DNA of 64,000 nt from Nitrospiraceae bacterium (GTDB lineage Bacteria; Nitrospirota; Nitrospiria; Nitrospirales; UBA2166): the NCBI GenBank assembly GCA_002726235.1, contig PBSN01000007.1, positions 1 through 64,000 on the forward strand. The letters are read 5' to 3'. The notes under the pieces are model-generated. The model did not search any database and was not told where the DNA came from. It saw only the letters and a list, made by a program, of their open reading frames with translations. Below, one piece after another: positions 1-64,000 of the stretch. A program made the translations under genes and the position numbers. Position 1 is the stretch's first letter, and each line of letters starts with the position of its first letter.

Positions 1-213
1 CAGGAGCAATCCTCCTGAGAGGGCGTGAGCCTGAGCATATTCCAGGGTCTCCACATGATCGTAAATTGAGATCGAGAGCACCTTTGTTTTTCCTGGGATG
101 CTTCCTCCTACCATCAACACTACTCCGAACTCACCGAGGGTATGTGCGAATCCTAAGACTGTTGCTGTGATGTATCCACGCAATGCCAACGGCAGATGCG
201 CGGAGCATACCAT
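1..213 (-). pseudogene. modB: 5'-truncated molybdate ABC transporter permease (modB fragment), running off the left edge
   Basis: Read on the minus strand, the frame from 201 to 1 gives a typical ModB/CysW-type permease segment: [11 protein letters not shown], then the EAA-loop region [20 protein letters not shown] and [13 protein letters not shown]. ModB is the inner-membrane permease of the molybdate importer. Family similarity begins abruptly near codon LPLALRG (about position 195). Upstream the same frame reads MVCSAH from an ATG at 213 with no Shine-Dalgarno, and none of the missing N-terminal membrane segments is visible in the three minus frames up to 450. The gene therefore looks 5'-truncated, though its 3' part lies outside the window. 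A real but divergent N-terminus, or a frameshift near 200, are alternatives. Confidence 0.72.
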
Positions 214-953
214 CTGACCGCGACGAGTACCAGAATCCAGTTAGCGTAAGCAATATAAGCGACGATAATACCACGAACCTGTTGTGAGGGATGCTGATGC
301 CAGAAGAACCGTTGTCGATGCATACGAGATCTTGAATTTGCGATATGTGGCGATATAGATACATAAGCGGATCAAAATTGATACATGGTTGCTTCAGCAG
401 GGTTGTGGTGAGCATCAAAAGATCGTGATAAAACACAACGTAGCACACGTAATCTTGGGTGGCATTGGTATTGCTTTAGCACTGTTCTGGATTAGAAAGC
501 TGGATGTCATTATGTTGGAGTTGTACTAATTGCAACGTCAGGCCCGTTCAACGTGCGATATCACCCCTCCTGGATTCACCTCCCGTCTAATATCTGTGCT
601 AGATAGGGCGCGGCGTGCGATTGTGCAACTCCAACATAATGACATCCATGAGGTTGGACTTGGATGAGCGAGGTCAAGTCAAGTAGTGAAGGCGACGACT
701 CAGAAAGAATTGGGTTTGGGTGTCTGGGGCGATCAGCGGTGTCAGCAGTCCTGTTTTTTTCCTTCATGGCGAAACTAGGCTGGAGCAGATTTTGATCTTC
801 TAACGAGTCTTCATTGGCGTAGCGATGATATTTGAAACTGAGCTGACAGGGAGGCTGATCCGCAAAGGGTTTCTGTCTCCTGTACTGCCTATGAAGGTGC
901 GCAATCCCCTTCCCCCGTAGATCCTCTCGAACTGCATTGCGCGTGAATAGCCC
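214..953. other. Gene-poor stretch with a palindromic element
   Basis: No convincing gene is seen here. Short open frames exist on both strands but lack ribosome binding sites and family signatures. The only clear structure is the inverted repeat at 502-647. This stretch separates the modB fragment from the FMN/porin operon and may be the scar of a deletion or insertion. Confidence 0.5.
502..647. repeat. Inverted-repeat element with 25-bp arms
   Basis: The left arm (502-526, ggatgtcattatgttgga...) and the right arm (623-647, ...tccaacataatgacatcc) are reverse complements with 24 of 25 matches, separated by 96 bases. A weaker complementarity continues a few bases inward. Near-perfect long arms around a short non-coding core are typical of a MITE or a small IS remnant. 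I see no second copy of these arms in the window and no clear target duplication. Confidence 0.75.
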
Positions 954-1466
954 TCAGTCCTCGTTTGCTATGAGTCGTCGCTTCAGAATCCACATTTCGT
1001 ACAGCGGAAGAGTGGACATCAGTACAAAGCTACTAATCATGAAGAAATCCCCCAAAAGCAAGGTGAGCGCAAAGACTTCAGAAACGTACAGGATCAACCA
1101 GGGAGAAAGAAGATCGAGGCCGACGCCTGTGAATGACATATAAGCCATGGTAATCTTGAGCCATCTGGGCGCCATAGTGAGGAAAAAAATATGGACGATG
1201 ATGAGGAAGACGATGGGCATTGTAAACAGGTGAAAGTGGGTGATTTCGGCTAATTCATGAAACGATTTTGGTTCACCGAAGGTGGCATCAGATCCGAGGT
1301 AGTGGGTGATGACGCCGTCATAGGACAACCCGTTCATCGTATAGGCCCAGTAGAGGGTGAGCGCAAATCCGATACCAACGATGCTGACGAAGAAGGTATA
1401 GACCAAGCGAATTTGGCGATCAGTATCCAGCAGCCTGAAGCGAGTGTTAAAGTTGCGCATCTTCAA
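954..1466 (-). CDS. Four-helix membrane protein, partner of the FMN-binding protein
   Basis: This 170-residue integral inner-membrane protein has about four hydrophobic helices (roughly residues 21-43, 78-98, 103-128 and 131-155). A histidine cluster (H77, H79, H92) lies at the start of and within helix 2; these could be haem-b or metal ligands, but that is inference. The start codon overlaps the stop of the upstream FMN-binding gene by four bases (ATGA), so the two are probably translationally coupled and work together. I do not recognise a named family. With an FMN-binding exported partner, a porin and a lipoprotein in one operon, a role in moving electrons across the inner membrane to a periplasmic flavin is plausible. 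Confidence 0.75.
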   Translation of the reverse strand: MKMRNFNTRFRLLDTDRQIRLVYTFFVSIVGIGFALTLYWAYTMNGLSYDGVITHYLGSDATFGEPKSFHELAEITHFHLFTMPIVFLIIVHIFFLTMAPRWLKITMAYMSFTGVGLDLLSPWLILYVSEVFALTLLLGDFFMISSFVLMSTLPLYEMWILKRRLIANED

Positions 1467-2161
1467 TTTCCAAATAATCGATTAAAAAATCCCCGAGACG
1501 TTTTCTTCTTGTGTTCAATGGCGCCACATGGCGTTCCCTGCGGATTCAAGTAGAGTTCCTCGGTCAACACCAACGCCCGTTTTACCCCAGCGCTTGCCGA
1601 CCGGACTGACATCGTTGCCCCAGTGATGTTAATAATGTCCCGATTAATTCTGATCGGATCGTCTGATTGTTTGCCTTTGTATTGGTACATAAACCGGGGC
1701 TTGCGAATATCGGCACCACGGCTCTCTCGATAGATGAGCATCTCTACCTGGGAGACTTTGCCGGAAGGTGTGATCCCTACCATGTAAGTCATCGGGCGGT
1801 ACTTCCCAATGGTGTTTTGAATGGATGTGTATCCATCAATGGTGCCGTCTGTTTCACCGATAAAAAACTCAAAACTCGTTTCTGGGAATTTCCAGCCGAT
1901 GCGGCGCTCAATACAGGATTTTTGCTCAGGGGTAATCTTCCTGCTTTCCGCTTGAATAGTCTTGGATTGGGGGAGGAGCAATTTTAATGCTTCGTCTTCG
2001 GTTAGGTAGACGACTTCCTTCCCGATTTCTTGGGTTGTGAGCCACCGTCCGAGCTCTTCATCAAAGATTCGGTCGCGTATTTCCGCTCCATAGGATTGTG
2101 GTATTGCTTGGGTAGATAGGAGGAGGATCACGGCGATGATAGTGAACAGTGGGTGAGACAT
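1463..2161 (-). CDS. Exported FMN-binding domain protein (RnfG/NqrC-like)
   Basis: The 232-residue protein starts with a signal peptide (about residues 1-25, ending QSYGA). Near the C-terminus it carries TGAT at residues 180-183 within the context NITGATMS, the threonine motif to which ApbE attaches FMN in RnfG, NqrC and related FMN-binding domains. The Asp often found three residues before the motif is Ile here. The ATG at 2161 was chosen because the signal peptide begins directly after it; longer frames upstream add an unconvincing 45 residues. It probably acts as a periplasmic one-electron carrier for the membrane protein encoded immediately downstream. Covalent flavin attachment is predicted from family knowledge. 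Confidence 0.8.
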   Translation of the reverse strand: MSHPLFTIIAVILLLSTQAIPQSYGAEIRDRIFDEELGRWLTTQEIGKEVVYLTEDEALKLLLPQSKTIQAESRKITPEQKSCIERRIGWKFPETSFEFFIGETDGTIDGYTSIQNTIGKYRPMTYMVGITPSGKVSQVEMLIYRESRGADIRKPRFMYQYKGKQSDDPIRINRDIINITGATMSVRSASAGVKRALVLTEELYLNPQGTPCGAIEHKKKTSRGFFNRLFGN

Positions 2162-2300
2162 TATATGGTTCGACAGTCTCGTTTTTTCCGGCGATTGGCA
2201 ATGCGTGAGAGCACGTGATGTTTGACTGCAGGTAACGCCGGTGTATGAAGCCAGCGTAGAGAGAGAGGTGTTGCCATGGGGATAACCCACACGCACCGTG

Positions 2301-2762
2301 TTAGATGGGATGGCATCCGTGTTTTTTGAGGCGTTGCTGGATGGTGTTCAGGATTCGACGTTCAACGTGGGGCGATCCATCGACCGGGAACCACCGCAGT
2401 GCTTTCACTCCGCTGAGGGGATGTTCTTGTCGAACGTGAATAACGCGGATGGTCGATACATCGTGATCATCAATGATTTTTACGAATAGACTGGAGCGTT
2501 CTTGCGTAAGTTTTCGCCCAAACGCTCCGACGCCTTGCTTCGACATGCCTTTTTCCCAATCGGTCTCGAGGACACCGGAGGATTTGTCGGCCGTGATCAG
2601 CGTGGCGCGTTCGAGTACCATGAGGCTCTCGTCCCACACCGTGTCGTACTGACAGCGAACGGTCGAGGTTTGCCCTCCGGAGAGACTGGCGCAACCAATG
2701 AGTAGGCTCGGGAGAATTATGGTGCTGGCGAATCGAAACAATGAATAGCTTCTGCTCATCAT
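2301..2762 (-). CDS. Small lipoprotein of unknown function
   Basis: The 153-residue product has a charged N-terminus, a hydrophobic stretch and a lipobox LLIGC at about residues 20-24, so it should be lipid-anchored. The mature part is soluble, without a family I recognise; it contains a Trp-rich strand pattern (DTVWDESL, ETDWEKG) reminiscent of beta-rich outer-membrane lipoproteins. It lies 21 bases downstream of the porin gene and about 140 bases upstream of the FMN-binding gene, in the same direction. Two ATG codons occur at the start; the first is listed. Confidence 0.75.
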   Translation of the reverse strand: MMSRSYSLFRFASTIILPSLLIGCASLSGGQTSTVRCQYDTVWDESLMVLERATLITADKSSGVLETDWEKGMSKQGVGAFGRKLTQERSSLFVKIIDDHDVSTIRVIHVRQEHPLSGVKALRWFPVDGSPHVERRILNTIQQRLKKHGCHPI

Positions 2763-2783
2763 CTTGTCTTCTGGTGTATTGTG

Positions 2784-4133
2784 TCAGAAGTACGTCGCGA
2801 CGGAAAGGACAATTCCATCGTTCATGACGTCTCGTCCGGTAATGCGGTTGGGCTCGAAATTGTACTGGTATTCAAATTTGAACACGGTATCCTCTGTTGG
2901 CCGGAAATTGATTCCTGGAGTAATCCGAAATACATCGCCTTCCAGTCCCGGAGTATCGAGGTTCGTGTTCACATCGTCAACCCGAAAAACTCCCGTAAAA
3001 ATGGAATCATCACTAAAATATTTTGGGGCCAGTTGTTGGATGAACGTCGGCATAAAGTGATAGTTGAATTGTCCATACCAGCCGAACATGCGTTCGGGGA
3101 GTCCGATGAACCGGCCATCGAGATCTCTGTCATTACCTTTAATTGTGGTATAAGCCGCCTCGCCTAAAAATTCCCACGGTCCCCGCATAAAGGTCCAGTC
3201 CAGGGCGCCGATAGTCAAGGGGCGTTTTGACTCAGGGTCGATCTTTGCATGATAGCCTGATACACCGAGTTCGACGCCTAGGATTGGGCTATAGGCCAAT
3301 CGGCCGACGAGAGCTTGGTTGTTATTGTTGTCCAGATTCAGACCAACGTCTGTGGTTTGCCAGCGAGCGCCAGCCAGCCCTCCGGCATCGGTGATTCGTG
3401 GAGTGCCATCCTTGGAAAATCCATTCATGCCTTGCGTTATATAGACCTCGTAATCTAGCTTGGAGAGTCGGGTGGGATAGAAGGTTCCAAAAACTCCTAC
3501 TCCAGGCTCACGCAGTACGCCGGGAATGACCCTGAGAGTTACTTCTGGGCGTTGTGTGAGATCGTTGATGGGAGAATCGTGGACCAGATTGAATTTGCCG
3601 ACCGGAAGGAGTATGACTCCGGCACGGAAATTGATCCACTCCGCAAAGGAGTGGTCGATGACCGCAAATTCCAGTTCTGCTTCGCCGATGCCATGTTCAA
3701 CTTCGAGTTCGGCAGCCATGCGGGTGTTTTCTGTGACATCAGAATAGATAAAGGGCACAAAACGAGTTTGATCAAAGCTAGCGTTTGGATTTCGGCGAGC
3801 ATTAGTGGGACCCTTTAGGTTGGCATATTCGAGGTCCATATACCCGCCAATTACTGCGCGGGGGTTGCTGTAGCCGGGTCTTGCATAGATGAGACCGCCA
3901 CTGCCGCCGTAGCGTAAGCCTGCTGCCTGGGCTTTGCGTTTTTGTTGTTGGTCTTCTAGGTCATGGTCGGCCAGCTCATGTTGTAGTAATTCATCGCTGA
4001 GCTTCTCGAGTTTTTTAATGCGCTCCTCAAGTGATAGTTCTTTTTCATCTTCAGCACCGACTGTTGGGGCAAATCCAAACATTAATAGTGCTGTCAGGAT
4101 CGCGATGGTGCATGATGTGCGCCTATGTTTCAC
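2784..4133 (-). CDS. Outer-membrane porin-like protein with N-terminal coiled coil
   Basis: The 449-residue protein starts at a GTG preceded by GAGGAGG at good spacing. It has a signal peptide ending near VGAEDEKE, then a heptad-like segment (about residues 30-70, rich in E, K, L, H and Q) as found in porins that trimerise or bind peptidoglycan. The rest is a long alternating beta-strand region with aromatic girdles, ending in Phe, the usual last residue of outer-membrane beta-barrels. It resembles phosphate-selective-porin-like (OprO/P type) or similar proteins, but the substrate cannot be read from sequence. It is first in a minus-strand operon with a lipoprotein, an FMN-binding protein and a membrane protein. 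Confidence 0.8.
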   Translation of the reverse strand: MKHRRTSCTIAILTALLMFGFAPTVGAEDEKELSLEERIKKLEKLSDELLQHELADHDLEDQQQKRKAQAAGLRYGGSGGLIYARPGYSNPRAVIGGYMDLEYANLKGPTNARRNPNASFDQTRFVPFIYSDVTENTRMAAELEVEHGIGEAELEFAVIDHSFAEWINFRAGVILLPVGKFNLVHDSPINDLTQRPEVTLRVIPGVLREPGVGVFGTFYPTRLSKLDYEVYITQGMNGFSKDGTPRITDAGGLAGARWQTTDVGLNLDNNNNQALVGRLAYSPILGVELGVSGYHAKIDPESKRPLTIGALDWTFMRGPWEFLGEAAYTTIKGNDRDLDGRFIGLPERMFGWYGQFNYHFMPTFIQQLAPKYFSDDSIFTGVFRVDDVNTNLDTPGLEGDVFRITPGINFRPTEDTVFKFEYQYNFEPNRITGRDVMNDGIVLSVATYF

Positions 4134-4241
4134 AATAGCCTCCTCGTAAACAATATTCAGTAATCAGTGCTAAGGTCTAAGTAAGACAGTAAAAGTGCAG
4201 GTATGCATAATCTGGTGCGTAGTATTTTCGGCATTGTTTTC

Positions 4242-5870
4242 TTACTGTTGGCTGATTGGGGTGCTCTTCCGAGAGTCTTCACGCGTTCCACAATAAGAAA
4301 ACAATGACAATGTTGAAAACCACGGTTCCACATATCTGGAACGTCTGAACGTCGTGAGATAGTCGAAACAGTAGTATTTCGAGAGTTTCTGTCCCAGCTT
4401 TGAACTGAACAGCACGGTGCCTTGGAATTCGGCTGCACGCACCACGGCAGCAACCTCATTCAATCCGCGTGCGCGCGCGACATCAAATTCCGGCGCATGA
4501 TAGGCGAACAGTCGTTGGGTCTCCCAGGTAAACACGCTGGTCTCTTCGGGATCAAAGTGGGTTTTGACATGTTCGACAAATGCACTTTGTGGAGGCATTG
4601 TCTCGGCGTAGGCCTTGACCAGGGGGAAGGTGATCAGGCTTGAAAAGATAACTGCCAGAGTGCCAATTGCGGGAGCAACTAATTTCAGCTTGGTATTGCC
4701 CCACTGGAACATCAAAACACCGATAGTCACGCCAGCCAGTGGGTAGAGAAAGAGGATAGGCGGAAGCGCATGGCGTGGGCGTTCCGGGTTTTGACCGATG
4801 AGGATCCATACTAGGTATGGTGCGATCAGTGCACCAACACTCAGCATCGCCGGACGTATTGGCTTGTGAAGCATTGCCCACAACAAGAGGAGACAAAAAC
4901 TGATTGAGAAAGGCACTCTCCATATGTTTTGTGGTGCTTCCGGCCAATATCCTCCAAGCGAAAACGCCCAGATTCCCCACCACCATGTCATGTACCGGCC
5001 CAACCCGATCTCGTCCGAAAAGACTGTGCCTCCCCAGCGGGTGAAGTGTCCGGTACTAAAGTGAATACTTGACTGAATCAATTCTGCCGATCCGGTGTGG
5101 AGGATAAGTGGGAGGATCCATACGCAAGTCCCTATTCCAAGGCCTCCACATCCCCAGAGTGCCAATTCCTTGAAACGGGTTGGCCGTTGTATGAGTATGA
5201 TGAGGGCACACCCTAGGACAAACGGCCAGTAACTCAATCGTGTTCCAAGAACTAGGCCCATCAATGCTCCTGTAGTGCCAACCCACCACAAGGAGGAAGA
5301 TCGTTTGGCGCTGGGGTAGAGTGCGTAGGTCAGTGTAAGGGCGACCCAGGGGAGGAGGGAGCACCCAAGCGCATCGCTGAGAGGTTTTTCGGCTTGTAGC
5401 CATAGGCCGGGACTCAGGAGATATAAGCTGACTGCGGTCACTCCAGCCCAGAGCACAATTCCCGACGTGGCATCATTTAAATAAGGGGAAAGGGAAGACT
5501 TTGTTGCATAACAGGAACGATCGTTCTCATTTGGTGGGGGAGGAGGGGTGATGCACCGCTTAGTCCAGTGCGAGGCGAGTAAGGCGATTGGAATCACTGC
5601 GAGTGTGCTGAAAACGATGCCAGGGAGAATCAAGGCGGTGGTGTCCTGCATGACGGTGGGTCGGATCGCCCATTGGAAGCTTTTTGCCAACGCGATGTAA
5701 ACTGGATAGCCTGGGAGGTGTGGTTGATGTTTTGCAAGATCAAACTCATGGAGCGCGAGAGCAAAGTCTACAGCGTCCCAACCTTCCAGATAGTGGCCTC
5801 GGTATAACCAGCGAAGGGTCCCTCCTGCCACAACCAAGCACAACAAAAATGATGTATATGTCCGTCTCAT
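4242..5870 (-). CDS. Polytopic membrane glycosyltransferase-like protein (GT-C/PMT type)
   Basis: The 542-residue protein has an N-terminal signal-anchor helix and roughly ten to twelve hydrophobic helices. Between helices 1 and 2 lies an acidic loop (GWDAVDFALALHEFD) followed by HLPGYPVY, the arrangement seen in GT-C transferases of the ArnT/PMT/GT39 class that use lipid-phosphate sugars on the outer face of the inner membrane. The C-terminus is a short soluble domain. It stands alone between the porin operon and the P19-like pair, so the acceptor is unknown; LPS, a glycoprotein or another glycolipid are all possible. Confidence 0.68.
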   Translation of the reverse strand: MRRTYTSFLLCLVVAGGTLRWLYRGHYLEGWDAVDFALALHEFDLAKHQPHLPGYPVYIALAKSFQWAIRPTVMQDTTALILPGIVFSTLAVIPIALLASHWTKRCITPPPPPNENDRSCYATKSSLSPYLNDATSGIVLWAGVTAVSLYLLSPGLWLQAEKPLSDALGCSLLPWVALTLTYALYPSAKRSSSLWWVGTTGALMGLVLGTRLSYWPFVLGCALIILIQRPTRFKELALWGCGGLGIGTCVWILPLILHTGSAELIQSSIHFSTGHFTRWGGTVFSDEIGLGRYMTWWWGIWAFSLGGYWPEAPQNIWRVPFSISFCLLLLWAMLHKPIRPAMLSVGALIAPYLVWILIGQNPERPRHALPPILFLYPLAGVTIGVLMFQWGNTKLKLVAPAIGTLAVIFSSLITFPLVKAYAETMPPQSAFVEHVKTHFDPEETSVFTWETQRLFAYHAPEFDVARARGLNEVAAVVRAAEFQGTVLFSSKLGQKLSKYYCFDYLTTFRRSRYVEPWFSTLSLFSYCGTREDSRKSTPISQQ

Positions 5871-5910
5871 AGGTTCTCGTGTGAAATTTAGTGCATGTCG
5901 TTGAGCTTAC

Positions 5911-6672
5911 TTAGTAGGCGTATCCACCTCCGGTTGCTTCTTCCGTTGGCGGCAGGGGCACTCCTCCTCCTGTTCCTCCTTGACTACTGCCGATGGTCTT
6001 GAAGTCGCCGAGGAGAAAGCCGCCTGTCACGACTACTGGGTCTGTTCCAAATACTGATCCAGAACGCTCGTGTGTTGGCGAGATATCTGATCGCATTGCA
6101 ATTCCGGGAGAAATTGCCGATTGGTTGGAGCTTCCGGCCTGGGCGGGAGCAGTGATGGTGACTTTCGCATCGTACCCTGCCTCGGAGGCTTTCAGTGTGT
6201 CAACTAAAGCGATATTTCTCGCGTAATGGAATCCTTCAGCAATACCCACGTGCGGAACAAGGGTTGTATCGAGAGATTTGCCCGTATCGCGATTTGTTAG
6301 TTTGAGGTTGACGTTTAGGTAGGGAACAAATTCGCCTTCAGCTTTGCCACCAAGAACAGCGCCAGAATACCGGATTTGTGCTTCAAAATGTATGTCGGCT
6401 GCTGTTTTTGGGGTAAGGGGTCCCCCTACTGGTTCAGCTGGTTCAAGAATCATGTCTGGGGGAGCTACTTCTAAGGTGATGGTCATATTGCCGCTAGATG
6501 CCGGCGCGTCTTCTACTAGGACCAGCTCGCCTGTAAAGTTTGGAACGGTTTCAACTGCAGGGGGGACATTACTGTCGCAACCTATTAACAGACTGAGAAT
6601 TCCAATCAAGCCCATTACCCGCACAAGCTGGCCTGCATATTTGTTCGAAGATGGTCTATGAGTCAGTATCAT
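5911..6672 (-). CDS. P19-like (Fe2+ transport) periplasmic lipoprotein
   Basis: The 253-residue protein is preceded by GAGGAG and has a lipobox LLIGC (C32). The centre matches the P19/Tp34 iron-transport fold: DIHFEAQI (H95, E97), EFVPYLNV, then VPHVGIAEGFHYARNI (E146, H149). In P19, His and Glu of the first motif, and Met, Asp and His of the second, bind copper and iron; His and Glu are kept here, Asp is Glu and Met is replaced. The C-terminal tail is Gly/Pro rich. It lies 28 bases downstream of a second P19-like gene, so the two are probably co-expressed and act in periplasmic iron handling. Metal binding is inference from the family. Confidence 0.75.
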   Translation of the reverse strand: MILTHRPSSNKYAGQLVRVMGLIGILSLLIGCDSNVPPAVETVPNFTGELVLVEDAPASSGNMTITLEVAPPDMILEPAEPVGGPLTPKTAADIHFEAQIRYSGAVLGGKAEGEFVPYLNVNLKLTNRDTGKSLDTTLVPHVGIAEGFHYARNIALVDTLKASEAGYDAKVTITAPAQAGSSNQSAISPGIAMRSDISPTHERSGSVFGTDPVVVTGGFLLGDFKTIGSSQGGTGGGVPLPPTEEATGGGYAY

Positions 6673-6700
6673 TGTTTTTTCTCCTCGCTTCAGCTTGGGA

Positions 6701-8269
6701 TCATGGAATAGTCGTTGGGTTGCCACGGCGGGTAGCAGTTAGGATATTGGCAAATGCTGAACTAAGACGCTGCATGAAGTCTTGTGCCTGCGTTTGCGTG
6801 AAAATGGCCTGTTCTCGGTCGTCAATTGTTGTGGCATCAAAGTTTGGAGCAAGGTAATTGATATTACTGAAGAATGCCCTTGCTTCGGCGCGGGCTTTTC
6901 CAAATGCTTCGAGATCACCAGGGGCTTTCCCTCGCATACTGACGATTTCGTGGTAGACGGCGAGATAAAAGATTTGGGTCAGGCGAGTTTCGATAATACT
7001 GATGTGAGTCTGAATACCCGTTCCACCGCTCGCGATGGTGCTTGCCCCAGCTAAAAAGGCATTATCAATACTGTCTACCAGATCACAGTCGATATTGGCG
7101 GGAGTTCCAAACTCCGCCCCTTCGCAATTGCCCTCTCTGCTCGTCGCGGTTCCTCGGATAGCTTGCCAGAATGCCCAGGCCTCGTCCCAATTATGACCGG
7201 CACCTGAGATGGCGTCGATTTCCCCGGCAGGAACTTTTTCAATAACCTCATCAAATTCATGAAGCAGATTAAGGTAAAACATCCGTTGCGCACCCTTTTC
7301 GGCCCATTCGCCACATTCCATGGGAAAGATGGTGCCATTGACGTTGCAGTCGTTTCCGATTGGACGCTGGGCTAACGCATTTGCGACGTTATCTTCTGCT
7401 GAGGCTAATACAGCTGCCGTAAGGCCACGACTTGCTGCGTAGCGGCTCGGATCTTCGTATTTTATGAATGAGGTTTTGAGGTTTTCGCCAAATCCAGTAT
7501 CGGAGCCATACAGTATGCTCGCGGTCGCAAAATCTGGGAGTGCAGCATTCATTGTTTCGAAATTCGAGACAAGCGCTTGCTGTTTGTCAACGTTCCCTAT
7601 GGGCATTGTGGTGGCGGGTGGAACGCCAGTGGGTGCTATGCTCCCTGAACTTCCACTGGGAGTTTGAGGAACATTTCCTGAGCTGCCAAATGAGGTTACG
7701 GTGGTTAATATGGGGACTCCTCCAGTATCACGGAAGAGTGCAGATGGAGGTACGGCATCATAGTGAACTGCTAGAACGTTGTCTGAAAACATCGTGACTT
7801 CTAGGAGGTACTGATCGTTGAAGGGATTGCCGAGTGGATCAGATGAAGGAAGTGCCACGTTTGAACCATAGCTCCATCCCGCATCATTTCCGAGTGTAGG
7901 AACGAGATCAAACGCGAGGATTCCGGCTCCTGGATTCGAGCGATTTATAATCTGTACACGCATTCGCTGATACGGAATGAAGTCCCCGGCATTGCGAGCG
8001 CCAAACACTTGGGCTCGTTCCGCAAAGAGGCGTACTTGGAAATACATATCTGCCAGATTGTTGGAGACTTGTCCGTTAACAATAGCTGGAACGAGGGTGG
8101 TTACCTCGGCGATTTCAACCACTGCCTCAATCGTTTCTCCAAACAACTCCGCTTCGCCAAGTTCAATTGCAGAAACTGAGGGGGCCCGGGGATCTTTGGG
8201 GGCTTGTGCAAACGTGTGTGATGCCATGACAGTACATAGTAGGATCATGACGATTTGTATTTGTCTCAT
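6701..8269 (-). CDS. Two-domain exported protein: degenerate P19-like domain plus FEA1/imelysin-like helical domain
   Basis: The 522-residue protein has a signal peptide (cleavage after HTFA). Residues about 35-170 follow the P19 pattern (DMYFQVRL, DFIPYQRM, LVPTLGNDAGWSYGSNV, YLLEVTMFSDN), but the usual metal ligands are changed (HxE to YxQ, H to S). A Gly/Ser/Thr/Pro linker (about 190-235) leads to an alpha-helical C-terminal domain with NWDEAWAFW and conserved Glu/His positions (LHEFDE, YHEIVS). This reminds me of algal FEA1-type iron-assimilation proteins or of imelysin-like domains; the assignment is tentative. SD AAAGGA precedes the ATG. With the next gene it forms a likely iron-acquisition pair. 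Confidence 0.68.
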   Translation of the reverse strand: MRQIQIVMILLCTVMASHTFAQAPKDPRAPSVSAIELGEAELFGETIEAVVEIAEVTTLVPAIVNGQVSNNLADMYFQVRLFAERAQVFGARNAGDFIPYQRMRVQIINRSNPGAGILAFDLVPTLGNDAGWSYGSNVALPSSDPLGNPFNDQYLLEVTMFSDNVLAVHYDAVPPSALFRDTGGVPILTTVTSFGSSGNVPQTPSGSSGSIAPTGVPPATTMPIGNVDKQQALVSNFETMNAALPDFATASILYGSDTGFGENLKTSFIKYEDPSRYAASRGLTAAVLASAEDNVANALAQRPIGNDCNVNGTIFPMECGEWAEKGAQRMFYLNLLHEFDEVIEKVPAGEIDAISGAGHNWDEAWAFWQAIRGTATSREGNCEGAEFGTPANIDCDLVDSIDNAFLAGASTIASGGTGIQTHISIIETRLTQIFYLAVYHEIVSMRGKAPGDLEAFGKARAEARAFFSNINYLAPNFDATTIDDREQAIFTQTQAQDFMQRLSSAFANILTATRRGNPTTIP

Positions 8270-8451
8270 GCTATGAATGTCCTTTCTTTATTGACGCGAA
8301 AAACAATAAAATTTCGTCAGTTAGAATGTCTTCATGCTCTTGTCTTCCACGTCACTTCCAATATGGCTTTCTGGGGGATTTGTGTGTCATCCACAGATGG
8401 CATTGTCCGTATCTTCCTGTACACCCATTCCCGACTACGTGCGTTGATTCT

Positions 8452-9879
8452 CTATGTCGCAGTAAGCGCATCGATTTCAAGCAATGCCTTCTCGGTGCGA
8501 ATTGATTGGATATGTTTGAGGTTTCGTGAGCCTTGCATAATTTGATGTGCTGCTTCGATGCCCATTTCCATTGCCGTATCGAGGAAAATATACCTAAAGA
8601 TCCCCTGCCGTCCGCCGGTTAATACGTTCTCCATTTTTGCAACTTCTGCAAGGAGAGTATCCCTATCATGTTGATATCCAAGATGGTAGATGGGGTATCC
8701 GTGTTCGACCCACACGCTATGATGGTCGAGGGCAACCGAGTCAATGTTATATCCGAGTGATCGAAGCTCAAGGGACATTTCCTGAAATAGGGTGTTGCCA
8801 TCGGCCTCCCAGATTTTGTCACCGACTGAGCAGGGAATTTCCAGCATGATCGATGTTTTGCCTTGCGGCACCATTTCAGAGCTACGGCGTTTAGGTTCCT
8901 GGATGCGGCTCATCTTGTACTGGGGTTCCGCGATATACATCCAGGTGTTCTCGCTAAAATCTGGGATGTCGAGTGGGATGTTCAAAAAGCGAAGTGCGCG
9001 AGACCGCAGATTGCCAATCGCCGTTTCCACACCATTAGTTGATTGTGGAGCGATGTATCGTGCCAAGGCGGGCAGTGAAATTGTCGAAAATACCCATGAA
9101 CATGGCAGGAGGTATTCCTGGCCATCAACGTGATAGCGTACAGCCTTCACCCGGTTCCCGACGACGTCGAGGCCGGTCACGTCTGCTCCAAGGTGGATTA
9201 TGCCGCCTTCACGGCACATTCGGGAGGCCATTCGATCAAATAACTGGCCCATGCCAAGCCGTGGATAATAGTATCGGCGGGCATAGGTCCGAATTGGAGA
9301 TCGCCGCAAGCCAATGAGTCGCAATGCGGCATCGCCAAGATTGAGGAGAGAAATGCGTTGTGCCGCCCAGTCTGATGAAATTTGGGTGGGGGGGATGCCC
9401 CAGAGCTTTTCCGTGTACGGGCCGAAGAAGCGATCATAGAGCGGGCGGCCAAATCTGGCGGTCACCCAGCCTTCAAAATGCGATTCGTCACGTGGAGAGA
9501 TGCGGCGACGGATAAGTTCGCCCGCATACCCCAGCAAGGCCTTTAGGTTTAATCCAAGACCGAGATTCTCGACCAGATCTGGCGCGGACAGTGGATAGGC
9601 AAATCGTTTTCCGGAGTGCATCACGACAGATTTGCGCTCGGAGACGAGCATGTCGGCTCCCATCAGGTCGAGAATTCGGCTTGTGAGTTCTTGGTTTTGT
9701 GAAAGAAAGCGGTGTCCTCCAAGATCAAAACGATATTCGCCAAATGTATTTGTTGCGCAGAGTCCGCCGGGACGCGGCTCTCGCTCAAGGACCACGACAT
9801 CCCATCCTTGAGCGGCCAATTCCCACGCACAACTTAAGCCACAGGGACCGCCACCCAGTATGACAATAGGGTCTTTCAT
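8452..9879 (-). CDS. FAD-dependent oxidoreductase of the amine oxidase / UDP-galactopyranose mutase-like class
   Basis: The 475-residue protein opens with a Rossmann ADP-binding motif (VILGGGPCGLSCAWEL) and an acidic strand end (VVVLEREPRPGGLC), then DLGGHRF, which fits FAD-binding proteins of the amine-oxidase/protoporphyrinogen-oxidase clan. YTEKLWGIPP and the C-terminal region (TGGRQGIFRYIFLDTAMEMG) match bacterial NAD(P)/FAD-dependent proteins annotated near UDP-galactopyranose mutase. The ATG at 9879 overlaps the stop of the bfd gene by four bases, which decides the start and suggests translational coupling to the ferredoxin. The substrate is not visible from sequence. Coupling to Bfd is unusual because that ferredoxin is normally reduced by an unrelated flavoprotein. 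Confidence 0.8.
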   Translation of the reverse strand: MKDPIVILGGGPCGLSCAWELAAQGWDVVVLEREPRPGGLCATNTFGEYRFDLGGHRFLSQNQELTSRILDLMGADMLVSERKSVVMHSGKRFAYPLSAPDLVENLGLGLNLKALLGYAGELIRRRISPRDESHFEGWVTARFGRPLYDRFFGPYTEKLWGIPPTQISSDWAAQRISLLNLGDAALRLIGLRRSPIRTYARRYYYPRLGMGQLFDRMASRMCREGGIIHLGADVTGLDVVGNRVKAVRYHVDGQEYLLPCSWVFSTISLPALARYIAPQSTNGVETAIGNLRSRALRFLNIPLDIPDFSENTWMYIAEPQYKMSRIQEPKRRSSEMVPQGKTSIMLEIPCSVGDKIWEADGNTLFQEMSLELRSLGYNIDSVALDHHSVWVEHGYPIYHLGYQHDRDTLLAEVAKMENVLTGGRQGIFRYIFLDTAMEMGIEAAHQIMQGSRNLKHIQSIRTEKALLEIDALTAT

Positions 9880-10073
9880 CTGGTTTCCGTTTGGGTATGG
9901 GCAGTGCATTCTGCCGCGACCTGTATCAGATCCTCGATATTCTCAGCGCATCTCCCGCAGCAATCACGGTCGAGATCGAAAGCTGTGATAAGTGAATCGG
10001 GATCAGACCCGTGTTTTGACAATGCGCATTGCATCTTCCGGTCGGTGATTCCTTTACAGAGGCACAGATACAT
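9876..10073 (-). CDS. bfd: Bacterioferritin-associated ferredoxin (Bfd-type [2Fe-2S])
   Basis: The 65-residue protein begins MYLCLCKGITD and ends its core with DCCGRCAENI. It has the CxC and CxxC pairs that hold the [2Fe-2S] cluster in BFD-like domains. Bfd delivers electrons to bacterioferritin to release stored iron. SD GGAG lies 5 bases before the ATG. A Fur-type operator sits 18 bases upstream and the divergent gene encodes bacterioferritin, which supports the assignment and suggests iron-controlled expression. The downstream FAD gene overlaps by four bases. Confidence 0.9.
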   Translation of the reverse strand: MYLCLCKGITDRKMQCALSKHGSDPDSLITAFDLDRDCCGRCAENIEDLIQVAAECTAHTQTETR

Positions 10074-10090
10074 GATGAAGTCTCCATATG

Positions 10091-10115
10091 GATAATGCTA
10101 ATGATTATGATTATC
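10091..10115. promoter_or_regulatory. Candidate Fur box between bfd and bfr
   Basis: The sequence gataatgctaatgattatga followed by ttatc fits the classical Fur consensus (gataatgataatcattatc) as overlapping NATAAT-type hexamers in both orientations. It lies 18 bases upstream of the bfd start and about 10 bases upstream of a possible -35 element for bfr. Iron-loaded Fur here would repress bfd with its coupled FAD gene, and could also affect bfr. Binding is inferred from sequence only. Confidence 0.75.
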
Positions 10116-10124
10116 AATAATAGC

Positions 10125-10154
10125 TTTACGCGAAGGACTTGTCAAATCTATAAT
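10125..10154 (+). promoter_or_regulatory. Possible sigma-70 promoter of bfr
   Basis: A perfect -10 TATAAT (10149-10154) is preceded at 18 bases by TTTACG (10125-10130), four of six matches to the -35 consensus. It points toward bfr, 115 bases upstream of its ATG, and lies next to the candidate Fur box. Confidence 0.45.
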
Positions 10155-10269
10155 GATTCTGCCCGTATTGACTTATAGTTGGCACAATCACATGAGGCCA
10201 CCATGTTTTCATACTTAATAAATTGCGAGGTGGCGTGGCCAAATACGTAGTGTTGACGGGAGGGATGTG

Positions 10270-10743
10270 ATGAAAGCAAAAAAAGGTGTTGTTGAGTATC
10301 TCAATAAACTTTTGACCAATGAGTTGACCGCAATCAATCAATATTTTCTCCATGCCGAGATGTGTGAGAACTGGGGGTATGATCGGCTGTATCACAAAAT
10401 TCGAGCCGAATCCGTTGACGAAATGAAACATGCAGAGGATCTTATCGAACACATTTTGTACCTGGAAGGCGTTCCCAACGTACAACGCCTTAACACCATT
10501 ACCATTGGGCAGACGGTCTTGGAACAACTCAAACTTGACCTGAAGGTGGAACAGGGAGCGGTGATCCTTTTCAACGAAGCAATTGCTCACTGTGTCAAGG
10601 TTGGGGATAACACCACGCGTAACAAACTGGAAGACATGCTGGAGTCCGAAGAGGGACACGTCGATTTCATCGAGACCCAACTTGAAACTATCAAGCAAGT
10701 TGGCCTCCAAAATTACCTCAGCCAGCAAATTAAGAACGACTAG
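10270..10743 (+). CDS. bfr: Bacterioferritin
   Basis: The 157-residue protein has the full ferroxidase ligand set of bacterioferritin in canonical numbering from the ATG at 10270: E18 (TNELTAINQYF), E51 and H54 (DEMKHAED), E94 (LFNEAIAH), E127 and H130 (ESEEGHVDF). M52, the haem ligand at the subunit interface, is also present. The 24-mer stores iron as ferrihydrite in the cytoplasm. GGGAGG lies 6 bases before the chosen ATG; an in-frame GTG one codon earlier is less likely. It is divergent from bfd with a Fur box between. Confidence 0.95.
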   Translation: MKAKKGVVEYLNKLLTNELTAINQYFLHAEMCENWGYDRLYHKIRAESVDEMKHAEDLIEHILYLEGVPNVQRLNTITIGQTVLEQLKLDLKVEQGAVILFNEAIAHCVKVGDNTTRNKLEDMLESEEGHVDFIETQLETIKQVGLQNYLSQQIKND

Positions 10744-11139
10744 TTTGCTGACCGAGGTCGGTCTAGCACAACACTATTCACGCGCTTGAGAAGTTTCGCT
10801 TTGCCCGCATTATCGGACAGCAGAATTTCGTTGATCACGTTGTTGGTTGATGGAAATTTACTGGTCGATGGGACAGCAGGTCTTGCAAAAGCCCGGATCA
10901 TCAAAGTTCTGAGTAATGCATGCTGGGGTTGATTTCGGCAGATCTAGCCGGAATGGAGATTTACCGTCCACAAGGCGGGTGCTAGTGATACAAAAAAGAG
11001 TTGTTCGTTGCACGGCACGAAGTGTCGGGCGCACACACGGCCGACACTCTCGAACCGCTGTGGTCAAGTAGGTTGGTGGAGGAGTAAGCAATTGCCACAA
11101 GAATACTTGTGGCCCACGACTATTACAGCTCGCGAATTA
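10744..11139. other. Intergenic stretch without a recognised gene
   Basis: I see no supported gene. Two short perfect hairpins are present: GACCG-AGGT-CGGTC (10750-10763), just after bfr, and CCACAAG-AATA-CTTGTGG (11095-11112), just past the end of the minus-strand lipoprotein gene. Neither is followed by a T-run, so they are weak terminator candidates at most. Confidence 0.4.
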
Positions 11140-11457
11140 TTACTCGTATTTGATGGCCAATCCGCGAGCGTCTGCTTGGCAGTGCAAGAGGAATGCCCAC
11201 CAACAGTTGTTGGCAATTTCTACATCAACCACGTCATCTGCACCCATTTCTTTCGCGGTCGCTGTAAGCTTGTTTAAAACGGCACCCTTGGAAATATCGG
11301 CAAATGGCATTGACCAGCCCGACACCTCAACTGTTCCTAGGACTTTATGCGGTTTTGTGATTGACTTTGAGTCGACACTCATCTGGGTCAAGGGGTAGGA
11401 ACATCCAACAAGAAATGCACTCGCGCAAATAATTGCAAGGAATTTTACGTTCATCAT
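11140..11457 (-). CDS. Small lipoprotein, paralogue A
   Basis: The 105-residue lipoprotein starts at the ATG after ATGGAGGCATAC (11457) and has a lipobox FLVGC. The mature part ends GADDVVDVEIANNCWW...CQADARGLAIKYE, an alpha/beta pattern with two cysteines that resembles the small domain of RcsF/YbjQ/TRL-like proteins. It is clearly related to the next upstream gene (11490-11846) and lies 32 bases from it. I do not recognise a named family; an envelope role is likely from the lipid anchor. Confidence 0.8.
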   Translation of the reverse strand: MMNVKFLAIICASAFLVGCSYPLTQMSVDSKSITKPHKVLGTVEVSGWSMPFADISKGAVLNKLTATAKEMGADDVVDVEIANNCWWAFLLHCQADARGLAIKYE

Positions 11458-11489
11458 GTATGCCTCCATATCGTTTGATCGTCTCGGCT

Positions 11490-11846
11490 TTACTGAGGAT
11501 TCGCCGCATCCTCATATTTCACAGCTACGCCGAGACCGTCGGCCCAGCATCTGATTACCTCTCCGATAGCGGGAACCACCGACCAATAACAGTTATTCTT
11601 TACCCTGATATCTAGAATGTCATCTGCTCCGAGAACATCTGCTTTTGTTCGCAGCGTGTGCATCATTTTTCCAACTGCAATCTCGCCAAAAAAAGCCCAC
11701 TCGGAGGCTTCAACGGTTTGCTGCCATTTGATTGGCTTATTCACAGTCTCGGAGGTAACAATTCCCATGGGTGCCATTGAATAGGAACAGGAAATCGTCG
11801 ACAAAGACAAAAACACCAAGCAACCGAATACATGCCATCGTGTCAT
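11490..11846 (-). CDS. Small lipoprotein, paralogue B
   Basis: The 118-residue protein starts at an ATG with SD AAGGAG nine bases before it and has a lipobox STISC. Like its neighbour, it contains SYSMAPMG, VEASEWAFFGEIAVGK and GADDILDIRVKNNCYW...RCWADGLGVAVKYE. The shared spacing of two Cys and the GADD motif shows a tandem duplication. The fold prediction (RcsF/YbjQ-like) is inference. No signal for substrate or partner is visible. Confidence 0.8.
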   Translation of the reverse strand: MTRWHVFGCLVFLSLSTISCSYSMAPMGIVTSETVNKPIKWQQTVEASEWAFFGEIAVGKMMHTLRTKADVLGADDILDIRVKNNCYWSVVPAIGEVIRCWADGLGVAVKYEDAANPQ

Positions 11847-12038
11847 AGGGTGGCTCCTTCCCTTGAAATATATCGGAGTAACTCTCAAGCGTCTTTCGCC
11901 TTCACATATGCATGAATTGTGTCATGATCTATCATGGTTCGTTGTTCATTGTAGCACAGCAACATTGCAGAAAAGAAAAGAAGCCATCGCCATTATCTAG
12001 CTGTCCGTTATTTTCGTTCCGTTAGATAGATCAATGGT

Positions 12039-12362
12039 TCAGAGTGATTTGGCTGGTGTTGCGCTCGCATTGGTTGTAGCGAGAGGAAGGTCTTTCTCTG
12101 ATGGCGAAAGTTCCGTCGCGTGTTTTTGTGCCTGTTCATTGGCATCTTTTAATAAGCGAGCTTCTGTGTTTATGACAAAATCAACTTCATCCTGAACGAC
12201 TTCATGGATTGCTAGGCAGGTTTTTTTTGCAAACGGTTTCTGGGATATCGGTGCAGCACCATGTAGCAACTGCTTGGCTCGTTGGACTGCAATGATGACA
12301 ATCCGAAAACGCGAGTCAATCTTAGTGTTGCTGTGATGATCGAGTAATGAAAGAACCCCCAT
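12039..12362 (-). CDS. rpoZ: DNA-directed RNA polymerase omega subunit
   Basis: The 107-residue protein contains the omega core SRFRIVIIAVQRAKQLLHGA, which folds onto the beta' subunit and helps assemble RNA polymerase. The start at 12362 is set by AAAGGAG six bases before the ATG; a GTG five codons upstream would overlap the gmk stop. The C-terminal third is a low-complexity Ala/Thr/Ser tail. Its place directly after gmk and yicC is a widely conserved order. Confidence 0.9.
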   Translation of the reverse strand: MGVLSLLDHHSNTKIDSRFRIVIIAVQRAKQLLHGAAPISQKPFAKKTCLAIHEVVQDEVDFVINTEARLLKDANEQAQKHATELSPSEKDLPLATTNASATPAKSL

Positions 12363-12373
12363 TGTCACTCCTT

Positions 12374-13027
12374 TCACTGTGCATGATTCTGCCCATCGAG
12401 GCAGGATTTGTCGACATACGCGGTTTTCATTCGCTCCGCGGTGATCACGGCTTCCAATTCTTTCAGTGTTTGATTCAAGTCGTTGTTCACGGCGATATAG
12501 GTATATTGGCGGAAGTGTTGCATTTCATCGCGTGCGCGGTTCAATCGCATCTGAATCGATTCTTGGGAGTCTAGACCTCGGGTTTGAAGGCGCGTTTGGA
12601 GTTCATCCCATGATGGCGGAAGGAGATAAATGAACACTCCTTTCTGGAATGTTTTCTTGAGTTGCATGGCTCCCTGCTCATCGATATCCAGTAAGAGGTC
12701 AATTCCCTCAGTCAACGTCTGTGCTGTCGCCGTCCGGTGCGTTCCATATAAATGACCATAAACCTCTGCCCATTCGAGAAATTCTTTGGCATCGATCATT
12801 TTCTGAAACGTGTCTTTGCTGACGAAGGCATAATCTTGTCCGTCAACCTCACCTGATCGGTGAGGTCGGGTGGTGCACGAAATAGAAAATCGCAAACGTG
12901 GTATGCGGGTAACAAGTTGATTGCACAATGATGTCTTACCGGCGCCGGAGGGGCCAGATATTACGAACAGAATGCCTTGGCGTTGACCAAGAGACACGGC
13001 GTCTTCAATCGTCGGTATATTGTTCAC
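12374..13027 (-). CDS. gmk: Guanylate kinase
   Basis: The 217-residue enzyme phosphorylates GMP to GDP with ATP. The P-loop ISGPSGAGKTSL lies near residues 23-34, followed by the GMP-binding motif SCTTRPHRSGEVDGQDYAF and DIDEQGAMQLKK. Length and order of motifs are normal. It sits between yicC and rpoZ in a compact minus-strand operon. Confidence 0.96.
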   Translation of the reverse strand: MNNIPTIEDAVSLGQRQGILFVISGPSGAGKTSLCNQLVTRIPRLRFSISCTTRPHRSGEVDGQDYAFVSKDTFQKMIDAKEFLEWAEVYGHLYGTHRTATAQTLTEGIDLLLDIDEQGAMQLKKTFQKGVFIYLLPPSWDELQTRLQTRGLDSQESIQMRLNRARDEMQHFRQYTYIAVNNDLNQTLKELEAVITAERMKTAYVDKSCLDGQNHAQ

Positions 13028-13049
13028 GTGTTGGATGATGTTTGGAACG

Positions 13050-13928
13050 TTACTCGAGGTTGTGGATTTGCTCTCGAATTTTCTCCAGCCTGCCTTTTAT
13101 TGCCACGGTCCGTTGTGAGACATCAAGGTCATTGCCCTTTGTGCCCATCGTATTCACTTCTCGATTGAGTTCCTGCATCAGGAAATTGAGTGTTTTCCCA
13201 ACCTCCGTGCCCGTCTCTATAAGGGCCTGACACTGATCCAGATGGCTGTCCGTTCGGACGAGTTCCTCACTTATATCACATCGTGTGGCAAACAAGGCAA
13301 TTTCCTGAGAGAGGCGTGCGGCATCCACCGTGTAGTCCTTCATGAGGGGCGTAATTTTTTTGTGTAGACGGTTGGTGTAGTGTTGAATGATACGAGGTGC
13401 ACGCCGCTTGATTGCAGTGATGTCCCGTCGTATGCCTCGAAGGTGACTCAGTATATCTCGTGTTAACGCGCGACCTTCCCGATGTCTCATGAGGTCAAGT
13501 TCTTCCAATGCACTGCGTAGTACTCGATCCATGATCTCCATTACTACCTCAGTAGGTATGGGAGGAGGCGCGATGGTCGTGAGTTCTCGAAAGTTCGCCA
13601 ATAAGCTGATGTCGATGTCTCCGGTTAAACAAAGGTCACGTTGCACTTTCTTGAGCGCACAGATGTATTGACGGGCGATATCTTCATCAATACGAATGTG
13701 TTGTTGCTGTCTCGATCCGTTACGAATGGAGATAGACACATCAACCTTTCCACGTGAGACATGCTGACCGATGATTCGCTTTATTTTGGCCTCATGCGGA
13801 GAAAGTGTGCTGGGGAGATGGGTTGTGATCTCGCAAAACCTGTGATTGGTAGATCTAATCTCCACGACCACGCGGTGACCGTAGACGACACGTTCCTTCC
13901 GGCTGTATCCTGTCATGCTTTTAATCAT
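13050..13928 (-). CDS. yicC: YicC-family endoribonuclease-like protein
   Basis: The 292-residue protein begins MIKSMTGYSRKE, the hallmark N-terminus of YicC, and has the C-terminal domain with NTMGTKGNDLDVSQRTVAIKGRLEKIREQIHN. E. coli YicC is an RNase involved in small RNA turnover. The ATG at 13928 overlaps the hflX stop by four bases, which sets the start. It sits between hflX and gmk. Confidence 0.93.
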   Translation of the reverse strand: MIKSMTGYSRKERVVYGHRVVVEIRSTNHRFCEITTHLPSTLSPHEAKIKRIIGQHVSRGKVDVSISIRNGSRQQQHIRIDEDIARQYICALKKVQRDLCLTGDIDISLLANFRELTTIAPPPIPTEVVMEIMDRVLRSALEELDLMRHREGRALTRDILSHLRGIRRDITAIKRRAPRIIQHYTNRLHKKITPLMKDYTVDAARLSQEIALFATRCDISEELVRTDSHLDQCQALIETGTEVGKTLNFLMQELNREVNTMGTKGNDLDVSQRTVAIKGRLEKIREQIHNLE

Positions 13929-15637
13929 CGGGTGGTACTCCCAGCGTAGCCCCATGATCGTTCTTGTGCAGGGGCACCCAAGACGTACGTCTGGAAATGT
14001 TCGTCGATCGCCTCAAGAAGTGGAGGCAGTGATGTGGGATTGAGCGCTGATATTGCAATGCCGGACAACCGGTGGGCTAAGACATCTCGCTGCGGTAAAG
14101 CAACACGATCCGACTTGTTCAGGACAAGAAGGCGTGGAATATGGGTGAGGGAAAGTTCGGACAAGACACTCGACACAACACGAAGTTGTTCGTCAAACGT
14201 TGGGCTACTGAGGTCGCACACGTGTAGAAGGAGGTCGGCATCACGCAGTTCGTCTAATGTTGTCTGAAATGCCCCCATAAGTCCTTTAGGAAGTTTTTGG
14301 ATAAACCCCACCGTATCTGTGAGAATCACTTCTTTTTCTGTCAACAGCCGCAATCGACGGCTTGCAGTGTCCAAGGTCGTAAAGACTTGATTGCTTGTTT
14401 CGACGTGATTGCGCGTCAAGGTGTTGAGGAGCGTCGATTTCCCCGCATTGGTATAGCCGATCAGCGCAACGATTGGATAGTTGTGGCGTACTCGGAGAGC
14501 TCGTTGTTGGTGGCGCTGTTTGACGAGTAGCTTCTGTTGGCGCTCGAGGTGAGCAATCCGATCTCGGATTCGGCGCCGATCAAGTTCGAGTGTGGTTTCC
14601 CCTGGTCCGCGACCACCAATTCCACCGGTCAATCGTGAAAGAGAGGTCGAGCGCTCCGCGAGACGCGGGAGTACATATCGAAGCTGGGCTAACTCGACTT
14701 GGAGTTTCCCCTCTCGAGAGTGAGCCCGTCTCGAAAAAATATCAAGGATCAATTGTGTGCGGTCAATGATCTTCATCTCGGTGATTTCGGAAATGGCTTT
14801 TGTCTGTGCTGGCGTTAGGTTTTGATCGAAAATCAGAAAATCTGCTCCGCGATGTAAGGCGTTGATGACAACATCTTTTAACTTTCCCTGCCCTAGTAGA
14901 TATTTGGGGTGAACTGTCTGGGGACGTTGGAGCACTGTGTCTAGAACAACAATGCCATCCGAATCCGCGAGTTCTTGAAGTTCGATGACCGATTCTTTCT
15001 GAATCGCACGATGCTTCTCAGACACACTGATTAATATGGCACGGTCGGAGCCATGTTCGACATGATGGTTCGATTTCGACCTGGAGAACTCTTCATCCAA
15101 GGAACGAAGAAATGTCGAAAGGTGGAGGTCGAGTGCGTGAAATGAGGTGGGTGCCCACACCTCATACACGCGGTGAGCAGGGTTTTGTGGAAGCACATGT
15201 GCCAGGTAGATCATGCCTGGTCTTCCCTCCGTATCGATTCCCAGGGCGGCAATCAGATCAAAACGAAGCATGGCAAGATCTGTCAAGTCATCTTGGCTCA
15301 GAGATTCGTTGCGTAGGTGGGTATGGATCATGCGAATGCCGCGCAGGGCGGTTCGGCCCAACCGATATCTCGAAAGGTTAGGGATGATCACCTCGCGTTC
15401 ATCTCCCACAAACACATCTTCAACGACACCACCTCGACTAATCAAAACACCAATTTGCCGTTTAATCTCGCGCGACAACTCGGTCAAGTAGGTCGCAAGC
15501 TCCACACTGATTACCTCGTGAGCAGAGACGCGTCGACGGTACGCTTTTTTTAGTCTGTGGAGATGGCTTGGCTTCAATCCACTAAGGTTGCCGTGTACAG
15601 TTGAAATTCTTCCTTCTCCTACGTAGTCATGGCACAT
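13925..15637 (-). CDS. hflX: HflX ribosome-associated GTPase
   Basis: The 570-residue protein is longer than E. coli HflX (about 430) because of an N-terminal extension of roughly 150 residues. The HflX domain follows (LDTVLQRPQTVHPKYLLGQGKL, FDQNLTPAQTKAI), then the Gly-rich linker GGIGGRGPGETTLE. The G domain has G1 GYTNAGKSTLLN, G3 DTVGF and G4 NKSD. HflX splits stalled or stressed 70S ribosomes. It overlaps the tsaD 3' end by 19 bases. The exact start within the extension is not certain. Confidence 0.92.
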   Translation of the reverse strand: MCHDYVGEGRISTVHGNLSGLKPSHLHRLKKAYRRRVSAHEVISVELATYLTELSREIKRQIGVLISRGGVVEDVFVGDEREVIIPNLSRYRLGRTALRGIRMIHTHLRNESLSQDDLTDLAMLRFDLIAALGIDTEGRPGMIYLAHVLPQNPAHRVYEVWAPTSFHALDLHLSTFLRSLDEEFSRSKSNHHVEHGSDRAILISVSEKHRAIQKESVIELQELADSDGIVVLDTVLQRPQTVHPKYLLGQGKLKDVVINALHRGADFLIFDQNLTPAQTKAISEITEMKIIDRTQLILDIFSRRAHSREGKLQVELAQLRYVLPRLAERSTSLSRLTGGIGGRGPGETTLELDRRRIRDRIAHLERQQKLLVKQRHQQRALRVRHNYPIVALIGYTNAGKSTLLNTLTRNHVETSNQVFTTLDTASRRLRLLTEKEVILTDTVGFIQKLPKGLMGAFQTTLDELRDADLLLHVCDLSSPTFDEQLRVVSSVLSELSLTHIPRLLVLNKSDRVALPQRDVLAHRLSGIAISALNPTSLPPLLEAIDEHFQTYVLGAPAQERSWGYAGSTTR

Positions 15638-16698
15638 GTTGAGGTTTCAGTTGTTGGCTCGCATGCGATCATTGTATCTGGTCTTTTCCGAAGTGGTTGC
15701 TTAGCAAACGGTTCGGTGTCGAGGGGAGCAAAATTTTTACGGGTGTAGGCGTTCCATCCTGCTGCGGCGATCATTGCACCGTTATCTGTACAGTAGCGCG
15801 GTTCTGGAAAATGAAGATGAAGGTGATGTGTGGCCGTGTGATCGTACATAGTCGTCCGGAGTAGCGAATTGGCCGCGACTCCGCCAACTACAACGATATC
15901 AGAAATGTCATAGCACACAGCCGCGTGGATTGTTTTCTGAATGAGTACCTCAACGATGGATGTTTGGTATCCGGCCGCAATGTCGGCTGAGGTCATATCA
16001 GAGTGATGTTCGCGTGGAGATTGTAAAAAATAGCGCAAAGCGGTTTTGATGCCGCTGAAACTAAAGTCAAACGACCGTTTTGATGGATATGGGAGTGAAA
16101 ATGGAACCTTGCGAGGGTCTCCAGATTGAGCGAGTTTGTCAATCAACGGTCCTCCGGGATAGCCGAGTCCTAGCATCTTTGCGCCTTTATCGAAGGCTTC
16201 GCCTGCCGCGTCATCGAGGGTGCGACCGAGCTGTTCATAATGGTCGTGGGATTGCACTGCATAAAGGTTGGTATGGCCGCCAGACACGAGAAGTGCGATA
16301 TGCGGAAAAGGGATTTGAGTTGTGCCAAGTCGAGCCGAAGCAAGATGGCCTTCCAGATGGTGAACTCCAATCAGGGGGATGTTAGCCGAGTAAGCTAATG
16401 CTTTTCCAAATGAGAGGCCAACGAGGAGTGCGCCAATCAATCCTGGACCTTGGGTGACGGCAATGGCATGAAGGTGATTGAGTCGGACATCGGCTTGGGC
16501 AATTGCTTCTCGAACCACACTGTCCACAACTTCAATGTGAACGCGGGATGCGTATTCTGGCACTACACCTCCATATGGGGCATGAACGTTTTCTTGAGTG
16601 TGAAGAACATCAGAGAGCACTTCATGCCCGTTTTTTACGACCGCAACGGCGGTGTCGTCGCACGAAGTTTCAATGCCTAGAATGAGCGTATCACCCAT
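15619..16698 (-). CDS. tsaD: tRNA N6-adenosine threonylcarbamoyltransferase TsaD
   Basis: The 359-residue protein shows all the family marks: N-terminal ILGIETSCDDTAVAVV, the metal-binding HHLEGH near residue 115, LVSGGHTNL, and GGVAANSLLR. TsaD transfers threonylcarbamoyl to A37 of ANN-decoding tRNAs. The C-terminal tail is slightly longer than average. It is followed by an overlapping hflX, suggesting one transcript. Confidence 0.96.
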   Translation of the reverse strand: MGDTLILGIETSCDDTAVAVVKNGHEVLSDVLHTQENVHAPYGGVVPEYASRVHIEVVDSVVREAIAQADVRLNHLHAIAVTQGPGLIGALLVGLSFGKALAYSANIPLIGVHHLEGHLASARLGTTQIPFPHIALLVSGGHTNLYAVQSHDHYEQLGRTLDDAAGEAFDKGAKMLGLGYPGGPLIDKLAQSGDPRKVPFSLPYPSKRSFDFSFSGIKTALRYFLQSPREHHSDMTSADIAAGYQTSIVEVLIQKTIHAAVCYDISDIVVVGGVAANSLLRTTMYDHTATHHLHLHFPEPRYCTDNGAMIAAAGWNAYTRKNFAPLDTEPFAKQPLRKRPDTMIACEPTTETSTCAMTT

Positions 16699-16785
16699 GG
16701 TGATTACTCGTGGATAGCGATGGTGTGAAGGGAGAAAGAAATATGGAAACGTGGAGGGGTGTTTGTGTTTACGCCCAAGCGGGGA

Positions 16786-19224
16786 TCACACGCTCGCAAG
16801 CGCCTCTTCTTCAACTTCAATGAACTCAAGTGCTTTACCTTGAAGAGAGACTTTAACTTTTCTCCCATCGCGGAAGCGCCCTTTGATTAGCTCGTCAGAC
16901 AGTGGGTCACTAAGATACTTTTGGATAGCGCGCCGCATCGGCCTTGCACCATACAGCGGCTGATACCCTTCTTGGATAAGAAAGTTTTTCACGTCTGCGG
17001 AAATTTCTAATTCGAGACCTTGGGCGCATAGCCGGTTGTGAATTTCCTGAAGTTGGATGTCGATGATCTGGTAGAGGTGTTCCTTCTCGAGGGAATGAAA
17101 GACCAAAACTTCATCAACTCGGTTGAGGAACTCTGGACTAAAGGCTTTGCGCAATTCATCAAGAACCTCATCTTGCTTCTGCTTCCGTATATCCTCTTGT
17201 TGGCGTTTCTGCTGAAATCCGAGCGAGACTTCCTTCTGGAGCAACTTGGTTCCAATATTGGAAGTCATGATTACGACGGTGTTCTTGAAATCAATCTTTC
17301 GGCCAAGGCTATCCGTCAAACACCCATCATCTAGAACTTGTAGCAATACGTTGAAGATGTCGGGATGTGCTTTTTCTATTTCATCAAAAAGCACCACGGA
17401 ATAGGGGCGACGACGAATTTGTTCCGTTAATTTTCCACCTTCTTCATAGCCCACATACCCGGGAGGCGCACCAAAGAGGCGTGAACTACTGAATTTTTCC
17501 ATGTATTCTGACATGTCGATGCGTATGAGGGCATCTTCAGACTCAAAGAGAAAACCTGCGAGGGCACGTGCAAGCTCCGTTTTGCCTACGCCCGTTGGGC
17601 CGAGAAAGATAAATGATCCGATTGGTTTCCTCGAATCTTTCAAGCCTGCACGGGAACGACGTAGCGGACGGCAGACTGCGGAAACTGCTTCGTCTTGTCC
17701 GATGACACGTTCGTGTAACTCTTCTTCCATACGAAGCAACTTCTGTGATTCTTCTTCCTCTAGTTTGAAGAGAGGAATCCCTGTCATCATTGACACCATC
17801 TGAGAAATATCATTTCGCGAGATGACAGGGCGGTTCTTTTCTTGTCCTTTCTTCCATTCGGTGCGTGAGGCATCGTGAAGTTTGCGGAGGCGCTGTTCTT
17901 CCTCTCTAAGCTTGACGGCTTCTTCAAAGTTCTGCAGTGTGATGGCAAGCTCTTTTTCCCGAACAACACGCTTAAGATCTTGTTCATGCACCTTGAGGTT
18001 GTTGGGCAACGCATAGGTTTGAAGTTTCATGCGTGAGCCACTCTCGTCAATCACATCGATGGCTTTGTCTGGGAGACAACGGTCTGAGATGTATCGATCA
18101 GAGAGGCGCACCGCATCAATGATCGCATCTTCGGTGATCTCAACTCCGTGATGGTTTTCATATCGCTCCCGTAATCCTTTGACAATCAGGATAGATTCTT
18201 CGACTGATGGCTGTTGAACATAGATTGGATGAAACCGTCGCTTGAGAGCCCCGTCTTTCTCGATATGTTTCCGATACTCATCAAGGGTAGTGGTGCCGAT
18301 ACAGTGAATCTCCCCTCGCGCAAGAGCAGGTTTCAACATGTTTGAAGCGTCAATGGAGCCTTCTGCGGCTCCGGCGCCAACGAGCGTGTGAAGTTCGTCG
18401 ACGAAAAGGATAATGTTGCCGCTTTGCACAGTTTCTTTCATGACAACTTTGAGACGTTCCTCAAACTGGCCGCGATATTTTGTTCCAGCGACAAGTGCCC
18501 CAAGGTCAAGGGCAATCACACGTCGATTGAGTAAGTTGTCGGGAACTTCCGCGTCGACGATTCGCTGAGCGAGTCCTTCAACGATGGCGGTTTTTCCCAC
18601 TCCGGATTCTCCAATGAGGGCGGGGTTGTTTTTCGTTCGACGGCACAGGATTTGAAGGACTCGCTCAATTTCTTTTACGCGCCCGATGACAGGATCCAAG
18701 GCATTTTCCTGTGCAAGCTTCGTGAGATCTCGCCCAAACTCATCGAGCGCAGGAGTCGTACTTTTTCGTTCTCGATCGCGTGGTGCAGACTTTTTGAGGT
18801 ACATCACCGTAAGTTGCCGTACTGCAAGGAGATTTGCGCCAAGACTTCGTAAGGTTTTCCCTCCAAGCCCCTCCTCTTCACGGAGAAGACCGAGGAGCAA
18901 GTGCTCACTTCCGATATGGTTATGGCCGAGAAGGCGAGCCTCTTCGATGCCAAATTCGATAACTTTCTTGACTCGGGGGCTGAACGGAATTTCTCCAAAT
19001 GCGAGTGCGGTGCCGCCACCGGGCATGTTCAGTTCGATCTCCGCCTGAATGCGTTCTGGTGAGAGGCCCATCTTCTTTAGAATTGAAGAAGCGATGCCGT
19101 CGTTATCACGTAAAAAGGCCAGAACCAAATGCTCAGTGCCGAGATAGTCATTCATGTGGCGTTCTGCTTCTTCCCGTGCAAGGATAATGATCTTCCTGCC
19201 TTTGTCGGTAAATCGCTCGAACAT
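16786..19224 (-). CDS. clpC: ClpC-type AAA+ ATPase, protease unfoldase subunit
   Basis: The 812-residue protein starts at the ATG preceded by AAGGAGG. It has the two Clp N repeats (about 1-140), Walker [10 protein letters not shown] in the first AAA+ module, a UVR-like middle segment ([22 protein letters not shown]) typical of ClpC, and a second module with [22 protein letters not shown] segment and the C-terminal D2-small domain follow. It unfolds substrates for ClpP. A longer frame upstream lacks a ribosome site and family similarity, so the start at 19224 is preferred. It is divergent from nadK. Confidence 0.95.
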
Positions 19225-19435
19225 TCTGCCTCCTTGACGTGATACTTTCCCCCGTGTGATATCGTTGAGCAAACGAGGGAAGTGACATGCTGGAAATTTC
19301 CGTCAGTCTAGGGGCCGTCCAAATTGATTGTCAAGCTTGTGTGTGGTTGACAAGGTCCTGTTGCCCACCTACCCTAAGGGCCGATCGCTTCGCTCTTTTC
19401 TTTTCATCACTCAATATGGATTTTCTGGTACAGCT

Positions 19436-20293
19436 GTGAAGACGATTGGGATTCTGGCCAAACCCAATTTTCCTGGGGTTGCTGCAACCTTGCAATACCT
19501 TGTGCCTTGGCTTAAAGAACGTCAAAAAGAGCCTTTGCTCGACCCTCTTATTGCCTCATTCTCTGTCGACGAACACACCTTAAATCTAGAGTCTGGTTTG
19601 GTGGATCAGGGCGATATGCTCTTGGTTTTTGGGGGTGATGGCACTATGTTGCGTGCAGCACGATTGGTGGCACGTCATCCTATCCCTATTTTGGGGATCA
19701 ACGTTGGTGGATTGGGGTTCTTAACGGAGATTACTCCAGACTATGTATGTTTAGCGTTAGAGAACGTATTCCGCGGAGATTTCCGGGTTGAGGAACGCCT
19801 GATGTTGCATTCGCGGGTCTGTTCGCGAATCGAGGCAGTGGTTGATGCCGTTGCGTTGAACGACGTTGTGTTTAGTAAGGGAACACTTGCAGGCATGGTC
19901 AAACTCGAGATATCAATCGGAGGAGAATTCTTAACGGCGATTCGTGGCGATGGATTGATTATTTCAACACCCACAGGGTCAACAGGATATTCACTCTCCT
20001 CAGGTGGGCCGATTGTGAACCCATCGGTGCACGCGATGATTCTGACTCCCATTAGTCCGCACATGCTGACGAATCGTCCGATTGTCGTCCCGCAGACCGA
20101 GGTTGTGCAGGTGGTGCTGTGTAGTAAAGACGAAGGGGCAGTTGCGAGTTTTGATGGACAGTCGGGTCATCCGCTGTATGAAGGAGATACCGTGGTAGTT
20201 CAAGCCTTGGACACGCGAGCACAGTTCATCCGCTTTCCCGATAAAACATTTTATCAGGTATTGAGACAGAAATTGAAGTGGGGCGAGAGTTAG
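19436..20293 (+). CDS. nadK: NAD kinase
   Basis: The enzyme makes NADP from NAD with ATP or polyphosphate. It shows the GGDGTMLRAAR motif, NVGGLGFLTE, LNDVVFSKG and the TPTGSTGYSLSSGGPI loop. From the GTG at 19436 (VKTIGILAKPNF, where family similarity begins) it is 285 residues, a normal length. An in-frame ATG further upstream (19328) would add 36 residues that do not resemble the family. No strong ribosome site is seen, so the start is moderately uncertain. Its TAG stop interlocks with the TAA stop of the convergent gene (TTAG at 20290-20293). Confidence 0.92.
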   Translation: MKTIGILAKPNFPGVAATLQYLVPWLKERQKEPLLDPLIASFSVDEHTLNLESGLVDQGDMLLVFGGDGTMLRAARLVARHPIPILGINVGGLGFLTEITPDYVCLALENVFRGDFRVEERLMLHSRVCSRIEAVVDAVALNDVVFSKGTLAGMVKLEISIGGEFLTAIRGDGLIISTPTGSTGYSLSSGGPIVNPSVHAMILTPISPHMLTNRPIVVPQTEVVQVVLCSKDEGAVASFDGQSGHPLYEGDTVVVQALDTRAQFIRFPDKTFYQVLRQKLKWGES

Positions 20294-21756
20294 TTTTCTC
20301 TCACTTCGCTCGCTTTCAACCTCTTTAATCGCTCTTCGTCAAGTTCGACGTACAGGGTTTTTTCCTGAGTCATGGTCACCGTTCCGGGTGGTTTGCCTTT
20401 CACTTTTTTTACATATTTGCGTAGCGTGTAACTCACGTCGCCGTGGCCACTACGCTTGCAGCTACTGTATAGCAGTGCGAGGTGCGCGGCGTCATACAGG
20501 GTTTGTTGTGGCACTGCCGTCCGGTCTCCAACAAATATTGCCACATGAGATCCGGTAACGCCGCGCGCATGCATCCATAGGTCACGTCCCCTGGCTACTC
20601 TAAAAGTCAAGGTTTCATTCTCAGTAGCATTGCGTCCCACGCCGATCGTCAAACCATCGAATGACACAAAATGGCGATAGGGACGTTTGATTTTCTCCTG
20701 CCGTTTTTGTGGGGCTATGTTCCTTTCCGGAGATGCAAGGGATGATGCTGGTGATGACGAGCTGCCGAGGTCAGATGGTGGACTGCCTTGCAGAAGGCGA
20801 TCTCGGTCCTGCGCAAAGGATTCAAGCTCCTGCTTCATCCTTCCGATACGTGGTGGGAGTTCGCGTTGCGCCGAGCGGTATTTCTTATACTTCAGAAAAT
20901 ACCCATTCATATTTGCATTAAGACTGAGTGCTGGGTCGAGGGGAATAATCATGGTGCCAAGAAAAGGATCAAAGTAATCTTGTACGATTGCTTGCGTTGC
21001 ACCCTTGGAGATAGTGTGCATTGAGGCTTTGAGTAATTCGCCACACCGCTGATAGTCCTGGTATCGATCCATGCGTGCAAGGTCGGCTTCAAGGTTCGCG
21101 AGTCGGCGTCTGGTTTTTTTAATGCGGCGCGCATTGTTTGAAAGGAGTTCTTGTTGTACACGCTGTATCGCAAGTTCGTGTGTGAGTAGGGCGTAGCGTG
21201 TTTCAAGGCTGCGATTGACGGGATAGGGGCCATCATTGATGCAGTATCTCTGTTTGCTGGTATCTTTGTCAGCATTGTGTTGCACGGATGAGGATTGTAC
21301 GAATGGTGATTTGTAGCGGTCACCAATTGCCAAACGTCCGGGGCGGAGTGTGGCTGATACGACGTCGGTAGCATCAAGAATATAGAGATTTGCACTGCGC
21401 CCGATCAAGTCGGCTATAAGAGATCTGCTGTCTTGAGTTTTTTTGCACCGAAGTCGGACAATGCGGTCGTTGGCGACTTTCTCAATGGATACGAGTTTTG
21501 CGCCTAGCAGATGCCGACGAAGCAACTGGCAAAACTGTGGTGGGGTTGCGGGATTTGCATATTTTTGTGTGAGCAAATGAAGGCGAGGGATCTGCGGATG
21601 TGCGGAGATGTGGAGATGTAACGTTTCTCCTTCAATCCTGATTTCGAGTGTGATGGCGAGAGAATCCGGTTGGTAGATTTTCTGAATCCATCCACCTTGC
21701 AGTGGGATGGCGATTTCTTGTAATACCTGATCGATTTCGTGGATAGACTGCGACAT
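20290..21756 (-). CDS. NFACT-family protein (RqcH / Rqc2 / fibronectin-binding-like)
   Basis: The 488-residue protein has the NFACT-N region (IDQVLQEIAIPLQGGWIQKIYQPD), a coiled-coil middle (RRIKKTRRRLANLEADLARM) and the NFACT-R domain (FDGLTIGVGRNATENETLTFRVARGRDLWMHA split over a few turns, then SHVAIF). In bacteria RqcH recruits Ala-tRNA to obstructed large ribosomal subunits and adds Ala tails. It is shorter than the Bacillus protein because the middle is reduced. Start at 21756 (MSQSIHEID) is chosen on family grounds. It lies divergent to prmC with 25 bases between. Confidence 0.85.
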   Translation of the reverse strand: MSQSIHEIDQVLQEIAIPLQGGWIQKIYQPDSLAITLEIRIEGETLHLHISAHPQIPRLHLLTQKYANPATPPQFCQLLRRHLLGAKLVSIEKVANDRIVRLRCKKTQDSRSLIADLIGRSANLYILDATDVVSATLRPGRLAIGDRYKSPFVQSSSVQHNADKDTSKQRYCINDGPYPVNRSLETRYALLTHELAIQRVQQELLSNNARRIKKTRRRLANLEADLARMDRYQDYQRCGELLKASMHTISKGATQAIVQDYFDPFLGTMIIPLDPALSLNANMNGYFLKYKKYRSAQRELPPRIGRMKQELESFAQDRDRLLQGSPPSDLGSSSSPASSLASPERNIAPQKRQEKIKRPYRHFVSFDGLTIGVGRNATENETLTFRVARGRDLWMHARGVTGSHVAIFVGDRTAVPQQTLYDAAHLALLYSSCKRSGHGDVSYTLRKYVKKVKGKPPGTVTMTQEKTLYVELDEERLKRLKASEVREN

Positions 21757-21781
21757 GACACCATCATAATACAAAAAACTG

Positions 21782-22657
21782 ATGACGATTAACGAAAGCC
21801 TGCAATGGGCAATGGAGATCTTTGAGCAGGAAGGCGTTGAGAATGCTCGTGGGAACGCGGAGCATCTCCTAGATCATTGTTTAGGCATGGATCGGACTGC
21901 GCGGTTTCTTATGCGACATGAGCGGGTGCTCTCCACTGTCGAAGAAGATGTATATCGTCGACTTGTTGCTCAGCGAGCTGATCACACGCCGTTGCAATAT
22001 CTGCTGGGTAAAGCTCCATTTCTCAATGAAGATTTGGTCGTGGATAAATGGGTTCTGATTCCTCGCCCGGAAACCGAAAAGGTGGTTGAGGTTGCCATAT
22101 GGCTTCTGCGACAGGGGGAAAGCGTAGTGGCTCCTGTGGTACTTGATATCGGAACGGGATCTGGAGCGATTGCAGTCAGCCTCGCAAAAGCGCTGCAGGC
22201 AAAGGTGTGGGCGAGTGACGTGTCGGCTGAGGCGCTTGAGGTTGCGCAGATCAATGTTCGACGTTTACAGCTCGAAGAGCAAGTGGCGGTGGTACATGGG
22301 GATCTGTTTTGTCCGTTCCATGTGCTTAACCTCGCAGGACAAGTTGATCTTGTGATTTCCAATCCACCATACATCCCACATAGGGTGGTGGATACTCTTG
22401 CTCCTGAGGTCTCCCAACATGAACCGCGGATGGCGTTGGATGGTGGCGAGGATGGGTGTGATTTTTATCGAGCGATTGTTCCGGCCGCCATCCCGTTTTT
22501 GAAACCCGGCTTGGGGTGGCTGGTCTTAGAACTAGGTGATGGTCTTGCCGTGAAGGTGCAGGATATCATCGGAAATCAGCGCGAGTTCAGTACTCCCCAG
22601 GTGTTTCCGGATCTCAATGGGAAAGATAGGGTGATTATGGCGAAACGAGGACGGTGA
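21782..22657 (+). CDS. prmC: Release factor glutamine methyltransferase PrmC (HemK)
   Basis: The 291-residue protein has the PrmC N-terminal helical domain, then the SAM-binding motif VLDIGTGSGAIAVSLA and the catalytic NPPYIP motif, which marks N5-glutamine methyltransferases. PrmC methylates the GGQ glutamine of RF1 and RF2. PLQYLLGKAPF and LIPRPETE are also characteristic. prfA is not adjacent, unlike in many genomes. Confidence 0.95.
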   Translation: MTINESLQWAMEIFEQEGVENARGNAEHLLDHCLGMDRTARFLMRHERVLSTVEEDVYRRLVAQRADHTPLQYLLGKAPFLNEDLVVDKWVLIPRPETEKVVEVAIWLLRQGESVVAPVVLDIGTGSGAIAVSLAKALQAKVWASDVSAEALEVAQINVRRLQLEEQVAVVHGDLFCPFHVLNLAGQVDLVISNPPYIPHRVVDTLAPEVSQHEPRMALDGGEDGCDFYRAIVPAAIPFLKPGLGWLVLELGDGLAVKVQDIIGNQREFSTPQVFPDLNGKDRVIMAKRGR

Positions 22658-22799
22658 GAATGCGAAATGATGGATGCTGAACGTCAAATGCGCTTGAATA
22701 GAGGATGGCAACTGAAAAAAACGTGTTCATCGCTTTACACTTCTACAATCGACGGAATCTACGGCTTCCAGGTTGCCGTTGTGCGTGGATATCCCGAAT

Positions 22800-23996
22800 C
22801 TAAGGTTCAACCGCTTTTCTGGTCTGCAGACGGAATGATCGACCCGGAAGAATTTTGCCCATGACAACGAGGCGGTCGGCGCCTGTCACGGATGGAAGAT
22901 TATTTGGTGTTCCATGAATGGTTTGGTAGGCCATAATGGCGAACGCGGTGGCTTCGATAGTTTTGCTATTCCATTCGTACGCTTCTGCGGTGTTTACTGA
23001 AATGGGGGCGAACGCAGTACGGAATTCTTTGACTAAGGTGTGATTTTTTGTTCCACCACCTGCAAGAATGACTTCATCGACTGTCCCCTTGAGAAAGCGT
23101 TGACTTGTGTTCGCTGCTTGAGCAGTGAACGCGGTCACTGTTGCGACGAAGTCTTCGTTTTGCATCTTGCATCGCCTCGCATCTCGCATCAGTCGCTGAA
23201 CGTAGGCGTTGCCAAATTCTTCCCTTCCGGTCGATTTCGGGGGACGACGTTTCAAAAACGGGTGCTTCGACAGGGCTGTCAGAAGGGCTTGGTTGATGCG
23301 CCCTTTTGCTGCGGTGGAACCATTGGTATCTTGGCGTGCTTTGCCCTTGGTGATGTGTGTGATGGCGCTGTTGATCATCATGTTGCCTGGGCCGACATCG
23401 AATGCGGCGATAGTGCCTCCTGTCATTGTGGAGGGAAGGTAGGTTACATTGCAGATGCCACCGAGATTCACGATCAGTCGAGATCTGGTTTTATGCTGAA
23501 ACAGAATGTGATGTGCATAGGGAGTTAGTGGCGCACCTTCTCCACCAGCGGCCATGTCACGCGGACGAAAGTCTGCGACGGTGGTCACTCCGGTTCGTTC
23601 TGCGATGATTGCTGGTTCTCCTATCTGAAGGGTGGATCTATGTGGTGCGCGTGAATGATGGTAGAGGGTTTGCCCATGTGAGCCAATGAGATGAATGTCA
23701 TGGTTGGTCAGGCCGGATAATCGGATGAGTTTTAACGCTGTTGCTGCGAAGCGCTCTCCGAGCGTTACGTTTAGATCGCACACTTCCGGCCCGGTTCCGG
23801 ATTCGCATATTTGAAGAATATGGGCTTGAAGTTTTCGGGGATAGGTGCTGGACGCAAATGCCAAGAGTTTCACGATCATTCGCGGACCGTGCCCCTTGAT
23901 CGAGACAAGGGAAGCATCGATTCCATCAGCAGAGGTGCCTGACATCAGACCAATGACATTCAATGGTGAAAAAATCTCCTTTTCGGGAGTGAGCAT
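22800..23996 (-). CDS. anmK: Anhydro-N-acetylmuramic acid kinase
   Basis: The 398-residue protein has VIGLMSGTSADGIDASLV near its N-terminus, GSHGQTLYHH, TVADFRPRDMAAGGEGAPL and AFDVGPGNMMI, all family marks. AnmK converts recycled 1,6-anhydro-MurNAc to MurNAc-6-phosphate in peptidoglycan recycling. The ATG at 23996 gives the usual N-terminus, but its GGGAGG is too close (one base). ATG codons upstream at 24053 and 24080 are alternatives and would overlap the 5' end of the divergent gene. Confidence 0.93.
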   Translation of the reverse strand: MLTPEKEIFSPLNVIGLMSGTSADGIDASLVSIKGHGPRMIVKLLAFASSTYPRKLQAHILQICESGTGPEVCDLNVTLGERFAATALKLIRLSGLTNHDIHLIGSHGQTLYHHSRAPHRSTLQIGEPAIIAERTGVTTVADFRPRDMAAGGEGAPLTPYAHHILFQHKTRSRLIVNLGGICNVTYLPSTMTGGTIAAFDVGPGNMMINSAITHITKGKARQDTNGSTAAKGRINQALLTALSKHPFLKRRPPKSTGREEFGNAYVQRLMRDARRCKMQNEDFVATVTAFTAQAANTSQRFLKGTVDEVILAGGGTKNHTLVKEFRTAFAPISVNTAEAYEWNSKTIEATAFAIMAYQTIHGTPNNLPSVTGADRLVVMGKILPGRSFRLQTRKAVEP

Positions 23997-24044
23997 ACCT
24001 CCCGCTCGTTTTCTTGACAATGCGCAAAAAACGGCAGTACCATC

Positions 24045-25412
24045 ATGTCGCATCACGTCGTAGCGAATTACATGATTCACACTCTCCTACATGGCTGTCG
24101 AATCACCTTTTTCATCGCGATTTTTCCCTTACTCGTAGTTGGGGCTTCACTCAACGTTGCGTCTGCCGCAACTGTCATGGTTGCCACCTACGAAGGGGTG
24201 ATCAACCCGGTCACTGCGGAATATTTCCAATCCGTACTTGATGAGGCAGTTGAGTCCAATGCGCATCTCCTAGTGTTTCAGCTCGATACTCCGGGCGGCC
24301 TTGATACGTCAATGCGGCTGATTATCAAGGAAATCAATGCTTCGCCCGTTCCAGTGGTCGTCTTTGTCTCTCCCAATGGGGGCCGTGCCGCCTCTGCCGG
24401 CGTTTTCATCACCATGGCCGCACATGTTGCGGCTATGGCGCATGGGACGAATATCGGTGCAGCGCACCCCGTCGCCATGGGTGGTGGCGAGATGGACAAG
24501 GTGATGAAGGCTAAAGTTGAGAACGATGCGGTCGCATATATCAAGTCGATCGCGGAAAAGCGTGGTCGCAATGCGGAGTGGGCTGAAGATGCGGTTCGAA
24601 AAAGTGTATCGGTGACAGAGAAAGAAGCGTTGGAACTTGGAGTGATCGATCTCGTGGTCGCGGATCTCAACGAGCTTCTCGTTGCTATTGATGGGCGTGA
24701 GGTGGAAACGGCTACGGGAACGGTCGTGTTAAAGACTAAGGACGTACATCTTCAAGACGTTCCAATGACGTGGCGTTTTGAGTTTCTCAAGGTGCTGAGC
24801 GATCCTAACATCGCCTATATCCTCATGACCATCGGGACCATAGGCATCATTGCGGAATTGTATAGTCCGGGGATGATCTTGCCAGGCGTCGTTGGGGCCG
24901 TGAGCCTTATTCTTGCGTTTTATTCGTTTCAAACATTGCCCATCAATTACGCAGGGTTATTATTGATGATGCTTGGTGTTGTCCTGCTGATTCTCGAGAT
25001 GCAGATGTTCAGCTATGGGCTACTGAGCATCGGTGGAATCGCTGCTATGATTCTTGGATCTGTAATGCTGATGAATGGTGGGGCGGAGTTTCAGAAGGTA
25101 TCCTTAAGCGTAATCCTTCCAGTGGTTTTGGTGTTCGCGGGGTTCATCCTGCTGCTGACTGGGTTAGCGGTGAAATCATTTCGACGAAGGCCGGTGACGG
25201 GGGCTGAGGCGCTGGTGGGCATGACAGTCCTAGCCAAAACTGATCTTGACTTGGAGGGTCAGGTGTGGCTTAAGGAGGGGGGGGAATTGTGGAATGCTAC
25301 TAGTGATGTGCCGATTCGGGTTGGGCAAGAGGCTGATGTTACGGCGGTTAAGGGTTTGCGTTTGTTGGTGACACAACACGACAAAGCTAAAGAAGGGGAA
25401 TCATCGACATGA
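24045..25412 (+). CDS. NfeD family membrane-bound serine protease
   Basis: The 455-residue protein has an N-terminal signal or anchor, then a ClpP-like domain ([16 protein letters not shown]; serine in [11 protein letters not shown]; lysine in the [11 protein letters not shown] helix region). Four to five membrane helices and a C-terminal OB-fold NfeD domain ([18 protein letters not shown]) complete it. Long NfeD proteins cleave slipins, and a slipin gene follows with an ATGA overlap. The start is uncertain between 24045 and 24072. Confidence 0.9.
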
Positions 25413-26182
25413 GTATATTCTCGATGCCTGTCATTGTTATTGCGGTGATCGTGATGATTTTATACAGCGGGGTCAAGGTTCTGCGGGAATATGAGCGTGG
25501 GGTGATATTTTTCTTCGGCAAACGCTCCAAGGCGCTTATCGGAGGCAACGGTCCCGGCATCATCGTGCTCATCCCCGGTGTGTATCAAATGGTAAAGGTC
25601 AGTCTGAGAACAGAAACCCTCGATGTTCCCTCACAGGACATTATCACCAAGGACAACGTGACAGTGAAAGTGAATGCCGTGGTTTTTTTCCGGGTTGTTG
25701 ACCCTGATAAAGCCATCTTGGATGTCGAGAATTATCTGTATGCGACACAGCAGATGTCTCAGACAACCCTGCGTAGCGTTCTTGGTCAGAGCCTGCTGGA
25801 TGACTTGCTTTCAAAACGAGAAGAGATCAATTCAGAGCTTCAGCGGATTATCGATCTACAGACGGAGCCGTGGGGTGTCAAGGTGATGGCAGTGGAAGTC
25901 AAGAATGTTGACCTCCCACAAGAAATGCAGCGAGCCATTGCTCGTCAAGCTGAGGCAGAGCGGGAACGGCGAGCAAAGGTGATCCATGCCGATGGAGAAT
26001 ATGAGGCATCAAGCCGCCTTGCCGACGCGGCCGAGATTATGTCTCGTACTCCTGCGACCCTTCAGCTTCGCTATCTTCAAACCCTGACAGAGATCACCGT
26101 GGGTCAAAACACGACCGTGGTATTCCCACTGCCCATGGACATCCTATCTGCCTTTGTCCCGAAGAAGCCGCCTGAGACGTGA
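25409..26182 (+). CDS. Slipin (stomatin-like SPFH/band 7 protein)
   Basis: The 257-residue protein has one N-terminal membrane helix (about 5-22), then the SPFH domain: [40 protein letters not shown] helical region with [22 protein letters not shown], characteristic of stomatin and slipins, follows. It overlaps the nfeD stop codon by four bases. Slipins scaffold membrane domains and are the known substrates of partner NfeD proteases. Confidence 0.93.
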
Positions 26183-26261
26183 GAAAGACGCTTCACCAAT
26201 CTAGTCTAATGCAGTGTCCTCTGCGGATGTGATAAGCAGGTAGGGAGATTACAGCGGCTCG

Positions 26262-27638
26262 ATGTTTGCCCCGCTTGCTTGGTTTAAAAGAGGGCTCCCG
26301 GCACAACGCCTCACCCCCACTCAGATCCTATTCCTTGGCTATGTCGTTATTATCGGGATAGGGGCGGGTTTGCTCCTTTTGCCGATCTCGACCCCAGATG
26401 GTGGCATCAGTTGGGTTGATGCCGTCTTTACGGCAACATCGGCAACCAGTATTACCGGCCTTATTGTTCTCGATACCCCACGTGATTTCACGCTGTTTGG
26501 TCAGCTTGTCATCCTCGGTCTGATTCAAATCGGCGGAATTGGGTATATGACCATTGCTGCTCTGCTCGTGATTATTCTGGGACGTAGAATTGGGATGCAG
26601 GAACGACGCCTTCTTCAGGAATCCTTAAATCTGATGAGTCCTGAGGATATTCTGCGTTTCGTGTTGCAGGTGGTCAAAATAACTTTTCTCATCGAGGGGG
26701 CAGGTGCAGGGGTTTTTGCCCTTCGATTCTGGGAGGATTTCGAGCCGGCGTACGCCGTGTATTACGGTATCTTTCACTCGATCTCTGCCTTCAATAACGC
26801 AGGGTTTACCCTCTTTTCCAATAGCTTGGCGACTTACCGCCTCGACCCGGTCATCAATGGCGTCGCGATGATTCTTATCATCACTGGCGGGATAGGGTTT
26901 CTTGTCTATGGCAATGTCGTCGGTGTGATCCGAAAGCGGGATCTGCGGCTGTCCGTACACACGAAGATGGTGTTAAGTGTCACCGCAGTACTGATTGTGA
27001 TGGGAACGCTTGTGGTGTTGTTATTCGAGCATGCAAATCCTAGGACGCTTGGGATATTGTCCTGGCCGGAAAAAGTCATGGTCGCTGGCTTTCAAGTAGT
27101 CTCAGGGAGGACGGCGGGGTTTGGAACTGTCGATGTATCCATGTTTACCGACTCGACATTGTACTTCGTGGTATTCTTAATGTTCGTCGGAGGTTCTCCA
27201 GGAAGCACGGGTGGGGGAATCAAAACTACCACTTTTGGGACCATTGTGATGGCCTTGTGGGCGACCATGCGTGGGTATCGAGATGTGATGGTGTTTTATC
27301 GACGCATTCCAACCGATATTGTTGCCAAGGCCTTTTACTTGGCAGGATTGGCCATTGTTCTTGTCTCAGTGGCCACTCTCGTTCTTACGTTTGTGGAACG
27401 ACAGGATTTTATGAGTACGTTGTTCGAAGTCACTTCGGCTGCCGCAACGGTGGGGATGTCGACGGGTGATGGTGCTTCACACAGTCTTTCTGCCACGTTT
27501 AGTGACGGGGGAAAGTTGTTAATTGTACTGTTGATGTTGATTGGAAGGATTGGGCCGTTAGCCATCAGCATCGCGATCGTTGGTGGGAGCCAACACGCGA
27601 GATTTCGCTATGCCGAGGAGAAGCTTGTCATTGGATAA
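26262..27638 (+). CDS. ktrB: Potassium uptake pore subunit (KtrB/TrkH family)
   Basis: The 458-residue membrane protein shows the four pseudo-repeats of K+ pore loops: TATSATSITGL, SISAFNNAGFTLF, VVSGRTAGFGTVD and TSAAATVGMSTGD. Each carries the selectivity glycine. GGSPGSTGGGIKTTT between repeats is typical of TrkH/KtrB. It transports K+ coupled to Na+ or H+ under control of the RCK protein encoded next. The length fits KtrB better than TrkH. Confidence 0.93.
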   Translation: MFAPLAWFKRGLPAQRLTPTQILFLGYVVIIGIGAGLLLLPISTPDGGISWVDAVFTATSATSITGLIVLDTPRDFTLFGQLVILGLIQIGGIGYMTIAALLVIILGRRIGMQERRLLQESLNLMSPEDILRFVLQVVKITFLIEGAGAGVFALRFWEDFEPAYAVYYGIFHSISAFNNAGFTLFSNSLATYRLDPVINGVAMILIITGGIGFLVYGNVVGVIRKRDLRLSVHTKMVLSVTAVLIVMGTLVVLLFEHANPRTLGILSWPEKVMVAGFQVVSGRTAGFGTVDVSMFTDSTLYFVVFLMFVGGSPGSTGGGIKTTTFGTIVMALWATMRGYRDVMVFYRRIPTDIVAKAFYLAGLAIVLVSVATLVLTFVERQDFMSTLFEVTSAAATVGMSTGDGASHSLSATFSDGGKLLIVLLMLIGRIGPLAISIAIVGGSQHARFRYAEEKLVIG

Positions 27639-27702
27639 GCGATATTATGGTGAATGTTAGTGTGTTAACCTCCATTCATCATTATTTGCAGTGGAGGTGG
27701 GG

Positions 27703-28392
27703 ATGAATCGTCAGGTTGCGGTTTTAGGCTTGGGACGCTTTGGGTCGAGTGTCGTTGAAGCTTTGGTGAAGCGCAGTGTTGATGTTCTCGCGATTGACAA
27801 CAATCCGGAAAGTGTTCAAAAGATCAGCGAGATCGCGACCTATGCTGTGCAGTGTGATGCCACCGATGTCAAGGCGTTGCGGGCTGTCAATGCGCAGGAT
27901 GTAGATGTTGCGGTGGTTAGTATGGGGCAGGATGTTGAAGCTACGATTTTGATCGTCATGATTTTGAAGGATCTTGGCATTAAGGACATTGTTGCCAAGG
28001 CATTTACTCCACTCCATGGAAAGATTTTGACCAATCTTGGTGTGAAGGAGGTCATTTATCCGGAACGCGATGCTGCCGTTCGTCTCTCACGGAGACTTGC
28101 GGCGCCACGTGTATTGCAATATCTCGAAGTATCATCTGGGTATTTTATTGAGGAGGTCAAAGTTCCCCGAACCATGGTCGGAAAGCGTCTTGGCGAGACC
28201 AATCTTCGAACCCAATATAAAGTGAATGTCATTGGCATCAAGCATTGGGTACAGAAGACGGAAAAAGGGCAGGCCGTGATGGCCCTCAATTTCAATTTTG
28301 TACCGTCACCGGAAGATCTCCTAGACGACGGCGATGTCATTGTGGTGCTTGGAAAACCGGCTGATTTAGAGTGGCTTGCTGCGTTTGAATGA
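27703..28392 (+). CDS. ktrA: Potassium uptake regulatory subunit (KtrA/TrkA, RCK domain)
   Basis: The 229-residue cytoplasmic protein begins MNRQVAVLGLGRFGSSV, a nucleotide-binding Rossmann (TrkA-N) motif, with acidic residues after the second strand (LAIDNNPE). A TrkA-C domain lies from about residue 140. GGAGG five bases before the ATG at 27703 fixes the start. RCK proteins gate the pore in response to ATP, ADP or NADH. It follows the pore gene by 64 bases. Confidence 0.93.
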   Translation: MNRQVAVLGLGRFGSSVVEALVKRSVDVLAIDNNPESVQKISEIATYAVQCDATDVKALRAVNAQDVDVAVVSMGQDVEATILIVMILKDLGIKDIVAKAFTPLHGKILTNLGVKEVIYPERDAAVRLSRRLAAPRVLQYLEVSSGYFIEEVKVPRTMVGKRLGETNLRTQYKVNVIGIKHWVQKTEKGQAVMALNFNFVPSPEDLLDDGDVIVVLGKPADLEWLAAFE

Positions 28393-28437
28393 GCAATACC
28401 GCCGTGTTCTACCTTCGATACTCCTCTTCAAAGTGGG

Positions 28438-29001
28438 ATGAAGTTTTACCTGAATAGGTGGCCCCTTGCCACGGTGTTTCTAGGCATTGCCGCTGTGCTG
28501 GCTTTGCTGATTGGAATCGGCGTTGAAAAACCAAAGCGCGTTGCTGAGGTTCCCGGCGTGTTTAAGAATGCTGATGCTGAGATTGATCGCTTTTCCTTCA
28601 TTCAAACAAAAGATGGAAAAATGCAATGGAAGGTTCAAGCTCGTCGTGCGCGAATTGTAGAAAACGAATTCAAGGCTGTGTTGGAAGATCCTCGAGTAAC
28701 GCTCTTTAAGGAGGAGGGAGCTCAGATGATTTTAGAAGGGGATGAAGGTGTGGTGGATACCGAATCGCATAATTTTACGTTGAAGAAACGCGAAGGCTCC
28801 ATTCCCATCCATTTGGAGAGCGGGTACACTATCTATACGAATCAGTTGCAGTGGATTGACCAGAATCAAGAGATCTCTACCGATGCACCGGTTACGATTT
28901 ATGGTGATGGGATCGAAATTACAGGCTTGGGCTTACGGGGGGTGCTTGGGACTGAGACCTTCACAATTACCAATGATGTCCGTGCCGTGGTTGCGAACTA
29001 G
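28438..29001 (+). CDS. lptC: LPS export ABC transporter periplasmic protein LptC
   Basis: The 187-residue protein has one N-terminal membrane helix (about 9-27) followed by a beta-jellyroll-like domain. Motifs include DGKMQWKVQARRARI, DPRVTLFKEEGAQ and GDEGVVDTESHNF. LptC links the LptBFG transporter to LptA across the periplasm. It is the first of lptC-lptA-lptB; lptF and lptG are not in the window. Confidence 0.9.
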   Translation: MKFYLNRWPLATVFLGIAAVLALLIGIGVEKPKRVAEVPGVFKNADAEIDRFSFIQTKDGKMQWKVQARRARIVENEFKAVLEDPRVTLFKEEGAQMILEGDEGVVDTESHNFTLKKREGSIPIHLESGYTIYTNQLQWIDQNQEISTDAPVTIYGDGIEITGLGLRGVLGTETFTITNDVRAVVAN

Positions 29002-29515
29002 TCTCCTCTTCCTTGGCATTTTTCTTCTGTGCGGAGTGGCGTGGGCGATGGAGGATCAAGACTCGGATCCCATTGTCATTACGTCGCAAAGTCTGGTGGT
29101 CCATAATCGGAATGATCAAGCCATTTTTGAAGGTCAGGTCATGTTGATTCAGGGAGCTTTTCGGCTCACAGCCGATCGTATGGTTGTGTTTTTTGCGGAT
29201 CAGGCTGCGTCCAACGATCCGGGCGTCCCGGCCGTCGCTGGCCAGAAAATTTCTATGATTAAAGCAGTTGGGCATGTCAAGATTGTGGACGGGGATCAAT
29301 CAGCGACTGGGAAGAAGGCTGTGTTTTATGGCAAGGAGGAAAAAGTTGTCCTGACTGGACAACCGGAGATCTGGCAGCACGGGTATCGTGTTACTGGGAA
29401 AAAATTGACCCTCTTTCTTAAAGAGGATCGTAGCGTGGTTGAGGGAGGAAGCCAGGTTGTGATTACCGACAGCGGCTCACTGAACTTGGGTGCTTCTGCA
29501 GAGGATGAGCATTGA
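28976..29515 (+). CDS. lptA: LPS transport periplasmic bridge protein LptA
   Basis: The protein has a signal peptide (MSVPWLRTSLLFLGIF...GVAWA) and an OstA-like domain: DPIVITSQSLVVHNRNDQAIFEGQV, FRLTADRMVVFF, VKIVDGDQSATGKKAVFYG. It forms the periplasmic LPS bridge. The start is ambiguous among ATGs at 28973 and 28976 and a GTG at 28982, all overlapping the end of lptC; 28976 gives 179 residues. It runs into lptB with a four-base overlap. Confidence 0.9.
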   Translation: MSVPWLRTSLLFLGIFLLCGVAWAMEDQDSDPIVITSQSLVVHNRNDQAIFEGQVMLIQGAFRLTADRMVVFFADQAASNDPGVPAVAGQKISMIKAVGHVKIVDGDQSATGKKAVFYGKEEKVVLTGQPEIWQHGYRVTGKKLTLFLKEDRSVVEGGSQVVITDSGSLNLGASAEDEH

Positions 29516-30261
29516 CCGCTGTGAGTTGTGCCACGAAATCGCTTGATGCCAGAGTGCTCGAAAAAGTTATCAAAGGGAGACGTGTTGTCAGGTCTGTGAG
29601 TGTGAAGGTTCAGTCAAATGAGATTGTTGGGTTATTAGGACCCAACGGAGCCGGAAAAACAACAGTGTTTGGTATGATTGTCGGCTTGGTCAGCCCTGAT
29701 AATGGGGCAATCTTTCACAACGGTGAAGAAATCACTGGCCTTCCCATGTATAAGCGTGCGCGCAAAGGGATTGCCTATCTTCCACAAGAGCCATCCGTGT
29801 TTCGGCGACTTTCGGTTGAGCAAAATCTGCTAGCTATTCTTGAAACGCTCAACCTCTCCAAGCAGGAGTGTCAGCAACGTCTTGAAAATGTCTTGGCAGA
29901 ACTCTCTATTGGGCACATTCGAACTCAGAAAGCATTTACCCTCTCAGGAGGAGAGCGTCGGCGCGTTGAGATTGGAAGAGCTCTTGTAATGGATCCCGAT
30001 TTTCTTCTTTTGGATGAACCGTTTGCCGGGATTGATCCCATCGCGGTGAACCAGCTTCAATCAACGATTATGCATCTCAAGCACCAAGGTATAGGGCTGT
30101 TGATTACAGACCACAACGTTCAGGAAACGCTTTCGATTACCGATAGAGCGTATATATTAAGTGATGGTGAGGTGGTAGAATCCGGGAGTCCAGCGGATAT
30201 TGTGAGTAGTCCGATGGCTCGTGCCGTGTATCTCGGGGATCGCTTCCGATTAACTGAGTAA
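29512..30261 (+). CDS. lptB: LPS export ABC transporter ATPase LptB
   Basis: The 249-residue ATPase has Walker A LLGPNGAGKTTVFGM, Q-loop YLPQEPSVFRRLSVEQNL, signature LSGGERRRVEIGRAL, Walker B FLLLDEPFAGIDP and switch His ITDHNV, all typical of LptB. It powers LPS extraction by LptFG. The apparent start is a TTG overlapping the lptA stop; a GTG at 29521 is an alternative. It is followed after 13 bases by rpoN, a widely conserved order. Confidence 0.95.
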   Translation: MTAVSCATKSLDARVLEKVIKGRRVVRSVSVKVQSNEIVGLLGPNGAGKTTVFGMIVGLVSPDNGAIFHNGEEITGLPMYKRARKGIAYLPQEPSVFRRLSVEQNLLAILETLNLSKQECQQRLENVLAELSIGHIRTQKAFTLSGGERRRVEIGRALVMDPDFLLLDEPFAGIDPIAVNQLQSTIMHLKHQGIGLLITDHNVQETLSITDRAYILSDGEVVESGSPADIVSSPMARAVYLGDRFRLTE

Positions 30262-30274
30262 CAGAGATAATAGT

Positions 30275-31663
30275 GTGGCAATGAAATTGCAAATGGATAT
30301 GCGGCTGTCGCAACGGCTCGTCATGACACCGCAATTGCAACAATCCATTAAGTTGCTACAGATGTCGCGGTTGGAGCTAGAGCAAACGGTGTCTGAATAT
30401 TTGGTTGAGAATCCTCTGTTGGAGGAGGTGGAGCCGGATGTGTCCGCCGAAGATGAAACTTCTCCTGTGAGCCTAGATCCTAACTCGCAAAGCATTGATT
30501 GGCAGGGATGGAGCAACATGAGGCAGAGTGGCTATGTTGCTTCGGGCGATGAGGTTTCCCGCAATCAACGGGTGGCAACTGAAACAACACTTGAAGAGCA
30601 TCTCTTGTGGCAGCTGAATCTTTCCGCCTTGACTGATGAAGAGAAGTCCATTGCACAACTCATCATTGGAAATATTGATGAGCGTGGATATTTGTGTTGT
30701 AGCCTGGAGGACGTCGTGGCAGGTACGTCTGTATCTCCGGAGAGCGTCGGAGTTGTTTTCCGGCAGGTTCAAGGGTTTGATCCCCCCGGTGTTGCAGCAC
30801 GTGATCTGAGAGAATGTCTTCTCATTCAAGCTGAGAGCCTTGGTCTGTCGCACTCGCTTGTCTGGATAATCATTGATCGATTTCTTCCTCACTTGGAACG
30901 AAAAAAATACAAGGCCATTGCCAAGGTACTTGGTGTTGGCCTTCACGAAATTTCCCACGCCGTAAAGATCATCGAAGGGATGGAGCCTCGCCCCGGGCGG
31001 CCGTTCTACAATGTAGACAATCAAGCCATTATTCCTGATGTCATTGTTATGTGGTTTGAAGGGAAGTGGCACGTTCTTCGTAATGATGATGGTCTTCCAC
31101 GCATTCGGATCCAACCTAAATATCAGGCACTGGTGGCAAAAGGGTCGGTTGAGGCGAAAGAGACGCAGATCTATCTGGGAGAAAAAATGCGTTTGGCGAG
31201 ATGGTTGGTCCGAAGCCTTGATCAACGCAATAAAACCATCATGAGGGTGGCGGAAAGTATTCTGAAATTTCAGGAACCATTTTTCTCCAAGGGGCGAGAA
31301 TATTTGAAGCCGTTGGTGTTGAGGCAGGTTGCAGATGATGTGTCGATGCATGAATCCACTGTGAGTAGGGTGACTGTAAACAAGTATCTCTATTCTCCAC
31401 AGAGGGGGATGTTTAGCCTGAAGCATTTTTTTTCTGGAGGTATTGCACGTATGGGTGGTGAATTGCCTGACGTGACGCCTGAAACTGTCCGTGAAATGAT
31501 TCGGAAGATCATTGCTGAAGAAAATACCTATCACCCGCTCAGCGATCAGGAGATAGTGAATCGACTTAGTCAACAAAAGGTCGCTTTTGCTCGACGAACG
31601 GTTGCGAAGTATCGGACAGAACTTCGCATTGCTCCGGCAAATCAACGGAAGGTGGCATTCTAG
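30275..31663 (+). CDS. rpoN: RNA polymerase sigma-54 factor
   Basis: The 462-residue protein shows region I (LSQRLVMTPQLQQSIKLLQM), an acidic region II, the core-binding domain with GFDPPGVAARDLRECL, the HTH (DVSMHESTVSRVTVNKYLYSP) and the C-terminal RpoN box ARRTVAKYR. It directs transcription from -24/-12 promoters with AAA+ activators. Its place between lptB and hpf is the standard order. Confidence 0.97.
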   Translation: MAMKLQMDMRLSQRLVMTPQLQQSIKLLQMSRLELEQTVSEYLVENPLLEEVEPDVSAEDETSPVSLDPNSQSIDWQGWSNMRQSGYVASGDEVSRNQRVATETTLEEHLLWQLNLSALTDEEKSIAQLIIGNIDERGYLCCSLEDVVAGTSVSPESVGVVFRQVQGFDPPGVAARDLRECLLIQAESLGLSHSLVWIIIDRFLPHLERKKYKAIAKVLGVGLHEISHAVKIIEGMEPRPGRPFYNVDNQAIIPDVIVMWFEGKWHVLRNDDGLPRIRIQPKYQALVAKGSVEAKETQIYLGEKMRLARWLVRSLDQRNKTIMRVAESILKFQEPFFSKGREYLKPLVLRQVADDVSMHESTVSRVTVNKYLYSPQRGMFSLKHFFSGGIARMGGELPDVTPETVREMIRKIIAEENTYHPLSDQEIVNRLSQQKVAFARRTVAKYRTELRIAPANQRKVAF

Positions 31664-31707
31664 TTCGCGGTGCAATCGAACGTTTGCTGTATGAGAGAGG
31701 TGGAAGG

Positions 31708-32235
31708 ATGACGATCAATCTTACGGGGAAGCAGGTCGTTCTTGACGAAGCTCTGCGGCAGTATGTCGACAAAAAAGTCGAAAAACTGGGGCAGTATGGG
31801 GCAAAACTTCATGACGTCCACATTATGCTCGCGATGGAAAAGTATCGTGCGCTGGCAGACATTTCGGTGAATGTGGGTGGTCATGCGGTGGTTGCGAAAG
31901 CGGAGACAAAGACACTCTATCGGTCAATTGATGGTGTGATGGAGAAGATAGAACGACAGCTTATGCGATATCGAGGTAAACTCCTTGGAGTCAAAACACG
32001 CCATGCAGGTGCGCCAACGGAATCATTGCGTGATGGTAGCGGTGTTGACTCCAACCATCTTGGCATCAAGACTCGGACTATCTCTGTGGCTTTGGCATCT
32101 GCGGAAAAAGCACTTGAGGCGATGGCATCTTTTGAAGATAATTGCATGGTTTTTTCTGATGAACGCACGGCGCGGTTTCGCATCGTACACCGCCGTCCTG
32201 ATGGAGAAGTGGAAATCCTGGATCCGCTAACCTAG
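31708..32235 (+). CDS. hpf: Ribosome hibernation promoting factor (long HPF)
   Basis: The 175-residue protein has the HPF N-domain (MTINLTGKQVVLDEALRQYV, ADISVNVGGHAVVAKAE) and a C-terminal dimerisation domain (IVHRRPDGEVEILDP) joined by a linker. This is the long form, which makes 100S ribosome dimers by itself. Start at 31708 follows GGAAGG. Its TAG stop lies inside the left tip of an inverted-repeat element (32232-32399). Confidence 0.93.
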   Translation: MTINLTGKQVVLDEALRQYVDKKVEKLGQYGAKLHDVHIMLAMEKYRALADISVNVGGHAVVAKAETKTLYRSIDGVMEKIERQLMRYRGKLLGVKTRHAGAPTESLRDGSGVDSNHLGIKTRTISVALASAEKALEAMASFEDNCMVFSDERTARFRIVHRRPDGEVEILDPLT

Positions 32236-32399
32236 CAGAGTGTTGAAAAATTCAAAGCACCAAAAGTGTCAGTTGAAAGGCAGGATGTTCAACACCGGCA
32301 GAGCCGCAGTTTCTTAGGCGTGCGGAGCGTACGAGGAGTCGTGTGAGTACGTTAATGGGTCGGGAATATCGTTGGAGACCTTTTTCAACATCCTGTTAG
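32232..32399. repeat. MITE-like inverted-repeat element, copy 1
   Basis: Left tip ctagcagagtgttgaaaaa (32232-32250) and right tip tttttcaacatcctgttag (32381-32399) are reverse complements with 16 of 19 matches. An internal motif gatgttcaacacc (about 32284-32296) repeats the tip in shorter form. The left tip supplies the TAG stop of hpf. The related copy 2 lies at 57854-57948. It fills nearly all of the gap between hpf and rapZ. Confidence 0.75.
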
Positions 32400-32447
32400 G
32401 GCCAACGGGCATCGTTGGCCAAGATTTCTGTTCCGCTCTTATTTACC

Positions 32448-33323
32448 ATGTCTAATGCCTCAGGTGTTCAGCTCATCGTCATTACCGGTCTCTCCGGTGC
32501 AGGGAAAAGTTTGGCTATCCGTTGTCTGGAAGATTGTGGGTTCTTTTGTGTTGACAATCTTCCAGCCCCATTGCTCCTGAAGTTTGTCGAACTTTGTACC
32601 CAGAAGGGAGCAGAAATTTGCCGCGTGGGATTAGGTATCGATATCCGGGAGCGAGGGTTTCTCGGCGAGGTGGTGGCCATATTGAAACGATGGCGGGACG
32701 AGGGGTTTTTCGTCGAGGTGTTGTTTATCGAAGCGCGGGATGACGTACTTTTCCGAAGGTTCTCGGAAAGTCGTCGGCCTCATCCCTTAGCGGGAGACAG
32801 ATCCGCAATGGAGGCCATACGATACGAGCGGAGCTTAATGAACGAATTGCGTCATACTTCTGACAGAATCATTGACACGTCTGATTTATTGGTACACGAT
32901 TTTAGAGCAGCCGTCGTCCAATATTGCCTAAGTGCTGGGGGAACCGGAACTTTTCGGATCTTGATTGTTACTTTTGGGTATAAATATGGCATTCCGTATG
33001 ATGCGGATCTTCTCTTCGACGTGAGATTTCTGAAAAACCCTTACTTTGTTAACGAGTTGAAGGATTTTACAGGGGAGAATCCTCGTGTGCTGGATTTTGT
33101 ATTGGGTTTGGATGAAACGAAACCGTTTTTGATGAAGACAGAAGAATTGCTCTGGACGATTTTACCGCTCTACAAGCGTGAAGGAAAACGGTATCTGACT
33201 ATCGGGATTGGTTGTACTGGAGGGCGACACCGATCCGTCTCCATCGGGAGCACGCTTGCGGAAAATATTCGTGTAGCTGGGTATGAGGTCACCTTACGTC
33301 ACCGAGATATGACGCAGCCATAG
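32448..33323 (+). CDS. rapZ: RapZ-type RNase adapter / nucleotide-binding protein
   Basis: The 291-residue protein has Walker A ITGLSGAGKSLAIRCLED, GFFCVDNLPAPLL, and the C-terminal VTFGYKYGIPYDADLLFDVRF and IGIGCTGGRHRSV motifs of the RapZ/YvcJ family. In enterics RapZ controls GlmZ small RNA and amino-sugar synthesis. Start at ATG 32448 gives a family-like length; no clear ribosome site is visible, possibly because the repeat element was inserted upstream. ptsN, which often lies before it, is absent. Confidence 0.94.
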   Translation: MSNASGVQLIVITGLSGAGKSLAIRCLEDCGFFCVDNLPAPLLLKFVELCTQKGAEICRVGLGIDIRERGFLGEVVAILKRWRDEGFFVEVLFIEARDDVLFRRFSESRRPHPLAGDRSAMEAIRYERSLMNELRHTSDRIIDTSDLLVHDFRAAVVQYCLSAGGTGTFRILIVTFGYKYGIPYDADLLFDVRFLKNPYFVNELKDFTGENPRVLDFVLGLDETKPFLMKTEELLWTILPLYKREGKRYLTIGIGCTGGRHRSVSIGSTLAENIRVAGYEVTLRHRDMTQP

Positions 33324-33354
33324 GCCATCGGACGATTACAGGACAGATCAAGTT

Positions 33355-33486
33355 GTGAGGTGGGTTTCACACGAGAAACCGGTTGTCGGACTCGACATCG
33401 CGTCACACGCGGTTAAAGTCGAGTTGTTCTTGTTGCAAATGGAAATACAGGATGGACAAGTTTGGGATCGCGTCTCTGCCTTCTGA
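33355..33486 (+). pseudogene. pilM: N-terminal remnant of a PilM-like type IV pilus ATPase
   Basis: From a GTG at 33355 the frame reads 43 residues, including PVVGLDIASHAVKVEL, then stops. This is the phosphate-1 motif and first strand of the actin-like PilM family (consensus VGLDIGSxxVKxVEL); compare FVGLDIGSTTVRV in the gspL gene of this window. The rest of pilM is missing. It lies directly upstream of aroK-aroB, where many bacteria have pilMNOPQ, so it looks like the leftover of a deleted pilus operon. The short length means chance similarity cannot be excluded. Confidence 0.5.
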
Positions 33487-33564
33487 GGGTGTTGTGGATG
33501 GGGAGTTATGATTCGCAGCGTTGTGAAATAATATGTAAGTGGGTCTTGTGCGGATCGCTGTGCA

Positions 33565-34128
33565 ATGATGGGGTATGACTCAAGTATTGTCATCGTGGGG
33601 TTTATGGGCACAGGCAAGACCGTCGTTGGTTCGGTGTTAGCGAAGGAGCTTGGTGTCCGCTTTTTCGATACCGATCGGTTGATAGAAGAGGCTCAGGGGA
33701 TGCTGATCGCGGACATTTTCAGCCGGGATGGAGAGGAGGTGTTTCGCACAATGGAGAAGCAAACGGTACGTAATGTTGTCTCTTCTGCGAAACGCGAGCC
33801 GTGCATCATTGCTACTGGGGGAGGCACTGTCGTTGATGTAGAGAACCTGCAGCGGCTGAAGACGATTGGCCTGATGGTCTGTTTGTATGCGGATCCAGAG
33901 GTCATTCATGCGCGCACAGTGGATGATGCCTGTCGACCACTGTTGCCCACCGGTGAAACTGTGGATCGGCTTTCGGCGATTGTCGAATTGTTGGCTGTGC
34001 GTCGGCCCTTCTACGAAAGTGCTGACATTTGTATTGATACGAGTCAACACGGTGTGAACAGCGTCGTGACCAGCGTAATTGACCATATCAATAGCATCGA
34101 GAGCAAACGTCTGAATTGCTTACATTGA
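33565..34128 (+). CDS. aroK: Shikimate kinase
   Basis: The 187-residue enzyme has Walker A VGFMGTGKTVVGSVLA, the shikimate-binding FFDTDRLIEE and FRTMEKQTV, ATGGGTVVD, and the lid RPLLPTGE. It phosphorylates shikimate in aromatic amino acid synthesis. Two ATG codons occur in tandem at the start. aroB follows after one base. Confidence 0.95.
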   Translation: MMGYDSSIVIVGFMGTGKTVVGSVLAKELGVRFFDTDRLIEEAQGMLIADIFSRDGEEVFRTMEKQTVRNVVSSAKREPCIIATGGGTVVDVENLQRLKTIGLMVCLYADPEVIHARTVDDACRPLLPTGETVDRLSAIVELLAVRRPFYESADICIDTSQHGVNSVVTSVIDHINSIESKRLNCLH

Positions 34129-34129
34129 A

Positions 34130-35311
34130 TTGCGTGAGAAAGAGTGGAATAACGTGGTACAGAATTCAACCCTTGGAATATCTCGAAAGCAAATCAATGG
34201 TCGAGGTAGCTCAATAGTGCAGGTTCGGTTGCGCGCGAGGAGTTATCCTGTCGAAATTGGAAAAGGGATTTTTTCACGGTTTGGCAAACGTTTGAGTAAG
34301 TTACGACCGGCCGTCATTGGGATGAAGGTGGCGGTTGTAACAAACCCTCGATTGCTCAAGTTGTATGGGAAAGGCCTCATCCATAACCTCCGGGCTGAAG
34401 GTTTTGCAGTCACAACGATTGTAGTGCCGGATGGGGAGCGCTCTAAGGATCTGTCGTGGGTCGGCCGTATTATTGATAAGCTCGTCGCGGGGAAGTTTGA
34501 ACGGCGATCTGCATTGATTGCGCTTGGAGGCGGCGTGATCGGAGATCTCACCGGTTTTGCGGCCTCGGCATATTTACGCGGGATTCCCTATATTCATGTT
34601 CCGACGACTGTCATTGCTCAGGTTGATTCGAGTGTTGGGGGAAAGACGGCCGTCAATCATGCTAAGGGGAAGAATCTGATCGGAGCATTTTACCAGCCGA
34701 AATTGGTGTTCGCTGATGTCGAAGTGCTCAACTCCCTTAATTTTCGAGAGTTAATTGGGGGGCTGGCCGAGGTGATTAAGTACGGCGTTATCGCAGACGC
34801 AAAGCTTTTCAGGTTTCTCGAGACCGATATGGCGAGGATCCTCAGTCGTGACCCTGATGCCTGGCTCTATCTTGTGAGTCGTTCATGTGCAATCAAGGCA
34901 GCAGTGGTCAGCGCGGATGAGCGGGAAGGGGACCGTCGTCGGATTTTAAATTATGGACATACCTTGGGACATGCCATTGAGACGGTCACGAGCTACCGAG
35001 GGTATACACATGGTGAAGCCATTGCCATGGGGATGGTATTTGCGGCGCAATTGTCTGTTGCAGAGGGCTTGTGTGGTACGACGACGGCGAAGCGCCAGTG
35101 TGATCTCCTCGTAAAAGCGGGGTTGCCGACGACAATGCCGGGCCTTCCTCACGCCGCTGTCATGCATGCCATGGATCGAGATAAAAAGGTTGTTGCCGAA
35201 CAGGTGAACTTTGTGCTCGTTGACCGTATCGGTCGGGTGAGGGTCAAAACGATAGAAAAGCAAAAAATACGACGTGCGCTCAAGAGCTTTTGTCAGAGCA
35301 CGAGTTCTTGA
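34130..35311 (+). CDS. aroB: 3-dehydroquinate synthase
   Basis: The 393-residue enzyme has the NAD-binding and substrate motifs of AroB: VVPDGERSKDL, IALGGGVIGDLTGFAAS, HVPTTVIAQVDSSVGGKTAVNH, and NYGHTLGHAIE with metal-binding His residues. The first about 30 residues are not family-like; a start further in, near MREKEWNN or a GTG around 34154, is possible. It catalyses the second step of the shikimate pathway. Confidence 0.95.
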   Translation: MREKEWNNVVQNSTLGISRKQINGRGSSIVQVRLRARSYPVEIGKGIFSRFGKRLSKLRPAVIGMKVAVVTNPRLLKLYGKGLIHNLRAEGFAVTTIVVPDGERSKDLSWVGRIIDKLVAGKFERRSALIALGGGVIGDLTGFAASAYLRGIPYIHVPTTVIAQVDSSVGGKTAVNHAKGKNLIGAFYQPKLVFADVEVLNSLNFRELIGGLAEVIKYGVIADAKLFRFLETDMARILSRDPDAWLYLVSRSCAIKAAVVSADEREGDRRRILNYGHTLGHAIETVTSYRGYTHGEAIAMGMVFAAQLSVAEGLCGTTTAKRQCDLLVKAGLPTTMPGLPHAAVMHAMDRDKKVVAEQVNFVLVDRIGRVRVKTIEKQKIRRALKSFCQSTSS

Positions 35312-35691
35312 TGATGGCATAGGGCTAACTGTTTGAGGGGTTGTTCTTCGGTTGTCTCGCGGTTTTTAGCTTGTGGCGCCTGTGGGCATTATGGCGTATG
35401 GGGTAATTGAGGACTTCGTCTCCGAAACACGCCATTGCCGCAAACGAAGAATTTTTCAGCATTCTCACCGAGAATTCCCACGAGGAAGGAATGGACACAT
35501 AGCTACATCGTGGGTCCGCGTTTACACTCCGTTTCAGTTTTTCTCTTCGTTGAATTGGTCTAGGAGCCCCTGCGTGTCAATGCCCTCTCCGAAGGCACCT
35601 GAACCTTGTGTTGTCTGCTGAGAGTGTGTGACAATCAGCGGAGGATTTGTGAGATACAATACAAATCATGCAAGCATATGACTGAGGGGGT
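35312..35691. other. Intergenic region with a coding-like minus-strand remnant
   Basis: No intact gene is seen. On the minus strand, between 35671 and a stop at 35534-35536, an open stretch reads TNPPLIVTHSQQ then GSGAFGEGIDTQGLLDQF and ends EEKN. The composition is that of real protein but it has no start with a ribosome site and I recognise no family; it may be the 3' end of a lost gene. The remaining bases show nothing clear. Confidence 0.35.
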
Positions 35692-36939
35692 ATGAGCGGA
35701 CCTAGACGTAGGGTTGTCGTGACAGGCCTCGGCGTGATTTCTCCAATTGGGATCGGCAAGGAAAATTTTCTTGCGGGTCTTCGTGCTGGGCGATCTGGTA
35801 TCGCACCAATTACCCGGTTTGATGCCAGTGGATATGAATCTAGAGTGGCGGGAGAAGTGAATGATTTTGATGCCGTAGAGCATCTTGGGCTTCGGCGTGT
35901 GAATCAGATGGGGCGTGCAGCTCAATTTGCGGTTGCTGCTGCTGGGATGGCCCTGGACGATGGTGGTCTCAATCTTGATGCAGTTGATAAGGAGAGAGCA
36001 GGGAGTGTTATTGGGACTGCGGTCGGCGACCTTGGGTGGGCTATTGAAGAAGCGCTGACGCAAGATCACAATGGCCATGTTGCGTCGAATCCTCGCACGA
36101 TGTTTATGGCCTATCCAAATTCAGTCTCTGGCCAAGTGTCTATCCGGTACGGACTGAATGGGGCTACAGATACGATCTCAAGCGGATGTGCGTCGGGAGG
36201 GACGGCGTTTGGACTTGCGTCCAATCTCATCCAACGTGATGAAGCGGATGTTCTCCTTGTCGGGGGGACTGAAGCCCCGCTTCACCCAACCATCTTCCGG
36301 AACCTGTGTGCGGCTGGTGCGTTATCGACGATGAATGGCGGAGGGAGACCGTCTCCGTTTGACAAGGACCGTGATGGCCCAGTGTTGGCAGAGGGAGCTG
36401 GCATTGTGGTCTTTGAAGAACTGGGGCATGCGCTTCGACGCGATGCCACGATCTATGCGGAGTTTATGGGGTGGGGTTCAACGACTGATGCCTTTAGTCT
36501 CACACGAACCGAACCCAATGGGATACAGGGAATTCGTGCCAGTCAGGTTGCATTAAAGAATTCGTTGGTGGCTACTGACGAGGTTGACTATATCAGTGCG
36601 TATGGGATTGCGACGCCATCGTGTGATTGGACTGAAACCCGAATTGCGAAAATGGTGTTCGGTGATCGCGCTCGCACAATTCCCATTAGTGCGATTCAAT
36701 CGATGGTTGGATATTCTTGGGCCGCCATGGGTGCGCTACAATTCATTGCCAGTTGTATGGCAATTACAGAAGGGGTCATCCACCCGACGATCAATTATGC
36801 CGCGAAAGACGTGAATTGCGATCTTGATTATGTGCCGAATGTCGCGCGAGATCTACGAATTGACACCGCCGTGACTGACCAGTTTGGATGTGGGAAGAAT
36901 GTCGTGACGGTTATCCGGCGGTACAACGGTTTCGGATAA
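35692..36939 (+). CDS. Beta-ketoacyl-ACP synthase-like protein with altered active site
   Basis: The 415-residue protein is a FabF/KAS-II fold enzyme by its N-terminal VVVTGLGVISPIG and the nucleophile region TISSGCASGGTAFG (C166). The remaining catalytic residues are changed. The His of the usual AHGTGTP motif is Tyr (ISAYGIATP, Y304), the His of GHxxGAAG is Tyr (VGYSWAAMG, Y341), and the Lys of xKSMxGH is Gln (IQSMVGY). It resembles decarboxylation-defective or chain-length-factor-like KS partners, although the Cys is kept. No ACP or reductase lies nearby. Condensing activity cannot be assumed. Confidence 0.85.
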   Translation: MSGPRRRVVVTGLGVISPIGIGKENFLAGLRAGRSGIAPITRFDASGYESRVAGEVNDFDAVEHLGLRRVNQMGRAAQFAVAAAGMALDDGGLNLDAVDKERAGSVIGTAVGDLGWAIEEALTQDHNGHVASNPRTMFMAYPNSVSGQVSIRYGLNGATDTISSGCASGGTAFGLASNLIQRDEADVLLVGGTEAPLHPTIFRNLCAAGALSTMNGGGRPSPFDKDRDGPVLAEGAGIVVFEELGHALRRDATIYAEFMGWGSTTDAFSLTRTEPNGIQGIRASQVALKNSLVATDEVDYISAYGIATPSCDWTETRIAKMVFGDRARTIPISAIQSMVGYSWAAMGALQFIASCMAITEGVIHPTINYAAKDVNCDLDYVPNVARDLRIDTAVTDQFGCGKNVVTVIRRYNGFG

Positions 36940-36953
36940 TCTCCTTCGCGCGC

Positions 36954-37376
36954 TCATTCTTCCACAGTAAACCCAGCTTCTTTCCACGCTTCGGTTCCGC
37001 CCTTTAAGTTATATACATTCGTGTAGCCTCGCGCAAAAAGGGTGCGCGCGGCGACATTCACCATGTGACCAGTTTTGCAATACAAGTAGATTGGCGTTGA
37101 TTTATCGGCGGGGAACTTCTCTAGGTGCTCGTCAAGCTTGTTGTGAGGAACAAGATGGTCTGTTCCTTTGATGTGGGCCTGCTCGGGAGTATGAACGTCT
37201 ACTAAAAGGATATTATCTTTCGAGGTGGCAGCATTGAATTCCTGTGCCGGGAGGACATTGAGACCATTGGGAGGGATGAAGAGTTGAATGAAGGCACACC
37301 CGGAGAAGATGGGCATAGCCAAAGTGATGAGAAACAGCATGAATAATGTTCCGGGTGTTCTACGATGGGTTGTCAT
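36954..37376 (-). CDS. Lipid-anchored rhodanese-domain protein
   Basis: The 140-residue protein starts at 37376 after GGAGGAGG. It has a signal peptide with lipobox IFSGC, then one rhodanese domain (NILLVDVHTPEQAHIKGTDHLVP; active-site loop YLYCKTGHMV with the catalytic Cys; GGTEAWKEAGF). Such proteins carry sulfane sulfur or act in envelope redox and sulfur handling. It is divergent from and close to the FGE-like lipoprotein gene. Confidence 0.88.
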   Translation of the reverse strand: MTTHRRTPGTLFMLFLITLAMPIFSGCAFIQLFIPPNGLNVLPAQEFNAATSKDNILLVDVHTPEQAHIKGTDHLVPHNKLDEHLEKFPADKSTPIYLYCKTGHMVNVAARTLFARGYTNVYNLKGGTEAWKEAGFTVEE

Positions 37377-37526
37377 AACCTGATCCTCCTCCCCGATATC
37401 AAAGTAAGCTGGGCATAGCTTGGAAGGTTTGCCATGCTTGCCCGTCTCCGTATGGTAAAATAATACATCCATGTGCTTCAGCACAAATCGAGATAGCGTC
37501 TTGTAATGATGTGGGAGGTGCGCCCC

Positions 37527-38408
37527 GTGAACGCATATCAAGTGATGCTTGTATCGTTTTTTGTGTTCTTCCCCGCCTGTACAGGTGTGCCGCTAACTAC
37601 TCAGTCATCAGCAACACAAATTGCACCTGAGATGGCGGCGACTTTCACACTGGGGAAAGTTGCTGAAGAAGGTAATGGGGAACTCAGTGACGTTCCTATG
37701 GTGCTGATTCCAGCTGGAGAGTTTCCGATGGGAAGTATGCAAGGCAGTGCGAATGCGAAACGGGCGGAAGGTCCTCAACGGATGGTTTATTTGGATGCGT
37801 ACGATATGGATGTCTATGAGGTCACGACGAAGTATTATGCGAAATTTCTCGAAGTTACCCACATGCCGGCTCCTTTGGCGTGGAGTCAAGTGGACTTGGC
37901 CAAGCATGGGGATCGTCCCGTTGTTGGAGTAACGTGGGATGAGGCGTCGGCATACTGCAAGTGGGTGGGAAAGCGGTTGCCGACTGAAGCCGAATGGGAG
38001 AAAGCGGCTCGGGGGACCGATGGGCGAAGTTACCCGTGGGGGAATGAGGTGCCGACATCTGATCGGGCGACGCTCACAAAACATTGGGAGGGTTATGATA
38101 CACCGACTCCGGTTGGGAGCCTGGAAGGAGGGAAGAGTCCGTACGGACTGTATGATATGGCGGGTAACGTGATGGAGTGGGTTTCTGATTGGTACGATCA
38201 GAGGTACTACGATACTGCCCCGGCCAAGAATCCCAAGGGCCCGGAAACGGGGAAGGCTGGTGTTGTTCGTGGAGGGGGCTGGGGATTTTTGCCTACTGAT
38301 GCTCGCTCAGCACGACGTATCTACCCGTCCCGCGATACTCAGTGTAGAAATATTGGGTTTCGTTGTGCCAAAGATGCTGTGGAGCAACTAGAGATAGAGG
38401 AAAACTAA
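37527..38408 (+). CDS. Exported formylglycine-generating-enzyme-like (SUMF1) lipoprotein
   Basis: The 293-residue protein starts at a GTG with GGGAGG upstream. A lipobox FFPACT sits near residue 18. The FGE-sulfatase domain follows: VLIPAGEFPMGS, MDVYEVTTKYYAKFLEV, PVVGVTWDEASAYCKWVGKRLPTEAEWEKAARG, YPWGNE, YGLYDMAGNVMEWVSDWY and RGGGW. True FGE oxidises a sulfatase Cys using two active-site cysteines. Those are not evident here (only a C in the C-terminal QCRNIGFRC). It is therefore more likely a structural or binding member of the family. Confidence 0.85.
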   Translation: MNAYQVMLVSFFVFFPACTGVPLTTQSSATQIAPEMAATFTLGKVAEEGNGELSDVPMVLIPAGEFPMGSMQGSANAKRAEGPQRMVYLDAYDMDVYEVTTKYYAKFLEVTHMPAPLAWSQVDLAKHGDRPVVGVTWDEASAYCKWVGKRLPTEAEWEKAARGTDGRSYPWGNEVPTSDRATLTKHWEGYDTPTPVGSLEGGKSPYGLYDMAGNVMEWVSDWYDQRYYDTAPAKNPKGPETGKAGVVRGGGWGFLPTDARSARRIYPSRDTQCRNIGFRCAKDAVEQLEIEEN

Positions 38409-38592
38409 TTCGGTTCCTGAGAACTGAATGGCAAGGCTTGAGGGTTTGCTAGCAGTCAGGAGGAAATGGCCCTGTTAAAAAATGCCCGGTCCTCACAAGG
38501 CCATAGAATTGTGTTGGCGCGCGGAATGTACACGAATCTGAGCAGGGTAGCGGACCGAAAATGCCACTGAAGGATCTTTTTGACAGTCTTCT

Positions 38593-39507
38593 TCATACCG
38601 GTGTGAGCCAGTCACTGTGAGTGTCTGATTTTCCAGATACCGTGTCAAAATAGGAACACTGGATTTTTTTGGTGATTGGTCCTGGTTTCCCTTCACCAAT
38701 TGCGCGATTGTCGATTTCTTTGAGGGGGGTAATTTCAGCTGCAGTTCCGGTAAGAAAGACCTCGTCAGCACTATACATCTCGTCGCGACCGAATCGCTCT
38801 TCTTTGACGGTAAATCCGAAGTCCCGCGCAATCTGAAACACTGAATTACGGGTAATGCCTTCCAGCACTGCCTGAAGAGGCGGCGTTTTTAGGCGTCCAC
38901 GGCGAACGATGAAGATGTTCTCCCCAGTTGCCTCGGCGACGTAGCCGTCTGTATCCAGTAAGATGGCTTCATCGTAGCCCCCTCGTTTGACTTCCTGTTT
39001 CGCCATGATGGAATTGACGTAGTACCCGCTAATTTTCGCCAGGGGCATGTTCGAGTTTACGTGATGTCGTGCGTAAGAAGACACCTTGGCTCGAATACCG
39101 TTCAGCAAGCCGTCCTCTCCCAAGTATGTTCCCCATGGCCATGCCGCTATTGCAACGCGGACAGGGAGGTTCTCACTCGGATAAAGGCCCATCTCGCCAT
39201 ATCCGAGATAGATCAGTGGCCTGATATAACAGGCATCGAGTGCATTAGCTCGAACAACGTTTAGGATGGCGGTACTGATTTCTTCCTTGCTGAACGGAAC
39301 ATGAACCATGCCGATGTTGGCAGAGGCAAACAAACGATCAACATGGTCGGAGAGTCGGAAGATCGCAGATCCTTGTGGACCTTTGTAGCATCGAATCCCT
39401 TCGAACATCCCCAGCCCGTAATGCAAACTATGCGTGAGGACATGGACGTGCGCGTCCTTCCAGTCTACTAAGGTGCCGTCCATCCAAATTTTCGATCCTT
39501 CCTGCAT
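38593..39507 (-). CDS. ilvE: Branched-chain amino acid aminotransferase
   Basis: The 304-residue PLP enzyme has HSLHYGLGMFEGIRCY, the PLP lysine in LAKISGYYVNS (about residue 159), LDTDGYVAEATGENIF and FLTGTAAEITPL. It interconverts branched-chain amino acids and their keto acids. The start at 39507 is supported by the standard length and N-terminus (KIWMDGTLVDWKDA). It stands alone. Confidence 0.95.
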   Translation of the reverse strand: MQEGSKIWMDGTLVDWKDAHVHVLTHSLHYGLGMFEGIRCYKGPQGSAIFRLSDHVDRLFASANIGMVHVPFSKEEISTAILNVVRANALDACYIRPLIYLGYGEMGLYPSENLPVRVAIAAWPWGTYLGEDGLLNGIRAKVSSYARHHVNSNMPLAKISGYYVNSIMAKQEVKRGGYDEAILLDTDGYVAEATGENIFIVRRGRLKTPPLQAVLEGITRNSVFQIARDFGFTVKEERFGRDEMYSADEVFLTGTAAEITPLKEIDNRAIGEGKPGPITKKIQCSYFDTVSGKSDTHSDWLTPV

Positions 39508-39693
39508 CGGGTTGCTCCATCCTCTCTAGCGAGTGTAGTCAGGGATGCGGGGCGCATCATAACAGCCTGTCCGTGAACGGGTCAACGAATTGTCTCGGTG
39601 TCGTGCATAGACTTTTTGTCGAGCAATGTCCTACAATTCGGTGCGAGAATCAGCATAGGATATTCGAAAATGCCAGTGAAAATAAGGGTTGAA

Positions 39694-41664
39694 ATGATGG
39701 GACACTTCAAATGGATAAGGCGGTATTTCCTCGTGGTTTTTATCATTGGTGCGTTTGTGTTGGTGCCTGGCATCGGTGCTGGCGACGCATTGGCGCACGA
39801 GGGTGAAGAACACGAAAAGAAAATACTCGGTGGTGCGGGAACAAGAGAAGGATTGTCATCGTCGCCATTTCGCAACAAACGCGATCATGAGATTCATTGG
39901 TATGAATGGGGTGACGAACCGTTCGAACGTGCGACGGCCGAGGATAAGCTCATCTTGCTGGATCTGACGGCGGTCTGGTGTCATTGGTGCCATGTGATGG
40001 ATGAGACCTCCTATTCCGACCCAGAAATCATCGCAATGCTGAATAGGGACTTTATTGCGATCCGGATAGATACCGATCGACGTCCGGATCTACAGGCGAG
40101 ATACCTCAGTGGAGGATGGCCGTCGACGGACATTCTTGTACCCAGCGGCGAACTGGTTTTTGGAGCGACGTATCTCCGTCCAGAGCAACTGAAATCGGTA
40201 CTTCGTGAATATCAACAACTCTATACGGATCATAAGCCGGAAGTTATGAAACGGGCGAAGGCCATGCAAGAGGAAATGAAGGCGGCGTGGGCTTCGCATG
40301 ATGCACCAAAGGGAGCAATTGATCCCGCGGTCATCACGCGCGCTGTCTCATTGATGAAAGGTAATTTTGATAAGGAAAATGGTGGCTTTGGTGCCTCGCC
40401 AAAGTTTTTCGAACACGATGCTCTCACCCTTGCATTTCTCATGCATCACCGGACTGGGGATGAAGAATTAAAAGAGGTTGTGCTCACCACGTTGCGGAAA
40501 CAGCTTGGAATCTTTGATCCGGTATGGGGTGGGTTCTATCGATATTCAGTGGATGAGGCTTGGACGACGCCCCACTATGAGAAAATGCTGGATACGCAGG
40601 CCATGGCAATCCGGAACTATCTTAACGCCTATCTGCTTACAGGGGAACGGCGATATCGCGCTGCTGTCGAAGGCATCATGACGTATGTTGATCGCTTCTT
40701 ATCGAATCCAGGCCGTGGGGGGTTCTTTGCGAGCCAGGATGCCGATGTTGGTAGTCATGATCCGCACGCGACCTTTGTTGATGGGGAGGATTACTATCTG
40801 CTGGGTGAGAAAGAACGATTGGCCATTGGGATTCCGCATGTTGACTTGACTGTTCTTACTCACTGGAACGGCCTGATGGCTGAGAGCTATCTTAAGGTGT
40901 ATCAGGCACTTGGGGACGAGCGAGCGAGAGATTTTGCGTTGAAAACCTTGGATATGCTGTACGTCACTCGGTATCGCAAAGGCGCTGGTATTGCGCATTA
41001 CTTTGCACATGGTAAACCTCAGCAATCAGGATTGCTGGTAGACCAGGTGGCATTTGCGCGCGCATTGATCGAGGCCTATGTGGTAACGGCGGACCGTTCA
41101 TACCTCCAGAAGGCCGAGATGATCGTTGCCGATATGCACGCGTTGTTGGAGGATAAAACGGCAGGAGGATTTTTCGACATGGCTTTCGACCCGGACGCAA
41201 AAGGGATGCTTCTTAGACCGGAAAAGCCCACGATAGAAAATGCTCGGGCTGCAATGTTGCTGAGCGAACTCTATTATTTCACCGAGAATGCTATGTACAA
41301 GAACGGTGCAGAACGGACATTGCAGTACTTGCTAGGAACTCGATCGCCATATCCCCCAGCTCTTGGGGCGCTCGCGGTTGATCGGTATCTCAACTATCCC
41401 CTGCATATTGTTGTTGTTGGAGAGAAGAAAGAACAAACAACACAGCGCCTGTGGCACGAAAGCCTCCGCGTGTATGCTCCAGGGAAGACCGTCATGTTGC
41501 TTGATCCTTCCACAGACGAGCTCGCCATTGGTGAAGTTACCTTTCCAAAACTTTCCCAACCCGCGGCCTATGTATGTACCGACCTGCTTTGTTCCAAGCC
41601 GATTGAAAAGCCAGGAGAGCTTCGCGAGAGCCTTAAACGGTTTCTTGCCGCGACTGTATCGTAG
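39694..41664 (+). CDS. Exported thioredoxin-fold DUF255 (YyaL/SSP411-like) protein
   Basis: The 656-residue protein has a signal peptide (MMGHFKWIRRYFLVVF...GDALA), a His/Glu-rich mature start (HEGEEHE) and then the DUF255 thioredoxin-like domain with WCHWCHVMDETSY. Six-hairpin-like repeats follow (GGFGASPKFFEHDALT, SVDEAWTTPHYEKMLDTQA, YADRGG-like GGFFASQDAD). Members of this family are usually cytosolic; here a cleavable signal suggests a periplasmic form. Function is not known for the family; thiol-redox or sugar-related roles have been suggested. ATG at 39694 has AAGGG upstream. Confidence 0.85.
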   Translation: MMGHFKWIRRYFLVVFIIGAFVLVPGIGAGDALAHEGEEHEKKILGGAGTREGLSSSPFRNKRDHEIHWYEWGDEPFERATAEDKLILLDLTAVWCHWCHVMDETSYSDPEIIAMLNRDFIAIRIDTDRRPDLQARYLSGGWPSTDILVPSGELVFGATYLRPEQLKSVLREYQQLYTDHKPEVMKRAKAMQEEMKAAWASHDAPKGAIDPAVITRAVSLMKGNFDKENGGFGASPKFFEHDALTLAFLMHHRTGDEELKEVVLTTLRKQLGIFDPVWGGFYRYSVDEAWTTPHYEKMLDTQAMAIRNYLNAYLLTGERRYRAAVEGIMTYVDRFLSNPGRGGFFASQDADVGSHDPHATFVDGEDYYLLGEKERLAIGIPHVDLTVLTHWNGLMAESYLKVYQALGDERARDFALKTLDMLYVTRYRKGAGIAHYFAHGKPQQSGLLVDQVAFARALIEAYVVTADRSYLQKAEMIVADMHALLEDKTAGGFFDMAFDPDAKGMLLRPEKPTIENARAAMLLSELYYFTENAMYKNGAERTLQYLLGTRSPYPPALGALAVDRYLNYPLHIVVVGEKKEQTTQRLWHESLRVYAPGKTVMLLDPSTDELAIGEVTFPKLSQPAAYVCTDLLCSKPIEKPGELRESLKRFLAATVS

Positions 41665-41775
41665 TTATGGTGCTGATGGAGGGGTTGCGTGGTGTCAGCG
41701 CGACTATCCTTTCATTCGCCTTGTTTCTCTCCTTCAACCACCGGACACGCTCTTTCTATCGTTAGAAATTCGACT

Positions 41776-42534
41776 ATGCGGCTTGCGAATAAAACAGCAC
41801 TTATCAGTGGTGGTGGGACTGGTATTGGAAAAGCGATAGCTATATGTTTTGCAGCAGAAGGTGCGCGGGTGATGATTGTTGGTCGGCGGAAAAGTCCTTT
41901 GGCCGAAACCGTATCCGAGATTCATTCGCATGGGGGGCAGGCTGCGTATGTGATTGCAGATTATGCGCAGGTGAAACAGGTGAAGGAGTCGATTGCTGCG
42001 ACAATATCTACATTTGGGACGCTTGATATTTTGGTGAACAATGCCGGGGTGGCGGGGTTTAAGCCTATTCTTGAGGTGACTGAAGAGGATTATGAGTACC
42101 AGACAAGCATCAATCTCAAGGGTCTGTTGTTTGCCACCAAGTTTGCGATTCCTCTGCTTGCTTCCCAGGGAGGTGGTTCTATCGTGAATATCTCATCCGG
42201 TGCGGGATTGAAGGCGGTGCCTTTATCGTCCGTCTATGGGACCACGAAGGCAGGAGTGGTTCATCTCACCAAGATCAGTGCCCTCGAGACAGCCGATAAA
42301 AACATCCGAGTCAATTGCATCTGTCCAGGGTTTATCGAAACGCCCATCTTTGACACGTTCATTCCAAAGGATCAATTGAGGGCATCAAAAGCCAGTTTTA
42401 GCGAGATGACTCCGTTGAAACGAATGGGGCGTGCGGATGAAGTTGCAAAGGCGGCACTCTACCTCGTATCCGAAGATGCCTCATGGATGACAGGTAATGT
42501 GGTGACCTTGGATGGGGGCCTGAATATCGCATAA
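41776..42534 (+). CDS. Short-chain dehydrogenase/reductase
   Basis: The 252-residue enzyme has the cofactor motif SGGGTGIGKAIA, ADYA, NNAGVAGF, catalytic SSGAG...YGTTK and PGFIETP. It is a classical SDR, close to FabG or glucose/3-oxo-type dehydrogenases; the G-R-R pattern after the second strand favours NADP. The substrate is unknown. ATG at 41776 marks the family N-terminus. Confidence 0.9.
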   Translation: MRLANKTALISGGGTGIGKAIAICFAAEGARVMIVGRRKSPLAETVSEIHSHGGQAAYVIADYAQVKQVKESIAATISTFGTLDILVNNAGVAGFKPILEVTEEDYEYQTSINLKGLLFATKFAIPLLASQGGGSIVNISSGAGLKAVPLSSVYGTTKAGVVHLTKISALETADKNIRVNCICPGFIETPIFDTFIPKDQLRASKASFSEMTPLKRMGRADEVAKAALYLVSEDASWMTGNVVTLDGGLNIA

Positions 42535-42541
42535 TTTTTGT

Positions 42542-42991
42542 ATGAGCCGCGCTGTCCCAAAGGGGTTGCTGAGTGTGTTTGCGTGTGGGGTCATGTTATG
42601 TGCGATCCCGTCTTTGGCCACCCAGAAGAGTTTTCAATCGACAACAATTTCAAACATTGCGAATGATCCTGGTGCCTATGACCGCAAAAAAGTTGCTGTC
42701 TCTGGGAAGATTGTGAGTTTGCAAGTGCTTCGATCCTTTCGAGGGGCTACTTACGTTTCCATGGTGTTGATTGATGAAGACCAAGTAGATTCCCTGCCTG
42801 CTTTGACGGTTCTCTTCTGGCCATCCCATCCCTTGGCGATGGGGGATGTCGTGACTATTGAGGGGCGCTATCATGTGCAATGGAGATTTGGCGGGCTTGA
42901 ACATGATCATTTCGTCGACGCTAGTAAGGTGGTGCGTGAAGGTGAAGTTGAATTACCGTCTGCCTCACCGTCTCCGCGTATTCAGTTGTAA
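42542..42991 (+). CDS. Exported small protein with OB-fold-like domain
   Basis: The 149-residue protein has a signal peptide (ending near PSLA) and a beta-rich domain with NIANDPGAYDRKKVAVSGKIVSLQVL and GDVVTIEGRYHVQW, a pattern of nucleic-acid or ligand binding OB-folds seen in many exported bacterial proteins. It follows the SDR by seven bases. I do not recognise a specific family. Confidence 0.72.
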   Translation: MSRAVPKGLLSVFACGVMLCAIPSLATQKSFQSTTISNIANDPGAYDRKKVAVSGKIVSLQVLRSFRGATYVSMVLIDEDQVDSLPALTVLFWPSHPLAMGDVVTIEGRYHVQWRFGGLEHDHFVDASKVVREGEVELPSASPSPRIQL

Positions 42992-43009
42992 CCGATTTGC
43001 TTTGAAGGT

Positions 43010-43681
43010 ATGGATTGGACACGAGAAGAACTTAGTGCATCGGTGGTTGCGTATATCGAAATGCGTGACTTCGAGCAGCGTGGTGAAAAGTTCGTTAAAA
43101 AACGATTCTACGAGGCACTAAGCGAGCGATTCGATAGGTCTCCAAAGGCATTCGAGTATCGAATGCAAAATATCTCCTACGTCTATTCTGTCTTAGGAAG
43201 GCAGTGGGTTAGTGGTCTAAAACCCGCAAAAAACGTTGGTGCAAACGTTCTCCCCGTCATTGAGGAACTGATTTTCCAACACGAAGGCGTCATATCCACT
43301 CCGAAAGTAGAGTTTGAAGAACAGGTCTCCAAACTGAGGCGGGAGAAAACTCTCCCCAAACCGCAGGGAAGCAAGTCCCCGCAAAAACAAAGCAAGGAGA
43401 CTACATCCTACGACAGAGACCCAGAGGTAGTAGCGTGGATTCTCAAAAAATCAGGTGGTATCTGTGAGAGTTGCGAGAACCCCGCACCTTTTGTGAAACC
43501 TGACGGGGACTTCTATCTCGAAGTTCACCATCTTCGCAGATTGGCAGATGGTGGAAGTGACACTGTGACCAATGCAGTGGCAGTTTGTCCTAACTGTCAC
43601 AGAGAATTGCATTACGGCAGCAACAGAGAAAATGCACTAAAACACCTGTATCTTGTTATGGAGAGATTAGAGCGGGAGTAA
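43010..43681 (+). CDS. HNH endonuclease (McrA-like)
   Basis: The 223-residue protein has a charged helical N-terminal half and a C-terminal HNH domain: two zinc CxxC knuckles (CESCEN, CPNCHRELH) flanking EVHHLRRLADGGSDTVTNAVAVC, where HH and the N are catalytic. Such McrA-like nucleases cut modified or foreign DNA and are often solitary defence or mobile-element genes. The gene is more A-rich than its neighbours (AAAA runs, many AAA codons), consistent with transfer. Start with a weak ribosome site. Confidence 0.88.
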   Translation: MDWTREELSASVVAYIEMRDFEQRGEKFVKKRFYEALSERFDRSPKAFEYRMQNISYVYSVLGRQWVSGLKPAKNVGANVLPVIEELIFQHEGVISTPKVEFEEQVSKLRREKTLPKPQGSKSPQKQSKETTSYDRDPEVVAWILKKSGGICESCENPAPFVKPDGDFYLEVHHLRRLADGGSDTVTNAVAVCPNCHRELHYGSNRENALKHLYLVMERLERE

Positions 43682-43755
43682 TTGAAATGAGAACATACCG
43701 AACAATTCAATCAGGCACTCTGTAAGGGTTAAATTATCTTTGTAGAGACAATCAT

Positions 43756-44418
43756 TTATTCGACAAGATGACCGCGGGCAATCCAGTGGCGATCGTCAGG
43801 GCAGGTGATGACAAAGTGGCCCAATCCGGATTCGGCTAATTGGGCTGAAACCTCTTCGTGGGTGAAAGCAGCTAGCATAGAGTTGTAGAAATCGCGGCGA
43901 AGGATTTCCGGTTCGTGATATGCGTACTGCTCAACGATGGTTTGAGCGATTGTTGTCGATTGAGGGCGGGAGAGATCCATGATGAGAACGGGTGCAGAGG
44001 GCTTTGCTAAGCGTGTGATCGTGGTCCAGAAATCCATAGGGCGGGGAAGGTGGTGCAGCAAACTATTGGAGATGACGGCATCAGCCAGGTCAGGCAAAAA
44101 AGTTCTTTGGATTGTTTCACAACGTAACTGGATGCAATCGTGTAGCTGCGCGGTGGTGATGGCTTTTTCTCCAAGCTGGATCATTGGACGTGAGGCGTCG
44201 ATGCCAATAACGCGACAGTCGGGGAGTGCTTGGACAAGCCGGATTGGAATATCCGCTGGGCCACATCCGAGGTCGATCACGGATCCAGAGAGGAAGTCCG
44301 GAAAACGCCGACGAAATTCATTGATAAAATATTCGTTTTCTTTTGAGAAGTCTGCTTGTGCGTATGCCTGCGCCTGGTCCGGATCGTCCATGAATTCTGG
44401 CTCAAGCACACGTTTCAT
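43756..44418 (-). CDS. Class I SAM-dependent methyltransferase
   Basis: The 220-residue protein has motif I VIDLGCGPADIPI, motif II GIDASRPM, and NSLLHHLPRP, all of the UbiE/COQ5-like small-molecule methyltransferase fold. A C-terminal region (HEPEILRRDFYNSMLAAFT) may shape the substrate site. The acceptor is unknown. ATG at 44418 is preferred to an upstream TTG. Confidence 0.85.
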   Translation of the reverse strand: MKRVLEPEFMDDPDQAQAYAQADFSKENEYFINEFRRRFPDFLSGSVIDLGCGPADIPIRLVQALPDCRVIGIDASRPMIQLGEKAITTAQLHDCIQLRCETIQRTFLPDLADAVISNSLLHHLPRPMDFWTTITRLAKPSAPVLIMDLSRPQSTTIAQTIVEQYAYHEPEILRRDFYNSMLAAFTHEEVSAQLAESGLGHFVITCPDDRHWIARGHLVE

Positions 44419-44558
44419 TTCACGGAATTCCAACAGTCAATGCCATCTAACGTTTGATCTGGGATTACCTAGGTTTGTGGGTAGGATGCCCGTAGCATCA
44501 GGGGTGACGTAGTAAATAAAGCAAGTGGCTGCTCTTGGGAAAGGAGTGCCTTGCCTGG

Positions 44559-45097
44559 TCAATAATCGATTTGGTCAGTTGAAAGAGTTGTATCAGGATT
44601 CATGGGGATTCGTGGAGTCCCTTCTGTCTCCAGTGCCATCGGGACGTTGTAATTGGCAATGGCAACAGCGGCATCAATTGTAGCGTGGCGTATCATGATT
44701 GGGTTTTTCTGCTGATTTATAGTTCGTCACCAAACGTATTCCATGACCATCTTCGGTTCTGTTCCAACAAAATATTTGAGCGGGCGTGCATTTCCGACAT
44801 GCGTTGATAGTTTTCCTTCCGCTTCAGATTCAAATGTGGATTTGTGAGGTTCTGGTTGATTCGGATGTCATTATCCACGTGTAACGCGTCTTGCTCAGGC
44901 TAGTATAGCAGGGTTGCGTTTTGATCGATGATGCTGGCGAGGTCGTCATATGCGTTGAGAGCGAACACATCTGCTCGAAATCCTGCGATGAGGGGTGGAA
45001 TGGGTGTGTAGGATGCGGGTATTTCCATGGAAGAGGCTTTGGGGAGAAGAAAGAGCCGTTGAGGTGGTAGTATTTCAAATTTTCCACAGACTCGGTA
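44559..45097 (-). pseudogene. Decayed protein-coding gene of unknown family
   Basis: Read on the minus strand the frame is open from 45097 and reads KFEILPPQRLFLLPK, SYTPIPPLIAGFRADVFALN and DDLASIIDQNATLLY. A TAG follows at 44900-44902; the same frame then continues HVDNDIRINQNL, NLKRKENYQRMSEMHARSN and WNTFGDEL to a stop near 44722. A shift to the next frame gives NPIMIRHATIDAAVAIANYN, PMALETEGTPRIPMNPD and a stop at 44559. One gene with an internal stop and a frameshift explains this. I do not recognise the family, and the 5' end is not found. Confidence 0.55.
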
Positions 45098-45340
45098 CTA
45101 TGCAACGAGGATATATGAACAGTGTAAAGAGGCTAGGCGTTCCATCCATTTTTCTCCAGCCAAGACATTGCCCGATGCCACACACGAAATATCGTCACTC
45201 TTTCAATTGATTGTTTCATTGATTCTATTGCGGGCAAGAAAAGGCGATTTGCGAAGTGTGATTCTCGATGGCACGTTGATTGCGTTTTAGGGGGGGGAGA
45301 CTTGAAGAGTTCGTTAATGCGTACAAAGATAAGGGGAATC

Positions 45341-46426
45341 ATGATCCGATTGAGGATAGTGCTGTTCACCCTTGGAGTACTTCTGATTGTTCTCAATGGG
45401 TGCAGCCAACTCGGACCCGGAAGAATTGAAGTAGGCCGTGGACACTATAATGCGGTCGTTCAGCAGACCGACAATGAACAAATGCTTCTCAATCTGGTTC
45501 GCCTGCGTTACCGTGACACGCCGTTTTTTCTTCAGGTAGCAAGCGTGTCTACGAACTTCGAGTTCCAAGTTTCCGCAGATACCAGTGCGTCATTGAATAC
45601 GGGCCCAGACGTGTATGGCCTTGGCGTTGCGGGTAAGATGATCGAATCGCCGACTGTCACCTATACGCCTCTGCAAGGGGATCTATTTGTCAAAGAGTTG
45701 CTTTCGCCCGTAAGTCTGTCCACAGTAGTCTTGTTGTACCATTCTGGATGGGCAATTGATCGGATCTTTAACGTCACGATGCAATATCTTAATGGGATTC
45801 CAAACGCGCCGAGTGCGTCAGGCCCGACACCGGATGGGGTTCCTGAATATGCGGTCTTTCATCGGATCACCGATCTTCTTCGGGTTCTCCAAAAGCGGGG
45901 GGACGTGACCCTTTGGCAGGCTGAAGGAGGTGTTCCGGCTCAAAGCATGATTTTGCGCATCGCACCGCGTGCGCTTGATTTACCGGAAGGGAGTCAACTG
46001 GTTGAACTCCTTCGTTTGCCCCCTGGGAAAACCGATTACACGATCACTACCACTGTGGATTCAAGTAACGGCGAGGAAATGAGCGTTGTGATGCGATCAT
46101 TGATGGCAAGCTTGTTTTATGTGTCGCAGGGTGTGCAACCGTTGCCTGAAGATGAAACACGTGGTCGTGTCACGGTCACTCGTGATGCCAGTGGCCAACC
46201 GTTTGATTGGAGGCGGGTGACTGGAGAGTTGATGCAGATACATTCAAGTGTGAACCAACCAGAATTTGCGGCCGTACGTGTTCAATACCGTGGAACATGG
46301 TTTTACATCGATGATTCCGATTTGACCTCAAAGTCGACGTTTGCGTTGCTCATGAATCTCTTTGCGTTGCAGGCTGGCGATGTTCCAGCAACTGCGCCTG
46401 TGCTCACACTTCCTGTCGCTCGATAA
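45341..46426 (+). CDS. Conserved lipoprotein of unknown function
   Basis: The 361-residue protein starts at an ATG after AAGGGG and has a signal peptide with lipobox VLNGC. The mature part has YNAVVQQTDNEQMLLNLVRLRYRD near its start, which repeats in many uncharacterised large lipoproteins of Planctomycetes and related phyla. A mixed alpha/beta region follows. It has no partner gene and its stop is 4 bases before the tRNA-Arg fragment. Confidence 0.78.
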   Translation: MIRLRIVLFTLGVLLIVLNGCSQLGPGRIEVGRGHYNAVVQQTDNEQMLLNLVRLRYRDTPFFLQVASVSTNFEFQVSADTSASLNTGPDVYGLGVAGKMIESPTVTYTPLQGDLFVKELLSPVSLSTVVLLYHSGWAIDRIFNVTMQYLNGIPNAPSASGPTPDGVPEYAVFHRITDLLRVLQKRGDVTLWQAEGGVPAQSMILRIAPRALDLPEGSQLVELLRLPPGKTDYTITTTVDSSNGEEMSVVMRSLMASLFYVSQGVQPLPEDETRGRVTVTRDASGQPFDWRRVTGELMQIHSSVNQPEFAAVRVQYRGTWFYIDDSDLTSKSTFALLMNLFALQAGDVPATAPVLTLPVAR

Positions 46427-46430
46427 GGTC

Positions 46431-46492
46431 AGTTGAGGAATAGCTCTGTCCTCCGAAGGCAGAGGTCAGAGGTTCGAATCCTCTCGGGTGCA
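46431..46492 (+). pseudogene. 3' fragment of tRNA-Arg (CCG)
   Basis: An intact anticodon arm (CTGTC-CTCCGAA-GGCAG, anticodon CCG at 46453-46455), variable loop, T arm (AGAGG-TTCGAAT-CCTCT) and acceptor 3' strand CGGGTGC plus A are present. The matching 5' acceptor GCACCCG is not found upstream, and the D-arm region (GTCAGTTGAGGAATAGCT) is degraded. It therefore looks like the 3' part of a tRNA gene, as left at one end of an integrated element. It starts five bases after the lipoprotein stop. Confidence 0.75.
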
Positions 46493-46695
46493 GCGCACGT
46501 TTGGGAACGGGTGTCTCATCCTGGAGACTAATGCCAAATTGCCTTAGTTTTTACTAGTTAGTATTCGTTTGAAGTGAACCACGAAATTGTGTCGGTGGGG
46601 GATGAACCCCTTGAAAATATTGCAAAATATGCCCCATATTCTTACAATGATGGCTTCCTCTCCAATTATTATCAGTGTAAGGATCACTGGATGTT

Positions 46696-47652
46696 GTGAA
46701 ACGGACTTTATCAGGCCGGGTGGTGACGATTCTCTTTGTTATTACCGGTGCGGCTTTTGGGCTTGCGAGTATTCTAAATAGCCTACTTGCACACGCTTTA
46801 GCATCGCCTTCTACCGTTTCCATGCGCGTGGATTTTCCGCATCCACTACAACAGGCTATTGATATTGATCAGGTTGTACGGGTTATTCTCAGTGGGGACC
46901 TGTTTCTGCAGCCCGAACATCTCAAATCAGCTTCTATCAATGGAGATCCCTTATCGGACTCTTCTGGTTATGAGATTTCATCGTCTGGAGAGATCGTGAC
47001 ACCCGATGGACCTATTCCGCTTCGTCTGATGGGCACGGTCGTTGGACCTCCGCGGCTGACCTATGCGATTATCGAGTCTGATGATGAGGGACAGCGGCTG
47101 TATCATCTCCACGACATGGTTCTTGATGTGGCAAAAGTGGTTCGGATCGTGCGGAATGAAGTTACTGTTGAGGTGGGGGGGGTACCGGCGTTACTGCGGA
47201 CGGAATTCGAACCCGCGCGCTCGAGCTCTGAATCCCAACCTAGCGCTTCAAGTACGGCATCGATCTCATTAAGAGGATCCAAAGCCATCGTCGTGGCCCC
47301 GCGAAAATCAGCGCGGAAAGGGAAAAAATTAAAGCATCGATTAACGTTAGACCGTAAGGAGGTTGACGCAGCGTTTGCCAATCTCCCCAAGCTTCTGACG
47401 CAAGCACGGGTGATGCCTCATTATGCCAGTGGGAAAATGGCTGGGTTCCAAGTGGTCTCTGTGAAATCAGAAAGCCTGTTCGATCGTATTGGGTTGCAGT
47501 CTCAAGATGTGCTGAAGCGAATCAATGGGATGGAAATCAAAGATCCATCGAGATTCCTCAGTGCGTTTCAGCAGGTGAAGGAAGAGGAAACAATTACTCT
47601 TGACCTCGTTCGGCAAGGGAAGTCAAATACCTTCGTGTACGAGATTCGGTAA
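46696..47652 (+). CDS. gspC: Type II secretion system protein GspC
   Basis: The 318-residue protein has one N-terminal membrane helix, an HR domain (GTVVGPPRLTYAIIES) and a C-terminal PDZ domain (VVSVKSESLFDRIGLQSQDVLKRINGMEIKD), in the normal order for GspC. It connects the inner-membrane platform to the secretin. The start is a GTG with weak ribosome site. First gene of the gsp operon. Confidence 0.92.
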   Translation: MKRTLSGRVVTILFVITGAAFGLASILNSLLAHALASPSTVSMRVDFPHPLQQAIDIDQVVRVILSGDLFLQPEHLKSASINGDPLSDSSGYEISSSGEIVTPDGPIPLRLMGTVVGPPRLTYAIIESDDEGQRLYHLHDMVLDVAKVVRIVRNEVTVEVGGVPALLRTEFEPARSSSESQPSASSTASISLRGSKAIVVAPRKSARKGKKLKHRLTLDRKEVDAAFANLPKLLTQARVMPHYASGKMAGFQVVSVKSESLFDRIGLQSQDVLKRINGMEIKDPSRFLSAFQQVKEEETITLDLVRQGKSNTFVYEIR

Positions 47653-47658
47653 TTGCTA

Positions 47659-49236
47659 ATGGGTTATTTCTCCTGTCATCCAATGAACGTTTCCCAATGG
47701 ATGGGTTTACTGTTGGCGGTCTGCGTGCTCACTGGCGGTCTACTAGCCACAGATCATGTGTACGCCCAGCCTGCGGCTGATGATGTGATTCCCCAAGCGG
47801 GGGAGGCAATCACGTTGGATTTTCAAGATGTTGAACTCCCGGTTTTCATTCGATTTGTCAGTGAGTTTACCGGGAAGAACATTATGATTGACGAATCGGT
47901 GAGGGGAAAAGTTTCATTGTTTTCTCCGACAAAAGTTGCGAGTGATGGTGTTTACCAAGTGTTTCTTGATGTTCTCAAGCTGAAGGGATATGTCGCTGTT
48001 GACGCTGGGGAAGTGATTCAAGTGCTGTCGGCTTCCGACGCACCCTCAGGTCGCCAGATTTATGTGCATCAGTTAGAGAACGCGAAGGCTGCTGAGATTA
48101 CTGCTGTCCTTGTAGGGCTTGTCAGCAGGTCAAATGCGGTTACGCCTCCACAACCTGGTAAGCCCGTTGTGCGTCGCGCAACAGAGTTCGAAGGGCCTGT
48201 GCAGATTTACCCAGACAAGACATCGAATAGGCTCGTCATTACGGCGACCCCTGTTGACTATGAACGTTTGGTGACGATCATCGATGGGTTGGACGTGCAA
48301 TTGGGTCAGGTCTTTGTCGAAGCCGTGATTATGGAGGTGAACATTTCAACATTAAAAGAATTGGGCAACGAACCCAATGCACTGCTTGCCACAGGTGGTG
48401 TGGGTGAGTCTGTGACCTCGCTTGGCGGGTTTAACCGGGCACCCGAGGATATTGTAGGCATTGCCTCGCTGTTGGCAGGACAAATCTCAGCTGGCATCGA
48501 AGATTTAAGTCCGATAACGGTTCGGAACTTCTTGCATGCGCTCTTGACCCGTAAGGACGTGAATTTGCTTTCGACCCCTCATATTCTCACGACAGATGGC
48601 CATAAGGCGAAAATTATCGTGGGTGAAAACCGGCCTTTTGTGACTGGGCAGAGTCAGTCGGTGGGTGGAAATACGATGACCACGATTGATCGAGAAGATG
48701 TTGGGGTTGTCTTGGAGTTGACGCCGCATCTTATGGAGAATGATATGATCACGCTTCAGGTCTCACAAGAAATTACGGCGGTGGATGAGACCATCGCTCA
48801 GAATATTGGGAATACTCCTGTGGGGCCTACGACGACGAAGCGAGGGACCAACACAACCGTGATTGTTCGCGACGCTCAGCCTATTGTGTTGGGGGGGTTG
48901 ATTCGTGACAACATCACTGAATCGAACCGAAAGATTCCAATTCTTGGGGACATTCCGTTTATTGGCGCGATGTTTCGGTTTGAAACTCGTAACAGTGAGA
49001 AGGTCAATCTTTTGATTTTCTTGACGCCTCATATCGTGCGTGGTCCAGAAGATGTTTCCGAACTCAAGAAGCTGAAGCTTGAAGAGTTGCAACCGATGGT
49101 TGATGACAGCATTATTGAAGGTAGCGGAATACCCGACACAATCAGACAATTGCACATCGTTCCTTCGGGTGAAGTGGTTAATCACTCATTTTCTTTTCAG
49201 CCGCCTCCTCTAGTGTCGGCTGCTTCCGGAGCCTAG
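47659..49236 (+). CDS. gspD: Type II secretion secretin GspD
   Basis: The 525-residue outer-membrane secretin has a signal peptide (ending VYAQ), an N0/N1 region (ITLDFQDVELPVFIRFVSEFTGKNIMID) and N repeats with NRLVITATPVDYERL. The secretin domain includes VFVEAVIMEV and VPFIGAMFRFE-type DIPFIGAMF, and ends LLIFLTPHIVR. It is shorter than enterobacterial GspD because one N domain is missing. The chosen ATG is six bases after gspC ends; ATG 47683 is an alternative. Confidence 0.94.
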   Translation: MGYFSCHPMNVSQWMGLLLAVCVLTGGLLATDHVYAQPAADDVIPQAGEAITLDFQDVELPVFIRFVSEFTGKNIMIDESVRGKVSLFSPTKVASDGVYQVFLDVLKLKGYVAVDAGEVIQVLSASDAPSGRQIYVHQLENAKAAEITAVLVGLVSRSNAVTPPQPGKPVVRRATEFEGPVQIYPDKTSNRLVITATPVDYERLVTIIDGLDVQLGQVFVEAVIMEVNISTLKELGNEPNALLATGGVGESVTSLGGFNRAPEDIVGIASLLAGQISAGIEDLSPITVRNFLHALLTRKDVNLLSTPHILTTDGHKAKIIVGENRPFVTGQSQSVGGNTMTTIDREDVGVVLELTPHLMENDMITLQVSQEITAVDETIAQNIGNTPVGPTTTKRGTNTTVIVRDAQPIVLGGLIRDNITESNRKIPILGDIPFIGAMFRFETRNSEKVNLLIFLTPHIVRGPEDVSELKKLKLEELQPMVDDSIIEGSGIPDTIRQLHIVPSGEVVNHSFSFQPPPLVSAASGA

Positions 49237-49264
49237 GCTCAGGTTTCCGTCTCCTTTCTCGGCT

Positions 49265-50980
49265 ATGTCCACAACGGACGAACGGCTTAGCGAAATTCTC
49301 CAAGACAAGTATTCGGTTGATCCCGCACGTATTGAGGAAGCGCTTACGGCCCAGCGCGAGAAGGGGGGGCGACTGAGCGATATTCTTCTCACGCAACAGG
49401 TTGTACGGGAAGAAGAGTTGCTCGAGGCGCTCAGTATTCAATATCACCTTCCACATCGTGCGCACCTTCGTCCTCCCGACATTGAACTTACTCTTGTGTC
49501 GCGGGTGCCAATTGCTTTTGCCAAGCGGCATTTGGTGCTTCCCATTCAGGTTCGTGATGGTGTTGTTGAAGTCGTTACGGCTGACCCCTTGAACTTCGCC
49601 CCATTGGATGATCTGCGGATCTTATTGAACCATAATGTCCAACCGGTATTGAGTACCGCAATGACTATTTTGGGGTGCATTAACCAGGTTTACGATCAGA
49701 CCGCGTCGAATCGCGCTGAACAAGCCATCGAGGATATGTCGGGGGCAGAAGATGTTGACGCGTCAGCTGGGGAGTGGACAGAGCCTTTAGATTTGCTCGA
49801 TGCGACTGATGAGGCGCCGATGATTCGGCTGGTCAATTCTATCCTCTATCAGGCCGCACGACAGCGTGCAAGCGATATCCATCTCGAACCGTTTGAACAG
49901 GAAGTGCTGGTCCGATATCGAATCGATGGCGTGTTGTATAACAATATGACTCTTCCGCGGAGGTTGCACCCGGGGCTTATTTCACGCGTAAAAATTATGG
50001 CGGGACTGAATATTGCTGAAAAGCGTCTCCCGCAAGACGGGCGTATTACCATACGAACTGCAGGGCGCGCAATCGATTTGCGTGTTTCGGTCATTCCGAC
50101 AGCGTTTGGTGAGCGAGCGGTGCTCAGATTACTCGAAAAAGGAACGCGTCTATTTAGTCTTGTCGATCTTGGACTTTCAAACGAGAAGATGACTGTGATG
50201 GATCAACTCATCCGAATGAGTCACGGGATCTTGTTAGTGACGGGTCCCACAGGAAGTGGAAAGACCACAACTCTATATACCGGATTGACCCAAATCAATA
50301 CGTCGGACAGAAACATTATCACCATTGAGGATCCTGTAGAATATCAATTAACCGGTATTGGGCAAATGCAGGTCAATGCTAAAATTGGCATGACATTTGC
50401 TAATGGACTTCGGGCGATCCTTCGACAAGATCCGGACGTAATCATGGTTGGCGAGATCCGAGATCGTGAGACCGCCGATATTGCCATTCATGCTTCGCTG
50501 ACGGGGCATCTGGTGTTGTCAACTTTGCATACCAATGATGCGGCTGGTGCGGTCACCCGACTGATTGATATGGATGTTGAGCCGTTTCTCGTTTCGTCGT
50601 CTGTCTCTGCAGTCATCGCACAGCGGTTGGTTCGAGTGTTATGTCCGGAATGTCGTCAGTCGGCATCCCCGTCACACGAAGAACTTGTGAAACTCGGCTT
50701 AGAAGCTGAATCGGTAACCACAACAATTTATCATGCTGTTGGCTGTGAGACCTGCATGCAGACAGGGTATCGTGGGCGGCAAGGCATCTATGAGATTTTG
50801 CTTGTCGATGATGATATCCGGGCACTCATTATCGCGAAAACTGATTCGGCACAGATTCAAAAGTGCGCGATTGAAAAAGGAATGACGACTCTTGCTCATG
50901 AAGGGGCGGTCAAAGTTCTTGAGGGTGTAACAACGGTAGAAGAAGTGCTTCGCGTGACATTGCAGGATGTCGCTTGGTAG
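49265..50980 (+). CDS. gspE: Type II secretion ATPase GspE
   Basis: The 571-residue protein has an N-terminal domain with helical repeats (RLSEILQDKY, RLSDILLTQQVV), then the ATPase with Walker A GPTGSGKTTTLYTG, the Asp box, GEIRDRETADIA and the His box THTNDAAGA-like LHTNDAAGA. Four zinc cysteines are CPECRQ...CETCMQ. It powers pseudopilus assembly. Confidence 0.95.
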   Translation: MSTTDERLSEILQDKYSVDPARIEEALTAQREKGGRLSDILLTQQVVREEELLEALSIQYHLPHRAHLRPPDIELTLVSRVPIAFAKRHLVLPIQVRDGVVEVVTADPLNFAPLDDLRILLNHNVQPVLSTAMTILGCINQVYDQTASNRAEQAIEDMSGAEDVDASAGEWTEPLDLLDATDEAPMIRLVNSILYQAARQRASDIHLEPFEQEVLVRYRIDGVLYNNMTLPRRLHPGLISRVKIMAGLNIAEKRLPQDGRITIRTAGRAIDLRVSVIPTAFGERAVLRLLEKGTRLFSLVDLGLSNEKMTVMDQLIRMSHGILLVTGPTGSGKTTTLYTGLTQINTSDRNIITIEDPVEYQLTGIGQMQVNAKIGMTFANGLRAILRQDPDVIMVGEIRDRETADIAIHASLTGHLVLSTLHTNDAAGAVTRLIDMDVEPFLVSSSVSAVIAQRLVRVLCPECRQSASPSHEELVKLGLEAESVTTTIYHAVGCETCMQTGYRGRQGIYEILLVDDDIRALIIAKTDSAQIQKCAIEKGMTTLAHEGAVKVLEGVTTVEEVLRVTLQDVAW

Positions 50981-51136
50981 ATCCCCGTTTGGTAATAAAC
51001 GGGAGGTCTGGTCGCGGTTTTTGGCTTGAGCTCAAGATAAAACAGGTTGCTCATCCTCATATGCATGGATGGAAAATACTGGCGTTGCCTTCTAGGTGCT
51101 GGATGCGGTTGGTGCCTGATGAAGGGGCGACGCTAT

Positions 51137-51256
51137 GTGAGTTTGCATGAGCTTGCCTGGACGACCATTGCTCCTTTTCGTTCTCGCCGTTACGTTCTTG
51201 TCAGTGTCTTACTATTGATTTGCGGCTGTGCGGATTTAGCCAACCAATATCAATAG
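51137..51256 (+). CDS. Possible tiny lipoprotein between gspE and gspF
   Basis: From a GTG at 51137 (GAAGGGGC about nine bases upstream) 39 residues read to a stop at 51254-51256. RSRRYVLVSVLLLICGC is a textbook lipoprotein signal with a lipobox, leaving only about nine mature residues (CADLANQYQ). It lies in the 358-base gap between gspE and gspF in the operon direction. It might be a pilotin-like helper or a chance frame; the lipobox favours a real gene. Confidence 0.45.
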   Translation: MSLHELAWTTIAPFRSRRYVLVSVLLLICGCADLANQYQ

Positions 51257-51338
51257 TTTCGTCTCGCCTTGCTCTGTTGTATGATTAATGCCGCAGGGTG
51301 TATTTTCGGTACGTTAGTAGGGGAGCGGAGTCAAGCAA

Positions 51339-52556
51339 ATGCCAGTCTATGAATACCGGGGGTTGACTGTAGCGGGGAAAGAGGTATCTGGCATGATCGA
51401 TGCCGATACTGCGAAAGGTGCGCGGCTTAAGCTTCGAAGCACCGGTGTCTTTCCTACTGATCTGAATGAGGGAGGATCGGCAGGAGCAAAAGGACTGTTT
51501 GCCTTCAAGGATCGATCAGAATCGATCTCCCTGAAGGAACAGGCCCTATTGACGCGGCAACTCGGGACATTGGTGACTGCGGGGTTGCCCCTCGTCGATG
51601 CACTCAGCGCCTTGATCGACCAAATCGAGAAAACCAATATCAAGGGCGTGATGGCAGATATTCGTGAACGAGTGCGGGAGGGGAGTGCGCTAAGTCAGGC
51701 GCTCGAATGTCATCCTGAATCGTTCTCTCCGCTCTACATCCATATGGTTTCAGCCGGGGAAGCTAGCGGAGCTTTGGACGAGGTTCTGGCACGCCTGGCT
51801 GATTTTCAAGATGGTCAAATTCGGCTTAAAAATCGAATCACGACTGTTTTGATGTATCCGGTATTTATGTTTGCGGTTGGGGCTAGCGTGCTCTTTGGGC
51901 TGGTTACGTTCGTGGTGCCCAAGATTACTGCAGTGTTCACTGAAATGGAACAGGCTTTGCCACTTCCGACTATCATTCTGTTGACCGTGAGTGAGGGGCT
52001 GGCCGATTATTGGATGTGGATTCTCGTTGGATGTGCGCTCGCAGTACTGATGCTGAGGAGGTTTTTGCAGACGGAGACTGGCCGTGAACGATACGATGCG
52101 TTTTTGCTCAGGCTTCCAGTGCTGGGGACTGTTGTACAAATGGTTGCAGTCTCTCGATTTACGCAGACACTCAGTACGATGTTGAGTAGTGGCGTGCCAT
52201 TGATGCAAGCCCTTGGGGTGGTTTCACGGGTAGTGGACAACCGAGTGCTTCAACATGCCATTGATGAAGCTCGTCAGAATATTCGGGAGGGTGAAAGTCT
52301 TGCAGCCCCGTTAAAACGAAGTGGTTTGATTCCGCCGTTGGCCACTCACATGATCGCGGTTGGGGAAAAGAGTGGCGAATTGGAATCGATGTTAATTCGT
52401 GTGTCGCAGGTATACGATTCCGAAGTCGAAACGTCTGTGAATCAACTGACTGCACTACTGGAACCCATTATGATTGTGGTGATGGGAGTGGTTGTCTTAT
52501 TTATTGTTCTGGCCATTTTGCTTCCGATCTTTGAAATGAGTTCGATGGCACGGTGA
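51339..52556 (+). CDS. gspF: Type II secretion platform protein GspF
   Basis: The 405-residue protein has two GspF domains with three membrane helices (about 170-195, 220-245, 375-400). Motifs include SLKEQALLTRQLGTLVTAGLPLVDAL and RFTQTLSTMLSSGVPLMQAL, and it starts MPVYEYRGL. It is the inner-membrane platform for pseudopilin assembly. GGGGAG precedes the ATG. Confidence 0.96.
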   Translation: MPVYEYRGLTVAGKEVSGMIDADTAKGARLKLRSTGVFPTDLNEGGSAGAKGLFAFKDRSESISLKEQALLTRQLGTLVTAGLPLVDALSALIDQIEKTNIKGVMADIRERVREGSALSQALECHPESFSPLYIHMVSAGEASGALDEVLARLADFQDGQIRLKNRITTVLMYPVFMFAVGASVLFGLVTFVVPKITAVFTEMEQALPLPTIILLTVSEGLADYWMWILVGCALAVLMLRRFLQTETGRERYDAFLLRLPVLGTVVQMVAVSRFTQTLSTMLSSGVPLMQALGVVSRVVDNRVLQHAIDEARQNIREGESLAAPLKRSGLIPPLATHMIAVGEKSGELESMLIRVSQVYDSEVETSVNQLTALLEPIMIVVMGVVVLFIVLAILLPIFEMSSMAR

Positions 52557-52578
52557 GCCTAACTGGGGAGGGTGCGGA

Positions 52579-53007
52579 ATGCGAGATCAACGAGGATTCA
52601 CGTTCGTCGAAATTATGGTGGTTGTGGCAATTCTTGCTGTTTTAGCAGCCATTGTGGTGCCTCGCATCATGGGAAGAACAGATGAAGCTAAAATTACGGC
52701 AGCAAAAGTGCAGATGCGCAATATTGAGGGTGCGTTGAAGTTATACAAGTTGGATACGGGGCAGTATCCATCCACAGAGTACGGACTCGAGGCACTTGTC
52801 ACCAAGCCAACTGCCGGGAAGGTTCCAAAAAACTGGCGTAAAGGAGGGTACATCCAGGCTGTCCCAAAAGATCCATGGGGGACGCCGTTTGTTTACCTGA
52901 GCCCTGGCGTCCATGATGACTATGACCTCGTCTCAAACGCGCGTGATGGTGAGCCAGGTGGAGAAGGGGAAGACGCAGATATTCAAAGCTGGAATCTTGA
53001 ACGATAA
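52579..53007 (+). CDS. gspG: Major pseudopilin GspG
   Basis: The 142-residue protein has a short leader MRDQRG followed by FTFVEIMVVVAILAVLAA, the prepilin peptidase site and methylated Phe. Its C-terminal region (YPSTEYGLEALV, DPWGTPFVYLSPG, DYDLVSNARDGEPGGEGEDADI) fits GspG, including the Ca2+-binding loop. It builds the pseudopilus. Confidence 0.96.
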   Translation: MRDQRGFTFVEIMVVVAILAVLAAIVVPRIMGRTDEAKITAAKVQMRNIEGALKLYKLDTGQYPSTEYGLEALVTKPTAGKVPKNWRKGGYIQAVPKDPWGTPFVYLSPGVHDDYDLVSNARDGEPGGEGEDADIQSWNLER

Positions 53008-53503
53008 CAGACGTCGCACTTGCGTTGATGGCTTCTCTCTTGTCGAGCTTGTCGCCGTCATTTTTGTACTGATACTGATGGTGTCTATTGTGTATCCTAA
53101 AATTCGAACTGGAGGGGATTTAAAAACCGTTTCTCGGCAGATTATTGGGACGATTCAACATACCTATTCGAGAGCTGAGTCGGAGAAACAACCCTACCGA
53201 CTTCATTATGATCTCACCCATGGCGAATACTGGGTATCTGTAGCACCAACTGCCGTCGATAACGACGCGTCGCAAGATGTTAAGCCAGATCAGCCACGAC
53301 TCCTTCCCAAGGGCATCAAATTTGCAAAAATCGAAACCATGCATTTTGGCGTAGTAGTGGATGGACGTGCGTTTACCAATTTCTATCCCATTGGCCGTGT
53401 TGAGCCGACGGTGATTCATCTCCGGGATAAAGAGCACGAAACCTTTTTGCTCTCCATCAATCCACTTACCGCCCGCGTGACCGTGAGTTCTGACACGGAA
53501 TAG
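52997..53503 (+). CDS. gspH: Pseudopilin GspH
   Basis: The prepilin motif G-FSLVELVAVIFVLILMV is clear. A TTG at 52997, overlapping the gspG stop by 11 bases, gives a leader of 12 residues (LNDNRRRTCVDG), normal for prepilins. An ATG at 52946 would give an unusually long leader of 29 residues and a 62-base overlap. The globular region is short, as for GspH. It forms part of the pseudopilus tip. Confidence 0.88.
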   Translation: MNDNRRRTCVDGFSLVELVAVIFVLILMVSIVYPKIRTGGDLKTVSRQIIGTIQHTYSRAESEKQPYRLHYDLTHGEYWVSVAPTAVDNDASQDVKPDQPRLLPKGIKFAKIETMHFGVVVDGRAFTNFYPIGRVEPTVIHLRDKEHETFLLSINPLTARVTVSSDTE

Positions 53504-53577
53504 CCGCTCGCGGTCACGCACATGACCGTTGCAAAGCCATCGCACGAGCGCGTAGGATACGCATTGATACGACACGC

Positions 53578-54009
53578 GTGATGGCATTGAAAGACAATCA
53601 GGGTTTTACTCTCCTAGAAGTAATGATTTCGCTCGCGATTTTTGGTATGACAGCCACCGTTTTGTTGGGGTTGCGTAACTGGGATATTGATACTCGGATG
53701 TTTTCACAAAACGTGACAATCGCCACGCTTTTGGTGCAAGAAAAACTTGTCGAAGCCGAATTGGCGGTCGATGGTCCACCAGCGTTTGGTGTTTCCACTG
53801 GTGATTTTGGCGACCGTGCCCCAGGATTTTTCTGGAGGCAAACAGTGTCCGCTACTCCCTTGACTATTGATGTTCGAGAAGTAAAGGCCCGCGTTTCTTG
53901 GGGACAGGGTAATGAAGAAGAAAATTTTGTGCTATCGTCGGGGTCGGATGAAGAGACAGAAACCGCTGATGCAGTAGAGGCCGTAGCCTACTATCTCTTT
54001 GAGCAATAA
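53578..54009 (+). CDS. gspI: Pseudopilin GspI
   Basis: The 143-residue protein has MMALKDNQG-FTLLEVMISLAIFGM at the start and the typical short globular GspI region with TLLVQEKLVEAEL. It nucleates the pseudopilus tip with J and K. GTG at 53578 or ATG at 53581 can serve as start. The C-terminus is Glu/Thr rich. Confidence 0.92.
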   Translation: MMALKDNQGFTLLEVMISLAIFGMTATVLLGLRNWDIDTRMFSQNVTIATLLVQEKLVEAELAVDGPPAFGVSTGDFGDRAPGFFWRQTVSATPLTIDVREVKARVSWGQGNEEENFVLSSGSDEETETADAVEAVAYYLFEQ

Positions 54010-54014
54010 GCCAG

Positions 54015-54761
54015 GTGCATGTATCTCCGATAAAACACTCGGCAAACAATCAGCGTTCTTTAATGGGGTTTACGCTGATTGAAATATTGCTCGCTATGGC
54101 GATGGTAGCGATTCTGTTTACTATGCTGTATGGAACGTTTGGGAGTAGCGTAGATCTTATCCAAGCGGCTGAACAAGAGGGAGAAACATATCATATGGCG
54201 CGACTGACTATTCGTCAGCTCTCGCAAGAATTGACGTCTGTCGTCCAATCGCTCAATGGGGTAATGTTTGAGGCTACTGCAGGAGAGAAATGCCCGCAGA
54301 TTGCGCGTATCGAGTTGCTAGATGCCGATGCAGTTGAGGAAGAGGAGGAGGAAGCGGAAGGGGGCAGGATAGGGTTTATCGCAGTTGATGTCGAAGAAGG
54401 CAATCGCCCCATGGACTGTTTTACCTTTGCAACCTATGCTCATGGACGATATCGGCCGGATGTGAAGGAGTCAGATCTTAGCGTGGCGACCTACTGGCTT
54501 GATGGTGATAAGGTTATGCACAGAGAAGAGACCAATCTCTTCAGCCTTTCATCGAAAAGCGTGGAATCTTACCCACTTGCCGAAGGCGTCGAGGGAATGA
54601 ATTTCAAGTTTTTTGATGGCACTGAGTGGGTTGATGAATGGGATGCTGGCAAGCTAGACATGCTCCCATATGCCGTTGAAGTCGAGTTGACGTTCCTGCT
54701 GCCGTCTGCAGAGCGTCGGGTATTCACAACTATGGTATCGGTATCACGCGCGTCAGAATGA
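54015..54761 (+). CDS. gspJ: Pseudopilin GspJ
   Basis: The 248-residue protein begins at a GTG, with a leader of 17 residues ending LMG, then FTLIEILLAMAMVAILF. The larger globular part, with an acidic Glu tract (EEEEEEAEGG) and DGTEWVDEWDAG, fits GspJ. It is a minor pseudopilin in the tip complex with GspI and GspK. The Glu run is an unusual low-complexity loop. Confidence 0.9.
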   Translation: MHVSPIKHSANNQRSLMGFTLIEILLAMAMVAILFTMLYGTFGSSVDLIQAAEQEGETYHMARLTIRQLSQELTSVVQSLNGVMFEATAGEKCPQIARIELLDADAVEEEEEEAEGGRIGFIAVDVEEGNRPMDCFTFATYAHGRYRPDVKESDLSVATYWLDGDKVMHREETNLFSLSSKSVESYPLAEGVEGMNFKFFDGTEWVDEWDAGKLDMLPYAVEVELTFLLPSAERRVFTTMVSVSRASE

Positions 54762-55693
54762 CGTGGTCATTGGCGAGCCTATGGCGATGGGGCGCCTATG
54801 CCTTCTACGCGATTCTTATTTTCGGGATATGCGTATATGTCACGTTTCCATCTCCTCAATTTCATGCCTGGTTAATTGCCGAAGCTGATCGGCGTTTTGG
54901 CGTTCAGATTGAAGCGCAGGCACTACAGTCACACACACCTCTTCGTTTTGCTATTGACAAAGTCACTCTCTCGATCGATCCAGCGCGTGTTCCATTCTCA
55001 CGGATGGACACTGGGAGCATTCGCGTCGTGCCAATTGAGCATTTGAGTCTAGAATTGCACTCATGGCCCCTCTTGTTGGGACAGTATGTGCTGAGTACGG
55101 ACATCAATGTGTTTGGCGGCGGGGTTCGTGGAACACTCACGGCTGAAAAAGATGGTGGCCAATGGCGTTATCATGTGGATGGCGAGAGCGAGAACATTGA
55201 CCTCCAGTCTCTAGAGAAGGGCATACTCGCATCGAGAGCGGGTGGACAGGTATTGACCTCCGGTATTGGAGCTATTCGCTTTGATCTCACGTGGATTGGG
55301 AAGGATGGTCGTTCCGGAGCCGGTACGGTCTCCGTCAGTCTGGGGGACGCGATTGTCAATCTGTCGGGTTTGCCTTCTGTTGCCATCTCAGAACTCTCAG
55401 CGAATCTGACACGTGACCAACAGGGCTGGTGGCGAACCGATGATTTGCGGGTGGCTGGGGAGAACGATGGGTTTGCAGCGACTGGGCAGGGGCGCTTTCT
55501 GCTTGATGAATCCCTTTTGAGTAGCATGGTCAATCTTTCGGTGAGCGTTACGATCAATGATGCCGTAAAACGTCAGTACCCTCAGCTTGAGGTTTTCATG
55601 CCAAATATTGGGGAACCTGTTCGCCTGACAGTCACTGGAACGTTGGGTCGACCAATCATTCTGATCAACGGAGTTCCAATTTTGGCATCCTGA
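54758..55693 (+). CDS. gspN: Type II secretion system protein GspN
   Basis: The 311-residue protein has one N-terminal membrane helix and a long beta-rich periplasmic domain (AsmA/GspN-like). Its position between gspJ and gspL and the ATGA overlap with gspJ identify it as the GspN found in Deltaproteobacteria-type operons. Its function is not well known; it may aid assembly of the envelope-spanning complex. Confidence 0.8.
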   Translation: MTWSLASLWRWGAYAFYAILIFGICVYVTFPSPQFHAWLIAEADRRFGVQIEAQALQSHTPLRFAIDKVTLSIDPARVPFSRMDTGSIRVVPIEHLSLELHSWPLLLGQYVLSTDINVFGGGVRGTLTAEKDGGQWRYHVDGESENIDLQSLEKGILASRAGGQVLTSGIGAIRFDLTWIGKDGRSGAGTVSVSLGDAIVNLSGLPSVAISELSANLTRDQQGWWRTDDLRVAGENDGFAATGQGRFLLDESLLSSMVNLSVSVTINDAVKRQYPQLEVFMPNIGEPVRLTVTGTLGRPIILINGVPILAS

Positions 55694-57312
55694 TGCTGAC
55701 TCGATTCACACAAATGGTTGCACGCCTGTTTCGACCGAGGAGCTTCGTCGGACTTGATATTGGTAGCACTACTGTGAGGGTTACTCGGTTTCGGCGTGGG
55801 CGCGCTGGTCCAGATGAGATTGTGTGTCTGCAACAAGAGCTTTTGGGTGACGATTCCACGGAGCTTGGGGCAGATGCAGTCTCTCAAAGACTGCGTGTGT
55901 TATTTCAGGAACACTCGTTATTTGGTGTTCCCGTTGTGGTGGCGATGCCAACGCATTGGGTATTTTCTCGGATCCTCACGATCCCCTTCACTGACCCAAA
56001 AAAAGTTGCCCAAGTCATCTCTTATGAAACGGAGGAACTGATTCCCCTCGGGTTAGATGAGGTGGTTTTTGATCACACCATTATTGACTCGCATGAGGGA
56101 GAGAGTACAGTTCTTGTCGCTGCGGTTCCTCAGGATCGAATGACTCAATATCTGGAGTTATTGGCAAACGCGGGTATTGATCCGGTGTCGATGGATCTTG
56201 ATAGCTTGGCACTGTTTCACTTTTATCGGTACGCGCTTAAGGAATCGGCGCAGGATGTCGTGTTGATTGATATTGGGGCATCCAAGAGCACGATATGCAT
56301 CGTCAGCGGAGGGAAGTTGCGAGTGATCCGGAGTATCATGATGGCCGGTGAATCCTTGACGCGGAATTTGGCAGCTCACCTTGGAGGGACTCACGCTGAG
56401 GCTGAATCTGAGAAACATCAGTTCGTTGTTCCCGAAGATGACGATGGGTTTGATGTCAGTAACCCTGACTTAAAGGCATTGCGAGATTTTCTTGATCCCT
56501 TTACCACTGAAATACGAAATACAATTCAAGCTCACGAAACAGCAGCCGGTTTGACGATAACGCAGCTTTATTTGTGTGGCGGTGGAGCCAAGTTGAATGG
56601 GCTATCAGCTTACCTTGCCCATCGGCTCAATATTCAGATTGTCAATTCACTGGATGGCCGATTTGGCACCGCACAAAAAAAAGGGGATCTGTGGGATGGG
56701 GATTATGCGTCTAGCCTTGGCTTGGCAGTGAGGCCTGCGTTATGGGGGCACGGTGTCTCGATTAATCTTCGGCAGGGTCCATTTTCCATTCCCCATCGCG
56801 AACGATCAGCGAAGCAAAAAAGTTGGATGCGCCTTGTAGTGGGGGTAATGCTAGTTGTTGGGATCGGGTTTGCCAACTTTTACGTCGACTACTCCATTAA
56901 AGAAACACGACTACAGACGTTGAAAGATACACTCCGCCAGGATTTTCGAACGACGTTTCCTGATATCACGAGTATTGTTGATCCAGTGCAACAAGGGCGG
57001 ATGGCGCTAGATCAGGCCAAACAACGCCTCTCGGTGTTCGGTCATAATGATCCGGCCACGATCCTCCTCATTCTGGCTGACTTGACTGAACATCTTCCAG
57101 CGGACCGAACTCTCGAGGTCAATGAGTTGATCGTGGAGGGTGCGAAGGTCAAGATCGAAGCTTCAACTGATTCGTTTGAATCTGTCGACGCGATTAAAGC
57201 CGCCTTGACAAATTCTGAACGTTTGGTAGAGGTGGTTGTCAGTGATGCCAGAATGGGTGCAAAGCCAGGACAGGTCAAATTTCGAGTGACGTCGGTGGTT
57301 GGAGCAGAATAA
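55693..57312 (+). CDS. gspL: Type II secretion protein GspL (PilM-PilN fused form)
   Basis: The 539-residue protein has a cytoplasmic actin-like part (FVGLDIGSTTVRV, VLIDIGASKSTICIV, LYLCGGGAKLNGL) and one membrane helix (about 378-396). A PilN-like periplasmic domain follows. This is equivalent to PilM and PilN joined, as in GspL. It binds GspE and GspM. The start overlaps the gspN stop by one base. Confidence 0.92.
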   Translation: MLTRFTQMVARLFRPRSFVGLDIGSTTVRVTRFRRGRAGPDEIVCLQQELLGDDSTELGADAVSQRLRVLFQEHSLFGVPVVVAMPTHWVFSRILTIPFTDPKKVAQVISYETEELIPLGLDEVVFDHTIIDSHEGESTVLVAAVPQDRMTQYLELLANAGIDPVSMDLDSLALFHFYRYALKESAQDVVLIDIGASKSTICIVSGGKLRVIRSIMMAGESLTRNLAAHLGGTHAEAESEKHQFVVPEDDDGFDVSNPDLKALRDFLDPFTTEIRNTIQAHETAAGLTITQLYLCGGGAKLNGLSAYLAHRLNIQIVNSLDGRFGTAQKKGDLWDGDYASSLGLAVRPALWGHGVSINLRQGPFSIPHRERSAKQKSWMRLVVGVMLVVGIGFANFYVDYSIKETRLQTLKDTLRQDFRTTFPDITSIVDPVQQGRMALDQAKQRLSVFGHNDPATILLILADLTEHLPADRTLEVNELIVEGAKVKIEASTDSFESVDAIKAALTNSERLVEVVVSDARMGAKPGQVKFRVTSVVGAE

Positions 57313-57857
57313 TGTTGAAGTGGCTTGAACCTCTGAAACGACTCTCTCTTCGCGAACGAGTCATGGTGATTGCGGGCGGACTTTTTCTGTTCATCCTCCT
57401 CATCTATACCACTGCGATTGAGCCGATGATTGATCGCATGCAACGACTCGATCGGCTTGCTGCTGGAAAACAAAGCGCGATTCAGGAGCTGGCAGCGATT
57501 CGTGAGGAATATGTTGGAGTTCATGCTCAGGCGATACAGATTGACCGAGCGATCGATGAAGTGTCAGGCACATTCTCTCTATTGGCTTTTCTTGAAGAGG
57601 TAGCAACGGATGTTCATATCAAGTCACAGATCGTCGCGATGCGCCCCCAAGCGGCATTGCCGTCGAGTGAATATCGAGAAAATTCTGTTGAGGTGAAAAT
57701 CGAGAAGGTTGCCATTCCATCTGTTGTTGCCTTGCTCAGGGCGATGCACACCGCGTCTGCCGTTCTTCGGTTTAAACGCTTCCATTTACGGCCGCGGTTT
57801 GATGATCCGGCGTATCTCGACGTCTCGTTTCTCGTGTCAACCTACGAACGCGTCTAA
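57312..57857 (+). CDS. gspM: Type II secretion protein GspM
   Basis: The 181-residue protein has an N-terminal membrane helix (VMVIAGGLFLFILLIYT) followed by a periplasmic helical and ferredoxin-like domain, as in GspM/PilO. It overlaps the gspL stop by one base. Its TAA stop lies in the left tip of an inverted-repeat element (copy 2). It partners GspL. Confidence 0.88.
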   Translation: MLKWLEPLKRLSLRERVMVIAGGLFLFILLIYTTAIEPMIDRMQRLDRLAAGKQSAIQELAAIREEYVGVHAQAIQIDRAIDEVSGTFSLLAFLEEVATDVHIKSQIVAMRPQAALPSSEYRENSVEVKIEKVAIPSVVALLRAMHTASAVLRFKRFHLRPRFDDPAYLDVSFLVSTYERV

Positions 57858-57948
57858 CAGGGTGCTGAAAAATCCTGGCAGCGTTGTTCGCGCATTGCTT
57901 AGAGTCTCAATGCACACACATGTACGCCGTAAAGCCATTTTTCAACAG
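57854..57948. repeat. MITE-like inverted-repeat element, copy 2
   Basis: Left tip ctaacagggtgctgaaaaa (57854-57872) resembles the left tip of copy 1 at 32232 (ctagcagagtgttgaaaaa), and the right end atttttcaacag (57937-57948) is its inverse complement. It is about 95 bases and supplies the stop of gspM. Its right part is read as the N-terminus of gspK (codons for KAIFQQS). Confidence 0.65.
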
Positions 57949-58929
57949 TCGACATCGTTGATACAACGACAGTCTGAGCGTGGCGTCGCGCTCGTTATTA
58001 CTCTATTGATGGTGGCGTTACTGGTCACCTTGATTCTGGAATTTGATGTGTCGACGCGCAATGAACTCAATGCAGCCACTAATTTCCGTGATGGCATGAA
58101 GGCATCGTATCTTGCAAAAGCTGGGGTGTCCGCTGCACAAGCAATTATGGCGGAAGATGCGAGAATCGATAAAATGTTTGGACGAAATTACGACACGTTG
58201 TTTGAGGTATGGGCTACACCGTTGCCGAACTATCCCATTGGTGATGGTGTTGTTTCCGTGCAGGTGACGGATGAAATGGGAAAGCTTAATCTCAATGATC
58301 TAGCCGCATTAACACAGGGTGAAGCCTCAGACTCCCTCAGACTGCTGGATCATACTAGGCGCTTCGAACAGTTATTTGAGCTTCTGGTTCTAGATACCCG
58401 CTTGCTTGATGCTATTTTGGATTGGGTCGATTCCGATGACCGTCAAAGGAAAGACGGGGCAGAGATACAATACTATGGAGAACTAGATCGGCCGTATGTT
58501 ACTAAGAATGGCCCATTCGATAGTCTTTCTGAACTTCGCTTGGTCAAGGGCATTACGGATCAGGTGTTCGAACGGCTGAGTCCGTTTGTGACCGTCTATC
58601 CGCGAAAACCCGATGGAGTTACACCCGTAAATATCAATACTGCCGATCCAGTTGTGCTTCAAGCGCTTGATGATCAGGGGAATATTTCCACAGCGCTGGC
58701 CGGCGATATACTGCAGGCGAGACCCTTTCAAAGTGCGCAGGACCTCAATCGCGTGACGGCGCTGGGCGATATCGATGAAAAACTACGTGCGGATAGAGTC
58801 GTCGAGGTGGCAAGTTCGTATTTTTCAGTGCGGGCGGTTGGAACGGTTGGCGAGACGTCAAAGATTGCAAAGGCCGTCATTAAACGTGATGCAGAAAAAA
58901 CTGAGTTGGTGTATTTGCGGATGGAGTAA
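57910..58929 (+). CDS. gspK: Type II secretion minor pseudopilin GspK
   Basis: The 339-residue protein has the prepilin-like segment RG-VALVITLLMVALLVTLILEFD and the long globular domain with LNLNDLAALTQGE, LDAILDWVDSDDRQRKDG and two NINTADP-type regions (VNINTADPVVLQAL). ATG at 57910 is inside the repeat element, so the leader (MHTHVRRKAIFQQSTSLIQRQ) is partly element-derived and longer than normal. GspK caps the pseudopilus. Confidence 0.92.
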   Translation: MHTHVRRKAIFQQSTSLIQRQSERGVALVITLLMVALLVTLILEFDVSTRNELNAATNFRDGMKASYLAKAGVSAAQAIMAEDARIDKMFGRNYDTLFEVWATPLPNYPIGDGVVSVQVTDEMGKLNLNDLAALTQGEASDSLRLLDHTRRFEQLFELLVLDTRLLDAILDWVDSDDRQRKDGAEIQYYGELDRPYVTKNGPFDSLSELRLVKGITDQVFERLSPFVTVYPRKPDGVTPVNINTADPVVLQALDDQGNISTALAGDILQARPFQSAQDLNRVTALGDIDEKLRADRVVEVASSYFSVRAVGTVGETSKIAKAVIKRDAEKTELVYLRME

Positions 58930-59096
58930 TGATGATGGCGTATGGAATTTTGGGGTACTGATGTCATAGGAGATTGAGCTCGCAAGCGTGGTGTTGGACG
59001 ATCAGGCGAATGAATTTGGAGGTCGGCGAGTTGATGATGTGATAGTCGGAGAACTACGCCGGTGATTAGGGGTCTGATGTGGACAGGGAGGATGTC

Positions 59097-59759
59097 ATGA
59101 CGCGTGAACTTACATACCAACATGCCATGAGAGATTTGGTGAATTTGTATGCGGAAATTGATCATCTGACGATGGAGTGCTGTGCTGCATGGCTTCCGAA
59201 GGCTCCAGATCGTCATGCGCAACTTGAAATGGCAGAACAGATTGGAGAGGAACGAAATCACTATCTTTCCCAAGTTGAGTGGCTCAATTGTCATGCTGGA
59301 GGGCACGCCTCGATTGTGCTGCCGTCGTGGGCAGATAGCCTTCGGACGTTAGTAAATGGCATGCAATGGCCGGAATACCTTGCGTGTGTCCATCTTGCGA
59401 TTGAGGGTGTTGGGATTGCCTTAGTCGAGCGCGTAGCGCGCGACGCTGATCAGGGTGTAAAGGATTGTCTCGCACCATCCTTGCGAGACGAAGGGGGACA
59501 TGCGAGTTTCGGAGTGCGTCAGTTGGAGCAATTGCTTCAGAGCGTTGATGGTAAGAAGCGCGAGGAGCTTAAACGACGGATTATTGCGAGTGTTACGGCG
59601 ATTGCTCGATTGGCCAGTTCGTTGCCTGTCACATCAGCACATTGGGAGGCCGTTGGGACGTCGACGGAGGAACTCCGTGATATTGCTGCTCAGCGGCTAG
59701 GAACATTACTCTCGCCGCTTGGTATTTCTCAATCGGTAAATCTCTCAGCATCAGCGTGA
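59097..59759 (+). CDS. Ferritin-like diiron protein of unknown role
   Basis: The 220-residue protein starts after AGGGAGG. It has ligands spaced as in a four-helix diiron fold: E20, EERNH (E52, H55), E103 (AIEGVGIAL) and DEGGHASF (E132, H135). This matches PaaA/MiaE-like or other ferritin-like oxygenases. No clear family name fits. It is followed after 13 bases by an unknown gene, probably one transcript. Confidence 0.75.
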   Translation: MTRELTYQHAMRDLVNLYAEIDHLTMECCAAWLPKAPDRHAQLEMAEQIGEERNHYLSQVEWLNCHAGGHASIVLPSWADSLRTLVNGMQWPEYLACVHLAIEGVGIALVERVARDADQGVKDCLAPSLRDEGGHASFGVRQLEQLLQSVDGKKREELKRRIIASVTAIARLASSLPVTSAHWEAVGTSTEELRDIAAQRLGTLLSPLGISQSVNLSASA

Positions 59760-59772
59760 AACGGTATCTCAT

Positions 59773-60189
59773 ATGGCACAGAAATTTGGAAATGCTCGCT
59801 GGGTCAAGGAAGGTTTTCTAGACAATCACATTGCTGGAACGGTGGTTGGGCGTATCACGTTTGCGGCTGTTGGAGTGGTCCCGATCGTGCTTCGAGGAGA
59901 CTTCAAAGATGATATCAAGGGTGAGGTCATCCTGTTTGAAAATTCTAACTTCGAGGATGATGATCGTGCAGCCCTCGGCCTTGCCGATCTTGATTCTGTG
60001 CTGCGCGGGGCTGTGCACCTGATATCGCTTGATCCGCATCCGCTTCTTGAGCCACACCCCTATATTGAGTGGTTTTCTGCCGAAGGGACACACTATCGGA
60101 TTGAATTGCAGGATGGGGATGCCAGAATTGCCTCACAACAGGAGACTTCTGCTTTGTTTGAGGAGAGCAAAAAACTGCGGTCAATATAA
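59773..60189 (+). CDS. Hypothetical protein downstream of the diiron gene
   Basis: The 138-residue soluble protein starts MAQKFGNARWVKEGFLDN and has a mixed alpha/beta pattern (GRITFAAVGVVPIVLRGDF, GEVILFENSNFEDD). It has no signal peptide and no motif I recognise. Its spacing (13 bases) to the diiron gene suggests co-expression. A conserved small protein of a narrow lineage is my best guess. Confidence 0.72.
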   Translation: MAQKFGNARWVKEGFLDNHIAGTVVGRITFAAVGVVPIVLRGDFKDDIKGEVILFENSNFEDDDRAALGLADLDSVLRGAVHLISLDPHPLLEPHPYIEWFSAEGTHYRIELQDGDARIASQQETSALFEESKKLRSI

Positions 60190-60197
60190 AATTTGAC

Positions 60198-60226
60198 TTG
60201 ACACACGTAAGACGCACGTCTATAGT
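60198..60226 (+). promoter_or_regulatory. Near-consensus sigma-70 promoter for the OMP cluster
   Basis: TTGACA (60198-60203), 17-base spacer and TATAGT (60221-60226) match the ideal vegetative promoter almost perfectly. It points to the tandem outer-membrane protein genes 220 bases downstream. It predicts strong constitutive transcription with a long leader. Confidence 0.75.
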
Positions 60227-60274
60227 CGCGCTGATTGAGTGAGATAAATTACAAATCTGAAGGAATGTTGTGAG

Positions 60275-60337
60275 ATGGATCATACTTTGAGGTGTCTGTT
60301 GTTAATAAAAACGGGAAAGACGGTGGTTCATGGTTGA
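60275..60337 (+). CDS. Possible leader ORF 1 (20 residues)
   Basis: ATG at 60275 to TGA 60335-60337 encodes MDHTLRCLLLIKTGKTVVHG. GAAGGA lies about 11 bases before it. It sits in the untranslated leader of the outer-membrane protein cluster. Weak evidence; it may be chance. Confidence 0.25.
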   Translation: MDHTLRCLLLIKTGKTVVHG

Positions 60338-60365
60338 TGAGGTAACGAAGGAAAGGAGTGGATCC

Positions 60366-60416
60366 ATGACCAGATGTATAATCCGAAGATATTCCACAAG
60401 GTGTAGCTCAAGTTGA
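60366..60416 (+). CDS. Possible leader ORF 2 (16 residues, Arg/Ser/Cys rich)
   Basis: ATG at 60366 is preceded at 7 bases by AAAGGAG, a better ribosome site than many genes here. It encodes MTRCIIRRYSTRCSSS and stops at 60416, 32 bases before the first outer-membrane protein start. It may be a translated leader peptide that controls the downstream genes, or a coincidence. Confidence 0.4.
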   Translation: MTRCIIRRYSTRCSSS

Positions 60417-60448
60417 TAGTGTGCAATCCTAGACGGGAGGATCTCAAA

Positions 60449-61237
60449 ATGGAAAGAGCGAAATGGAAGACTATGGTGCTGCTCGTGGCGCTACTTTCCC
60501 CGCTTCTCTTCTTCGCTGCTCCCCCCAACGCGTCGTGGGCGCAGTTGCCCACCGAGATCAATGGTTTGGTCAAACTGAAGGGTGGGTTTGCGGCTCTCGA
60601 GAACAATCGATCTGGTGAAGCCTTCACAGACTGCTTTGCCATGGGATCGCCTGCCTGTAACGCTCCAGGCGCGACGCTTAATGACGGCACTACAGGGTTT
60701 AATGTTGGAGCTGGGTTGGATCTTCCACTCTGGCTGTTACCCTGGGGGCATGTTGTTGTTGCCGAACTTGACATAGGATTTTCAAAGTTCAGTTCCGGCA
60801 AGAGCTTTTTGCAGCTGATCGAGAATGGGCCGACTACGCTTGGTGGGGCAACCCCATGCGGTAGTCCGCGGTGTGCGACCGGGACCAAACCTGGGTTCCC
60901 AGGGCGTCCCCAAGAGCCAGGCGTTAGGCATGTCAATGTATCCACGGTCAATGCGGGGATCAGTCCGAAGTACCGAATGGACACGTTGTTTGGGGATGAC
61001 CGGAAGTTCAGGCCATGGATTATCCCGGTGGGTTGGGAGCTCCAGGTCTTTAGTCCCCCGCCGAATTCCATGCAGATGTGGGAGATTGGTGGCGTGACTG
61101 GAGTTGGTATGGATGTCCACGTATGGGAACGTATTTGGGTTGGTGTTGAAGGCCGGTACCACTACCAGTACACGGATCATACGGGCATCGACGGGAATTG
61201 GTTTACAGCTGGGGGATATGTAGGACTCTCATGGTGA
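60449..61237 (+). CDS. Outer-membrane beta-barrel protein, tandem paralogue 1
   Basis: The 262-residue protein has a signal peptide (MERAKWKTMVLLVALLSPLLF...SWAQ). Beta-strand repeats with aromatic ends follow (GAGLDLPLWLLPWGHVVV, GFSKFSSGK, GRYHYQYTDH, GGYVGLSW; ends W). Start is set by GGGAGG 8 bases upstream. The first codons and the ribosome site are repeated in the next two genes. Function unknown; an OmpW-like or opacity-type barrel is likely. Confidence 0.8.
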   Translation: MERAKWKTMVLLVALLSPLLFFAAPPNASWAQLPTEINGLVKLKGGFAALENNRSGEAFTDCFAMGSPACNAPGATLNDGTTGFNVGAGLDLPLWLLPWGHVVVAELDIGFSKFSSGKSFLQLIENGPTTLGGATPCGSPRCATGTKPGFPGRPQEPGVRHVNVSTVNAGISPKYRMDTLFGDDRKFRPWIIPVGWELQVFSPPPNSMQMWEIGGVTGVGMDVHVWERIWVGVEGRYHYQYTDHTGIDGNWFTAGGYVGLSW

Positions 61238-61311
61238 GGGGTATCTCAAACATGAGCCAGCTCATGGCACCGAAAATGCCGCAAAGCCTTGAGACACGGG
61301 AGGATTTCACA

Positions 61312-62028
61312 ATGGAAAGAGCGAAATGGAAGAAATCATTGTTGCTCTTAGCGCTAGTAATCCCGCTTCTTTTCGTCTTGTCGTTCCCCCAGACCTCGTC
61401 AGCACAGTTGCCTTTCCATGTGAATGGAAACTTCTTCTTTCAGGCTGGGGGTAAGTTCCTTATGAACGATAGGGCGAATGAGCCGTTCACGGACTTCTTT
61501 TCGGGTTCGACGGGAACGGAGCCAGCGGATAATACCGCGGGCTGGTATGTCGGAATGGGTATTGACATGCCGCTCTGGGAACTACCGTGGGGAGATGTCA
61601 TCGTTGGAACCATCAACATTGATGTAGGTCATTTTGACCAAGCTGATAAAACGTTTTTAACCGCGCAGGGCTTGCCGTCGCTAACTGCTCCGGGTCGTGG
61701 ACAAGATCTGAAGCAACAGGGTGGGTTGACGACGATGGGCATCATGGTGCACCCGAAGTGGCGCATTGCGGCACTTTCGACGGAGGTGAACGGGAAACTT
61801 ATTCAGCCGTGGATTATTCCCTTCGGATTTGAAGTGCAGGCATTCGCACCACCGACAGCTGGGATGAACATCTTTGATGTGGGGTCAATTTTTGGTGTCG
61901 GCGTTGACATGGTGTTGACGAAGCGGTTGGTGGTCGGTATCGATAACCGGTGGCATGTTGGCACCGGCCAGTCTCGTATTGACACACTGAATACGACCGT
62001 TGGGGGATACGTCGGAATCCGCTTCTAG
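61312..62028 (+). CDS. Outer-membrane beta-barrel protein, tandem paralogue 2
   Basis: The 238-residue protein starts MERAKWKKSLLLLALVIPLLF and has a signal peptide ending SSAQ. It shares with paralogue 1 the segments NDRANEPFTDFF, GMGIDMPLWELPWGDVIVG, KLIQPWIIPFGFEVQAFAPP and GVGVDMVLTKRLVVGIDNRWH, ending RF. GGGAGGATTTCACA precedes the ATG. A gene duplication is evident. Barrel prediction is inference. Confidence 0.8.
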   Translation: MERAKWKKSLLLLALVIPLLFVLSFPQTSSAQLPFHVNGNFFFQAGGKFLMNDRANEPFTDFFSGSTGTEPADNTAGWYVGMGIDMPLWELPWGDVIVGTINIDVGHFDQADKTFLTAQGLPSLTAPGRGQDLKQQGGLTTMGIMVHPKWRIAALSTEVNGKLIQPWIIPFGFEVQAFAPPTAGMNIFDVGSIFGVGVDMVLTKRLVVGIDNRWHVGTGQSRIDTLNTTVGGYVGIRF

Positions 62029-62093
62029 CGGGACGACGTCCTAAGTAACCAAGGATGACCTGCAACATGCGACATATACGGGAGGATTTGACA

Positions 62094-62783
62094 ATGGAAA
62101 GAGCGAGATGGAAGACTACATTATTGCTCTTGGCATGGCTATTCCCGCTTCTGTTCATCCCGGTCTTCCCCCAGCTATCATGGGCTCAGATGCCGGTTGA
62201 GGTGAATGGATCAACCTACTGGGGAGGCGGAATTGCCGGCTTGATCAATGATCGAGCAAATGAAATGTTTACTGACTTAAACTCGTCTCTCACGGGGAGC
62301 AAGCCAAATGATGACACGCTTGGCTGGTACGTGAGTACGGGTATGGAAATCCCAATCTGGGGCCGCTCAAATGGACACGTCATTTTGGGCGAAATTAACA
62401 TGGATTTTAGGAAGTTTGGTGGTGAGGAGGCGGGTTTCCCGGGCAGTGGGGGCGGTAAAGGTTCGGGTTTCGAGATCCATAGAGTCGACTTGATTCAGAT
62501 TTCAGCCAGTTTCTCGCCGAAATATCGTTTCGATAACTTTCACTCATCTGGGCGGATCTGGCCGTGGATTATTCCAGTTGGCTTAGAGCTTGGTGCGATA
62601 AGCCCTCCAGGGCCTGACGTCAATCCGATTGATATTGGTACAGTTCATGGGTTTGGCGTTGATTATATGTTGAACCGCTACTTTATCGTCGGTGTTGATT
62701 TTCGGTATCACTTGGCCTCAGGTATCAATGCAATTGAAACCAGCAGCTTCACTTCAGGTGTGAAGGTCGGGCTACGGTTCTGA
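62094..62783 (+). CDS. Outer-membrane beta-barrel protein, tandem paralogue 3
   Basis: The 229-residue protein starts MERARWKTTLLLLAWLFPLLF with signal cleavage near SWAQ. It shares NDRANEMFTDL, ISASFSPKYRF, WPWIIPVGLELGAISPP and GFGVDYMLNRYFIVGVDFRYH with the other two, and ends LRF. GGGAGGATTTGACA precedes the ATG. It is the last of the three-gene array and lies 21 bases before the large secreted protein gene. Confidence 0.8.
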   Translation: MERARWKTTLLLLAWLFPLLFIPVFPQLSWAQMPVEVNGSTYWGGGIAGLINDRANEMFTDLNSSLTGSKPNDDTLGWYVSTGMEIPIWGRSNGHVILGEINMDFRKFGGEEAGFPGSGGGKGSGFEIHRVDLIQISASFSPKYRFDNFHSSGRIWPWIIPVGLELGAISPPGPDVNPIDIGTVHGFGVDYMLNRYFIVGVDFRYHLASGINAIETSSFTSGVKVGLRF

Positions 62784-62804
62784 GGATTTGAGGAGGTGGT
62801 GCTG

Positions 62805-64000
62805 ATGAAACGATGGGCTGTAAAAGTTGCGAGATGGAGGGAACCAATCATGAGAAAACATGGGCCAACAACCAGGTTCGGCCCTGGGGTCCGATACGGG
62901 CTCTTGGCGCTGACTGTGGTCGGTATGATGGTGGGTCCAGTCATTTCTTCAGTGCTGGCGCAAGTTGTCACTCTAACGCCAACCGAAGGGGGGGCGGCTC
63001 TGGGTGTTCAGCCTGGGACTGCGACCATCGATGTTAAGCAAAACGGAAATGCGAAAGTTACATTTGACCTTTCTGGGATACCGGCGCCAAACCCAGGCCG
63101 TGAGTGTCGTGGTCTGGACAGTGACCAGTCATTGTTGTCCGGGTGGTTTCGGTTTATCAATGACGCTGGGGAATCCACGGTTAATGCGGATAACCTAGTC
63201 GAGCGGTGGGGGCCTCCACCAACTATTATTGAGGATGCTCCTGAAGGGTGCGTTGCGGAATATCCGATTTCGCGAGGGAGAAAGCCGTTCGACCCAGAGA
63301 ATCCTGAGAGTACAGATCGAGGCGGAGGGACATCTGGCTGTTATGGGAAGGCTCCAAACGTGATTACGTGGAGTCCGATAGCCAAATCGACGGCTGGCTT
63401 CACTGCCGGGATGGGTGGAACTTCGCGTCCTGATCCGAACGGGTTTGTGTCTGATATAGACGGCGATGCGAATGCAACCCTGAAGACCAATTTTGACCCT
63501 ACCGATGGGGCAACGACACCGTTGGTTCTGAATCCATGGCATTTTGGATCGAGTGTTCCACCGTTCTGGGCGCAATGTACGAATCCAAAGGTCACTCCCG
63601 CACCGCCGGTCTGCCTTGCTGCTGGAGGAAAGCTCCGGGCGAATGACAGCGGGTATAAGCGGGTATATGAGAACAAGCCATTCAATGACCATGTTGGCCC
63701 GAATGGCGAACGCATTCCGTCGAGAATACCGGGTATCGGGGTGATCGGTGAGATGAATACTTTTGGCGAAGTTGATGAGAGGGCATATGGTCGAGGCCTT
63801 ATTTTTGATATCAACGGACCCTGTGACAACAATCCTCTCGCCAGAACGCCGTGTGGGCCTGGTGGGTTTGGAAAAGAAGGTGGTCCTCCGGCACATCCGG
63901 CTGGGCGAGATATGATGGGCTTCCCGCCGAAGCCTGGGAGTGCAAAGGGTCAGCGGTTCCAAGTTCCTGATGAAAAGGGACGGCAAACTCTTGCTCGAGC
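62805..64000 (+). CDS. Large secreted protein, partial at the right edge
   Basis: An open frame from ATG 62805 (GGAGG eight bases upstream) runs to the window end without a stop, at least 398 codons. An internal ATG at 62850, also with GGAGG, would give a cleaner signal peptide (MRKHGPTTRFGPGVRYGLLA...SSVLAQ). The mature part is Gly/Pro/Asn/Asp rich with scattered Cys and aromatic residues (PGRECRGLDSDQSLLSGWF, LVLNPWHFGSSV, RAYGRGLIFDINGPCDNN). There is no haem motif and no family I recognise. A large exported or surface protein is likely; it could be a substrate of the type II system. Confidence 0.7.
   Translation, partial: MKRWAVKVARWREPIMRKHGPTTRFGPGVRYGLLALTVVGMMVGPVISSVLAQVVTLTPTEGGAALGVQPGTATIDVKQNGNAKVTFDLSGIPAPNPGRECRGLDSDQSLLSGWFRFINDAGESTVNADNLVERWGPPPTIIEDAPEGCVAEYPISRGRKPFDPENPESTDRGGGTSGCYGKAPNVITWSPIAKSTAGFTAGMGGTSRPDPNGFVSDIDGDANATLKTNFDPTDGATTPLVLNPWHFGSSVPPFWAQCTNPKVTPAPPVCLAAGGKLRANDSGYKRVYENKPFNDHVGPNGERIPSRIPGIGVIGEMNTFGEVDERAYGRGLIFDINGPCDNNPLARTPCGPGGFGKEGGPPAHPAGRDMMGFPPKPGSAKGQRFQVPDEKGRQTLAR

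Follow-up and report, generated by a model that had tools for sequence, protein, structure and literature searches.

Introduction

The described systems closest to the locus presented here are the P19/FetP/FtrA proteins, the FEA1 (phytotransferrin) proteins, EfeO, and the FbpABC ferric importers. P19, FetP, and FtrA, known from the FetMP and FtrABCD systems, share one beta-sandwich family, and P19/FetP have been tied to iron transport where studied (PMC10783030). The FEA1 domain (PF07692; NF038033) is helical, carries an HNWDE.WAF core, and includes ISIP2A and Ot-Fea1, which serve iron uptake or iron binding in algae (PMC7676907, PMC4855317). Domains of this type are central to the iron uptake of many marine algae. 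EfeO, the cupredoxin plus M75/imelysin protein of the EfeUOB system, combines a beta-sandwich with a helical part (PMC9174327).

The locus described below can be compared with each of these systems. One of its two exported proteins is a lipoprotein that retains most of the His/Glu metal site of the P19 family, with the Met ligand being His, whereas the second carries a ligand-free P19 copy fused to an FEA1 domain, and, in distinction from FetMP and FtrABCD, no FTR1/FetM permease was found in the genome. The fusion protein has the same helical domain and core as the FEA1 family but scores far below the NF038033 cut-off, is joined to P19, has invariant residues replaced, and is itself no lipoprotein. 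It shares the layout of EfeO, being exported and made up of a beta-sandwich metal domain with a helical, presumably iron-binding domain behind it, although neither of its domains matches the EfeO families and no EfeU (FTR1) was found here. FbpABC is present in the genome, and relatives have it close to the same outer-membrane module, but the pair is not of a binding-protein type known to feed FbpBC. Each part belongs to a described family, and the locus is probably a novel arrangement of familiar components for capturing iron on the outer side of the inner membrane. Our literature search turned up no description of the P19-FEA1 combination, and neither a solved FEA1 structure nor a paper on prokaryotic FEA1 partners was found in the libraries searched. 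We consider it likely that the lipoprotein and the P19-FEA1 carrier serve Fur-repressed capture and hand-over of iron in the periplasm. A compact bacterial P19-FEA1 protein would make both FEA1 chemistry and its transport partner testable in a bacterial host, with the assets of a structurally understood iron-binding domain, a Fur-box-like site, and few candidate importers.

Genomic Setting and Gene Order

The window, by which we mean the whole 64-kb stretch of DNA that was analyzed, lies at the beginning of contig 7 in the 1.87 Mb, 91% complete genome of a little-known bacterium related to nitrite oxidizers. An earlier note had described two neighboring exported P19-type proteins at 5911-8269, and both genes were indeed recovered there on the minus strand, with the gene for the fusion being transcribed first and the adjacent lipoprotein gene second (Table 1). 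They form part of a same-strand run that consists of bfd, the FAD oxidoreductase, the fusion, the P19 lipoprotein, the GT-C protein, the porin, the small lipoprotein, the FMN-binding protein, and the four-helix (4TM) membrane protein, and which, judging by strand and spacing, is presumably read as one transcript from bfd onward.

Table 1. Features of the locus, in window coordinates
Feature	Position	Strand	Remarks
170-aa membrane protein of module	954..1466	-	some four hydrophobic helices judged by eye; profiles gave no match
FMN-binding (RnfG-like) protein	1463..2296	-	flavinylation-like TGATMS motif, read by eye
Small lipoprotein of module	2301..2762	-	DUF3576 20.2 bits, below 25-bit cut-off
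Outer-membrane porin of module	2784..4133	-	weak BBP2 match, 15.4 bits, below 26.2 cut-off
GT-C membrane glycosyltransferase (TMEM260-like)	4242..5870	-	profile search
P19 (Iron_transport, PF10634) lipoprotein	5911..6672	-	253 aa; Cys32 lipobox; ligands H95/E97/H141/H149, acidic E146
P19-FEA1 fusion	6701..8269	-	522 aa; signal peptide at the N-terminus, roughly residues 1-21 (by eye)
FEA1 helical domain (PF07692 / NF038033-like) of fusion	6731..7603	-	about residues 223-513; HNWDEAWAFW at 359-368
Ligand-free P19 domain of fusion	7730..8152	-	about residues 40-180; Pfam match 65-155
PRK07208-type FAD oxidoreductase	8452..9909	-	homologues near FEA1 genes in other phyla
Bfd-like [2Fe-2S] bacterioferritin-associated ferredoxin	9876..10073	-	65 aa; Fer2_BFD 23.3 bits, just below 26-bit cut-off
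Overlapping Fur-box-like array GATAATGCTAATGATTATGATTATC	10091..10115		best 17/19; between bfd and bfr
Bacterioferritin	10267..10743	+	TIGR00754 above cut-off

The same locus is carried by the genome of a sister species (G003), so that its gene order has been seen in two species, and the pair is present in two of the four genomes of the genus. FEA1 and the fusion are confined to this genus among the sampled Nitrospirota, a count from which other NF038033 matches in the phylum, corresponding to the N-terminal end of the model alone, were left out; the plasmids and viral contigs searched yielded no relatives of the fusion. Because only two closely related species are known to carry the fusion, its co-conservation says little.

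The P19 Lipoprotein

In a profile search, the lipoprotein matches PF10634 with 63.2 bits (E 4.2e-17; curated cut-off 21), and its sequence also matches the FetP, P19, and FtrA structures. Its lipobox reads LLIGC, with Cys32 being counted from the protein that starts at the ATG at 6672; for the same start, the residues H95, E97, E146, and H149 singled out in the earlier note are numbered correctly in the alignment with FetP. In that alignment, H95, E97, and H149 correspond to FetP H44, E46, and H97, and E146 aligns with D94, so that the acidic residue of the second site is kept. Of the FetP ligand set H44, E46, M90, H97, and H127, three are therefore retained, while H141 occupies the position of the copper ligand M90 and the H127 loop is missing. 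The same Met to His change is seen in the lone P19 protein of another Nitrospirales genome (G036).

This site bears on the metal, which the earlier note had left as iron or copper. The pair might handle copper or another metal, with the iron genes as mere neighbors, considering that P19 proteins have a copper site next to the one presumed for iron (PMC9174327) and that the lipoprotein keeps much of the copper site; but here His stands in for the copper ligand Met, the family is associated with iron transport as outlined above, and a Fur-box-like site, bacterioferritin, a Bfd-like gene, and an iron module adjoin the pair, all of which makes this reading very improbable. Since the Fur-box-like site and the bacterioferritin and Bfd-like genes are adjacent, and an order-wide iron module is joined to the pair, the metal can be narrowed to iron rather than copper.

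The P19-FEA1 Fusion Protein

No lipobox was seen at the N-terminus of the fusion. Its N-terminal half matches PF10634 above the cut-off of 21 (23.2 bits, E 8.6e-5, residues 65-155), and the P19 domains of the two proteins match each other with 33% identity (E 2e-5). The four ligand positions are occupied by Y76, Q78, T125, and S133, so the loss of ligands read from the letters alone holds for this protein, while the fusion of the sister species keeps His at the first of them. Mixed P19 and FEA1 alignments were not used, as their P19 rows were misplaced.

The C-terminal half had been called FEA1/imelysin-like, and the two parts of that name fared differently. The FEA1 assignment is supported by matches to PF07692 (residues 335-370; 29.9 bits, E 3.8e-7; above the cut-off of 25) and to NF038033, "FEA1-related lipoprotein" (residues 334-483; 46.5 bits, E 2e-12), the latter lying below the 250-bit equivalog cut-off, and the NWDEAWAFW motif reported previously is present at residues 360-368. 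No match to the imelysin/peptidase M75 profile was found in the fusion at E up to 1, and the fold predicted for the FEA1 family comes no closer to imelysins than to unrelated helical bundles, so that "imelysin-like" survives only as an analogy to EfeO. Structure prediction, which had been proposed for the two-domain protein, gave an AlphaFold model of low confidence (pLDDT 60) without a usable overall match in the PDB, with FetP no higher than rank 37 (E 1.4). For the FEA1 family, a helical domain is predicted at pLDDT 97, and no relative of it, imelysins included, stands out among solved structures: 3n8u (Z 5.8), 4ecg (Z 4.9), and EfeO 7wgu (Z 3.7) score no better than unrelated helical proteins.

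Compared with 32 prokaryotic members of the family, the fusion keeps the FEA1 residues H337, E338, H359, D362, E363, R378, and E462, whereas three family-invariant residues are replaced (His by Q230, Asp by N236, and Tyr by E441), as is a mostly conserved His (A459). Four conserved FEA1 residues are replaced in both species with the fusion. Because several invariant residues have been lost, a scaffold role comes into consideration: both halves of the fusion would be degenerate, and the protein, no longer binding metal, would act as a scaffold or docking subunit for the P19 lipoprotein, the sole carrier of iron. Such a role would fit the replacement of all four P19 ligands and of the four FEA1 residues, but the FEA1 core that is best conserved (LHE, HNWDE, R378, E462) is intact and other acidic residues, such as E441, could serve as ligands, and we regard it as unlikely, if worth keeping in mind.

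Predicted Fur Control and the Surrounding Genes

The Fur-box-like array, which consists of three overlapping consensus matches in six-base steps from 10091, is the strongest such site of the window; a 17/19 match was found once, against 0.01 expected from shuffles. A 16/19 site lies at the same place in the sister genome, and a congener that lacks the pair (G001, L150) has a 17/19 site directly before the porin; in other Nitrospirales, too, the porin is preceded by similar sites, with scores of 16/19 (L146) and 15/19 (L149). Since in this congener the module is found without P19/FEA1 genes at the locus and with a Fur-box-like site of its own, the pair was either gained by, or lost from, an iron locus inside the genus. 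The first genes after the array are bfd and the FAD oxidoreductase and not the pair itself, for which Fur control is a prediction from sequence and gene order.

The pair is also flanked by the GT-C protein and the PRK07208-type FAD oxidoreductase, and FEA1 loci elsewhere likewise neighbor glycosyltransferase and PRK07208-type genes, so one may ask whether the P19 and FEA1 genes are part of a surface-glycan locus and precede the porin module by accident. Both domains are, however, from iron-protein families, the control is Fur-box-like, and iron genes lie on both sides, and we give this explanation very little weight relative to the capture of iron by the pair.

Nine FEA1 loci in other phyla contain homologues of the FAD oxidoreductase (E to 4e-53), among them those at L039:3606-5033, L036:327-1721, L028:6865-7998, and L059:2708-4153. 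The TMEM260-like GT-C gene adjoins genes for proteins with Ser/Thr/Gly/Pro-rich linkers (near 7612-7723 and 5914-5990), and in other loci FEA1 lipoproteins carry long Ser/Gly/Ala linkers and lie beside glycosyltransferase genes; O-glycosylation is conceivable. Further along the window, two adjoining and similar small lipoproteins (11140-11469 and 11490-11888) appear to be a tandem duplicate.

The Order-Wide Module and Candidate Routes of Import

Downstream of the pair lies a module of porin, small lipoprotein, FMN-binding protein, and 4TM protein (window 954-4133) that is found throughout the order Nitrospirales (L146, L147, L149, L150, and L151), and the porin homologue in L146 matches Porin_O_P. 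The module neighbors Fur, FbpABC, and ApbE genes in one genome (G009), similar genes in another (G018), and ApbE together with ExbB/ExbD/TonB-like genes in a third (G200), some of these names having been assigned by eye, and it looks like an uncharacterized iron system.

The earlier note had seen no FTR1-type permease nearby, and this extends to the whole 91% complete genome, in which profile searches found neither FTR1 nor FeoB. Contig 4 of the same genome carries Fur-FbpB-FbpC, and contig 12 encodes an FbpA-like protein. The best NCBIfam models for FbpB and FbpA are of the 2-aminoethylphosphonate type, all below cut-off, and the substrate is presumably, though not certainly, iron, judging by the likeness to the module-adjacent genes of G009 and by Fur-box-like sites, each with a 15/19 match, ahead of fur (L155) and ahead of the FbpA-like gene that G003 carries (L161). 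The idea that the pair replaces FbpA was dropped once the FbpA-like gene was found on another contig.

Proposed Pathway

In the pathway that we favor, iron probably enters through the outer-membrane porin of the operon and would be bound by the membrane-anchored P19 lipoprotein at its retained His/Glu site, while the soluble P19-FEA1 protein may work like EfeO, as a carrier with two domains, of which the helical FEA1 domain would hold iron. P19 proteins dimerize, and the ligand-free P19 domain of the fusion may therefore pair or dock with the lipoprotein. The downstream flavin/4TM module may set the redox state of the iron, and the FbpABC-type ABC transporter, the one dedicated iron importer that the genome was found to carry, would be the likeliest route across the inner membrane. 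We infer metal binding, heteromer formation, the hand-over, its direction, and the redox step. The suggestion of the earlier note that the two proteins may form a new capture system is a fair though tentative reading; its parts are drawn from families already known, and only one genus has so far yielded the fusion.

Prokaryotic Relatives of the FEA1 Domain

To place the helical domain, relatives were collected from a genome collection with the degenerate pattern WDE[AG]WAF[YW], which returned 104 stretches. As the search took exact matches to one motif, fusions with an altered motif could exist beyond them. Ten variants were probed against the FEA1 profile solely to choose the motif (the probed segment began ERAQ, the protein EKGAQ). 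In the loci read, H[AN]WDE[AG]WAF[YW] occurs in 76 proteins, mostly marine; their hosts are the Poseidoniales (marine group II archaea), Acidimicrobiia, Dehalococcoidia, and a small number of other groups. Both PF07692 and NF038033 match every one of the 32 representatives scanned, and through these recruited relatives the FEA1 identity of the C-terminal domain of the fusion is confirmed at the level of sequence. Profile searches, which had been proposed as the check, have thus placed both proteins in P19 and the C-terminal half in FEA1.

In 42 of the 76 cases, from marine archaea, Acidimicrobiia, and Dehalococcoidia, the FEA1 gene lies at most 2.5 kb from ABC-importer or binding-protein genes of iron-type families. 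The neighbors within this distance include phosphonate-type binding proteins, ABC ATPases, and FbpA-, FetB-, and FecB-like genes; one of the phosphonate-type binding proteins was tested and gave a Transferrin-domain match. The flippase-like query of this tally also matches FEA1 proteins, and its counts were not relied on. Such frequent ABC-type neighbors link FEA1 in prokaryotes to ABC-type import and not to FTR1. That the pair represents a new kind of periplasmic carrier, in which P19 is joined to an algal phytotransferrin domain and, together with the P19 lipoprotein, feeds an ABC importer instead of FTR1, is a possibility that we regard as less likely than not.

The P19-FEA1 combination was found neither in the 38 other FEA1 genomes searched for P19 nor in the sampled Nitrospirota outside the genus. 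A general partnership of P19 with FEA1 was rejected, given that none of those 38 genomes has a P19 domain.

Two of the recruited loci deserve mention in their own right. Beside a marine archaeal FEA1 gene, the protein encoded at L025:4127-6283 matches both Phosphonate-bd (1.7e-20) and Transferrin (6e-18) and has genes for a PhnE-like permease and an ABC ATPase nearby; its relatives lie near many other FEA1 genes, with similar genes at other marine group II loci, and such a locus is a possible prokaryotic transferrin-FEA1 iron importer. A Dehalococcoidia FEA1 protein (L032:4602-6914) has two FEA1 domains in tandem, and can be likened to the algal FEA1 proteins, which have even-numbered repeats (PMC4855317).
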